NCBI RefSeq assembly: GCF_037975245.1
Contig: NC_092575.1
Location: 1,441,001 to 1,505,000 of the forward strand
From: Apostichopus japonicus
Lineage: Eukaryota > Echinodermata > Holothuroidea > Aspidochirotida > Stichopodidae
Direction of reading: 5' to 3'
Length of the DNA stretch: 64,000 nucleotides
In this document: positions 1-64,000 of the stretch, piece by piece
Layout of the letters: each line of letters begins with the position of its first letter
How positions within the stretch are numbered: position 1 is the stretch's first letter
The notes under the pieces: generated by a model
Seen by the model: the letters and a program-made list of their open reading frames with translations, nothing else
The model's database searches: none
Told to the model about the DNA's origin: nothing
Position numbers and translations under genes: made by a program

Positions 1-540
1 CTATTCCTTTCTTCAATTTAAAAACAGTTACAGTACACAGGTTTTGTTTGTGTTGTTTAATTTTCATTGATTAAATGTTGATGCGTGATTTGCAGGAGCA
101 AATGTGAGATGAATGTAAGTTGTGCCCCATATGTCAAACACCGAAACAAAATGATACGCAATGACGGCATTTATAAATTAAGAATCTTTGGTTTAGCTTC
201 CTACTTAGTGGCACAAGTTATCAAACCACATTATGCAATGTACTTTTAACTTATCTTTTTTCTTCCTAATATTTGTAAAATACCTTTTTTTTTTCTTCTT
301 AATTTGCCTTTTCAGTTGTGTGAATCTTGTCAATTTGTCTGAAGCTATTTAAGCCTTAAATGAGTTAATTATAAAAGTGGAATGTGAAAAAATGAAGAGA
401 AAAAAATAACATGAAATTAAAAAAATAGCAAAGTATGTATGTATATTGATTTCATTAATGGAGCTGATCTCCATTTTTGGTAGCTCACCAAGTTTAAATA
501 GTTCAGAAGAAAAAAGAAAAAAGAAACTTACTTTAATATT
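1..540. other. Intergenic, AT-rich
   Basis: No gene or clear element is visible here. The stretch is AT-rich with short T and A runs. Short open frames crossing it have no recognisable protein character. Confidence 0.5.
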
Positions 541-544
541 TAAA

Positions 545-630
545 AGAAAAGCAGAACTGGGGATTGAACCAAGGACCTTGCGTTCCCCAAAAAATTTCTC
601 AACCACTAGACCATTAGGTGAGACCCTGTA
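545..630 (-). repeat. tRNA-derived SINE-like unit
   Basis: On the minus strand this reads as a tRNA-like polymerase III head. An A-box-like TGGTCTAGTGG (about 615-605) is followed some 45 bases later by a B-box-like GGTTCAATCCC (about 570-559). The spacing matches a tRNA D-arm to T-arm distance, but no full cloverleaf or CCA-ready acceptor stem is evident. I therefore call it SINE-type and not a tRNA gene. It is the most upstream of about eight such units in the first 2 kb, all on the minus strand. Confidence 0.5.
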
Positions 631-704
631 ATAGAAAGCTTTTCAAATATTTAAAGATCCAGTTGTTTGGACTTAGCCATTTTATAAAAATGTTTTCTTC
701 ACTG

Positions 705-960
705 GACCTTGTCTGGGGGTGCCTGCCCAACTCGCCTAGTCCACTTGGGAACCTTGTCAGGGAGAGGGGTGTCGGCGAACTCCTTGGATGGAGCCAACTC
801 ACCTGGTCCACTTGGGAACCTTGTCAGGGAGGGGGGTGCCGGAGAACTCGGTGGCAACTCGCCTGACCCACACCCGAACCTTGTCGGGGGGGGGGGGTTG
901 CCCATGCCACTCACCTGGTCCACTTGTCAGCGAACTCCTTAGGTATTGGTGACTCACCCA
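705..960. repeat. Degenerate GC-rich minisatellite
   Basis: About four diverged copies of a 53-67 bp unit built around CACCTGGTCCACTTGGGAAC and CTTGTCAGGGAGGGG start near 737, 803, 862 and 914. It is much more GC-rich than its surroundings and includes a run of about ten G around 886-897. Open frames on both strands here are by-products of the repeat. Confidence 0.6.
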
Positions 961-1039
961 CGAGCTGCTAACCAACCCAGGTCTTGTACCGATTGCAAAC
1001 AGAAAACTTTTGCTCCACTGAACTTTGTCAGGGAGGAGG

Positions 1040-1140
1040 TTGATAAAGATACCCCAACCAGGGATTGAACCAAGCTAGTCAGAAACTTGCAATTTTGATG
1101 GAACTACCAATCACACCATTTTGGTTCCCAATGAGAAAAC
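1040..1140 (-). repeat. Diverged tRNA-like SINE unit
   Basis: The minus strand carries a B-box-like TTGGTTCAATCCCTGG (near 1068-1054). Upstream of it is an A-box-like region within sequence that ends in a protein-gene-like 'accatttt' stretch. It resembles the unit at 545-630 more than the 156-bp array that follows. No intact tRNA fold was found. Confidence 0.35.
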
Positions 1141-1189
1141 TTCGTTTCTTACCTTTATACTTCCTCCTGCTCCAAAGGACAGAAAATTA

Positions 1190-2035
1190 AAAGGCTCTAC
1201 CTGGGACTCGAACTCAGGACATTGAGATTGTCTGTCTCTCTCAGTTACAGATCACTACCAACTGCGCCACTGTAACTGATGAGAAATAATGCTCGTTTCT
1301 AATATTTCAACTTCACAATGGAAGAAGGAAAAGAGCAGAAAATTAAAATGCTCAGTCTTGGGTTTGAACTCAGGACATTGAGTTTGTCTGTCTCTCTCAG
1401 TTACAGAGCACTACCAACTGCGCCACCATGACTGATGAGAAATAATGCTCGTTTCTAATATTTCAACTTCACAATGGAAGAAGGAAAAGAGCAGAAAATT
1501 AAAATGCTCAGTCTTGGGTTTGAACTCAGGACATTGAGTTTGTCTGTCTCTCTCAGTTACAGAGCACTACCAACTGCGCCACTGTAACTGATGAGAAATA
1601 ATGCTCGTTTCTGATATTTCAACTTCACAATGGAAGAAGGAAAAGAGCAGAAAATTAAAATGCTCAGTCTTGGGTTTGAACTCAGGACATTGAGTTTGTC
1701 TGACTCTCTCCAGTCCAGAGCACTACCAACTGCGCCACTGTAACTGATGAGAAATAATGCTCGTTTCTAATATTTAAGGTTCATAATGGAAGGAAAGAGG
1801 TATAAGAATAGAAAAAGGAAAACTGCCTTCACTGGGGTTTGAACCCTAGACAAGGAGTTTGTATTGCTCTTCAGGAACAAAGCACTAACCACTGTATCTG
1901 TTGAGAAATAATGCTTGTTTCTAATATTTAAAGGTTCATATGGAAAAGGAAACTGCCTTCACTTGGGTTTGAACCCTAGACATTGAGTTTGTCTTGCTCT
2001 TCAGGTACAGACAACTAACCCATGGGCGCAGATCC
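1190..2035 (-). repeat. Tandem array of ~156-bp tRNA-like units
   Basis: The word GCTCGTTTCT recurs at 1291, 1447, 1603 and 1759, an exact 156-bp period three times over, with a variant (GCTTGTTTCT) at 1913. Each unit carries a tRNA-like head on the minus strand: an A box (TGGCGCAGTTGG, a textbook match) and a B box (for example GAGTTCGAGTCCC near 1216-1204). The first and third units also hold a perfect 9-bp inverted repeat, CAGTTACAG and CTGTAACTG, bracketing the A box. The last two units are more diverged (B-box spacing about 163 and 131 bp). It looks like a SINE or tRNA-like monomer that spread by tandem duplication. Whether it is transcribed by RNA polymerase III cannot be told. Confidence 0.7.
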
Positions 2036-2135
2036 TGGTGGGGACAGCGGGACGCGTCCCCACCAACTTTTTCAGTGGTGGGGACATGATATACAGTGTT
2101 CCCACCAATTTGTCTTGACCGAACGTTGCATTTCA
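2036..2135. repeat. Fragment of a GC-rich transposon end
   Basis: A short GC-rich block starts with GGCGCAGATCCTGGTGGGGA and holds a local inverted repeat (GTGGGGAC with GTCCCCAC). Such 'gcagatcc...gtccccacc' ends are typical of non-autonomous DNA elements. I could not pair it with a second end or a target duplication, so only a fragment is called. Confidence 0.35.
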
Positions 2136-2953
2136 AATTACCGCCCTGTATTGAACTTTGGCGCAGTTTAATCCAGCATTGTGCAAATGATATGCTTTAA
2201 AGACGAGAATTATTACTATTGATACTGCGCAGGGGCGGATCCAGGATTTTGAGAAAGGGGGGGCCGACATCCCGATGGTAGCACTTTAGTGATCTGCGTC
2301 CTGGGGGAGGGGTCTAGGGGGAGGGGTTGTCCCCCTCCACCTTGGAAATTTTTGGTTAATTGTGAGTGCTTAGATGCAAAATGGTGAAACATTTCGCCAA
2401 AAACTAGAAAAACCAGAAACGTTGCAGACACGCTTTTTTTTGTGCACATATTTTTTGTCGATAGACACATATTTAACAACGATCAACAGTGCATGTAGAG
2501 CACTACAATGGATACACTTTTATTGTGTCGATTCTTTTTTTCTTTTGCGCGAAAATTATGACGCCAGATTCACCCCAAGAAAAAACATAAAACAAGATAT
2601 ATTCAATGAGATAATTATGATATACTTAGCCAATACGGAGGTTTTCCACAACGCCCCGGCGCGCTGTAATGTTCCCCCCAACCCCCACTTCGCCCGCGTG
2701 ATTGTTTTTCCCAGGAAAAACACCCCCCTTTCATTTCAATTTGCCTCTCTGTTCTTCGGAATATTGAGACGTAGGTTTGCATAACCACTGAGAATTCTTT
2801 CGAGGAATCTCTAATGTTAAACTTGGATGGAAAATACGCTGAATATTCCATCGTCTCACCAGAGCGAGACACAGAACTTTAGTCGCTCTGAACCTAAAAA
2901 TTACACCATAAGAGTGTATGTGCGTCACCACATTGTATCCTATGGCAAAAAGG

Positions 2954-3349
2954 CAGTGGCGGAGCTAGGGGTATCGGTCAGAGGGGGCGAGAATGGTCTG
3001 TAGGGGCGCTTCCGACACTATCTAAGCGGAGCGCCACCACAGGTTGGCGCGGAGCGTACAGAATTTTTTGGAGTAAAGATACTCCCTAGATCGCAGGAAA
3101 TGACCCTTTCCGGGCCTTGCTAATTTGCAGATAAACATGGAATAAATAGCCGTTAGAGCATTTTGTCAGAAAATTACACCAACAAAATGTGACAAATGTC
3201 AATAGGTAGATGAGAGCGCAATAAAAAAGTCAATAATCATGAATAAGTAAAAAGTGGTAAAAAGCTGAAAAGGGCGCCAGCAGTTCATTTAAGACCGTCA
3301 GGGGGGGGGGGGGGCATCCGCCCCTGACTGTATGGACGCTCCGCCACTG
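2954..3349. mobile_element. hAT-type MITE, copy 1 (nested)
   Basis: This is a 396-bp non-autonomous element with ends CAGTGGCGGAGC and GCTCCGCCACTG, exact inverted repeats. The 8-bp target duplication CAAAAAGG is perfect (2946-2953 and 3350-3357). An 8-bp duplication and CAG...CTG ends are the hAT signature. A second copy lies at 18162-18549 in the same orientation. A long G tract (about 3301-3314) sits near the right end of both. It inserted into the larger element at 2230-5636, so it is younger than that element. Confidence 0.85.
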
Positions 3350-3487
3350 CAAAAAGGCTTCTACAACAGAATTTGGACCAATCACAGGCCTTCACTGTTT
3401 GACTTCACTGCCGCCTCCAGAACCCAACTCTATAACAAAAGAACTACTCCCAAACCGATCAGCTGACCAAAATAACAATGGTTTACA

Positions 3488-4146
3488 CAGGCGCGCAGTC
3501 AGGATTTGTTCATTGGGGGTATTTTGCTGGAGACTGACATGGGGGAGGGTTCTAAGGGGAGGGGGTGTCCCCCTCCCCTTTGGCGAAAAAATGGAATTTT
3601 AAGGTCTCTAGATGCAAAATGGTGCAATGTTTGAGCTCAAATCATGCAAAAGAATATTGATAATTATTTTGTGGAATAATTCTATTCACATCAGAAAAAT
3701 GTAATCCTATATAGACTCAATTATTGATGCAAGGAAAATGCGAACCTAAAGAGATACCTTTCGAAATATATGTAATTTACAAGCAACTAGGTTCAACTTC
3801 AACTCAAAAGTTTGAACTGTAAGAAGGATAATTTGGGGAATCAGAGATAAAAAGATCAAGGGAATTGCGGACCTATAGAGTTCCCCTTCGTTTGGACTGT
3901 AGAAGTCTGTTGACAAGCAAACTGGGAACCCAAAGAGTTAACGGTACTCTCACATCATTGATTTTGGCATATTTGGTATCACGGTTCTCTTAGAGTCTCA
4001 CTAAAAGTAAAGCTAAAATCCCATTAGTGCGATAATTATTATTAGCGTATCTCTCCAAGTCACTGGTGCTTTCTGCATATATTTATGGGGGCACTTGGGC
4101 CATGCATGTTTGAACAACCAAAACACCCCCCTTGGCTACGCGCCTG
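3488..4146. mobile_element. hAT-type non-autonomous element (nested)
   Basis: This is a 659-bp element with imperfect inverted ends, CAGGCGCGCAGTCA (left) and TGGCTACGCGCCTG (right). The 8-bp target duplication GGTTTACA is perfect (3480-3487 and 4147-4154). It has no transposase frame. Its left subterminal region repeats blocks found at the left of the host element (GGGGAGGGGGTGTCCCCCTC and GATGCAAAATGGTG), so the two are relatives and the smaller one probably moved with enzyme supplied elsewhere. Confidence 0.85.
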
Positions 4147-6354
4147 GGTTTACAGCTGCTCCGTAAAGTCCGTAAAGGCAAACAAAGGGTTTCCGACTGA
4201 GCAACGTCCGTAAAAATGGACTTAAGCTCAAGGGTTTTTTGTTAAAGGCAGATGCGCTGAAGGAGCGCCAGTCAAGGCTCATCACTCTCACAAAAGAAAT
4301 CTCCCGGATGGACGGCGATCAAACGCCACCTATCAACTCAAGGTCCAAAGAGACCCACCTAGACTCCCGGGGCAACTGAACCACTCGAAGGAGTTCTTTG
4401 ATTCTTGGCATCACGTACTCCAACGGGCAGCCAGAACACTCCGTAGAATCTGGAGAGAAGAGTTATCCCGCCAGGCAAAAAGGCAACGGGAGAGATTTCT
4501 AGAAAAGAAATCAAGAGCCGAGACCGACCTAGAGTCAACTGTAGAAGCTCCTGAGGCAAACCGGCTACTGACAACCATCCTCCAAAAAGTCAACGCAAAT
4601 ATGTCCGATCAGTAAAAGCTCTGACAAATTCCGCACCACCAACAGGCAACAGGGAGCTACAGACTACAAGTAGTCACTCAAAAGCCCAATGTCTTCGAAA
4701 AGAAGCAGAAACACTAAAAAAGTTCGTAAAGAACCTATCAGACAGAAACATGTCCAATATAGAGTTTATTGCGCCGGGAAAAGGTCTGAAGTTGATAGCA
4801 ACTCCAGAAAACCCTAAACGAAGTGATCTTCTCAAGTCATTGAAAGACCTAAAAAGAAAAATGAGAATCCGCTTCATCATGTAAAACAAAAAGCAAAAAG
4901 GGTTTACAAACGCATTTGAAAAAAAGCACTTTTGAAACATTGGCACTTAATCTCGCAACACGCGGAATTATCCAAACTATTTCCAAAAGAACCGATTCTA
5001 GCCTACAAAAGGGCCCAAAATCTCAAAGATTTACTTGTTAACTCAAGGTTTCGTACTAACGAAGAATCAGCTGACTCTCAAGGTTCACACGAAGCTCTTT
5101 TAGATGCTCTTATAGCTGCACTATGAGTCCATAAAAACTCGTGCACAGAAAATAGATGCATTTTGAGAACGAGACGCCTAGGCCGAATATAAAATATTCA
5201 AAGGCTACTACTGATGAAGCTCCTCCTATAAAGTTTGAGAGTAGTTGGTCATAAGAACCTACGCTAGTCTCTCCTACTATTAACAGTACACTCAATTCAC
5301 CTTATAGGTGCAATTATGTTTCACCATGAGGAGCATGCTATAAGTTCATGTTCCTCGGGCCCTCCCTTAAAAATACTTCAGGTTCTTGGCGACTACGTTG
5401 CGTTAGATAGTGTAAAACCGCCTACACCCCCTTTCATTTGAAACTAATTGTCTTATAAGTTTCAAATTTGGAATAAAAACGATCGCGTTTCAGGGAAGAG
5501 CAGCTGGATATATTAGGCTTTTCTTTCACCAAGTTATGCCTATTAGGAATTTGAAGTACTCCCACATAAAAAAATCGCAACTGATTTCCAAAAAGGGGGG
5601 CCGGGGCCAGGTCGGCCCCCCCTGGATCCGCCCCTGACTGCGTGACTTCTCCGCTGAAGTATTAACTCATTCAATTATGTGAAACATAATCTATACACGA
5701 GACTGGTAAATTGTGGTCAGCAAAACGGACTGAGTGCGAACAAAACAATTCACACTGTGTGTTGGCATTTTGAGCTAGCTTCACGTCCTGCGGTGTTTCC
5801 ACTTTCAGTTGAATTACCTGAAGTTTTGGTCAATTTCGGGAAATATTTTGAGAAGATAAAATTTTGGAAGGAAAGTATTTGGATGTTTCTAATTATATGT
5901 CTCTGATGTTAGAATGTAAGAATAAACTGGGCCGTACAACCTGCTACACTATAGTACACTTATCATCGTACTGTGAGACGTAATAGCTTTCTAAGATGAA
6001 CATACGAGCATGCAGGAGCAAAATTCATGTAAGTCGATGTAACTTAAATTATCACTAGTTCTCATTTTATTATATTTATCTACAGTTGTTGAATATAGCC
6101 GGAAATCGCATTTGCGGCAGTCTATAATTGTTTTCTGGGAGAGGACCCCAGACCCATCGTATACAAAAGTCTACTTGGATTATTTGTCCCCTGATATTTT
6201 TTCTGCAGACGCCCATGTATTTCCCAAAATTAAATTTTTAAGCCATGAGATCTAAAACTCATACAACCAGTTAATGCAACAGTATCGGGCAGTATGTTAT
6301 CACCCTCCGTTCCATTTTTGAAGAACAAATTACGATTAAAACATTGAGCGCTTC

Positions 6355-6556
6355 TATCGCTTAGCATACAACTTCCGAGGAACAACACAAAACCGGGAAA
6401 CATTAATGAATAACAAAGGTTTGATTTGACTGCTTTGAAATCACGTATCACTGGCAAGATGTCTCGGGCGCCCTCTTTTATCGCCACTATCGCTCAGCAT
6501 ACAACTTCCGAGGAACAATACATAACCGAAAAACATTTATGAAGAACAAAGCAGTC
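6355..6556. repeat. Imperfect direct repeat, 134-bp spacing
   Basis: A block of about 65 bp containing AGCATACAACTTCCGAGGAA occurs near 6355-6420 and again near 6489-6556 with about 85-90% identity by eye. The second copy is followed by a partly inverted echo of the 'aataacaaaggtttg' part at 6560-6590. It is not assigned to a family. Confidence 0.55.
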
Positions 6557-8291
6557 ACAAACCTTTAAATGTTTGTTATTCATAAATGTTCTAGGATTGC
6601 GTCTCGAATATAGTCTACTGTTGTGCTCTTTGAGATCTATGAAGGTGTTGGGGGTGAGGTGAGGGGGGGGGGTGCCAATACTGACGAGAGGCTCCAATTA
6701 TTCTATTATAGTACTTTCACAAGATCTGTTAGGCTGTGGTGGAAAATCCATTTGTCTTGAGAAGGAGAGAAACACCATTTTGTTGTTTGAACAGTTGAAA
6801 ATTTGAAAAGGAAAAAAAATGAATGGCACAAAACACATTCCTTTTTGCATGTCACAAGAAAAAATACAGGACATTTAATTTAATCAATCCTAACAGTGAA
6901 CATGGAAATAATATAAAGGATATTTACACATCAAAATGAAAGGAAAGATCTAAGTATAAAATGTCATTACAAGACATCTTACGTCTGAAAACAACTCGTT
7001 GATGGAAATTACTAGACCGAGAAATCTGTTTGTGATAAAGCACAAATATTAGCAGTATATTGCCCACATTTCACAGTTGCATTTCCAACCAAACTCCCCC
7101 CCCCTATCGATGACTACTTAGGGCTACACTGATACAGCATGCTGAATTACCATAAATGGAGCATTAATACTGCCTGCTGAGAAGTCACTTCTGGTAACAA
7201 AAGTGATATTTAACTTCTAGGAATATGATTACAGAAATATTCCTTGAACAACAAAAAGCAATGGCAGCCACAAAAAGTAAGTTTCAACTTGATATTGGAT
7301 GACAAGTACAAACTCTAAAGAAAATATACTTCATATATACATAAATTTAAGACAATTAACTGCAAATTGTTTCCTCACCGATAATCTGTACTTATAATAT
7401 AATTCAAAGGGAGATTATCAACAAGACTAAATATGTTTCTTTCCCATCGTTTAAAAAAACACAAAAAACTTATTAAATCAAAACAAATAGGTAACAAGAT
7501 GGAAGACAGTTGAAATTTTAGCTTGCATGTTTGTTACCCACTTTCAGTTCTGCATATAGAATAGTTTTTTTTAATAAGTTTTAATTATGCAAGTATTTCC
7601 CAATACCAATTATCACATTCAACAAAGTCAATACACAATTTTTTCAATTTCAGTATAACATCTGGATGTCATACCCTCTTTCTTCAGGTGAAGAACTTAA
7701 TTTTCCAAACTTTTGTGAGACACTAGACGTCGATACACAACACAAAAAGACCCCAGCAAAGTACAAGAGAGAGTGACACCACAAAAACTTCATAGCAGCT
7801 GTTACAGGCACTGTATTGCAATACTAGAACATAAATCCAGATGTGACAAACTTTTGGCCAAATTGTGCTGGTCAACCAGAATGACAATTTCTACATGCTA
7901 GCATTTTTCGGTTTATCAGTCTGAAGAAGAATATGTGCCAAATGCAGGACACGGAACGTACTGCTCGAGTGGTTTTACACAGTTTATTATTACATATAAA
8001 GGTATAAAAAAATCATATTTGCAGATGGTATGGGCAATGTATAAGTCCTATGCTCCAATGTGTTCACAGACTGCGTTGATCAACCTGAACACTTTGCATA
8101 TCACACCAAGCAGTGGGTTTATAGGTCGCAGGTTCTTACATAGAGTGTATTACATAACTTGTAACACAGTATGTAACATGTACATTGTGTAACACAAGCA
8201 TCACATTTACATATATGACTGTCAACTACAGTGTAATACCAGTATGTGATAAATGTCTGAGTATGTCCAGGTATGATAGTTCCAGATGGAG

Positions 8292-8347
8292 TCATGTTTA
8301 TGCATTTATGTCATGTTTATGCATTTATGTCATGTTTATGCATTGAT
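8292..8347. repeat. 19-bp tandem repeat, three copies
   Basis: The unit GTCATGTTTATGCATTTAT is repeated three times head to tail, the last copy diverging at its end. It lies in the probable RNFT1 3' UTR. Confidence 0.7.
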
Positions 8348-8420
8348 CCTTTACTTATGTTGTTACAACACTGCGTTGTTTGCCGACTATTTTGTTCGCT
8401 GAATGAAAGGATCCAACCAT

Positions 8421-11400
8421 TCAGAAGAATTGTATGAAGAGTGAGGTGGAACCGTCCCTCCAGGCGGGATTGTCCGCTATCTTGGCCCTGCACATAGGAC
8501 AGGTGCGTTCTCTGTCAAACCATAGACCCACGCAATCCTCGCAGAAGACATGCTGAAAGTAAAAACAAAGTATGAAGACAGGCAATGCCAGAGAAAACTA
8601 ACTGCAAACCAAATGCTGAGAGGACATTCCAGAGTTACCACCAAAGGCAAGGGAAATGAAAAACAATTGTTACCAATTTGTAGTTCGCATCTCTATTGTG
8701 GCAAAAAGCAGAACCAATAGCAAGTTTCATAGTGTGGCCTTGGTAGCAAACTTAAGTTAGACATGACCCTGCAAGGGGATTGGTTCATTGACTTCATACT
8801 GACCATACACATATAATATAAAGGTTAGGTTTGCTATGGTTGGAAGGGGTGGGGGTGGGGGGGGGGAGATATTAAGGGGGTATCATGGCTCCATCAAGGT
8901 TAATGGCCCTGGCTAACGGTGGAGTCACAGATTCATTGCCTGCGCAGTGTAATTTAAGATCCTGTGGGCCTCTGTCATTATTTTTACAGTCAAACTTGAT
9001 TCACAATAGGCCAGAGAATTACATGCAAACACAACAATTGCATTAAGGAGGAGTGTGTGTCTGTCCTGGGAAGTAATATATTGTAACTAGCCTTGTATTT
9101 AGTAGTGCTAGATGATTCCAACAGTAACAAATGATTTCTTTTCAATAATTTAGGACATTTATGGGGCTGTTTTTTTAGCCAAATCTACCCTGATTTCTGA
9201 TGGCTGTATAGAGAGAATATTAACATTAGAACTCCACACATCTATCGATACATAAACAATCTTATAATCCTATATTTGCTTTGTTATTTCTCTTTTACCT
9301 GAACATAAAATTGTTTATATTTTCCCTGTCAGACATCAAACATTGAATTGTACTACTGAAGTCAACGATTTCAATCCCCTTCTTTGGCGGTTTTTCAAAC
9401 TTTTCAAAACGAAATGGACCGGGAGGTTATTTTGGGAAAACCAAGTCTGTTAAATATTTTTTGCCATTTGAAACCAGACATGGTTCACCAGAAGCATCCA
9501 AATTCTACCAAACACACTAAACTACTAAAACTAAAACAATAACATCAAAAAACAAGAGTTGAACTTACTTTACAGTTAAGCTGGATCGGGTTGGTGTAAT
9601 CGTCCTGGCAAATCGGGCAGGAATCTCCTATTTGGTCCTTGGTTGCAGCTACTCCATATTGCTGCAGGATTTAAGACCAAACATACATGATTTTAACATG
9701 ATAGTCCCTCAAAGAAGATGGCTGCCTTCCATGAAAACAACTATACAACTGTTACTTACTTCCTACCATTTTCTAAATTTCCTAAATAGTTTGTTCTTGC
9801 TTGACTGAAAAGCTATCAAAAGCTATCAAGTTCATATCAAGTTTTCTATCAAGTTTTCTATCAAGTTTATATCTCCTGTGACCCACCAGGTCATTAAACA
9901 GTTTGGTAACTTCATATCTATACCAACAATTGCAAAATGCTGTCTTGGGAGATGCAAACAGCTGGTACAATATTCTCATTAACAGGTGTGCCCGGTTTTG
10001 TACAATTGAAGCATTGTCTATAAACTCTGGATCAATTACTGAACCCATCTCTTGACATATATACTGTACAGACATCAGTAATTCAGCCTGTGGATCAGTC
10101 TGTCTGTGGGTTAATACTTTATCGACTAGAGTTTTAATTCTGTGTAGGGATTGATTTGGTGTCCCTCTCTCCCTTTGCATCAGTATGACACTTTGTGTGT
10201 AATTATTCATATCTTTTATTAAATAATTATTCCCAGCACGTGTATATACAAACTTTCAGAATCTCGAATGTCAATCAAATTTGGAGAATTAATATAAACT
10301 CGTAGGTATTTGTGTAAGATTTCTTCTTTTGGCCTTTCTTACTAGCAATCAGGGCCGATACTTACCACTTCTGATAAGAGCTGCTTGATGGCAACCACCA
10401 TGGAAGTGAATCTGACGTAAAAGACGTAGGCCTGGAATGTAAGAAACAGAGGAAAGAGGAAACTTTATAAGCCAAAGGAGAAGAAATCTGCTCTCAAGTT
10501 ATTGCATCGTGGTGCTGATTTCTGACGGTTACATTTTCTGGAGTAAATATTTTTTATGAGTGTTCATTAAAATTAATACAACAAAGCTAATTATAATAAC
10601 ATTTGACACACATATTTGGAATAGGCTGTAAGCCTAGTCAGATATCATTGTATGATGTATCACATATGTATGTGATACGTACTCACCTTAGACAGGACAT
10701 AGGCTATTGTGAATATGTAAGCTGCAATGTAAGTTTCCTCTACATCTTGGTTGAAGTATGTCACCCAAAGAGGAATCGGTGGTAATATCCGAAACAGCTG
10801 AGAGGCTTGCTCGACGGTAAGGAATGCTCGACCCTGAAAAGTGCAGAAAATCAAGAAAAAATGGTGAATACAAATACACACATTTCATTGTGCATGCACG
10901 TTAAAACTTAGCAAAGCCTAAACTACGACCCAGACTTAAAATCAATGTGATCAATGTGCAGGGTAGGCTGGTTAGAGTGCTCAAGCCTGATGCCTGAAGG
11001 ACCCACAACCCCTGTTAGTGCAATATTGGTGGTCCGATATTTCTTTGATCGCTGACCAGATTGAAACCTTTCGCCGGCCTAATTTCAACCGCAATGTGTA
11101 TATAGGTAAATTTCAACATTGACAAATGTCTCTTTTCATAGTAATTACATTACAGTCTTATGATGGCAAACAGAAGACCCTAAGCTCTATCCTAACATTC
11201 AATGTCAACGTAAGCTAAAGAAGACCCCTGCCAGCTATGGAACAACTGACTGATTCATAGCATGTTGTAACATTTGAATACTGAACTAGTTATATAATGG
11301 ATCATGTAAACACATATCTAACCTAACCTACGAACTCACCTTTCTTTTTACACTGATGGCAGCATGTGGCAATAGTCCAATCACACATTTGATGCTGATG

Positions 11401-14400
11401 GTAATGTATTTCAGGATATAGTCAGTGATACCAGTGCACCATAAAACAGTCCACAGGTCGAAGGTATTAAACTTTGGCTGTTGGAATATTAAACTGAAAA
11501 AAACAAAACACATTGATATCAAAACCATGAGGATAGCATTTCAAAGAAGAGGATAGCATTTCCTTAGGTTCTAAAGGTTTTGGAACAGGTCTGTGTTGCG
11601 CCCAAAGATCCCACAAACATCTAGGGTGTCTGCTACTGGCATGGCATCAACATGGAGAGAAGGCTGAAGGATCATGATCCATGAAATCGGTTACATATTT
11701 CACAATTTCACACTACAAATAAACCAGTAAAAATAAACCTGTATGATATGCTGGATGTTTGCACATCATAATGTACTGTATATATGCGGGTATGCAGGCC
11801 TGTACACATACAAGTAGTGTTTCAAAGTGTGTAGCTGTAGAATTTCAAAACAGAAAAATGGAATTCCCATTGCTAGTTGGGGGGGGCCGGAGGGGGGTTC
11901 GACGGTCCGACCTCACGCTGGATGTCTGGCCACCGTACGAACACCTGATGATAGGCCTACTCTGCCAACATCTGTCACAATATGTGGTACATTATTTATC
12001 TTACGGCTGAAACCTAAAAATTCAGCGTAATGTAAGTAAAAAATGTAAGGTTTAATACTTAAATAATAATTATCCTTTATACAATTGAAAAATGATCTTA
12101 AAGATGAATTAAATACTGGAAATTATCCTTTCTAAGAATTTTTAACAATCTGTTTCCAATAACGATATACACTGCAGACATTCCATAGTCCCAAAAGACA
12201 TGTTCGAATACTTCTTCCTTCAATAGTCTTAATGGTTTATAACATTTGATTAACAGAGGATAAATTCAACGGTAAAAACTCACCATTTGTACAACTCTTG
12301 ATCTTCGAATACATAATATACAAAGAAAGAACTAAAAAACAGCATGATAAGCATCAGGGCTAGCATGGGAGCTCTTCTGTGATGCTGGAGAAAGAAAAAG
12401 AGGACAAGATGTTACTTTAAAAAAACACTTTATAAAAAACTTGCTATATTGCTCAAGAGATGACATTCCTTTTGAAAGAAAGACAGGGATTCCTTCTTGC
12501 ACTGTCGATGAACTAATTAAATAACGAGCTATGATAAGATATCTGTTATGGTAGTACTGTACAGCATGGCATGAAATTCAAACACAAGGTGGTTTTGATG
12601 TTTATAAAGTTAAGTTTTTGCCCCACAACACTGCATTGCCATCCAGTATGTACAGTAGGCCACAAGTTGGATGGTGGGGTACTACGGCTCTCTGTGGTCG
12701 ACAAGAAAATTTTCTGCCGGCCTCGAGGAGGCTTTCAAAACCCTGTTGAGCGTTGTGGACAGTATGAATTTCAAGTTGCTAAATAGCTGAAAGGAAACAC
12801 TTGAAATATATACTTTGGGCAGTTTTCTACATATATGGGGCCTACTTGCGATAGAATACTTCAATACAACAGATAGGCAATTTCCAACATTGAGGTAAAT
12901 GAGAAACAAACTTTAGGTAATTGAGGACCTACCTTCAGAGAAACTTGTCTCTTCAGCGTTACGTTGTGATGACCGAATGTTCCGGTGAGTCCAACAAAGA
13001 CAAGTAAACCTGACGGAATTACAAAAAAAACATTAAAAAAATTAAAAATTAGAGAGATGTATTTTAAAATGTTCAGTTTTCTCTCACCCACAAACTAATG
13101 AATAACATTTTACTGTTGTTTAAGCAATAACTGGCAACAGATCATTTATTACACAAAAGAACAAAATATTCCAGAAAGTAATAACAAAACATCAACAGTA
13201 TACAGTTCAGGTGTTGTTTTCTATGATTCATACAATTTGTGTAAGTTTCATACATGTATGACCCAATGTTTATATATATACTTCAATGTGAATACTGTAT
13301 TAAAATGCAATATAAATCCTTTAATATACATAATGAATGTATTATGTAATTATATAGCAGTGTACTGTAAGATAGTGCTGACAGTCGCATTTGATTAATC
13401 GCCAGTAGTAGCGATTACACCCAAGTGGCGATTACTCGACTACAAGCTACCACTACACATAATCGGACTTTGGAAAAATAGCCTTACCTATCAAAACAAC
13501 ACTAAGGTAGTTTTTCAGCAAATATCGCAAAAGTAAAAGTTCTCACAATGCTACAAAAGAACAGTGCTGTGTTAAAAATCGGCAAGCACCTGCTCCCGTT
13601 AGATCATTCATGCATTTACTTGTCAGTAATATGCTAGTTGTGCAGTGCAACATTCAGTCCTAGCAAAGTGTGATTATTGCACATAACCGCAAATTCTTAA
13701 GGTATTAATCTTTACGATTGCTAAAAGTATTTATTTCTTCAACGTGTTTCCAATTACTTCATTCCTAGCCTGGTTCACATTAGTTGGATGTCTGAAAGAT
13801 AGTGTTGATTGCGGTGTAGTTTAAATTCAATGTGCAAAATATGTGCCTGCTATCGCTAGGATAGAGCCTAGCCTAGAACATTGAACATCTTTCTACAGAA
13901 AACTCTTGCATACTAATCATAGTTTGATAGTTACTTGAAACTTACACTTGAAAGTTCTCCAATAATTCAGCGCATACCACAACAGACAGAAAATGAATAA
14001 AACTCCAGCCCTTATATTCTTACACATTATGGTAACTTGGTAAGCTAGTAGTCCACACTGTGAGCCACACATCTCAAATGGAAAAATTCAAGTTTAAAAG
14101 CTAAATTACAGTTTAGTATTAATAATTAATCTGACCACAGAAGTGGTTGCAAACAAGAAATTTGATTGGATATAAATTAAATTGCTAATCCAGAGGTTAT
14201 CGTTGCCTTGAGGAGTTTACTTTTAGTCCATCAACAGAGCCATAATACACAGAACCGACTATCTTCATTAACTAACAACTTAATAAAGTTTAACCTGCTA
14301 CGGTTCACCATTAGATTAAGGTTTGATTCTGAAATGCAACCTATTTACTCAGATCAATGCCCTCCTCTTAACCTTCCCCAAGCCACAGTCCTTAGATCAA

Positions 14401-14933
14401 CAGATGACATCCCCCCCACCCACTCCCCTCCCTTGACTGGTACCCATCAAGAATATATAGAGGATTAAATAGTTCAGTACAAGTGTGTGAAGTGTGTGTG
14501 TATGGGGGAGGGGAGGGGAGTAGAGGGCATGGGAGATTAAGGTAGAGTTTGGGGAAGGAAATATTACTGTTCAATACTCACCAAGACCGTGATCATAGAG
14601 GACTTTTGCCAACAGAATTAAGGCGAAAATGATGAGCTTGCTGTCGGACATGGTATGAATTATCCTCATGTCAAATAAGCCCCCTCCTACAGCCTCTTCA
14701 TCCTGCTGGGGGTTGGTATTGCTAGCCCCGGCTGTAGCACTGCTGTTTCTCTCTGATTGTTGCGGTTCGTTGTCCATATTGATGATTACCTCTTCTGCCC
14801 TCTGGCGCCCTCTATTATCTCTTGGCCCGGGTAATATCGGATCCTCCATGGTTGACAATCCTGGAATGAAGCTCTCCAACACGGTATTTAGACGGTCACT
14901 TATTGTAGGATCCGAGCCGTCATGGGTAGCCAT
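8421..14933 (-). CDS. RNFT1: RNFT1/RNFT2-like RING finger transmembrane E3 ligase
   Basis: Eight coding exons on the minus strand: 14933-14582, 13009-12933, 12384-12284, 11493-11340, 10833-10687, 10431-10366, 9661-9569 and 8552-8421. All phases close, giving 373 aa (human RNFT1 is about 435). The N-terminal 90 residues are polar and disordered. Several membrane helices follow (for example [14 protein letters not shown] and [11 protein letters not shown]). A C3HC4 RING lies at about residues 314-351, with CPICQDDY in exon 7 and HVFCEDC...CPMCR in exon 8. The tail [13 protein letters not shown] matches the family's WKDGATS-type end. Known family role: ER-membrane ubiquitin ligase in protein quality control. 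Vertebrates have two paralogues, so orthology to RNFT1 or RNFT2 is left open. Start: ATG at 14933, since no ATG lies upstream in the exon. Confidence 0.93.
9782..10210 (-). CDS. Intronic ORF of 142 aa, unidentified
   Basis: An ATG-started open frame of 142 codons lies on the minus strand inside the RNFT1 intron between exons 6 and 7. The central part ([18 protein letters not shown]) has protein-like composition. The C-terminal part carries a small in-frame repeat, [11 protein letters not shown], made by a 12-bp DNA repeat. No family is recognised. It could be an alternative terminal exon, a decayed retrocopy or chance. No splice acceptor linking it in phase to RNFT1 was found. Confidence 0.2.
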   Translation of the reverse strand: MNNYTQSVILMQRERGTPNQSLHRIKTLVDKVLTHRQTDPQAELLMSVQYICQEMGSVIDPEFIDNASIVQNRAHLLMRILYQLFASPKTAFCNCWYRYEVTKLFNDLVGHRRYKLDRKLDRKLDMNLIAFDSFSVKQEQTI

Positions 14934-14950
14934 GACCTCCAAGCTGCTGG

Positions 14951-16870
14951 CTGTAGATATTTACAAAAACAAGTTCAATCCAATGACCAGTCTGATAACA
15001 GATTGAGTAAACAAGACCATAAGATCTAAACTATTCCTTGCTGGTCTAAAGCCTGAGTAAATTCACTCAAGGAGAGCAAACAATATACTGTACAGGTAGT
15101 ACAGTCCATACAAATGCTGTAAACATTAGAAACCTCATAGAAAAACTTTGTATACATTTAGAGCCATTCAACCACATATATGTGGAAATCTAAATGCAGG
15201 TTATTCATGAATGCTGAATTGCAGATAAGGCTACATGTAGAGCTACTACACAATGCTTCTAAATATGTGCAGTTCTGGAGCCCTGAAACACTGCCTTTCA
15301 TTGATCACACACAACAATGTAGGTTTACCATAATACAGACTTTAAGTGAATCGCACTTAATGAGCTGTGTGTTTTAAGTATGAAGATCAAGTTTTTGTAA
15401 GTTATCGATCAAGAAAATTTCATAAGCCAGCTTAGCCAGGCATGTTAATAGTGCGTGGAACATAAATTACTTAAAGTGAGCAGATTTGGCAGTATACTCC
15501 GTTCCTCAAAGAGGCCATTATATCATTCCTCATTGTTCTAACTGATTGCCTTCACTTAAATGCCACCTTTGATTCGAGTCCTTGACTCCTCTTTATGTCA
15601 ATCACTAACATCTAAATGGACTGATATATATTTATGCACAATATGAATCTTTCTTAAAAACGTAAACACGACAAAATGGCCGATTGTAACAATTTCTATG
15701 TGTATATAAACGTATGATAAGCCAATTTGTAAATATATCTACACACTACTGTAAGGGCAATGTTGACAACGGTCCAAACTTCAAGCACTGCAAGGAGCTT
15801 CGTCTTCACTGGCTACAGAAAAAGGAATTGTTTTCAACCAACTGGTTTCACATTTAGCAACAAATACAGTATCTGAAACTACAAAGACTTTTCACATAAC
15901 TATATGTTATTAGCTGCACTCCATACATAACCTTTTACAGAAACTGTATGCGTGATAAAAGTGATACAGGGCCATTATAACCAAAGAAAGGCCTAGAAGC
16001 TAGACCTAGTTAGCCTACCCACCTGTAGGCATTTCATCAATAATTTGTCAATACATATAATACAGATGTGTATGAAGGCCAAGTTCTTGTTAACAATTTG
16101 CAAAAGACCTTACAAGGATGAGGAAAATTAATTTGGCTCAAATTCAAATCAACGTCTTAAGTGCAACATAATTAAAGGCCGTGGCTGTTCTTACGACTAG
16201 TCGTAACAATTATTTATAAACTATTCTTACGACATCGGCGAATTCAAGCGCAGTAAAGTAAATAAAGCAAATGCGCATGTAGTAGGGGTAACCCTAACCC
16301 TAACCTGAAATTATTGTTACTCCTAGTTGTTAAAATAGTACTCCTAGTCGTAAAAATAGCCATGTTAAAGCAACTGCGCATGCGTATTTATAAATTATTC
16401 TTACGACTAGTGGTAATAATAGCCACTTTGATAATTAAACGCACCGTGATAGCATTATGATCGGGTCTGATTTTTTTATGTCATCGTTTATTTTTCTTTT
16501 TCTCCCAAAGGGTCATTGATGGAGACTTGATTGTCCCTCCTGATTATATTTTTCTACTAAACTAGTTGTTCCTGAATGCCTAGACACCGATACAGTAGAC
16601 TTAAGGCCAGGCTACGTGAAGCAGGCACAACGTTACGCATTACGTAAATCATAGCCTAGGCTAGTACAGTAAGTTTGTTCCTACCGTAGCCTAACCACAT
16701 AATTTGTCGATAAACATTAACTTACCAAGATTAAGAATGTAAGATGGGATGGATAGGTAGGTAACAGCTCAACTGGAATTATTAAAACATAGCCGAACAA
16801 ACGAAGCCACGGTCGTGACCGTTGCTTGTCTCACTGTAACTTTTCAGCGGTCAAAACTGGGTAAGTCCTT
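14951..16870 (-). promoter_or_regulatory. RNFT1 first intron, 5' UTR exon and promoter region
   Basis: The first coding exon begins at an acceptor (minus-strand ...atctacag) ending at 14951. A good donor, TCTTG|gtaag, at 16726 upstream suggests a non-coding first exon at about 16726-16860. The intron between holds a small transposon (16177-16431). No TATA box stands out. Upstream at 16926-16935 is the palindrome ATTACGTAAT, a PAR-bZIP type site. The transcription start is not fixed by the sequence. Confidence 0.45.
16177..16431 (-). mobile_element. Palindromic MITE with telomere-like core, copy 1
   Basis: A 255-bp element is flanked by a perfect 8-bp target duplication, TAATTAAA (16169-16176 and 16432-16439). 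Its ends carry GTGGCT(A/G)TTCTTACGACT-like inverted arms, and the body contains further short inverted copies of TTACGACTAGTCGTAA. The centre reads AACCCTAACCCTAACC, a telomere-like run. It lies in RNFT1 intron 1. Copy 2, in the opposite orientation, is at 38993-39273. The 8-bp duplication suggests a hAT-type mover. Confidence 0.8.
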
Positions 16871-16939
16871 GGGATCTGTAACGCTGCACTGCCTTATAAG
16901 TTAGCCTATATGAAGTTTGTCACAAATTACGTAATCGAC

Positions 16940-18161
16940 TTCGGTAAGTTTAAGTGTGTCATTACGTAGCAAGTGAATTTCCCAACACAAAGTCGAACGC
17001 CGTAGATCAAGTTGCGAAACCTTCATTTTGCCACCAAATTGTACGCACAAAATGGGGAATTTGTTGTAAGAAGTAGATACCCACATACTAAACGTCCAGT
17101 CAGAATTACGCAATGGAGTGAGGTTTTAATTCTGGGCTATTTGTTCCCAGCTCCTCCTACAACTTATATAGATTCACAGGGTTGTACTGAACGCTCTTTC
17201 AGGCTCATATCAGCAAAGATATTGACATATTATCGCTGTTAGCCTACGAATCTCGCACTGGGGCTCGATTAAGAGTTTGGCTAATCAGTCTATAAATTAA
17301 CGAAGTGATCACTCCACTCATAGACGTTGTAAAGTTGAAGTTGATTTCACGAGGATTTATTTTCTCTTCTCCTCTAATTAATGATGAATCGGCAATAGCA
17401 TAATAAAATAGGGAATCAAGTGATAAACTATACAGCCATAACTAAAACAAAATCATGATGGCGACGTACATTTAGTAATATCCAGATATGTGAACGTACG
17501 TGCGCGCTATCAACAAAACCGTAAATCGATATTTATAATTAGTCATATTTATGTATATAATATAATACATGTTAATAAAATTATGCCAAAATAGTTTGCT
17601 AAATAATTCAGGGAGTTTACCGCATTACATATATATGTCGTGATATCAACATAACTTTCAAGTTTTAATATAAAGTACATGAAATCCATTTCGTACAATT
17701 TATTTTCTTTTCTTTGGAGGAAGTACTCTAACGTGACTCTGCATAAGAATGCATTTCATATATTTGGCACAGTGGTTGTAGTTAAATGGTTTCATTTCCA
17801 TGCATTCAATGTAAATTTCATGTATTCCAAACTTAACCAATGAAGTAAGCAGGTGTGATATCATAGATGCATACTGTCAAACCAACCGTTTTGGTTTCCT
17901 GCACGACTGTTTCAACCTTGGATTGGAAACGGTTCAAACTTTCACTAAAGAGGTTGTAAAGTTTATAAACATTAGTATGTATTCTGATCCATAAACTTTT
18001 AAACTATAAAGTTGACTTCAAACCTCAAACTCACTTTCACACTCTAATGAGTCATTTACAATACTTTACAAATCATTTTGCCAAGTACACATATAGTGCT
18101 GAAAGGCTTCCAACAGTTTTCAGTTGTCATTGTATCAAGCTCAGAGAACATTTTTTGGTTG
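16940..18161. other. Intergenic between RNFT1 promoter and GPCR
   Basis: No exon or element is recognised apart from AT-rich sequence. The 76-codon frame at 17012-17242 has no family resemblance. Confidence 0.45.
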
Positions 18162-18549
18162 CAGTGGCGGAGCTAGGGGTATTGGTCAGGAGGGGCGATA
18201 ATGGTCTGTAGGGGCGCTTTCGACACTATCTAAGCGGAGCGCCACCACTGGTTGGCGCGTAGCGTACAGAAAATTGTTGAGTAAAGATACTCCCTAGATC
18301 GCCGGAAATGACCCTTTCCGGGCCTGGCTAATTTGCAGATAAACGAAGAATAAATAGGTGTCATCGCCAAATTACACCAACAAAATGTGACAAATGTCAA
18401 TAAGTAGATGAGAGCACAATAAAAAAGTCAATAATCGCGAATAAGTAAAAAGTGGTAAAGAGCTGAAAACGGCACCAGCAGTCCATTTGAGTCCGTCAGG
18501 GGGGGGGGGGGGCATCCGCCCCCCTGACTGTATGGACGCTCCGCCACTG
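18162..18549. mobile_element. hAT-type MITE, copy 2
   Basis: The 388-bp second copy of the element at 2954-3349 is in the same orientation, about 90% identical by eye, with the same CAGTGGCGGAGC and GCTCCGCCACTG ends and the same G tract near the right end. The flanking 8-mers TTTGGTTG (18154-18161) and TTGGGTTG (18550-18557) differ at one position, so this insertion is probably somewhat older than copy 1. Confidence 0.82.
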
Positions 18550-18644
18550 TTGGGTTGAGTTATTATAATTTAAACAAAAATGCAAGTCCTCCATTCAGGA
18601 CTCATGACCCAGATGGTATAAATATGATTCTGGTTATGGTGTGA

Positions 18645-19655
18645 TCATTTTACAATCTGAGCACCGGTATATAACTCCGCGTCTCTTGTGAGTGATATTT
18701 CCTTTGGTTTCTCACCACAGAATGGACACGTAATATTCTTTATCAAGATTAGCTTTACATATATGACAGGGTTGATGACATAATTTAGCATAGAAAAGTT
18801 ATAAGTTACATTTGAAATCAACACATTCACGAATAGATCCTCATACGGCTTAATTAGCGTTGGTTGAGACCAAAGAAAAACCGCAACTACACAGGTAGGC
18901 ATATATGTGATAATGTTAGTGAAAAGCACGGAGTAAAATGTCAGCATGATTGCACGGGTGCGTCGGATTCTCCTAATTTTGATTTGAGTTGGTAAGTTGA
19001 GGTGGTTATAAGATTTTGAGAGGGAAGTACCAATGGCAAAGTAGATACTAGCTACTGGTAAGAGGGAACCTGTTATTATACATGGCACCCACTTAATTAC
19101 GACCGCAATATAACTAGTGACCAGATATTTGAATAAAAGAAAGTTCAAACATACCAATACTGTTAAAGAAATGAAAATGGCTGCCATGTATTTCTTTAGG
19201 TTAACCACTTGTTTATAAGTTAGCGGTATTGCACAAAGCGCCAGATACCTATCGATAGCCACACCGCACATACACACAAGTGAATGTTGCGCAATAGTCA
19301 CTAGTGCAGCGTACAGCATAATCGGTGAACGTCCGCATTGAAAGTGACAAAAACACTCGACTATGACGCATGCGCTGAAAGCAAGGTCTGAGATGTTAAC
19401 GAATAAACCGAAAAAGTATGTGGTTTTCCGAAATAAATTGTATTTAATTTGCAACCAGATGACCGTAATATTCGTCAAAACAGCGAATATAGCTATCAAT
19501 AAGCGTAGTAGCACCATGTAACCCCGAAGCCTCTCTTGCTCCTTAGTGAAAACTGACGGCGTTTCAGAGACCGGCAGACCGTTCTCTAAGGTTGTAAGGA
19601 CCATCGTTGTTATGTAACTCATCGTCTCCATGGTAGCGGGAGTAGATGTATTCAT
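18645..19655 (-). CDS. Orphan class-A (rhodopsin-like) GPCR, intronless
   Basis: A single exon of 336 aa with ATG at 19655. Seven hydrophobic segments are visible. Family marks: TM1 with VLTNITVI (Asn 1.50 position), TM2 with NISDLAFS (Asp 2.50), AIDRYLAL (D135-R136-Y137) at the end of TM3, and NPVIY (295-299) in TM7. The N terminus has an NTS glycosylation site and the third loop is basic (KIRRIRRTR). Odd: TM6 lacks the CWxP toggle and reads ITYMP, and the C-tail is short. These point to a rhodopsin-class receptor of a divergent, lineage-expanded type. The ligand cannot be inferred. Intronless class-A receptors are common in marine invertebrate expansions. It is a separate transcription unit from its neighbours. 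Confidence 0.88.
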   Translation of the reverse strand: MNTSTPATMETMSYITTMVLTTLENGLPVSETPSVFTKEQERLRGYMVLLRLLIAIFAVLTNITVIWLQIKYNLFRKTTYFFGLFVNISDLAFSACVIVECFCHFQCGRSPIMLYAALVTIAQHSLVCMCGVAIDRYLALCAIPLTYKQVVNLKKYMAAIFISLTVLVCLNFLLFKYLVTSYIAVVIKWVPCIITGSLLPVASIYFAIGTSLSKSYNHLNLPTQIKIRRIRRTRAIMLTFYSVLFTNIITYMPTCVVAVFLWSQPTLIKPYEDLFVNVLISNVTYNFSMLNYVINPVIYVKLILIKNITCPFCGEKPKEISLTRDAELYTGAQIVK

Positions 19656-20176
19656 CTAACAATATAAAACCAATAACCTAGAATTAGTGTTTAGATTACG
19701 AAAGGAAGAAACATAGTTCCATGTTTTAAGTTGTTCAATTATAATGTCGTTGAAACCTTCTTTTGTGCATGGTATATTCTTTACATTTTTATTTTTATTT
19801 TTTTGCCCTTGAAAATTTAAATAAAGTTCGTGTTAGAGCAATAATGAAGGTAGAATTATTTATTGTACACTTTAAATAAAACAATACAAATCTATACTTA
19901 TAAGTAATCTATATGAAATTCTTTTGGGTGTAAAAACACATATAGTTCTCCAACGTTCAGCTTGTGTCGTTTATATCAAATTAGGAACACAAGATTCTCT
20001 CGACGCTATATATGACTATCTAGGGAACAATAATTACAAAATCCCAAGAGACAATTTCACAGTAATAAGTTTAAACCAAGCAATTGTTGGTATTCAAATA
20101 AATTTTGGCTTTAAGACGGTAAAATGAATGTCTCATACATCAAGAGAACTGCATTAATAGATAATATTGTATGCCA

Positions 20177-20333
<157 letters not shown>

Positions 20334-21034
20334 ACGAAGGGAAAGGAACGAACCATGTTCATCTTTAGTAAAAAATGAAAATGAAACTATACCTTCAGTT
20401 GTACCATATTGTCAGGTTTCGTATCTCTTCACGTGAACAGTCTGGAAACTCAGCCTGGTTAGGTACACCGGCATGAACGGTTCAAGCGGTTCACTACAGC
20501 TTTATCTCTTAATCTTGGACGCTACAGTGGGATGAATAACATTTTTGCTTGAAAATAAATAACTGATTGCTTGAGATATCCGTTTCATCGTTGTTTCACA
20601 TGAAGTTTAGTAAGTACTAAGAATTGCCCAATGCACTTGTGCTAAACTACGTAGCTTGTGAAGTACCTATTTGCATAATTAATGGGTCATGAATGTCAAC
20701 TTCGAATAGATATATCACTAACCATAGTCAAATTAGTAATTTAAAAGTTCCTTGAACAAAAAGGTGTCTTGACATCAGAATAACGAATAATTTAAAAAAC
20801 AAATTCACTTCTACGGCACGAAGTGTAAATTTTTAATGCTCTATCCATCTTAAATCATGTTATAACAAATTAAAATAGATTTGTCATATGCTCCACCATG
20901 ATACTGAAAATACTCAGTGTCTTAACGTTTCCTGATTTTCTGCTAATGTAAAATTTGATGCAGCAGTAGCCTTACAAAGTATCGATAAATCAATGGAGGA
21001 CAGCAGCAAGGCACGGATATGACAATGCCTAATA

Positions 21035-21385
21035 AATCGAAAAACCCAGTTTTTTGGTTGATAATCCAGAGTTCAAGGTTTTTTTTTGTTGACAATTTAG
21101 GGTTTTTTACTGATCATCCAGGTTTATCCTCGATAATCCTGGATTGTCGCCTATAAACCTGGAAATTCAGTTGCCAATATTCAGGTTTATCTAAATAATT
21201 TTGATAAACCTGGGTTACAAATTGGAAATCTTGAATTTTCGGTTGATATTCCAAGTTTTATTGGAGAATCCAGATTTATCAGTAACAAAATCCTGGTTTC
21301 TCGGCGCCAATCGGTAAAATGGATTCATCATTCTGTACTGGTAAACCTGAATTCTCGACCGATAAATCGGGTTTTTTCCCCTTCT
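21035..21385. repeat. Cluster of degenerate palindromic ~28-bp repeats
   Basis: About 11 diverged copies of a near-palindromic word close to GATAATCCAGGTTTATC (reverse complement GATAAACCTGGATTATC) lie at roughly 27-30 bp spacing, in both orientations. Examples are gatcatccaggtttatcc, gataatcctggattgtcg and gataaacctgggttac. No transposon ends or target duplication were found. Confidence 0.6.
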
Positions 21386-21882
21386 ATTTTTGGTATTTGG
21401 CTTGCCATACGCGTAGTAACTCAACTTTCAACATATTTTGACAAGTATTTAGCTGATTGAACTAATACCATCATGGCCATCTCTATTTATTGCACAATAT
21501 GTTATTGAAAACGACGATTTCGAGCCAACTTCTGCTGTTGCCACAGCAAAAGCGCTCAAATGGAAAACACCAATGTTAATTAACTTGGCTAGAGGTATTC
21601 TTAGCATAAATTTTAAATTAAAGACCTGTTTTCTGGATGTAAGTGATATGAGATTCGCGATGCAGTGAATAGGCCTATGACCACACTACAGTACGTGGAC
21701 CTGGACGAAAGTTAGGCTTTCAAGTTTCAGTTGCCTAACGAGAGACCCCTAAGCCTAGCTAAAGAGGTTATACATATACTGAATACAGAAGATACAGCCT
21801 TGCCTTTATTATTGTAGGATTAACTGACTTTCGAAAACCACGACGGACATTGACCAACTCGCAAGTTCATTTGCAATCGAAA

Positions 21883-24800
21883 ATGAAAGATTCAAGGGAA
21901 TCCAGGTTGAAAGACTTAGACAGTCAGCTTAAACATGCAGTGAATATCTGCACCACTTCTGGTTTTAACCCTACAAAAATATCGGAGTGTGCAGAACCTG
22001 TAATAAGTTGGGTCATTAAGAAACGACGTCGAAAAACATTACAGAGGCTGCTTTGTTTGTCTTTGGTGGTCGTTATCATTGCCATCCTATGGGGAAACGA
22101 GAATTGCTACAGATGGGTTTGCATTGGGTGTAAACTCTTGCAGTTGAAGGTAACTGTCAGAGAATTTCTACTATATTACTTGTCATCATTATTTATTCCA
22201 AATTTTGTTTAATGAGAAGTTTCATGTGATTTCCAGATATTGGAAAGGGTAAAAGCTAGACAATTGAAGAAAAAAAAATGATGGGAAGTGCATTCAGGGT
22301 GATAGCTAAGATACTTTATGAGGACGGGTAGCCACATTGTTCCTTTCCAACATATTTGGGGTCAGTACTGAATATCTAAGAATTTAAGGCTGTACAGTTC
22401 CCCTGCATCTGTCAGCCCCCTCCCCCTTCTTCTATGGCTTAAACCTTAACATTAAAACTTTTCTGGACATTTCTATTAAGTATAGATGTACATATTTAAT
22501 AAAGATCAACATTAGCAAGTGTCTGATCAGTCAGACAGGAAAACTATTTTCAAGAGGACAATAAATTGACCATGTAGCTGAAGGACATTTCATGCACATT
22601 TACTGCAATATGCTGTTAGATTATATAGAATGAAATAAATTAACCATTACATTTAAGCTGCCATAGGCATATATACATTCACATACATATCACAGGTTGC
22701 CATGTAGTCAAAACATACTGCATAATCAGTTTTTGGTCTTTAAAACTAGTTTTCATGTTTTGGAGAAAACTTGCCAGTAGAACAGTGCTTCTTATTTTGA
22801 TAGTTATTACCATACTGGGACTGGACAACTCTCTATGATGTCAACTGCGTGATTTCAAATCCTTACTATGTGGTAGAAGCAGTTACGCCTGAGGATTGCA
22901 AGGTAAGAGTTTGGATATATTTCAGTAAGTACTAAGGATATAGGGAGTGATTTATTAGACCTGTATGAAATGCTGATCATACAGCAAAATGCTCTACAAA
23001 CATGTTATATACACTAAACAAATGATCAGTCAGTGTTTCCACAATAGGCGCGGTAATTTCTGCATTTAATAAGCAAAATGCATTGAACACGTAAATTGCT
23101 AACTGCATGCTAGCTGTTAGGATGGTATTTGTATTGCTCTTCAAGATATCTATGTTTCTGTCACCAGTGTTTTTTGATACTGAGAGTCCTTCCTTTGAAT
23201 ATCATACTGTATGTAACCTATACACCCTGTGGAAGTGACAAATAACTTTCAAGAGGGGATTATCCAGTCTGAATATCAAAGAAAAGCCATACCCTGGTGA
23301 TAGAGCAAAGAAGGTTTTGGCCAAAATGAAACATTGACAAATCTATGGCACTTGCTCTTCACTCTTGATCACGGTCAACTTCCTACGACTACTTCAGTCA
23401 GTTTTATTGAAATATTTAGACATCTACCATTAAAGTATTTACAATGTTAATCTCAGTTAACTATTGAAATGTTTAGACATCTAAAATTAAAGTATTTTCA
23501 GTGTTAATCCTTCTTCATCTTTATACATTGTGACAGTGGTGTCAGCAATATCCAGATGTTCACCGCTTGACTAATCTCTCACATGATGTCATGACTAGTG
23601 AATACCTACTGAAGAAACTTCCAGTGATCATAACAGATGCTCGTGAAGGCCAATCAGCTTCCGACAATTTAAGTTTCAAAGCATTTCAAAAGGTACGGTC
23701 TGTATGATGTAACTTCACAACCCTAAGAGCTGAAAGTTCCTTTAAAGGTTAAGATATTGTTGTTTTATATGAAAGGTTTTCTGATATTGGTCTGTGCAGC
23801 AAGGCTTTAGCTATGTTGTCTGTTTCTTTTTGTTGTTTGTGTCATTTTCACGTTACTATAGATTGTTTATTCTTTTTTACACAGATGTACTTAGAAGAGA
23901 ATGTATACCAAGATTGTTTAAGCTGTCCCTACGTTAGTAGCATTGGGAGTTCCAATATGATGGATTTCTTGAAAAGCATTTCAGAATCTGGCAGTTTTAA
24001 TGCTCACTGGTAAGAGACCCAATGTTTTAACAGGGCTAAGCTTTACAATAAAATTTGCTGTTAGACCTTTAGACAAACTGGGACTCCAGTAGTGCAATTG
24101 GTTTTCAATCCAGCATGGTTGGTCGGTTGTCCACCCAACTGGGTTGGTTGTCCAAGCTGCAGGGTGTCACGGTTACATGTTATGAAGCAACTTCTTCTTT
24201 CTATACAGGTTTAATTGTCAGTTCAAATGCATGAAAGCTTTCAGAAAGTTCTACCAAAGGCCTTATTTTATCCCACCAATGGTTGATTCCAGCGATGAAA
24301 ACTTTGTTCTTGTTGGGCAAGAAGAGAAGACAGAAAATGATGGCGATTATATTTCCACAGCTCAGGTTAGTTACGAAAATGAAATCCTTCATCGACTTTA
24401 AAGCACCAAATTTGTTACCAATAGATGTCACCCGAGAATGTGTTCATGGTAGGAGAGTTGTGTACAGTACGATCCTTGTATGGAATACCAGCTTTGGGCT
24501 AGAAAATCTCCCCTTCAGTCGGTTTATTTCAGTACCTCCAAAGGGATGGAGAGTGACACCAATTTATCATTTCACCTATTTTGAGTGTCGTTAGTTACAA
24601 TGCTATCTGACTTTGTAATCCGACAAGTCCTCCACTGGACGACCTCCAAAAGCTGATTTTGGTTTTCCAAACAGAAATTTGGTCGTCTCGGATGACTTTT
24701 ATAAGTTTGCCCTGTCACTTGCCCAGCCATATATATATATATATATATATATCTGCTATCCTTGGGTTATTAGCATTGTAAGTGTGACTACTTGAATAAT

Positions 24801-25909
24801 TAAGTAACTGCAACCATATTCAGACTTCCTGGCATATTTTGGGATCGGTGCAGGTGAAACTGTTTCACGATAAATATGGATTTCATGTGATTCAATTTAA
24901 ACATTTGCTTTCATTGTCCTCTTTTTGCCCTTTATACTCCCTAGTCTTTTATGAGATCGGATTCGATTGCTTGGCTCACCCAAATTACAGGACAATTCCA
25001 CATAACATTGCATTCAGAGTGCGGATGTCGTACAATGGAAGAAACCTTACAAGAGGGTGACACACGTGAGTTATATTCTTGTTAATTATTTATTTAGCTA
25101 CAAGGGAGGGAAAGTGCATTGCTACATAAAGGATGCATTGCATCATAAAAAATGCATTACCGCATAAAAGATGCATTGCCACATAAAAAATGCATATGGT
25201 GGATCGTATAAAAAATGACCTTTATGCTTTATTCCAATGATTCACTCACGTTGATATTGGTGCTGGAGTACTGTGACTTAATTTTGTGTAGGGCAGTTGA
25301 CAAGAATTGATCATTATTATGTTGATAATTTCAGAAAAACAATACTTAGAGATAATTAGGGAAATACAATAATTTGGTATGAAAACACTCAGATAGATAG
25401 CTTTTAAGAGAAGATTTGTCTCTGTTTTGAAAAACAAGCACAAAATCCTACCATGTGATCTATCCATCCTTAATATTCTTATTTCTGGATGGATCGGAAC
25501 TTTCTAGATCTGGGATTGGCTACCAAACTATTATTTTTTGGGCGTAAAATTGTATTTAATTTGGGGGGTATAAAGATAAATGATCAAACTGACATGAAAA
25601 TTAAAAACAAAACTTTGATAGGGCAAATTCTTTATAAGTACAACAATGAAGAAATAGCCAAGTTAAATATTTTGACCTCTGCTGTTTGACCTTATCCAGT
25701 TTCATTCTTGTGGGTTTTCTTTAATAATCCCTGCTTATGATCATACAATTGATTACTTCAATACTAGTCATAAAGATTTCATGGAGAGTAATTTATAACC
25801 GTTCTTTCATACTACAGTGGCATACACCAGCAAGACATGGTGGTTCACTTACCAAGCTGTAGGAGAAGGAGAAGTCATTGCCATAGGGTCCAGTGGTGAT
25901 TGGGACTGA
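21883..25909 (+). CDS. Single-pass membrane protein with degenerate JmjC/cupin-like domain
   Basis: Eight exons: 21883-22149, 22804-22902, 23537-23692, 23885-24009, 24209-24365, 24824-24853 (30 bp), 24945-25065 and 25818-25909. Phases close throughout, giving 348 aa. ATG at 21883 has a purine-rich context. Residues 1-52 are polar and end in KKRRRK. A membrane anchor follows (LLCLSLVVVIIAILW, about 57-71), so the N terminus is probably cytosolic and the rest lumenal or extracellular. The large part is Cys-rich (EDCKWC, CLSCP, FNCQFKC). LPVIITDA resembles the start of JmjC/cupin_8 proteins, and WLTQITGQFHITLH followed by GDTLAYTSKTWWF resembles their last strands. The family call rests on these. 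No HxD...H iron triad is visible, so it may be non-catalytic. I do not recognise a named orthologue. It converges on MRM3. Confidence 0.75.
24727..24752. repeat. Short (TA)n run
   Basis: About 26 bp of TA dinucleotides in intron 5 of the JmjC-like gene. Confidence 0.9.
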
Positions 25910-28135
25910 GGTAGTCCAAGGGTGCAGGGTGAACAACGACAAGGGATGATACAGCTTTAAATTACAGCATATTTTGTAAGGATTCTGGTATATAGGTCAT
26001 AACTAAAGTCATACTAATTTCACAATCACATGGCTGAAACTGCTAATGGCTGAAACATTAAGGAAAAGACATTATAATATATTGACTAAGGCCCTGGTTT
26101 GATGGTAGTCCTGAAATTCGCTAGGATTGTTCCACAGCTTAGGGACCAATATGGATAGCCACTTGACTAGAGCTCTACTTTGTATCCAAAAATTTGTTAT
26201 CTTCACTTTCCAAGCTCATTTATTTGATGAAACAGAAATTATTTAATATCGCCACCAGATTGCCTTCTTCATAAAAGCAAACAGTTTGAAAAATCTTGTT
26301 CCCTTTTACAAAGCCTCGTAGGTTTGGTTTACTAATTAACATTTCTTTTTTTTTAGATTTTGCCTTCTTCATGCCAAAAGTTGCAAAGTGGTTTGCACTT
26401 ACACCAACTATCAGGTTTCTAGCAGAATTTATTTCTCTTTTTGATATCAAATAAACTGAAATAAAATGAAAACTAGTCATTTTGTATGTTGAATACGTTG
26501 GCTTTTGAGAACCAAGCTAGGCAACCTTTGGACCTCAACAGTCATGCAGTGTGTAAAAAGTAAGACACTTAAGGGAATTACAGCAGCTAGTCTGTGTGGG
26601 TCTTACTCATTGTACTCCCACATACCTACCAGTAGGCACTGCTGGTCTACAAGATCTCTATGGGTCAGTGGCATGTACAAATGAGGGAGTGGGGTTTGGT
26701 GGTCCACCAATCCAGTCAATCTGGGAAAACATCCAGTCGGGGGATGTTTTCAACATTCAAAAGTACTTATTAGTAGAAGGCTTGCATTTAGAAAGTACTT
26801 ATAATCTTAACATGCCTCAGAATGTACCAAGTGGCTGCTAAACTTTAATATTTTTTGCATTCATTCACCCCACAATTACTACCCTCATTCTTAAAATTGT
26901 GGATCCGTCTACAACCTGTACATGAAGGTTCATAAGCCAACCTGATTCAGTCTGAGAGATTTGGAAGTTGCCTCATGCCCCAACCAGAGAACTTGAAGTG
27001 TATTTGTGTTCAGTACTACTTCCGAACAAGCCAGTACTGTTCTGTAGATTTCGATACAAACCAGAGATATTTTTTATTTAATGTTTAATAACATTTAAGG
27101 TAGTTTTAAAGCTATAGTAAAGACATTAAACCAAAAGTCATATGGTCTTCCATGAAATGTTGCTCAATCTTGTCAAAATCCAATTGTCATGGATATCTAT
27201 TTTCTTACTGAGGAGTTTTGTAATGTTCATCTTAATATTTTAAAATGAATTGTTTGTTAAAAGATCTCTCATTTTTTCTTCTAAGATAATTTGTTAGGGT
27301 TCATCTTCTGAAGAAAAAAAAGGAAAAAATTCCATTTCAAATTTATCGTTTTCTGTTCATGAAATAAAAAAAGAATCACTGAACATAAATGTGATAATGT
27401 TACAGGAGAAATATTAAAACTGATCAACGAATAAAACTTAACAATGAAATCATTTGTTTCTTTCAACTTTGTATTGCATTTTATTTTTCATGGTCAATCG
27501 ATAACTTTTAACACAAAAGGTAACATCATTCTCCTTAATATTAATCTGCACACGTATTGAAAATATGGGAGTTTGTGAATGCTGTGACCATTCCAATTAC
27601 TGAGTAAACATTAATGATTTACAATGTAAATGGGACATCAAAAGATGGACTCTTTAGTAGAACAACCTACATGAACTACTGTATGAGTTGTACCGTGACA
27701 TCAATACACTGCTGTACATACACAGATTACACATTTTAGTAATTGTATTCTAATATAACACATTGGAAGTCTATGATCGGCAAATGACTACATACACCAA
27801 ACACATGGGATAAGCTATATATAGTCCTGAAAAATATATTTCTTCTCTCAAGACCTAAACTATGAAATTGGCTTCCAGTAAGTCATCAATATTGATCCAA
27901 ACTGTTAGCTTGCTTACATTGCGATATAACCATTCAAAAGCACTTTCATTGACCTTTCACCCTGGACTATATATACAGTGCATCCAAACACTGAATAGAG
28001 CAAAAACATAGTGCAAGTCAGGAAATCAAATTGCTTTCAGGTTGACAAAATTTTCTTTCCAAAATTGGAGCATGAGTGACCATTAATTGGCTTCTGACAC
28101 ATTTTTTAGCAAATAACGCTGACCTTCTGAATGTG
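25910..28135. other. Convergent 3' UTR region
   Basis: Lies between the stop codons of the plus-strand JmjC-like gene and minus-strand MRM3. Paired AATAAA signals for the plus strand at 26450-26455 and 26460-26465 fit a 3' UTR of about 560 nt. The rest is probably MRM3 3' UTR and spacer. The 81-codon frame at 26596-26841 lacks an ATG and any family. Confidence 0.45.
26450..26465 (+). terminator. Candidate polyadenylation signals, JmjC-like gene
   Basis: Two AATAAA hexamers (26450-26455 and 26460-26465) lie about 545 nt after the stop codon, followed by T-rich sequence. They are the first good cluster on this strand after the gene. Confidence 0.4.
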
Positions 28136-30862
28136 CTACTTATTCTTTTGATGTGCTAGCCATTGCCTCTTAGCCTCAAACAACAAGATGGAAGCTGACA
28201 TTGCAGAGTTCAAACTATCCACAGCTTTGGACATTGGAATAAATACCGTGGTACCGTGTGTGCTCGCACATAACTCCAGAGCTTCTTGACTGATGCCTTC
28301 AGTCTCACCACCTATGACCAAAGCTGACTGCATTGTCCAGTCCATATCACTGTGTAGCAGCTGGGGTAAGGCATCCTCCCTTCCATCTGTCTGGTTGAAT
28401 GTATCCGCAATGTAGAGGGAAGTGTCAGCGTCTAGATAATTTGGGACCTCGGGCCAGGCTATTCTGTTGGTAACTGGTGTGTGAAAGTGAGCCCCAGCGC
28501 CGGCACGAAGAACCTTTGGATCCCAGATGTCAACGCATCCTTACAAACAAGATGGAGAACTCAGCATATTTTCATACCAATCAGGATGAAATTGTCAAGC
28601 AGAAAGCAGGCTACTGTATGCTGGAAAATTTCTGACAATTTGCAGCAACTTTTAGTATTAAAACTGCCTTTTTTAAATAAAACTAATTTAAAAATACGTC
28701 AATCTCTTATGACCTTCAGAATCTGCTTTGTCAAGTAAGTAACAACTACTTACCAGTATTATTACATCCTACATTCACCACCGCAGACACCTATTTTCTA
28801 AAGGCAAAGTTGGTTTACATGACACTGCATATCCCCGACTGTCCAAATATGGGGATCCAGCTGGCTACACTTATTATAACCAAACTATCAATCCCCATAT
28901 TCCGTTTATCAACCGTTTGTATATTAAAATGACACCAGTAGGGTATCACATTGGTAAAGTGATGGTCAAATGGATTTTCTAAAGCAAATGCATATTTGTC
29001 TTACCTCTTGTAACTAGTATCTTCTCACAGTTAGCTGCTGCAGCTGCTCTGAGGATGGTCCCTAGATTACCAGGGTCTCTGATATTATCACAAACCAATG
29101 TCAATGGTATACAAGGGTCAGAAACATCAGTCTTTATCATATCATAAGAAGGCTTGGTGAAAACACCTGGACAACAGAAAAATAAAGTGATGAATTACAA
29201 CAATGTGTAGAATCCTAATATAAGATATTTTTTCTTCAGATTATGCAAGATGAATAATAAAATAATTGTGAGCTAGGGTGACCATTATCAGACTTTATAG
29301 GTCAGGCCTAGTTGGGAGCAATACTGATGACATTTAAAATGTTTGTGCCACAAAACTAAACAGTTTTAAATCCTTGCAGAAAGTTTAGAAGTCGATGCTA
29401 TTCAAATTTGTTAAGCACATCTTTTCTTGTATTGTTACTCTGTTTTCAAAAATGTTTATACTGAATTTAACTGAAACCTTTTTCAACATTCACAATTCAA
29501 GGAAATGCAAGTTGAAATCTGAAACTTAACTTACCCACAATGCCTTGAGGTGTTGACAAACCAGACCAAATTTCAAATTCTTTGTATGGAATTTTTACAA
29601 GTTCTGTTTCCATCTTGTCGATAGGCAGGCCATCGAGGTTGCTTGTTAAACTGAAGAATATCGTATGGCACTTTGCACCGACTGACAAAGCATCATGGAC
29701 GAGTCGTTTTCCTTCTAAAATCACTTTATTATTTCGTTCTCGTAACTTGCGATTTTTGGCCATCGTCATAATTGAGCTGCAAAACAAAGAAGAGTTAGGA
29801 GAGTCAATAAAGCAGAGTCGGTCAACTTGAAGTTTTGGTAAAAGGGGCCTAGGCCTATGTCTGCATAAATAAAATGAAGATTTAACTTTCATGGAAATGA
29901 AAAGCAAAGGAGTGAGAATTTAAGCCAAAGCCAAATGATCGCAGACTATAAACCAAAGTCCTTGATAGTTGTCAATACTGTGGTAAACCTGGCCACCAAA
30001 CATTGCCAATGAGTGTGAAATTACTCTGCAATATTCTTACACCTTTTTTAATATATATATTGTGTGGCATACAGGTTGGGAGGCCTGACTTTGTAAGAGT
30101 AAGAATGTTTAGTTTAGCGACAATTTCACGCCCACCTCGTTATTCTCTGATTACTAAAATGGCTTATCGCAAGAGAAGCATGATATGATCCCGTTTTCAT
30201 CCACGATTTATCACTTGGATAGGGTTCAAAGGAGCTTCTGTTGGCTTCTTAGACTGACCCTCGGGATTCACCAAGTATTGACTTTTGAATATGTATACTT
30301 GCCCAAATCGTTTGTCCGTAGATGGGGCTTTGGTGTACAAAAACTTTGAGTCATCTTCTTCCAGAATTATACTGCCTGTCTCTTTGTGGTTTCCATGGTA
30401 ATTAGTTTTTCTGTTATACTGATGGTCGTTTTGGTGTTGCAAAGGTTCTACAAACGAAGTGTCACTGACATGAGAACTGGTAATTGCTGTTGAGGTTTGG
30501 TCAACTTTTGCTGGCCTATCATTAGGGAAGCCAAACCTAGGTCTAGTTTCAGGTCGTGTCAGTGAGTTACTGCCTGTAGGTGTTTGCGAAGCCGTCCCGG
30601 GATTTGAGTTGTCGGCCAAAAAAACCTTTAAGGCTTTCCTTCTCAAAGGTCTTCTACCACAAACTGATGTGGATGAATGTATTTGTGAGAGCTGCACTCC
30701 AGAAAACAAGATTTTTCTCAATTTCAATGTCGTTTGTAAAAGCAAAATTGATCGACAAACGTGCACGCTGGAGTTTATGCAGGCCGCCATTTTTACACTG
30801 AGCCGAGAGCTAGCTGTATTGAACGCCAATTGGGTAAATACAAAAATTCCAGATTTGGGCAT
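28136..30862 (-). CDS. MRM3: Mitochondrial rRNA 2'-O-methyltransferase 3 (SpoU family)
   Basis: Four exons: 30862-30303, 29776-29535, 29166-29005 and 28539-28136. The first intron uses a GC donor (GG|gcaagtatac). With it, phases close and the joint reads FGSIMTMAK, aligning with human LSSVMTIVK. Two in-frame starts exist, 30862 and 30790. The second (AAAATGGCGGCC, strong context) gives 431 aa (human 420) and a basic, hydroxylated mitochondrial presequence, so I prefer it. Substrate-binding part: about residues 160-243. The SPOUT knot has motif 1 DNIRDPGNLGTILRAA (from about 270), motif 2 GGETEGIS and motif 3 DSLNSAMSASILLFE. Known role: 2'-O-methylation of a guanosine in the A-loop of mitochondrial large-subunit rRNA, needed for mitoribosome assembly. 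Confidence 0.94.
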
Positions 30863-32707
30863 CTTCAGTTTGTAAGAAACGAATGAGTTTTCTCGATATC
30901 AAATTTAAAAGGATCAAGAGCTTGACTGACATTTTTATGGTGAAATTGCCATATGTGGTACCGAAAACCTACTACCGACCTGGAAAAAAAACTATTTTTA
31001 CTTACTCATTTTAGATTTATATGCCAGCAATGCTTCTTTTGTTATGTACATGACAATTGTCAAAGTGGGTGGCCCTACTCGTGGATATGATGAGGGCATT
31101 CGCGGTTTACTTGTAGTAGAGCATCCTCACTAATTTCATTATTTGGGTGTTCACATTTAGCATTATCCGAGAATTATCTATCACATTTTATGGCTTTCAG
31201 GGAAGTGTAAGAAATCTATGACATTCACATAGGAGAAAATATTAGTGTCAAAAGATTGACTTGATTTGCACTATTTTTAATCTTGTATTTGATTCAGTCT
31301 CGTGGGATAATCTATTACCTACAGTATGTTTACTTCCGTTTAATTTTGCTCCATAGTCAAAGTGAATAAGTGGCCAAATATACCTGAAAGACTACAAATA
31401 AAGATTCTATGATTCATCTTGAACTTTTGATGCTCAGTGTTTGAAGCTAATCCATAATATTCAATAGCAGCAATGTATTTCACTAAGTTTATTTACTAAT
31501 ATCATAATAACTTGAATAATAATAGGTAGGTTTGGTAAAATCATTGTGAGTTGGTGACAATAATATTGGAAGCTTCTATCAAGGGAATATTATATAGTTG
31601 AGGGAATTAGGGGCAACATAGTTGATCTTTTACTTGGTACCTTATGCAATGTTAATTATCATGGTGAATAATGCAGGCAGTCAAAGTAAAATCATTCAAG
31701 TATTCCAAATTTCCAAGAACATATGCTTTCAAAGTTTCTTTACAGAATAAAAGGCAATGAAACGAACACAAAAAAGCAAATACCATGTCATGATCTTGAT
31801 TTGATTAATGTATGTATGCTTCACACAGTTACAGAGATGGGATAAAGTATGTAATATTTTATAACAAAATGATAATGAGTAAAAACAACATGAGTATGAA
31901 GCAGCCTGTTATTTCATATTTTACAACTTCAAACTTTCGGGAGGGTGGAGGTGGCGTACAGGGGTTGCAATGAGCCCCAACTTGAGAGACATTAATTTTC
32001 AAAGGCAAGTGACTCAAACAATTCTCACCTCATAGGAATAAAAGAGTTTTTTACATCTTGGCAAAATACTTTGCAATGGCTTGAATCTACCTTTGGCTTG
32101 TTACAACTCCTTTCGGGGAAAGGGTGAAGGGAGGAGGCGGTTGAAGGTGTAGACAAGAACACAACACGGAAGAAACAAACTTTAGATATGGAAGAGACCT
32201 ATAATCTAGAATTTTTGGTTCTTTTTGACAAGTTTTGCACAGATCTCTTTATTCTACAACAAAACTAACTTGTTGAGTTTGCAACATATTATATCTGCCA
32301 GCCACAAAGCCAATGTACAAGTTTGAATGTACAAAATCACCAGCACTTGAAACACGCCATGCGGCACTTGCATTACACATGTAGCTGAAACTGAGACAAA
32401 CTTGCTCAAAGAGCTCATAAACCTGAACGCTGAAATAGTTTTCATCGTTGAGTTATTGCCAGGCCATCTGCCAATGCCAGCAATTTTGGATGGGAAGAAA
32501 CACTTCCTAACATTTGCACAGAACTGTTTAATACCAGTAACATGACTGAATCTGAGAGAGAGCATGTTAAAGATGGATTATTGTTTATCAAACATCTGCC
32601 AGATTGTTTAAATTGAGAGCAGTCTCCTGAGCAACAGCTTTCAACGGCTGATATTTTGCACATCTTCCTGACAAAATGGTCAAACCCAACCAATGTCAAA
32701 GGTTCCT
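30863..32707. other. Intergenic and THOC6 3' UTR
   Basis: MRM3 promoter side (30.86-31.1 kb) followed by about 1 kb without recognisable features, then the probable THOC6 3' UTR. A minus-strand AATAAA at 32248-32253 lies about 455 nt past the THOC6 stop. Confidence 0.45.
32248..32253 (-). terminator. Candidate polyadenylation signal, THOC6
   Basis: AATAAA on the minus strand (TTTATT on plus), about 455 nt after the THOC6 stop codon. Confidence 0.35.
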
Positions 32708-35700
32708 TCAGCTGAAGTCCAATGAGAATGCTCTGTATCCAAAGTTTGTGTAGACATCAACTTGACTGCTACTGCCTGATGCACACATAACCTATCAATG
32801 AAGAAGTACGTAAGAATAAGTCAATTGAAATCAAGTTCACAAACATCCTTTGTGCATGTCAAAAGGAAACATCTAATTTAACCGGAAAGCCAATGGGCTC
32901 TTCCATACAACACAAAGTTTTCAGTCTGAATAAGGTGGACTTGAAATGATTGTCAATCCCATGCTGAATGATAAGACCTTAATACTCATTGTATATATAA
33001 ATTCTCACCTGATGTTTGCTTCTGAGTTTAACCATATTTGATAAGTGTTCAGCGTTTGCTTGCACTGATCAACTTAACCGACTACTAACTCCAAGCCAAG
33101 GTAAACTATGACTAATATATAGCCTACCTTACTAGTTCCATTGCCCTGATGAATTTCAATGTTATAGATAGTTGTGGAGGAACACGGTACTTGATTTTTG
33201 AGGCTGCCGGACAAGTTCCAGTGATATACGTGTGGAGTAGACCCGGCGGAGATGACCTAAATCAAGTAACGAAAAGACATGACCGGTTAATAACGGAAAG
33301 ACATAACCGTTTAATACAATTATCCAAGTCTTTGCATTTTGGAGAATGGATGATTCCAATCACGAATTCTCACAAGGAAATATTACAATAAATATGGAAA
33401 AACTTGAATTTAAGTCATTTCTTGAAGGTTTGACATTTGACAGAACCTTCAGCAACCCGAATGCATCATTTCTGTCAGGGCTGGAATTGACCCACAAAAT
33501 ATTTCATTGGTAATTCCTACCACTCAATGTCAAAGCCATTAAAATTATTTATTAACAATGATAACAACTACTGTGTCACTTAATCAAGTCACTGTACGTG
33601 CCCTTATTATAATCTTGATCATTAAACGTCATTATCATTTGACCAGGCATAAAAAATTGTCTGAAACTATTCTCGGCAGCAAAAAAAGCTATGAAGCAAA
33701 TGTTAAAAAAAAATTTCAAACCATCTTATGTATTCTGTACATGTGTTTCTCTCACTTTGGAAAACAAATTACTTTGGTGCTCTTTATTGTTTTAGTCTTG
33801 TCCATTTCCCCTTGCCCATAATATCATTTAATATTCAGAATTTCATAACTTACAGTATCTTCATTGAAATGTGCTGAGTATGCATGACATTGGGGTGCAT
33901 CAAAGACTGTAGTAGGAGCCAGCGATCTCAGATGCCACAGGGCCAAGGATGGTCCACCTCCACAAACCTGAAAAGAGACAAAACTCAGTGCAGGATTAAA
34001 AGAATAACTAGTAAAAAATAAGAAATATGACAGTTTTCAGAAGTATTGGAAGATGCTTTAATAGGTTCAAATGTTGGAGACCTACATCCCATACAAAAAC
34101 CATTCAATTCAGTAACTGTAAATAAATAGTATATTCAATTATATGATAACCCATGTTTTGTCCTTACCAGCCAATCGTCAGATGGACTGACTTGAACACA
34201 GCCCAGCCACCTCTTGTTCGATGCTTGTGAACATTCCTATTGGAAAAGAACCAGAAGATAATGAATCGTCTTAAAAATACATAATGACATGGTAGATGTG
34301 TTTTACAAGGACATTAAGCCTGAAGGTAAGCTCTAGGTTTACTTAGGAAAAAAATGTCTCTATGAAGAAAGAGTATATCCTGTTCTCCCCCACCCTCCCC
34401 CACCCTACACACACACACCCATCCACCATCTAACATATACCAGAAATAATGATGGTAATATATCTTGTCTTGTCACATGACTTTACAGACTAAATAGATG
34501 ACAACAAATAAGTTATGGTCACTGGTAACTTGTTACACCCACAAACCCAACTGTGCACAAGTCAAGCAGTCGCTTCAGGACCTAAGTAACATTGTTTTTT
34601 TTTTACGCAAAACCCGACGCCACACATTTCTTTGCACCTATAAATTAACAATTAATACAATTTAGTTTACCTCATTTTTGAAAGGTTCCATCAGCGCTAC
34701 TGCTTGCCCTGGTGTCCTTGTATCTGAAATGAAGAAAAAACAAGTAGAATCGTGACATCGGAACGATTCAAAATAAGTCTTTGTGAACTGTTTACTAAGT
34801 GAAGTTCCTGTAAATTTGAATGTGCCACTCATTAGAATGCATTACAAGGTGAGGCCTAACCACCACATATCTTACCCCATATTCTAACACTGCCATCTTC
34901 TGCTGCCGAGGCCAGCTGATCAGAACTGTGAAAGAGACTGAGGGCCTGGATGTAATCTTTGTGACCGGTGTAGGATCTCTGATGACAGAAGAGAGAGAGT
35001 GACGTTGACGTGTTTGAGAGAATTGTAACAAAACATACCAGTAATGGTTGGATTGAGTCAATACTTGTAATATTCCTGATTCTAGCAGATTCATCGGATG
35101 GTATCATTTCATCTTCATATCTTTATTGCAAGCACGCTCCACAAACAAATACCAGTTGAATTGTATCTTGAAATATGATAAACTTAAGAATAAGTTAAGT
35201 TGGCTTCTGTTGGGACACGAATAGTACTTTCACATGTAGTTAACATTATACAATGCTAACAAATGTTATCACCGCTACTACATGATGAAGATGTATTCAT
35301 TGCCATCATACATTATTTGTCCCGGTCTCCAGATCCCAGCTGTAGACTATACCATCACCTCCTCCAGAGTAAAGAGTTTGGTCCTGTAAAAGAAAACAAA
35401 ACTGGATAGTATTGTGTGTAAACAACCATCAAAGTGACATTTGTGTTGTTTACTTTCATTTAGCAATGTTCCTCAACTCTTTACAAGTGTACTTTCCAAA
35501 AAGGGAGACTATATTCAAAGATTGATTTCAGATCTGAATGGTAAGTGTTGAAGCTGGCCCTGAAAATTCATTTGAGGGCAAAATATGTCCGTCAACAGTT
35601 CCAGTGGCATTCTCAAATTAAATTGTGACAAATATTGACACCATTGTGCTAGCTTTCCAACCTGCCATAGCTACTAATCGGTGTAGACTGGTAAAAATCA

Positions 35701-38700
35701 AAAGCTGTATATAATTGATTTGTTTTGAAGTAACTATGGCTCATCCTATGAATTAATTTATTGCTTTACTAAAAATTTAATCATTACGGTAAAATATTAC
35801 TTAAGTATTGATAAATAAAAGCACCAGGCATAGGCGGTCTAGACTATTGATGCAACAAACTGAACAGGATCTAAGTTTTCTTGATAAAAACATTCATCTA
35901 CTTTATTGATCGAGAAGAGTGTAAAGGATCTAGAGGCTTACCTTTGGATTTAGTACCATGGCGTTGGTCTCATTACCCCCAAGATTATCCAAGTGGGGTA
36001 CCCTCAACAGCCACACCACCTTCGGTTCCTGAAAGAGATTAATATAAATTTCCAAATCAATATTGTCACCGGCTTTCATTGACTTCTGTTGCATTATCCC
36101 ATAGCTAAAATTCAAATATTATGAATCATTTCAACCATTATTTACCACATTTTGAATCCTACCTTAAAATCAAAAGAAAATAATAAAACATTTGAGGTGT
36201 CAATGGCTTTTGACTAAGGTTTTTGCAAAATAAAAACTGTTTAGATATGTTAAGTCCTGATCAGAAATCCAATTATTTTAATAAAGGTATTATTTCTGAA
36301 AGATGTGAAAAAGAGAGGTAAATAAGTATGGAAAGGGATTTTGGAATTCAAATATAAACACACTGGTCAACATGCTATGAGCCCAAAGGCATGCTTACTA
36401 AAGTTACTTGTAATGTTATTTACTCAGTGCAGGGTCTTATGTACTAATGACTCACAAAGTAAAAAAAAATGTAACACCAACCTTCTGCAATATATCTGTC
36501 CATTTGTATGCTTTGATGTCACCCCATCCAGCACTGGAATCCAAAGATGCCAAAGAAAAAGTAGAGAACCAATATATCCAACATATTACACGAGAAATGT
36601 CCACCACACTCTTAAATAACTATTTCTTGGGACCAGAGAATATATTTTACAGATGTTCTTTGATGAGTGTTAAGCAAAGATAATATGATAGTAAGAGAGA
36701 AGTAAAGAAAATGCTCACAAATGCTTATTTGTCTAAAGAAAGGCTGTGATTTAAAACTGTATCCAATCATCAAAACCAAAAAAATGAAAATCTCTTAAAA
36801 AAGGAAGAATTATAGCTTTTATTGATTACTTTTGTATTTTGTTTTCTTACCATATAAGAACTGAATCCGTTGACACCATTGTGTATACAGCTCCATCAAA
36901 CACTGCAAAGAAACATTTATAAGACAGAGAAAATAGCCTGAATAAAATACACCATTATACAACTGGTAATTGTTAAAGATAAGCAACAAACTATAGATTT
37001 TAATGAGAAATTAAAGAAACCATTGGATATGTGTTGATTCTACAGTATATGTAGTACAATCAGGAAAATCACTTCTTCTAAATAAAATTTGATATGTGAA
37101 TGAAATCAGCAAAAAACTGAAGTCACAGTAAACATTGCATATTGTGGAATTCTAAAATAATCTATGGATAAACATATCTTCAACCTGTCTGTTTTTGTTT
37201 ATGAGTAAACATAACTTCAAAATGTCTACCATTTCTATGAGTAGACATAAATTCATCATGTCTAGTTGAATGTCTAGTTGAATGTCTAGTTGAATGTCTA
37301 GTTGAATGAAGAACATACAGAATTTTCAAGGGAAAAAAAATCATACCACAGTAAGCTTGTAAGTTTGACTCAACTTTTTATATCTATATTTTTTAATAAG
37401 AGTCAGACATCCCTGGGATGGAGAGAAGATACAATCTGATGATGAAAACACTTTCAGTGACCTCTTAATGAATTCTCACCTTTGAATTTGAAAATTGGCT
37501 TAAATGAATTTTCATTAGCACTTGACGACAGAGCACCACTCATACTGTGAAAGAAAAGAAACACAGAATAACTGTTCATTTCATACTGTACCTTTTAAAC
37601 CAAACAACAAAAGGGCAGGGTGGGAGAAGGTTCAAGATTACTTTCTAAAATGAAAGATAAGTAAGTAAGTACTGTCTAATAGAAATGTAATAATTTCATG
37701 AGCAAAATGAGTTCTGCCGATTTAGGACAAAGGAAAGAAGGGTAAATAAAGGAATAAGTCTCCTCTTCCACTTCTTTTTTAATTTAACCTACTTCCAGGA
37801 CACTGCTAATATCTCAATTGCCCAAGCAGACATGTGTGTTCACGTCATCACATGTGAACACTTCTAAAGTTAAAGGTACACTAATACATCAACCTTAGGA
37901 CCTTAACTACATAAATAACTGTTGTACTCAAAGGCTAATATGAAACTGAAAAGCAACATGTCATATCTTAATCCAACACTGGAATTTCTTATTTTGAACT
38001 CATGTAATACTTTCTGCACTCTCTATCAAAACAAAGACATAAATGTAAATATATCATTTTGTAGTGTCACTTAAAATATTTAAAAAATTGTTACTTTAAA
38101 AAATATTAAAGGACAATTATGAAACTCACTGATAAATTGCAACAATTCCAAAGTTGTTTCCAGTGGCTAAGTATTTTCCATCAGTTGAGAAAGACTGAGC
38201 AAAGATATTCATGTTCTGCTTCTTCAACTCCTCTTGCACTTGAGTCTATTCAAGATATAAAAAAATATTTAGATTAAAGTTCAACTTTTGCGAAGGGTCA
38301 TTTGAATGGAACAAGGTGAAATGGAGTTTCCAAAGCATTTTCTCAAACTTAAAGTTATGAAGGGGCTCACATTAACATCACAAAAGTTGCTTAGTGTTGC
38401 CTGGAAAGAAAAATTCATGTTTGACCAATGTAACCGTGTACTTTGGTCTGTATTTAAAAAACAACAATTAGCAATAATTTGCTTACAGTAGCTATGAAAG
38501 TTTCTAGAATTTCATCAAAGTTTATCTTTTTTTGTAGAAATTTTGTTTCCCTCTGTGGCTAAATGATTGACAAATTATAAAGAAAAATAAAGACATTTTC
38601 AGCTGAAGTATGGTATCCTGATGACATCATTCATTCTGAACTTCACTTGTAATTGCCAGATAGATGCATTTATAAAGTATCACAATGATACCAATGATAT

Positions 38701-39682
38701 AATATTCATGATACAAAAACACTATGAGGATGTGGTTTTCACTTAAAGACTCATAAACTTTTCTGCTAGTTTGTTATGAAATAAAATTCAGTCAAAGGAA
38801 AGATATTCTTAACTTAAAAGTCGTTAGTTTTGGCCCAAATGTGAGCATGCTAAAATTGGCTAGAACTTTGCAAAGTACTTTCCTAGAGGCTTTTATCTTC
38901 CAAATTTCTCTAGCATTTGATGAATATTATGAAGATTAATCAATATATCAGTGCCAATAAACTTCACTCCTACATTGGCAGTAAAAATAAAATCAAAGTG
39001 GCTATTCTTACGACTGTTCGTAAGAATAATTTCCGATTACGCATGCGCAGTTGCTATTTTTATGACAGGAGTACTATTTTTTACGACCAGGAGTAACAAT
39101 AATTTCCGGTTAGGGTTAGTGTTAGGATTGGGGTTTAGGGTTAAAGTTAAGGTGAGGGTTACCCCTACTTCATGCGCAGTTGCTTTATTTACTTTACTGC
39201 GCTTGAATTCGCCTTTGCCGTAAGAATAGTTTATAAATAATTGTTACGACTAGTCATAAGAATAGCCACGGCCAAATAAAATAAATTGTTGAAATTGGAG
39301 CATGACTCGCATGAGTGACATTTCATTTGAGGTTCTTGCACATTTCTGGAGCAATATTGATGACTTTCAACGTTGACTTGATTCAACTTAGTTTTATTCT
39401 GATTATTTCAACTACGTGAAAAATAAGTAAAATAATATTTCGTTGCTGGGACTGAAACCTTACGCATTGGTAAGAACAGGGTTTACAGTTTACACACAGT
39501 AACTGGTACTTATGACATTTTTAGCGAAAATGGTACCAACACAATCCAACGGGTATTCAAAATTGCGAAAAACGTAGCTGAGAAAGGGCAGCTTTTAATT
39601 ATGTTAAGTAGGCCAAATGCAATATAAATGGACATAGAAATCGCTTCTCTAATTGCATACTTACTTCATAGTTAATAGACAT
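32708..39682 (-). CDS. THOC6: THO complex subunit 6 (WD40)
   Basis: Thirteen exons: 39682-39665, 38245-38130, 37544-37480, 36902-36851, 36533-36482, 36028-35942, 35383-35312, 34978-34876, 34723-34671, 34236-34168, 33967-33854, 33256-33128 and 32791-32708. All phases close, giving 337 aa (human 341). The first coding exon is only 18 nt (MSINYE). Diagnostic stretches: [83 protein letters not shown] and the C-terminal [15 protein letters not shown]. It is a seven-bladed WD40 propeller. Known role: part of the THO/TREX complex coupling transcription to mRNA export, in the nucleus. Intron 1 carries a 281-bp transposon (38993-39273). Confidence 0.96.
37255..37305. repeat. 12-bp tandem repeat, four copies
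   Basis: TGTCTAGTTGAA is repeated four times head to tail in THOC6 intron 3, with looser 'gtagacataa' echoes just upstream. Confidence 0.85.
38993..39273 (+). mobile_element. Palindromic MITE with telomere-like core, copy 2
   Basis: A 281-bp element flanked by a perfect 8-bp duplication AAATAAAA (38985-38992 and 39274-39281). It starts TCAAAGTGGCTATTCTTACG and ends with the inverted arm ...AATAGCCACGGCC. The same arms, TTACGACTAGTCGTAA motifs and 'gcgcagttgcttt' blocks occur in copy 1 (16177-16431) in reverse. The core GGTTAGGGTTAGTGTTAGG...TTTAGGGTTAAAG is longer than in copy 1. It lies in THOC6 intron 1. Confidence 0.82.
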
Positions 39683-41728
39683 CTTAATAGTTTGCCAATA
39701 ACCTAGATAATCGGAAGAGATTTTACTTTTTAGACGCTCACCCCGAAACCGCGCTACTCGGCAAAAGAGGGTGCATTAAACTACAATAATCCGTACGTGC
39801 GTGCTAAAACAACGCATTTGCTACCCTATTGCTGAACGAATTTTTTTTCTGGTGGTAACCAGGATTCTGACGATTTCAGACTCCGTCCCAACCATTTCAT
39901 TCCTTCTAGTAAAGTAGTGGAAAATAGTTGGATGGCAATCGTTTCTGGATACATATTTCGTTTGTCTACTCAAAAGAGGTAGTAGAATGTTTTAATCCAG
40001 CAAATGAGATATAGGTTTTGAACAGAATAGATTGATAGATAATATGATATAAGTAAGTTACAACATGTTGCACCAATTGCCTCTCAGGGTATTGTAATAC
40101 TGCTGTGCATTTCCTTCCAGGTCAGTTAAGGGTGAGATTCTTCATCTAGCTTTATCTAAACATATGCAAATTTGAAATTATACTAAGTTAAAATATTCAG
40201 TTAAAGAGAGAGAGTCTCCTATTCAGTGTTTTGATTATATTTCATTCAATTTTTATTCAAAATGAAAACAATGACAAGAACAGCAAGATGACAGGAGTTC
40301 CTTCTTGGCCTCTATCAGAAACAAAACTTAAGATATGATCATATCATTAGGTAAATACCAACTGGTGCAGATATGCAGTCATACCCAAATCATATTGGAA
40401 TCCTTATAAGGCAGCTACTGAAGAAAAACATGGGGAGAGGAAAGGAGGGGAGAGAAAAGGAGGAAGGGGGTCATAGCTTTTTGAGTCATGTTTCAGAGTA
40501 CTCAAAAAATCATTTAAGGGTAATGTTCAACAAAGTCATTCCCCACCAGAAGTAAGTATGCTTCAATACATAGCCTATGGGTTCGCTTCTACACCGTGAC
40601 CTATCAGTCCATTCATGTTGTGTGGTTATTTATTGATGGCAATATTATATAACACTGCATTGTCAACTGCTACATACCTCACTAAGCAATTATCTTAACA
40701 CCCCCTTATGCTAAACATTCCTCAGCTTTGTTCATTAGTTGTCTCACCTACACTCGTTCACATTCCCTGGTCTGACTATATCTAAAGATTTGAATGCCAT
40801 CACCATAGAACTTATGTCCCATGGAACATTACAAAAATACAATAAACAAGATGAACACAACAACCTGTACTCCAGTCAATTAAACCCTCGAAAGGGTTAA
40901 GTGCATAGCATGGAACCCTGTTTTTTCCGACTGTCCATTTATCAGCAGGCATAAGAATTTCTGTTCAGCTATTGAATTGCAAAACAATTAACCTACATGG
41001 AATGATTCAGCAGTTAAATAGCTGAACAGAAATAAGTACATAACAGAACCTTCAGTGTCTGGACCAGTATACTAGCAACTGAAAATAGGTTTCACAAATA
41101 CACACATTAAAGTTATAATATGGTAAACTAGAGATCACCTAACAACAACAATATGCTTCTACTTGAATTGTAAAGATACCATTTGTGACACCTATTTTTG
41201 TAAAATTTGCAACTTTATTGCATCAAATCATAGACATATTTAAAACACTTTCATATCTTACTGCTTATTACAATATTGAAAGGAGCAGAGAGGTTCAATA
41301 TTTTAATTTCACTCTTACAAACTGAATAATGCTACCATTTCTAATCATCCAATGAGTAACGATTTTATGTTACATATTGTAGAATGTCTAATAGCATAGA
41401 GATAATTAATGCAATTAATGTAACTAATTGACGTTTCAAAATGTTTCTCACTTCCTGCAATTATTCATCTTCACACAGAGTTTACACTAAGGATTGCCTC
41501 CACACCACATGGAACAGGATATCAAGTTTCCTTTTAAGATATGAACTAGGTTAACCTGAGTTGCATAAAAACACAATCTTGTATAATCACATTTTGTCAC
41601 TGAAAAACCCTGTGAGCACTTTCTTCATCAATCGTATTTTCATTTTCTAACAATGGAATAAAAACTGGAAGATACTTAATTTGGTTCTTTTTACTAATAT
41701 ATATTACTATCTGACTAGTCTTTATAAT
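39683..41728. other. THOC6 promoter, spacer and ACADS 3' UTR
   Basis: THOC6 upstream region (39.68-39.85 kb) without a TATA box, then intergenic sequence with a polypurine stretch at 40431-40470, then the probable ACADS 3' UTR up to 41728. No exon of another gene is recognised. Confidence 0.45.
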
Positions 41729-44700
41729 TCAGCCGTTTTGTTGAGCATAATCTTTGAGCATACATCCTGCGATGACTAGCCTCTGAATCTCGCTAGTGCC
41801 TTCATAAATCTCTGTAATCCTAGCATCTCGGTAGTGTCTCTCTGCTGGCATGTCCGTTACATAACCCATCCCGCCAAGGATTTGAATGGACTGAGGGAGA
41901 AAAAAAAGAACATATTTTGACTTGCAATATTTAAAGTTTCCTCCGATACTCAAAACCTGATTGAATTGATGTTGGCAGTTTACTACCAGTTGACCAAATC
42001 AACAATATATAGAGTGAAAAGCATAGAGATTGCTGTTATAAGCATTGATTAATAGTCCACCAATGTTTCAACCAGTGCAGCTTTGATATCAGCATCATAT
42101 TTTGTTTCAAACAAATTGCGATTGGTTAACAACATTTTCTGGATAAACCTTTTCTTTTTCCTCAAAGTTTGCCAAATTTTATAGGAGTATGTGATTTATC
42201 CATGAGATTTTGAAATGCAATCATTTCAGTTATTTCCTCTTTTGTTTGTATTTGAACCTTGCCAATACTTTTTATTAATCGTATCAACTGTACAGTCCCG
42301 ATTTTATAAAACTGCACTTTCTGCCAACTTTTTTTGGATAAATCATTTGGAGACTATGAAATAAAGATGGAGAAGTTAACATACCAAACATGACCAACCA
42401 TTTAAGTAATATTGATGAGGAGCCACACATGATACAAATCCACTCTTCTAAGCTATTTGCTACTGAATATTAACACAAGTAAGTATTCTACTGCATGGAA
42501 GAATCCCTGAAAGAATCATTATTAATATTTCTATGAATTATGGCATTGTTTCCATGGTGATTTAGAAACATTCTTACCTGATGGGCTACGTAAGTGGCTG
42601 CTTCTGATCCTGCTAACTTGGCCATTGCTGCTTCCTGCGACACAGTAAGAATTAAAGTCATTACTCAAAAAAACAAAACAAGACTTGACCTTTTCCACAG
42701 AATAAAAAAAGGTCACACAACAATTCCAAAATTTAATCCATGAAAAGGTTGTTAAAATCAAGTATAAACTTGCAATAAGAATATTTATAAACAAATTTAA
42801 AAACACATTCCTGAGAAAGATCTGAAGATGACATTCAATATGTAAATTGCCACAAAAGAGTATTTTGAGAGACAATAACTGAAAATGGAAAACTGTGCTA
42901 ACTTGTACATTGTGATAAGAAATGCTGATGTTTTGGTATTTTTTAAAGAATCTCTTTCTTTTACTTATATATGTGACAATCAAAGAGAATTTTACATTTT
43001 GTTTCTGACCGAAAAACCTACTTAAATAGATAAAATACCTTTGTCCTTTTCCATTATTCCATCATTATCATGAGTTCACTGGTTCCAGACACCACACTAG
43101 CTAATAATGTCTTTGCTCTTTCAAGACATTATGTTTACAATTTCTCAGTCTGTTTTTCTGGTTTTGATTTTCTTACAAAATCCTGCCTGTAAACATAATA
43201 GGTTTTTCTTCATTCTCGACTTAATAACCATCTTGAAAACTAACATTACATCTGAGGAAAGCTCTGGTTAGGTGAGAAGTGTATCCACCAGAACTAGCAG
43301 GTATTATCAGAACTGTCCTAAATTGCTTTTTGTTCTTTCCTTCTTTTTTTGCACATTTTAAACTACTTCTTGGAGAGAAAAATGATTGTCAAAATGACCC
43401 CAAATAACAAAACATGACTGCTAACTTTTTTTTTTGGGGGGGGGGGGGGGAAGTGATGAGAAACGAAAGCAATATGAATTTTGGTTGTTGTTTGATAATT
43501 ACTCACTTTTGTATAAGGTTTATGTTCATCCTTGAGGAATGCAGCTTTGTACATTAGTAACCTGGCACTCTCTATTCTCAGCTCCATGTCGGCTAATTTC
43601 ATCTGAATAGCTTGCATCTTGGAGATTGGACTTCCAAAGGCCTTCCTGGTGGTTGCATAGTCTATTGCACAGTCCAAAGCAGCCTGAGGAATGAGGCAGA
43701 CAAAGAGAGATTACTTCACAAACATGAAAACTGACTTGTAAGATTTAAGGAGTACAACTAATAAACATATGTGAAAACAACCACCAGTAAATAATTTAGT
43801 GTTGGTATTTGGCATATTAGTTTTGGGGGTCATCCATATTTTTTATCGCAAATTGCAAAAAGATATGGTTCTGTGTGCAAGAACTGTCGTACATCTTTAC
43901 ACTTCTCCATTCAGAGGACCATCTTGCATAGTATGTTGCTATATGCGCTGACCATGTCCAGTAAGGAGAAATTGGACATACCATTTGTTATCTTTAGTTG
44001 TTGTATTCATGTGTTACATCTATTTAGTAAATTTCTTGATGAATATTGTATCTGTTGCATTGTTACATTTGTGTAACCCCACACAAGCCATGAAAACATG
44101 TGAATGGAAAACATGATTAAATTTGAAATAAATAATTCAATTTATATTTATCTGGTGACACATGGCAGAAAACTATGCAAAACTTTGTTAAAATCTTACA
44201 CAATTCCAACCAAAAACATATTCCAGAACAGATGTGGCAACAAGGATTTGATTCACACCACGAACGCAGCGGGATCCTTGCTTCCAATCAAGTAACATAA
44301 TAATGAAGTGACATACATAGACTCTTCTTTTTAATACACATCAACATATGATTGATTATATTTAATTTAACATATCTATCATAAGCTGAGCCTTTGGATT
44401 CATGGAATGAGCTTCTTGCACAAAATGTCAAGACACTACCCCAAAGCTGACATACATATTCATATCCTTGGGGAGTTTCTGGACATTCATTGGTTGACGG
44501 ACTACAGAGATATTTGATAATGGAGCAAATTTTGCCTGCAGGCTTATTCAATATAAAATGGCTGCTGGTGAAGAGATTTCATAACAGGCAGAAAAAACAA
44601 AAAATTTACAAAAATCATTCATGATGTCGAAACGGAAAATACAACACACCTGAGCAATTCCAATAGCCTGGGCTGCAATTCCTATCCTTCCTCCATCAAG

Positions 44701-47700
44701 GGTCATCTACAAAAGAAAGAAAATATTATGTAAACATTTCTCCAAGTAAGAGAGAAAAGTGGCAGGGACAGATAAACAAACAAACTAATGGATGAATTGT
44801 CTTTAAAGGGTGTGAAGACTCGCGCAAAAAGAAACGTCTAATGCCAATAATCTGACCTAGTTTCGAATGAGGTGTAACAGAAATGTTAGACACCACCATC
44901 GATCCCAGAAAATACACACACAGCTTGTTACCGTCGGTAATTAGACACTAGTGTACAGTCAGTACATACAGCTGTGGTCAATACCCACAGCACAGTGTAT
45001 AAACGATTACAGCGATGGACATCTCAGGTCAAGCTAAAGATAACAAGGTATCATGTTTCATTACTGTCTGCATTTTGTAGTGACACGAACAAAACGTCAC
45101 TTGCAAGCAACAGAAAGTTAACTTTTTCAGAGCGCGGCATGCGGTTTGGGGCGAGTCTTCAATGCCTTTAAAAGATCCACATATCTTGGTGAGTCTGATC
45201 TATCACCAAGAAACTGTTTTATGTCCATTTTTCACTGTTGTACAAAACCTTTCTGTTTCTTCAACAATAACCTTTATAAGCACTGTATAAACCTAGCTTC
45301 ATACCATTGCAATTTTAAATCCCATGCCAGGGGTTCCTAATAAGTTTTCCTTTGGAATGGCAGCCCCGTCAAAGATTAGGTTGGTTGTCGATGAGCCTCT
45401 GATACCAAGCTTGTCTTCTTTCTTTCCTAAGCTGAGCCCGTCAATTGGTTTTGGAACTAAGAAAGCACTGATGCCCTAAGAAACGAAAATATGAAGACTT
45501 ATTTCTATAATTTTAAAGTTATTAAATAGAGATCAAATAAATGAAGAATTTCTTAAATGTAATTAGAAAATATAATTGTTATTATAAGCTACCTGTGTCC
45601 ACATAGATATTTTGATCAATATTAAAAATATTCACGTTGCGTCACTATTACAACAGTTTGTTATTTCAAGTCAAAAAAGTGTATAAAAGACAAGACAATA
45701 AAACCAATAGTCTTAAGATTTGATAACTGTTCAGATAGAAGATTTAAAACGATATCAAGGAATAACTCAGAAATTGGTCTAGGAACAGGTGAAGGAGAGT
45801 AAAAGTAAGTTATATGCAGAATTACAATTTGTACAACAAATGTAGGCTATATGTATAGAGAGGAATAGGACCTGGCACCACCATCCCTCTCCCCCCCCCC
45901 ATCCTTGTTGAGTACTACCACAGAAAGTCACACCACACTACCATGTTATCCATCAAACATCTGTTATATAGTGTTACCTTATGCTTTAAAGATTTATCTG
46001 TAGTAGCCAAGACAACAGATGCCTCAGACTCGTATCCATTGGTAATCCAAGCTTTGGTGCCGTTGAGTATCCAGTGGTCCCCCTCCAAGCTAGCCACGGT
46101 GGAGGCGGCCCCTGCATCACTACCATTACCTGGGAAAACAATCATAGTAGCAAACAGGGTTGGGCATTCCATTACAGGCATACACATTGACATCCTGTCA
46201 ATCTAGACCCTCCCCTCTTCCATTTAGTCAATAATAGTTGTTCAAAACAAGGCAGCCAGCAATCACAATAAGATACTGCTTTGTCCAAAGAGTAATATCT
46301 TGGTAAGCAAATACAGCAGATGGTGTGCAAATCATAAAGTGCTTTTTTTCCATCCCACATCCTTGGGAGATCACTGTGATGAATTACACAGAATTCGTAG
46401 GTGACCGATAAATAGCTTCTGCCATCTTTCCAACCACCAAGCTCAGATGTTAGAGAAGTGAAACTAAAGTCTTAGATGATGATATCCCAAACACAGCAAT
46501 CATGTTTTGCCTCTTACATGTGTTTTTATAGATGAAATTACTACACAAATGAGTTCTACTTAGTTTCTGCAGCTTTTTCTCTCTGTATTCCCTTTCAATA
46601 AGAAACAAAGTTTTCATGTTATAGATTTTTGTGAAAAGCCACAAAAGTTGGTTTAATTGTTTCACACATTTTCTTATTTTATTCAGTCATGAATGAATGC
46701 AGAGCAATGTTCATACTGTAGGTCAAAGATAGAGCAATTATTAAATGATTACCTGGTTCACTGAGAGCAAAACATCCAACTTTCTTTCCATCTACAAATG
46801 GTGTACCAAACCGTTCTATTTGGTCCTTCGTTCCAAAGTTGACAACAGGACTCAGATACAGCGACTGAAGGAGAAACAATATTTTGTTTAGTTATTCACG
46901 GAAGATTGATGTTTCTAGATCCCCTTCCCTTCTTCTTCCACCCACACACATACACACACAAACACAAACAAGGTTTAAAAAAAAAATTAGTTATAGAAGC
47001 CAAAAAGAATGACAGAGACTTCTGACTCACATTCATAACACTCATTATGACTCCACATGTAGCACAACCTCTACTGATTTCTTCCAGGGCCACTGCATAG
47101 GCTAAGTTGTCAAGACCAGTACCTCCATACTCTTCAGGTACAGCAATTGCAAGCAGACCAAGATCACCCATTGCTTTAACCTGAATGGAAATAAAAATAT
47201 GTATGTCATTTTCTTAGTTCCTTACTTCTTCCAACCGATTTTCTCCTGATATATTTTTATTTGAAAGGAACATATATCCTATAGCAAGTCAATATTGCAA
47301 CTAGTCTAGGTATGGCATCACAGTTGAAAATGATATGAGCAATAAATGGCAGGGTGTTACATAACTCATTGTTCATATATATGTTCATCACCAAATTTAA
47401 AAGTGCTCACTCCACAGTATGGAAATGTACAACCTTTCAGGTGCTATAACTGTTATTTAACCCTTTGTGAGTTCGAAGAGATAAGCGTTCCGTAGACAGA
47501 GCAACTACTTAGGTTTGGATGATAATGTTGTTGAGATTTACTTCCTATCTCATCAAATGCTTGCATAGACCCTGGCTACTATTCGAACATCTTCTGCCAG
47601 AGTCTTATACCAATTTGCTTGTTTATGGAGTACACATTCAAGGAGTACTATAAGAGTTGAGTGCTACAAGGGAGCACATCACATGACACTTCATGGTTGA

Positions 47701-48613
47701 TACGTTGTTTGCCGGGTCTCCTCATAGACGGAGTGGGTCTAGGTTAATGTATACGCCGATGATGGTTATAGCTAAATTGTTATTTTCAAAGAGACTTTTC
47801 AAGGATAAGATGAGTCTTTTCCTGACAATACTGGTACATCAAAGCTCAAAGCCTAATATATAGAGAGGCTAGATTTCCATAGTTTAATTTTTTTTTACCT
47901 TGTCAGCAGGGTATCGATGCTCTTTATCTATCTGTGATGCAATTGGTTTAAGTTCATTATCAGCAAAGTCCCTACATGTCTTCTTCATCATTTGATGTGT
48001 TTCTGGAAGCTCTGCTAAGGCTGAAAGAGCTCTTCTTTGAGAAGCTGTGGGTAGAGGAAGCAATTTATGGAAGAATAAATTAGCTAGGTACCTGTGTCTG
48101 ATAGTCTAGTTGACAGTATGTCTATTAGGTTAGGATGTTTCATTGTTAATCTGAAAGAGGAGGCTTAAGACAGTATCTATTGGGTGACTCTGCAGCTTGT
48201 ACGAAGGCAACAGCATTCATACTAAAATATTGAATTTGAAGTGAAATTGTACTTAAATTTTTCTTGCACTTAAGTACTGTATGTGTAGACTAGGCAGAGA
48301 TGAATGACCACTAACATTCATATATTTCCTGTGCATTTCCTGTGTGTAAATCCCAGCATGAACTATGAAATACTTGATTCTTACTCAGCCTCAAGTTAGA
48401 AGTTGGTGAATAATGGCCACGGTACGCAGGCCCTATCTAAGTTACAGTAGTAATGTATTAACAGGCTTAAGTTATAGCATATAGCCTAGGCTTGGTTGAC
48501 ATTAGGCCTGCCTGTAGGCTAATCACCGACAAAAACAGCCACACATTCTCACCCAATCTGGAATGTTTCACCAGAAGGCTATTTATTCGCCTTGACAGGT
48601 TTCTTGATGCCAT
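41729..48613 (-). CDS. ACADS: Short-chain acyl-CoA dehydrogenase, mitochondrial
   Basis: Ten exons: 48613-48553, 48044-47899, 47180-47031, 46864-46753, 46129-45978, 45475-45305, 44706-44650, 43683-43507, 42634-42578 and 41890-41729. All phases close, giving 414 aa (human 412). The first exon codes a basic presequence ([14 protein letters not shown]). Landmarks: [86 protein letters not shown] and the C-terminal [20 protein letters not shown]. The catalytic base is Glu391 in YEGTSEIQ (human precursor Glu392). Known role: FAD-dependent first step of beta-oxidation of butyryl-CoA in the mitochondrial matrix, passing electrons to ETF. Divergent from ERK5, about 2.1 kb apart. Confidence 0.97.
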
Positions 48614-50311
48614 TATGATGGCCAATGCTTTTTCGTCAGGTAAACAACAGCGGTCTTGGCTGGTACGTTCGTGTTATTGTCGAGCAGACCAGTTTGTAAA
48701 AGCATGAAGCTAAAGTAACTTCAGCTTGTAACTGTGATTGTATAATGCAGATGAGAGTGTGGTGAAGCAGACGTAAGCCAGACAATGATTGGCTTAAGGA
48801 TTTAAAGATATCATACATAAAAGATACACTAAACGTACTTTTATACAACTAGCAACCAATCAGTAATGTTGGATACAAGCTGCTGTAAGGATTTGGAATA
48901 GGTTGCTAGTGTACATTACGCAATACTACATGCATGACAGGTACTCCAGAGTCAGATTTGGGAGTGCTACTTTCTGCTTTGAAACGTTGATACATTTCTA
49001 GCTGAGCGCAGTGGCGAATTCAATGGGATGGGTTGGATCGGGGAAGGAAGGGAAATATCATGAGCAGTTCAGAAGCGGTGAGCTACAATATTAATTTAAT
49101 AAACCAGGGAGCCTGGAACTGCAATGAGTATACTCATGACAGTGATATGGTGATTGCCGTTCATATCTTCAGCAGCTCTAACCCCTGACACCGCCCCGCC
49201 TCCAACCCAATCACTTTTCTTTTCTCGGTCAACCGTTTGGCATGGTATGGCAATATTGATCCATAAATTCTTGATCATATTACCATCGTTTAACTAAAAC
49301 GATTTTAAGTTCCAGTTGGGAGAATGATTTTATCTTTCGTTTCTCGCTACAGCCTTATCATATCTTACTGATGGGAGAAGGTCACCTTGAAATTGTTATC
49401 GAACTTGTTTAAGACGCCCGTATACCGTAGACCTGCATTAAGTTGCTCAGAATAAGTTGAGATTGGCTTCACGGAAAACATATCATTGCCACTGCGAACT
49501 GTACCTCGAGATCTATGTTTTCTGCGAAATTGGTTACATTGTTGTAATCAGGGTAGGCGCCTATATGTTCACCGATGCTTATGTCCGAGAATGAGTACGT
49601 TTCATTTCGGAACTTGGATAAATTGTAATCCCAAAGTTTTGACTTACGGTATATCTTAACTTGAACATTTCCTTTTTGTTTGTATGATGATCGTACTTTT
49701 AATTTAAATCATTGGCCTAGATGTTTTATTTAAAAAATAAATCCACAACTCCGAAAAATTGTCATTGCGTCATACTTAATATGAACTTGACTTGCGTCAA
49801 ACTTGACTGAATTATCGATAGTTCGAGAACGGAAATCGAAATTTCTACACCGTGAGATTATGGAGGTATTACCGGTATGAATGTACTTATGTTTGCTAAT
49901 GCAAAGATTCACGGTTAATTACAGCATTAGAGTGCCATGAAGTGCATCCCTAAAGTTGAAAAGTGGTATAAATCATATTTTGATAATTTTGATGTATTCC
50001 TGGCCTTGACCAAAGTCAAGAAGGCGATGAAGCAGGTCAATCTGATTCACTGTGCACGATATCGAACGTGATTTAAATGTTCAAGTGAAAGCAGTGGGCA
50101 GTCAATTTATTCAACTGGAAAAATCAGTTGACAAATAAGACAGGCTATGACATCATAGGCATATGTTGACACTCATTCAATTGCAAAAACCTAAAATGCC
50201 ATACATTTTGCTGAAAATGTTGGAACCACCCCTGGGAGACCGCCTGAGTACTGGGTGCTCAGGTTCAAGTTTGGATCACTAAATTTATATTTTCAACTCA
50301 CTACGATTTCA

Positions 50312-50402
<91 letters not shown>

Positions 50403-50700
50403 TAGATATATAGATATATAGAATAGATATATAGATATAGGTTCAAAAGCTCGTCCAAAAATTCTGAAATTGAAATTTTTTGAGGCCCTACGCATTGGGA
50501 GGCCGTAATCTGTAACTTGTTTAGCTATAGGCCCGTGCCTTAATCCGGCAATGGTGAATTACAAACATTGCATGCTTGCAATATATTTACAAATAATTAG
50601 GGCGTTTATAAAATGTCCAACAAAACAAGATCTATTTATCAACAAGATCACATTGTACTTTGTAGGGTTTTTGTCCAAATCTCCAAACAGAAAAGGGGGG
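48614..50700. other. Divergent spacer between ACADS and ERK5
   Basis: No exon is recognised. ACADS is TATA-less as far as can be seen. The only clear feature is the TA/GATA microsatellite at 50316-50430. Confidence 0.45.
50316..50430. repeat. (TA)n microsatellite with GATA variants
   Basis: About 115 bp of TA dinucleotides turning into TAGATA steps at the right side, about 280 bp upstream of the ERK5 promoter elements. Confidence 0.93.
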
Positions 50701-50706
50701 AAGTGA

Positions 50707-50753
50707 TGACGTCAATCTATTTAAAGAACTGATCCCCTGCATTTGGTATATAA
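50707..50753 (+). promoter_or_regulatory. ERK5 core promoter: CRE and TATA box
   Basis: A full palindromic cAMP-response element TGACGTCA (50707-50714) lies 33 bp before TATATAA (50747-50753). Initiation is then expected near 50778-50785. That fits a non-coding first exon ending at the donor CTAAT|gtaagt (50928), which splices to the acceptor at 52176 ahead of the ATG. The link between this promoter and ERK5 is inference from position and splice signals. Confidence 0.5.
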
Positions 50754-50779
50754 CGGGAGTCGATTATGTGCAAACACCT

Positions 50780-50928
50780 TACAGTGAATCCCATCGTCGA
50801 TCGTATTCCAGAGCAGACTACACTGTCATAGCCTAGTCTATGTATGATGTACGCATACGGAGCATCTCGAACGACATTAGGAACTGTTAACCAGTTCCGA
50901 ATCTGATGGTCGTTTTCAATCGACTAAT
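50780..50928 (+). other. ERK5 non-coding first exon (predicted)
   Basis: Predicted 5' UTR exon from about 50780 to the donor at 50928/50929. It contains a perfect inverted repeat, GGAACTG-TTAAC-CAGTTCC (50880-50898), able to form a 7-bp hairpin in the leader. The upstream boundary is estimated from the TATA box. Confidence 0.4.
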
Positions 50929-52213
50929 GTAAGTTGCATTAATAAACATCTATATATTTTGTGAGGCTTTGTATGATTGTTTCTTAGACGACTGATGATT
51001 CGTCAAGTTCAAAGATGACACCAACACATACATGCTAGCCTATCGTACGTAAGCTTACTTAGGCTAACTGTTAATGTTAAATGTCATTTTACACTACAGT
51101 AGGAGGACAGAAGCCTACTATTTGGTAGTAGTGCTGGAGTGGAAGCACTGAGTACTAAAATGTTAGGCCTAACCTACTTATTCATGTTTTTGTATGGCTT
51201 TGACTGACCTGGTTAAACCAATTGTGGTGTAAAATAGCCTTATGGTGATTGACAAAACACAAAATGTGTGCACCAAATACCAATAAATCCATCCTTCCCC
51301 AATATCTCCTCCCCCAATTAAAAGTAAATCATTTGTCAGTGTATTCATGCTGCGAAAGTGTCCATTAGCTATAGGTTGCATCCCAAAACCCTCCGTTTGT
51401 ACTGAACGGCAGGTTTTTTTCCAGTTGGTTGACTAAGTGATGAGTCCCATCTTTTTGCACCTTACTTCAGCTGCCTATCCGTCTAATATACAACTCATCA
51501 CACAGCTAGTAGCCAAATCACTATCAGTTTTAGTGCAGTGCACATATTCTTCCACATACTGTATACGGTCGCAATAATAATGTAACAGTAAACTTGATAA
51601 TGCGAATGTTTTTTTGATTTGTACAGTGCAAATATATCAAACTTTCGAAAAAATGTTTGGGAAGAAGAAAAGAATTCATATTAAAGATCTTTATCTAAAT
51701 CATAAACTTTAAGAGTATCTAGAACCTCCGCAGTCTCTTCTCTGCAAAATGTGTGTAACTAAAGCCTGCAGCAGATTAATAGCTATAAGGGAGATGGCTC
51801 CATGCACTGTACATGTTGTATGTGTAATTATATGGTAGTATCAAACAATATCAATCTCTTAAAAGTAGTTCTGGCCAAAATGATAGGCAGTTCAAGACAG
51901 ACATGGCAAGGTGTGAACAAATCAACTCTTCCAAACTCACCAATCCCAGTCTGTTTGCAGGAGATATAAATTTTCAGTAAGTTGAGGTCAAAAATGTAAC
52001 CTATGGTTAATGGGCTATTTCTCATCTTGTAGAAGTTGAGAGAAATGCAGAACAAGGAAATCTATATTGCACAAATATTGCAGAATACCATACAAAGGAA
52101 GAATCATTAGTAATTGGCATATTTGATGTAAGGATGATTTGCTCACAATGACTGATAATTTTATTTTCTCTTACAGTGATTTCTGCAGGGGAAGTAGTAA
52201 AACCTGATCCATC

Positions 52214-55200
52214 ATGCAACAAGCAGCTTCAAAGAACACAAATTGGTTTAAAACCAAGGCTCTGAATATGAACTTTGACCTGTCAAAATCAGACTACAAA
52301 GCCATTGAAAACATTGGAACAGGTCAGTAAGCCTTTTCATAATTTCCCCTTTGTTTTATCAACCATTTTGCATAATATTCTGCTTCTGCAGAATTCCTAA
52401 CTACAACTGTGGAGGCCCTGCAATATTACATGATAGAGAAAAGATTCAGGGACTATAAATTTTAAGTCACTGGGACAAAATTCTATTCCTGTGAGGTTAT
52501 TGAATGACAGATTTTGTTGTTCAACAATGTAAACATTGCATCTGTGCAACGTTTGGAAGGAATAATATAGTGATGTACAGTACAGTAGGAAGGTGATAGT
52601 ATATACACTATGTTCTGAAAGTCCTTTAAATAAAATGACTGTGCTTTGCAAAACCTCAAGTGGTACTTTTGATAGTCAGTATAAATTTACAGCTTTCTGT
52701 GTGGTCAAATAGAAGTTGCACTGAAATAAAAAAGGTCTTTCACAAAGCTATGATTGGAAGCAAAAAACGTAGCATCACTTGATGAAACCAAAACTCATTG
52801 ATTATATACTATGTAAAACTTGTGTTGCAATTTAAACAACATTCTCAAGCTGGCAATATCATGTATAAGTTGTTGTCCAAAGCCATCAGAGTAATTGATA
52901 TTCAAAGGGTTTCCAAAGTTTTCACATCACTCTAGCCAGTTTTGCATACCTTGCAGTCTAGTATTATAACCATGAAGTCCCATGCCTTTGGTACCAAGCA
53001 CCTGTTCATATAATGTATCAGCCTATATGATCTTTTGAAGGTTTTGTAATGACAATTGATCACAGCTCATGTCATGGTTGAATGTCTTATAAATACGGTA
53101 AGAATATCTTATAAATACGGTAAGAGACATGTATTTAAATACTATGTTATTATTGAAATTGTAGTAGAAGTTTGGGTAAAATACACTTTAAGGCCATTTG
53201 TATTGCTTCCAAATAGGCTAAAAAGTCATTTAATGGTCACCCCTACTTAAACTCAAACGATCTCATCACTACCACAAATAGAGGATCTTTCCTAAGAGAG
53301 AGATGATCAGTCTAAGTGAACAGTCCTCAAAGGTAGTGAAGGATATCTATAGAGTCAAAACCCACACAGAAAATACTCTACTTTTGAAAAATTTAGCAGT
53401 TTTTAGCTGCTAATCTTTGTTACCGTAACTGACGACCTTTTTAATATTTTGAGAAAGTGCTGACATTGTTATTTCTGGGATTTCAATGCATGCTACTGTT
53501 CACAGAGTATTATTAGCATGAACACTTTTTCCACTTTCCCACCTCTCTTCAGGTGCCTATGGTGTGGTATGTTCAGCTGTCCAAGTGAAAACTGGGAAAA
53601 AGTTTGCTATCAAGAAGATACCCAATGCTTTTGAAGAAATCATAACAGCCAAGAGAACGTTCAGAGAACTTAAAATCCTTCGGCATTTTGATCACGAAAA
53701 TGTGATACGGATCCATGAAATTCTCATGCCCAGGGAAGCTCTGAGTGAGTTCAAGGATGTTTACGTTGTTATGGACCTAATGGAGAGTGATTTGCATCAA
53801 ATATTGCATTCCAATCAACCGTTCACAAACGAACACACGCAGTATTTCTTGTACCAGATCCTTCGAGGCTTGAAGTACATCCACTCTGCTAACGTCGTCC
53901 ATCGTGACCTCAAACCGAGTAACTTGCTCGTCAATGAAAATTGTGAGCTGAAAATCGGTGACTTTGGAATGGCGAGGGGGATGTCATCGAAAATAGATTC
54001 TCACAAGAAACTCTTCATGACCCAATATGTAGCCACGAGATGGTATCGCGCTCCAGAACTCTTATTTTCTGCTTTCAACTATGCCCAGAGTGTCGACATG
54101 TGGTCCGTCGGCTGCATCTTTGCAGAGATGCTCGCCAGGAAGCAGTTGTTTCCGGGAAAGAACCCTGTCGATCAGCTGATGCTGATCATCAACGTTCTCG
54201 GCATGCCTCCAGACAGCATGCTGGAAAGCGCAAACAGCGACCAAATTGTGACATTCTTTAAGAAACGATTTGGAGCGAGAAAACCCATTGGCTTGGGCAA
54301 TAAAGTGAAGCCAGCCAGCCCAGATGCTCTCTCATTACTCTCCAAAATGTTGGCATTTGTCCCGGAGGAAAGAATTTCCATAATGGACGCTCTCAAAGAT
54401 CCATTTGTCATTAATTATCACGATCCAGACGATGAACCAATATGCCTGCCCAAGTTTGACTTTTCCTTTGACGACCAGCCGATGAGTACCGACCAGATAC
54501 GACAGCAAGTCGGAAAAATGATTCTGAAATACAGTAGACAAAAAATGAGCTCTTTAAAACTACCTGGCGGTTCAGCAGTGTCTCCAAAGCCGATGGAACC
54601 CTTTGATGATTTAACACCGGTTTCAAGTGCTAGTATCGGTTCTGGTGGGAAAGTACAGATGCAGAAAGCTTTGAAAGATAGAGAAACTTTAATTGCTGAA
54701 GAAATTGGCAGTAAAGTGGCAGAAGTGCCAAAAAGTGAGAATGTAGCATCATTTTTGAAGCCGGCAACACCGCCATCTCTCCAACCTGTTGGGGGGACAA
54801 GTCCTTTGAAAGTCACTTCTGGTCAGGTGACTACAGATGTCGAAATGAAGAGTGCCAGGTCTGCCTGTAACGATGCGGTTAATAGCATATTAAGCATCAC
54901 AGCCAAACCGCAAAAGGGTCCAGGTGGGAAATCTGACGTGGAAATGAAAAGCGCTCAACGAACCGATAATGACGGTACACTAGAAGTTCCAGCGGATGTT
55001 CAAATGCTCAGTGCAAAAAGTGAGAAGGGAAGGAATGAAAATGTCACTAAGAACAAAGCCAAAGTACCAGGGAATCAGTTAGAAGAGTCGCAGGTTATGA
55101 AAGTGGTAGAAAAAGACAAAGTGTCAACAGAGGGAGCTGTTGTAGCTGACCATGGGGCTATCTTAAAAAGTCAGCTGGGAACAGGAGGAGAGGACATGAA

Positions 55201-58200
55201 AGCCCTAATCAAGGCAGCTCTGAAAAATTCAGTTTTGATGAAAAGCAAGCTAAAGAAAGGACAGCAAGGTTAGTTGAACTGCAAATTTGAATAAAAATTA
55301 CATTCCAATATGAATTGACCTTACCTTGTACAGTATCTATGACATGTTTCGTAGCATCTAGTTTGCAATTTTTGATATTACTTGATATGAGTGGAGTGTG
55401 TGCTTTTATTTAATATACATGTTCAAGTTGTTTGATCAAATGGTTTAAGGATGACTTTAGGCACAGAATTTGTATTGCTACGTTATAGATTGTTATATAT
55501 ATATATATATATATATACTCTACTAGCAGTCCAGGTTGTAATTCTATACCACGTAGAATTTATGACAAATGACCCTTGTTTTACACAGATGCACCCATTT
55601 AATAAAGCGACTGAACTACTTAGTCTACATTAATACACTGACCATTTGGCCTGTTCCCTTCAGATGCAGCACAAAACTCAATTGGAAAATATATAAACCT
55701 TTTATGGTTTTAACTTTCAACTGATAATTACAAACTTGTCAATGACAAATGGTGCTGAATGACATTCACAGGTGCTCTGGTACTATAAGAACTTTGAAAG
55801 AACATGTTTTAGTTGATATATTAGAATATAAAACCGCTTAACATTAACATTTAGTCCTGCACCAAGGAGTTGACTTCACCATCAGTTTAGCCTTAAAGGA
55901 GCATTCCAGAGATTACGATATTTTAAAGGTGAATATCTAAATGCGTTACCCAGCACAGGGTCTATTTCACTGATGTAGGCCCTCAAGGTCCGATCCTAAA
56001 TAAAGTCGTGTTTGATGTTTAACTTAGATATATCTTGATGCGATACCCAGCACAGGGTATATAACTCTGATGTTAGCCCTCAGGGTCCGATCCTAAATAA
56101 AGTTATGTTTGATGTTGAACTCAGATAATGACCTTACAATTTGCTACCTGTCCAAAAATGGCTCAGAAGCCTGTTTGGTTATTTGAAATGGTAACTTGAT
56201 ACAGTAGGTTATTTTGTACAAAATCCCTCACAAAGAACTTGTATTATGGAAAAGTTGAACCCATTATCCTGCTTGTTGTAGGTCATGACCATCCTGTAAT
56301 ATTTTCAAATTCATCAACTTTGTTTCTTCGAATAGATATGCACCCTCGAGACCAACGACCGACCCGTAAGATGTCTCTCGCCCAAACGAGACAGAAAGAG
56401 AGGGAGGAGAAGAGGCGACAGAGGCACAAACGAGCAAAGGAGAAACAAAAGAAACACAAAGCAAATTCAAAAGAGAGTGAAACGGAGGGGTCACTGCTTA
56501 CTACAGAGGACAGAAACTTGTTGGAAAAGTGGAAGGAAATGCAAACTAAGGATTCTCAAAGTCGGAAGGTGGTTCGTAGCAATCCCAGTCCGGGTCAGTC
56601 TTCGTCAGCTGTAACTCAATCACAGTCAACTTTGACCCCTGTCATGAATCTAAACCCCACAGGGGGTCAACCTGCTGCCCAGGGAGTCATCCTCACTTTG
56701 AGTAATTCGTCAGTGGTTACCAATGGCAACCAGAATCTCATCTTTGTTCCCGTGGTAACAGTGCCCGGTAATCCAGTGTCTACAAACAGTTCAGCAATTT
56801 CACAGACGGTTGCCGTCATAAGCGACAATTCAGGGAACATCGGTCCCTCTCAGACTCTGACTTACACGTCACAGAGTGTTCATTCACCGTCGATGCTGAA
56901 TATTAGCTCGAGGGCATCGAATGCCCCCCCTCTTGACAGCCTCTCATCCTTCCAAGATGCCCCTCAACCTACCATTACCGATGACGCATCTGCCAGTGGC
57001 TTTACAGATATTACATCATTACTGATGGATTCCCCGGATCCAAAGTCAAGCCCCACACAGTTAACAGACGACGTCTTTCTCGGTGGTGCAGGTAAAACAA
57101 TGGCAGGTACTCCCAGAGGAGGTTACCGGTCCGATGCGTACAATGACACCCCGTCTCCTCCATCCTTCCTATCCAGATCAGGGAGTGAAAGCTACCTGCC
57201 TGAGCATCAAGGAGGTATGTATTTTGTTTTTATATAGTGACACCATGTCCATATACTACCACCATTTCTATATTGTATACTGTCATACCATTATATATAT
57301 ATGTTGCAACCATACTGCCAACTCTTGTTTTATATACCTGCAGATGGTACCAAGTTTTCTTGATCAAAATTTGGCATCTTATGTGTCAAAAGTACGTGTC
57401 AAACTGAAGGATTAAATGATTGAAAAAGACATTTCCAATGTCATCTTCAGGAAGTCATTTTTCTGTTAGCTGTTTCAGTGCCACACTCTTGCATAAGTCT
57501 TGATGTTTTCCAACCAGGAGCAGCCTGGTTTGTTAATGGCAGATGACAGCTGACATGATCGTCAAGCAGCCATCTTGTAATTTACAGACATTTCAGCCGT
57601 CGAATCTTGTTTTTGCACAGCCAGGATGAAAAGTCAAATGGTTATAAGCCTTTGTAAATTCTTAATAGATCTTTCCTCACAGGAAATACATCCCTCACAA
57701 TAGCCTATATCTTACACCATGTGACTTTGGTAAAACACATTCAATATATTTTAAAGGGTACCTTTGCATAGCAATAATACCCTACAGGGCATTGCCTGAG
57801 ATCAACCCTCAGGGCTTGTCTAAAACCTGAAAGAGTAAAACGATAACTGGACAATCTGGAACAGAACTACCCAGAAAGACAATCTGACAAAGACCATGAA
57901 AAAATTGGTCTTGGAAAAACCATTCTTAAGTTTATTGCATGGGTAGGTTCAATAGAAAGATGCCAAAGGTCTTGAACCAGCAATGAGTCAACAAGAGTGC
58001 TGATGATTTTACTGCAAATTGTGGGCTAGGTAGCAAGATGAGAGTGCAATGATTAAGTGGAGACAGGTAAGAGAGGTGTGCAGTAAATACCCAAACAAGC
58101 TAGTTTTTTCCCAATTTTCTGTATCAGATAATTGTTTTTATTTTTCAAGGGTTAATATCATATAGGAACAATCATTCAAGTTTTTACAAAGGTCATTTGG

Positions 58201-59507
58201 GGTCACCAGGGGTCAAATTGTGAATACCTTGTAATCACGATATCTCAATACTGGAAGCTTGGGCCAATCACTAATTTAGTGTGTAGAAGTACCTCATTGA
58301 GTTAAAGAAGCCTAGTGTTTTTGGTGGAGGTCAAAGGTCATTTAGGGTCATCAGAGGTCAAATCATAAAACCCTTGTAGATTATGTCAGATTCATGAAGA
58401 AAACTGCTCATGTTACATCATTGAAACCACAATGCATTTTTGCATTCTGGTTACACTTATCACCATCAGTGATTCAGTATGCTTTGGCAAAGTTTTAGAT
58501 AGCTCAAGCTGTACCTCTGCAATATTTTAAGTTTCTCCATCCTGTCGAGAAAAGACAAAAACAACATAAACTTTGCTGATATCTTTAATATTTCCAACTT
58601 TGAAGACTTAACATTCATCATCTACAAAACCATTTAGTTTCTCTGTTTTTCTTTTCATCCAAACTATATCACTCATTAGGTCAGTCCACTTAATGGATCC
58701 CTCTGTTATTATCTAGTTCTGTCTTTTTGCTATAGGTCCAATTAAAGATGCAGCTACCCCTCCTGATATGAACGCAATATCGGATCATTTAGCCCGCTCA
58801 GCCGTCCTGAACGACCCCTTTCCGTACCTCCAGCTGACCCCGAGGGGCGATGGGTCTGGATACGGCCTCGGAGTCAACCTGGAGGACTTTCTGTGCGACA
58901 TCCCAGAATCTGATGAGGAGCATGGAGATGTTGATCCAAGGTATGAATTGATTAAATGGTTCTATTGACTGAATGACTTATTTTCATTAATTCTTAACCT
59001 TAGATTGATGAAAAGGATTGATCAATGTATGGATTGTTTCATTCGATTGGATGATGTAGTTAATTGAATAAGTAAATTCATTTCTAGGTTGATCGATTGA
59101 TACAATTTTTTGATTGATTGATGTAATTCATTGGCTATGGATTGTTCATTGATTGGTCAATTGATAGATGTACATTGTTGATTGATGTAATTCGTTGATG
59201 ATTTCATTGATTGATCAATCGATAGATGTACGTTGTCGATTGATTGGTTGACCTGATTGACTGTCTGATTGACTAATTGATTGATTGATTGATTTTTCAT
59301 CCTTTTCGTTGCAGTAAATCTTCAGCGGAGGCCCAGCTGTCTGCTTCTGTCTTATCTGGCATATTGAGGGAGCATGATCTGAACCCAGATGACCTACAGG
59401 CCATTCAACAGGAGCTAGGACTCACCTCTCCAATCTCCTTAGGCAACTTATCACAGCTCAGTCCAACCACTACAACAGCATCTGCCAGTCCTGAATGCAG
59501 GAACTAG
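52214..59507 (+). CDS. MAPK7: MAP kinase 7 / ERK5 with TQY activation loop
   Basis: Coding exons: 52214-52322, 53553-55268, 56336-57214, 58736-58940 and 59315-59507. Phases close, giving 1033 aa (human 816). Kinase domain: glycine loop IGTGAYGVV, Lys57 (FAIKK), HRD at 153-155, DFG at 173-175, then FMTQYVATRWYRAPEL with T193-Q194-Y195 in place of the TEY expected for ERK5. Docking region: NYHDPDDEP. The long tail keeps ERK5-only landmarks: DMKALIKAALKNS, the basic nuclear-localisation stretch KEREEKRRQRHKRAKEKQKK, LLTTEDRNLLEKWKEM, GSGYGLGVNLEDFL and the C-terminal SASVLSGILREHDLNPDDLQ. Three DVEMKSA-type motifs sit at residues 465, 498 and 518. Known role: MEK5-activated kinase that also co-activates transcription. 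ATG at 52214 is the first in its exon. Confidence 0.96.
53086..53125. repeat. 18-bp direct repeat
   Basis: CTTATAAATACGGTAAGA occurs at 53086-53103 and again at 53108-53125 in ERK5 intron 2. Each copy ends in a donor-like GGTAAGA. Confidence 0.85.
55493..55516. repeat. Short (TA)n run
   Basis: About 24 bp of TA dinucleotides in an ERK5 intron. Confidence 0.9.
55930..56125. repeat. 97-bp tandem duplication in ERK5 intron
   Basis: The block with CAGCACAGGG, then GTCCGATCCTAAATAAAGT and GTTTGATGTT occurs twice, with CAGCACAGGG at 55951 and 56048 (97-bp period). The copies differ by scattered changes. Confidence 0.8.
58186..58375. repeat. Paired AGGTCA-rich repeats
   Basis: Two copies of a segment like AAGGTCATTTGGGGTCACCA followed by GGGGTCAAAT lie near 58188-58217 and 58335-58365, about 145 bp apart, in ERK5 intron 4. 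The second copy is preceded by AGGTCAAAGGTCA (58328-58340), a perfect DR1 of nuclear-receptor half-sites. It probably belongs to a dispersed repeat family. Confidence 0.6.
59000..59295. repeat. TTGATTGA-rich low-complexity intron
   Basis: The last ERK5 intron is largely degenerate TTGATTGATT repeats running right up to about 20 bp before the acceptor at 59314. Confidence 0.85.
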
Positions 59508-62500
59508 ACCGTCCCTTTGTGGTAACTAAATAAAGCAGTCCATGTACAACTTGACAGTGTTGTAAGAAGATGTTACTTGAGTCACTGAATTATGAGCTTG
59601 GGAAGTTTCCTATAGAGATAATACAGTGTCCTGAGTCCTGAAACTCCTTGCAAACTCTGTTGTACCTCTCACGTACCTCCCCTCTCCCGTTGTACCCCTC
59701 TTTGATGTTTCCTCAACATTTCTCTGACCACTCTATCTCCTTGTCTAATTCTTTAACCTTGCACTCATAAACGTAAAGAAATTTTCTCTGTCTTTCATAT
59801 CTTGCAGAGCTTTTTCATAAGCTTCGTTACTCAATCATACTCGTTAATATGACGACCATAGTGACTTATTGGATTGAAATCGCATGGGTGGTTTTAATAA
59901 AAAATTCTTTCAATTTTCCAATTGTAATTTGTTATAAGAAAAAATGATATCAATAACCTTTAACTTCATGAAACATTTGCCAAACCACACAAGGTGTCTT
60001 GAAAACAATTTGATTCTAGTGTATTAGTTTCATTCTCTGTAGTGTTTTGGTTTCACAATTTCAAAAGTGTCGAACATACAATATTGCAGCTTGTGTTACT
60101 CTCAGAACATAATGTAGTTTCTGTTTAAATAATGCCCTGCTTTTAACAAAGGTTGGTGATTACAAAATATCAGAAACACTACCAGGAGTCTTTCTCAATT
60201 TTGATTGTGTTAGCTATGAAATTTATTTAAGAATTTGGCGATTATAATTATTTTAACAAATTTGTTAAATGTTCATCTTTATCCATCATTTTCTTGCACT
60301 TTCGTACAGAAAAAGGAAGTATACCAGTTATAGAGCATATTTACTTTGGAAAGAAAAACTTAAGGTCATTCTAAGGTTTCCAGGGGTTGTTCATATTTTA
60401 TAAAGGCTAACAAGTAAGATAGTATCCATAGTTAAGGAATGTTGGCATTGCTGTATTGAGTATCCAACCAAAATAGAGGTAAAAAAAAAGAATTGTGTAC
60501 ACATATCACAACTGAGCACATCAGGCATTCTACTATAAAATTGGAATGCTACTTAATAGGTTGTTGTCTTTCAAATTTACCAGATGATGTTCAAACTACA
60601 TTCCCCACCTAAGTTTTAGTGCTCATATAAACAAACCTGGAGCAAACTTTCTTGTTGTTAATAATATGTCCCATTGCCACTTCTTTGTAAATATATTTGT
60701 GAATAAATAATTGACAAGGGTTATGTTTGGTCACAAGATGTGATTACAAACCAGTGTAAGATAAATATTTAGCAATAGAAATCACTTGGAAGAAATCATG
60801 TCATGTTATTTCAAAAGTTAGATACACTATTTAAAGATTTAAAAAAAACTTGTAAATTAAACTATAAACCTAAAAGTTGTTATTGTGGTAGTGAACCCAT
60901 GTTTTATTTATTTATAGGTGTAAACAGGAAAGCCTATCCTTTTTCTGTTTGTCGTGGCATTCTATAAATTGTTCAAATTTTACTTGCCAAAGGAATTGCA
61001 GGTAATGCAGTCTTAAGTTCCTTGTCTTTGCGGTTTAAAATTCAGCGAACCAATATGTGCTCTAAAACAGTACTGTACTGACTTCTAAGAATTTCTCACT
61101 TTTGATATCAATTCAGATGTTAGGTTGTATTCTCTCCCTTTTTGTCTACTTCTTTCTCCTACATTTTTTTCTTCATATTTTGTCCTAAAAGCAGGGTTCA
61201 AGGTTTCATTCAACTTAAAAAATTGAGGAAATTTTTGCAGTTTTAACGCAACATCGTTTGCATAAAGACAAGGACAATTTTTGTATTTTATTATTACGGA
61301 TCGAAGTTTCGAACAAAATAACTCAAAGATGAGACAAATTCTCACGTAAATGAAAATAATTATGTAGTTTGTGCAGGATTAACAAAGGGTAGTTATCTAT
61401 TGCGTATTTTATCCTCAGATAAGATATTTGAGGCAATGTAAGGAAGGCTACTCGTTGCATTATCACCTTTAAAAATGGACAATATAGTGACTTGTCAATT
61501 GAAGTTGAGAATCAACCCTCCATTCCATTTTAAAGACTCCATTATAGTTTATTCTGTTCTTTTGAATAAGACAAAGAGCATTCTTTTGTCTTTATGTTAT
61601 TTTCATTGTCTTTCATTTTCTTTTCTTTTCCTTTAAATATTTGAATGTTGAAATAGATTCTGTAATATAAACTAGAGATACGAGGCTGTAGAATTTTTAT
61701 GTGGCACTCCTTTGTTTGGCTACTTACATCATGTAAGAGATGCCATCAATTTGACACAAGAAAAACCAAATGGTCGAAAACCAAAAGAAATGTAAGCATT
61801 TTATGATAGCTTCTCATGAAGTAATTGATGATTTCATTAATGTGATTGCACTTCACTCAATATGTGTTTTTTTGTGTAATTGTCTCATTTCTATTGAATT
61901 ATTCTAGTTAGCCTACTACCGATTCTTCATAATCGGTCAGTTTTGGCAGTATATTTGTAAATGGTGCTGGAAATTACAGCTTAACAGTCTATCTATAGTT
62001 TTTGTATCCATGATAAGTTGTGAGTGAATAGAAAATCGGATATTGCAGTTTTGTTGTTGTCGTATTCTTACTTCCAATCTTAATCTGCAAGGGTTTGTGT
62101 GTGTGTGTCTTGATGGATGTGTGTGTTTGTGCATGTGTGAGGAGGGGAATGTGTGGTGCGATAATAAAAGGGGTCACTTTACACTCTGTAAATAAAATAC
62201 AAGTGTTGTATTGGTAACAGCTCCGGAATACTATAAACCCGTTTTCCCATAGGCAGCTGGGAGAGGTTCAATCCTGGTGGGTGGGGCGGGGGGGGGGCGT
62301 GGTTGGGTACACAAACATTGAAAAGCAGTGCATGGGATAAGTGACTTTGATTTAAGGAAGAAAACTGCAAACTCACCTCAAAGCGACCCGACAAAATGGA
62401 CCCTAGTGTGTGCATTCTGTACCACAAGTCACAGTATTTTAATTGTTCTAAAACAATAGGGCACTTTCTATTCAGAAAAACAGAGGACAGACTTATTAAT

Positions 62501-63055
62501 ACATATAAAACGTCCCTTCATTATGTTGTCCATATGAATGAACAGCTATGGAAAGTTTCACTTGGAAGATTGAAAACAATATGAATTTGATAACAATTTA
62601 AAGATGTATCTTGGCGGGAAAGATATGTTATACTATGACGTTTATATATTCCTGCTTTCAATTGGTCATCGGAATTGCTCCAAAATATGCTATAAATTCA
62701 GATAATGTTCACTCATAATCGAATTTAATCAAGCATTTACCAGCCCCTTTAAACATTATTAACACCGAGACATTTAATTGTCTATGAACATTTAGAAGAA
62801 TCAGAATTAACCTTGAGGAAAATACTTTTGAGAACATCTAGCAATTTCCAGATGCAAAAAGCTGTGGCCAAAACTGATAACCTGTAATAAGGAATTAAAC
62901 CAAAAGTCTATATAATATTGCATTCTCAAACCATATCAGAACATTTCAAGTGTCAAATTAAAAATCGAGAGATCAGTAAAGCCTAAACAAGTGATTCGAA
63001 AGTGCCTAGACTAGATAATAACACTATTACGTAATCAACCTCGCAGTGCGTTGCG
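59508..63055 (+). other. ERK5 3' UTR and intergenic DNA
   Basis: AATAAA at 59529-59534 lies only 22 nt after the stop. A later AATAAA (60702-60707) could serve a 1.2-kb 3' UTR. Beyond that, a TG-rich stretch (62096-62150) and a G run (about 62286-62298) are the only features. No exon is recognised. Confidence 0.45.
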
Positions 63056-63062
63056 TCATAGT

Positions 63063-63103
63063 ATGGCGGTTGCAGTGTCGGCTAAAAGCAAATATACAGA
63101 CCA
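63063..63103 (+). CDS. Possible first coding exon of a gene leaving the window
   Basis: ATG at 63063 in good context (tagtATGG) opens a short frame MAVAVSAKSKYTDQ that ends at a strong donor, GACCA|gtgagt (63104). Just upstream are TGCGTCAT (an AP-1/CRE-like site, around 63052) and the palindrome ATTACGTAAT (around 63027). The combination looks like a promoter and first exon running rightwards. No family can be named from 13 codons, and no second exon was found before 64000. Confidence 0.3.
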
Positions 63104-63109
63104 GTGAGT

Positions 63110-64000
63110 GCATGGAGTTACAGCATACATGCATAGCTCGCTGATTAAAGACCTATTTCAGAGTCCATATTGACAATTTCCAGTCACGGGATTTGGAAAC
63201 TATATCTCAAAATACGTCAGAGGTAACCCATATAAAGGCGGACCTATCTTGGGGGATACAGAGTTTACACACTGAACGTCCAAAGTCTAAATGTGAAGAA
63301 GCCGGTTTGGGATAGATTATATTTGTACTTTGAAATAGAAAAGATAAATACGAAGGTCCTTTGTTTGGGAACGATTCTCTCTGTTCGACAAACCCAAACA
63401 AGTCACGGCACATAGTTGTAGGAGTGGACAATAACATAGAGAAGAGGCAGAACGTTACTCAGCATATTCCAAGGCCACAATTACAACATATTAACACATG
63501 AGTTATAGGCTTCTATCTCAACCGGACAATCGAAACTCAGTGGTAGATCTTTTCGCTTTTCAGAACTTTGTAGGCTTAATGATGAAGGGATTCGCGCAGT
63601 GTTTTCGAGGTGTTGAGCTTATGGAGGATATTTTATGGCGGGAAGTATATGATCATGAGTGTTATAGAGCACGATGTTTCAAAGCTCGTATATAATTAAT
63701 TAAATCACTTAAACTGGGACAACATATTACGTACGGATTTTATTCTTAAAAACTTAAAACACTGTTTTACAGTGTGTAGATCACATATACAGTTGAACAA
63801 TTATTCTCTTTAGCAGTCACTAGTTAGCTATTGCAATTAATTAATTAGTTAATTAGGCAGCTGAAATATCACGGGAGTCATAACGGACAAAGAACGTTAA
63901 CGTGACCTTGTCCATCGATGTTGAAGCAGTATAGAAAAAAACTTTCATATACCTTGAGACAAAGATGAGTTTTTTTGCAAGTGTGGAAGACTAAACATAG
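63110..64000. other. Window end, no gene recognised
   Basis: If the exon at 63063 is real, this is its first intron. The 65-codon ATG frame at 63498-63695 (MSYRLLSQPDNRNS...) has no recognised family and no splice context that links it. Confidence 0.35.

Follow-up and report, generated by a model that had tools for sequence, protein, structure and literature searches.

We identified an ERK5 (MAPK7) gene whose activation motif reads Thr193-Gln194-Tyr195 (residue numbers of the gene model) instead of TEY in the window, that is, the whole 64,000-nucleotide stretch of Apostichopus japonicus DNA that was analysed. Both phospho-acceptors are retained. We consider it probable that the glutamine is a real and conservative substitution at the level of the species or lineage, in an intact ERK5 that has kept activation by a MEK5-type kinase.

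The motif lies on the plus strand within 54017-54031 (ATGACCCAATATGTA), which translates as M-T-Q-Y-V, with ACC at 54020-54022, CAA at 54023-54025 and TAT at 54026-54028. These codons fall inside a reading frame that runs for 583 codons from stop to stop (53522-55273). Eleven distinct MAPK7 sequences head the best 60 PDB matches, and Glu occupies the column of Gln194 in all six MAPK7 chains that have a residue-level alignment. Within FMTxYVATRWYRAPEL, the x (Gln versus Glu) is the sole mismatch to the MAPK7 chain in 16 residues. Within the window, the pattern TxYV(A/V)TRWYR has a single occurrence, and none of 100 shuffles contains it. A preliminary description of this DNA had reported a CAA codon and a TQY motif in an ERK5 loop, and the codons, the frame and the PDB alignments confirm this. 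The same protein has another TQY at residue 132 (within EHTQYFLYQ), which lies away from the activation loop and is irrelevant to the motif.

We built the gene model from splice consensus, frame and homology. It comprises five coding exons encoding 1033 residues and ends in a stop codon at 59505-59507; its four introns all begin with GT and end with AG, and upstream non-coding exons lie outside the model. The features are listed in Table 1. The ERK5 kinase domain sits almost entirely in the single exon at 53553-55268. According to a passage of PMC3202601, MAPK7 has about 6 exons in mammals and about 10 in fish and amphibians. The intron 3' of the kinase exon contains a 97-base unit in two tandem copies (55933-56126, 86% identity) that is perhaps part of a dispersed repeat.

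Table 1. Coordinates of the ERK5 coding exons and of the conserved elements in the window
Feature	Coordinates	Strand	Basis
Coding exon 1: start codon, N-terminal segment and beginning of the glycine-rich loop, followed by a GT donor	52214..52322	+	splice sites, frame
Coding exon 2: almost the entire kinase domain, then the first part of the tail	53553..55268	+	frame, PDB match, PF00069 8.7e-65
RTFREL (71-76), alphaC helix; Arg71 four residues before Glu75	53654..53671	+	model protein
Met110, gatekeeper position; Leu in the aligned MAPK7 chain	53771..53773	+	MAPK7 alignment
HRDLKPSN catalytic loop	53900..53923	+	MAPK7 alignment
DFGMARG, start of the activation segment	53960..53980	+	MAPK7 alignment
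Thr193-Gln194-Tyr195 activation motif	54020..54028	+	codons ACC CAA TAT
CAA codon, Gln194; Glu in PDB MAPK7 chains	54023..54025	+	alignment to PDB chains
YHDPDDEP, acidic docking-type motif, same as in the MAPK7 chain	54416..54439	+	MAPK7 alignment
Coding exon 3: tail with basic cluster	56336..57214	+	frame, splice ends
Basic cluster REEKRRQRHKRAKEKQKKHK, candidate nuclear localisation signal	56401..56460	+	predicted function
Coding exon 4: start of the conserved C-terminal segment	58736..58940	+	splice ends, C-terminal alignment
Coding exon 5: end of the C-terminal segment, stop 59505-59507	59315..59507	+	splice ends, C-terminal alignment

The catalytic domain is nearest to ERK5 among MAP kinases. 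When the kinase part (53555-54640) was compared with the PDB, the 11 MAPK7 sequences, which we take to be human, stood at the top of the best 60 of 2722 matches, with E about 4e-124 and scores of about 415-417 bits. Behind them among these 60 came 'Mitogen-activated protein kinase 4', presumably a plant kinase, at 343 bits. The Pfam model PF00069 matched the kinase domain at 8.7e-65. Of 318 aligned residues, 186 are identical to the MAPK7 chain, as are 43 of the 54 columns from HRD to APEL. The glycine-rich loop, AIKK, RTFREL, HRD, DFG, VATRWYR and YHDPDDEP are retained, the last of which we take to be a common-docking-type motif. The protein also has the features of a conventional TxY MAP kinase, namely Thr and Tyr around one residue, VATRWYRAPE and the alphaC arginine. 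In ERK2 structures, a set of arginines that includes the alphaC arginine holds both loop phosphates. The spacing of Arg71 and Glu75 equals that of Arg65 and Glu69 of ERK2, and the alphaC arginine (Arg65 of ERK2) is called invariant among MAP kinases in a passage of PMC10458722.

The tail is about 680 residues long, as in an ERK5, and carries at residues 631-650 a basic cluster whose composition would suit a nuclear signal. The third-exon part of the tail (56335-57214) had no Pfam match at 0.001. Aligned with a human ERK5 C-terminus that was entered by hand, the last 140 residues scored 152, and the best of 1000 shuffles scored 60. The preliminary description had also called the HRD and DFG motifs and the ERK5 tail intact, and this was borne out, with the tail judged against that hand-entered human sequence. 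The likeness to MAPK7 chains of the PDB (e.g. 6hkn, 4b99) and to ERK5 thus extends over the kinase domain, the loop from FMT onward, the long tail, the basic cluster and the C-terminus. The window protein differs from the chains in having Gln for Glu in TxY, Met for Leu at the gatekeeper, and an activation segment that is one residue longer and diverged before FMT. Together, the PDB ranking, the kinase identity and the C-terminal match make orthology to ERK5 well supported, and the gene would accordingly be an ERK5 by both kinase and tail, with an exception in the TEY motif only.

We weighed whether the gene might be a decaying or inactive copy with a drifting loop. The altered residue would fit such drift, although it is a single one, and the model is open over 1033 codons, keeps the catalytic residues and both phospho-acceptors, and has a tail conserved to its end. 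Because HRD, DFG, the alphaC arginine, the acidic motif, the basic cluster and the tail are all present, the gene does not have the look of decay, and we regard this explanation as scarcely credible.

A second explanation is that the species has TEY, and that the codon arose from faulty sequencing or assembly or is a rare allele carried by the individual that was sequenced. CAA and GAA are one base apart (a single step holds if the ancestral codon was GAA and not GAG), and the surrounding stretch has no other difference from the MAPK7 chain, both of which would be expected under this explanation. Nonetheless, the frame stays open over 583 codons and none of the four introns departs from GT-AG ends, so that the region is without sign of poor assembly. 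The loop from FMT onward has no other oddity; the diverged, longer segment precedes it. A lone G-to-C substitution is also an uncommon kind of assembly error. We therefore judge an error or a private allele to be unlikely, if the least unlikely of the alternatives considered.

The preferred reading, a genuine substitution in a working ERK5, draws on the CAA codon in an open 1033-residue model and on the existence of natural TQY MAP kinases elsewhere. Those precedents are all from other MAP kinase subfamilies, which counts against it. The Leishmania MPK4 and MPK12 share TQY with the window protein and belong to other subfamilies, with no orthology to ERK5 claimed. Plant MAPKs have Gln at the matching motif position in Brassica rapa MPK10-3 (group A) and in six soybean kinases, and plant MAPKs lack the ERK5 tail. 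The MAPK of Umbelopsis ramanniana has TQY in common and comes from a fungal lineage.

In the portions of these sources that were available, the Leishmania MAP kinase motifs comprise TDY, TEY, TQY, TNY, THY and TIY, with TQY in MPK4 and MPK12 of both L. major and L. mexicana (PMC3100106). LmxMKK5 was reported there to phosphorylate LmxMPK4 on T190 and Y192, a dual phosphorylation by a MAPKK. Six soybean MAPKs were described with TQY (PMC4270029), and BraMAPK10-3 was given TQY out of 32 MAPKs of Brassica rapa (PMC4501733). A plant survey that covers 589 MAPKs in 40 species, in the passages at hand, names BrMPK10-2 alone for TQY (PMC4363184), which disagrees with the soybean count of PMC4270029. 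In parts of a fungal survey, TQY was found in one species (U. ramanniana) of 173 fungal and fungus-like species, and its authors state that novel motifs still await functional characterisation. A passage of PMC4427623 says that a TQY motif was earlier described in nematodes, so examples among other animal MAP kinases may already be on record.

The preliminary description held that the middle residue sorts MAP kinases. This holds less strictly than supposed, because the surveys, as far as their available parts go, place Q, N, H, S, T, I, V and F, beyond E, G, P and D, at this position in trypanosomatid, plant, fungal and fungus-like MAP kinases. Its identification of the gene as ERK5 and of the codon as CAA stood, whereas the altered recognition by a MEK5-type kinase that it raised as a possibility may occur but is not favoured by the precedents, since TQY MAP kinases occur in several lineages and one of them is reported to be dually phosphorylated by its MAPKK. 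TQY would thus be rare yet compatible with a working, MAPKK-activated enzyme. That rarity in the surveyed material counts against the preferred reading, as does the fact that Gln194 is the sole change in its 16-residue stretch, from which the site looks constrained in ERK5.

Under the preferred reading, the gene would be expressed and CAA would be fixed in the species or lineage. A MEK5-type MAPKK would phosphorylate Thr193 and Tyr195, the conserved arginines would hold the two phosphates, and the active kinase and its tail would act in the nucleus. The observations behind this reading are those of sequence, frame, splice ends, kinase identity and conservation. As the phospho-acceptors and their partner residues are kept, we expect switching by dual phosphorylation. 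Exchanging Glu for Gln removes one charge and leaves size and polarity as they were, so it would be tolerated, with at most a shifted rate or preference.

An alternative is that the substitution changes function: without an acidic middle residue, the loop would autophosphorylate more readily and this ERK5 would depend less on MEK5 than TEY forms do. A neutral middle residue might loosen the loop. The relevant comparison is with plant mutants altered at a glutamate of the phosphorylation lip, which, by the spacing and the sequence of these kinases, we take to be the x of TEY. The window protein has Met110, which we assume to be the gatekeeper by correspondence with ERK2, and it aligns without gaps to the MAPK7 chain in the beta3-alphaC loop, which has the ERK5 length; both features agree with easier self-activation. 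Passages of PMC4861982 report raised intrinsic activity for plant MPK6 changed at Asp218 and Glu222 in the lip and for the equivalents in MPK3 and MPK4, with MPK4 D198G/E202A constitutively active in plants, and these double mutants including the lip Glu favour self-activation here. Autophosphorylation in the ERK5 branch is tied, in a passage of PMC6692128, to methionine as the gatekeeper and to a beta3-alphaC loop longer by one residue, and the same source describes the methionine as kept along that branch.

The plant MPK4 change, however, replaced two residues at once with Gly and Ala, in another subfamily, and did not exchange Glu for Gln. What was available of PMC6692128 ascribes high basal activity to ERK5 generally, so it would not be due to Gln. 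The aligned MAPK7 chain has Leu at the gatekeeper column, which means that the Met trait is not uniform in ERK5. An alphaC arginine of the type described in part of PMC10458722 as a brake on ERK1/2 autophosphorylation is retained as Arg71, and the natural TQY kinase of Leishmania is phosphorylated by its MAPKK (PMC3100106, in the part available). In our assessment the evidence would warrant a test rather than a conclusion, and easier self-activation appears improbable. We give still less credence, as a quite remote prospect, to the broader proposal that a whole animal lineage swapped TEY for TQY and that, with a Met gatekeeper and a long beta3-alphaC loop, its ERK5 self-activates with little need of MEK5 and is controlled by the tail.

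We searched for relatives and for earlier reports. The window kinase had no relative in the virus collection, where 4 stretches matched the search pattern, or in the prokaryote collection, where 22 stretches did; the TxY pattern had no match in the virus collection. With an alignment as the query, 268 stretches of the prokaryote collection yielded 5 loci, all from bacterial records and 26-30% identical, and 82 stretches of the virus collection yielded none. As these collections hold viruses and prokaryotes, the misses have no meaning for TQY in relatives of the gene. The literature searched, which covers few subscription journals, contained no report of TQY in ERK5 and no occurrence of the peptide strings tqyvatr and mtqyv. 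The TQY passages seen in PMC3100106 and PMC4427623 concern kinases other than ERK5. PMC3202601, whose main text has neither TXY nor TEY, refers to orthologues of MAPK7 in marine invertebrates and in a nematode, and the available portions of PMC12692606 and PMC7016714 refer to E184 and describe no missense test of this residue.

If the substitution is fixed in a lineage, it would provide a natural experiment on whether the central TxY residue, commonly treated as a label of the pathway, matters to the MEK5-ERK5 pair. Its interest would grow if it proved fixed across the lineage. Phospho-TEY antibodies may miss a TQY kinase.

Searches with Rfam (at gathering score) and a tRNA scan gave no matches. 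A single-frame protein of 336 amino acids on the minus strand (18648-19655) had a weak match to a rhodopsin-type receptor, scoring 30.0 bits against a Pfam cut-off of 30.5. Also on the minus strand, Pfam detected a SpoU methylase family match at 28139-28540 and an MRM3-like substrate-binding domain at 29500-29919, whereas the frame next to these, at 30200-30898, had no Pfam match. The frames in 28139-29919 probably represent exons of a gene for an MRM3-type rRNA methyltransferase.
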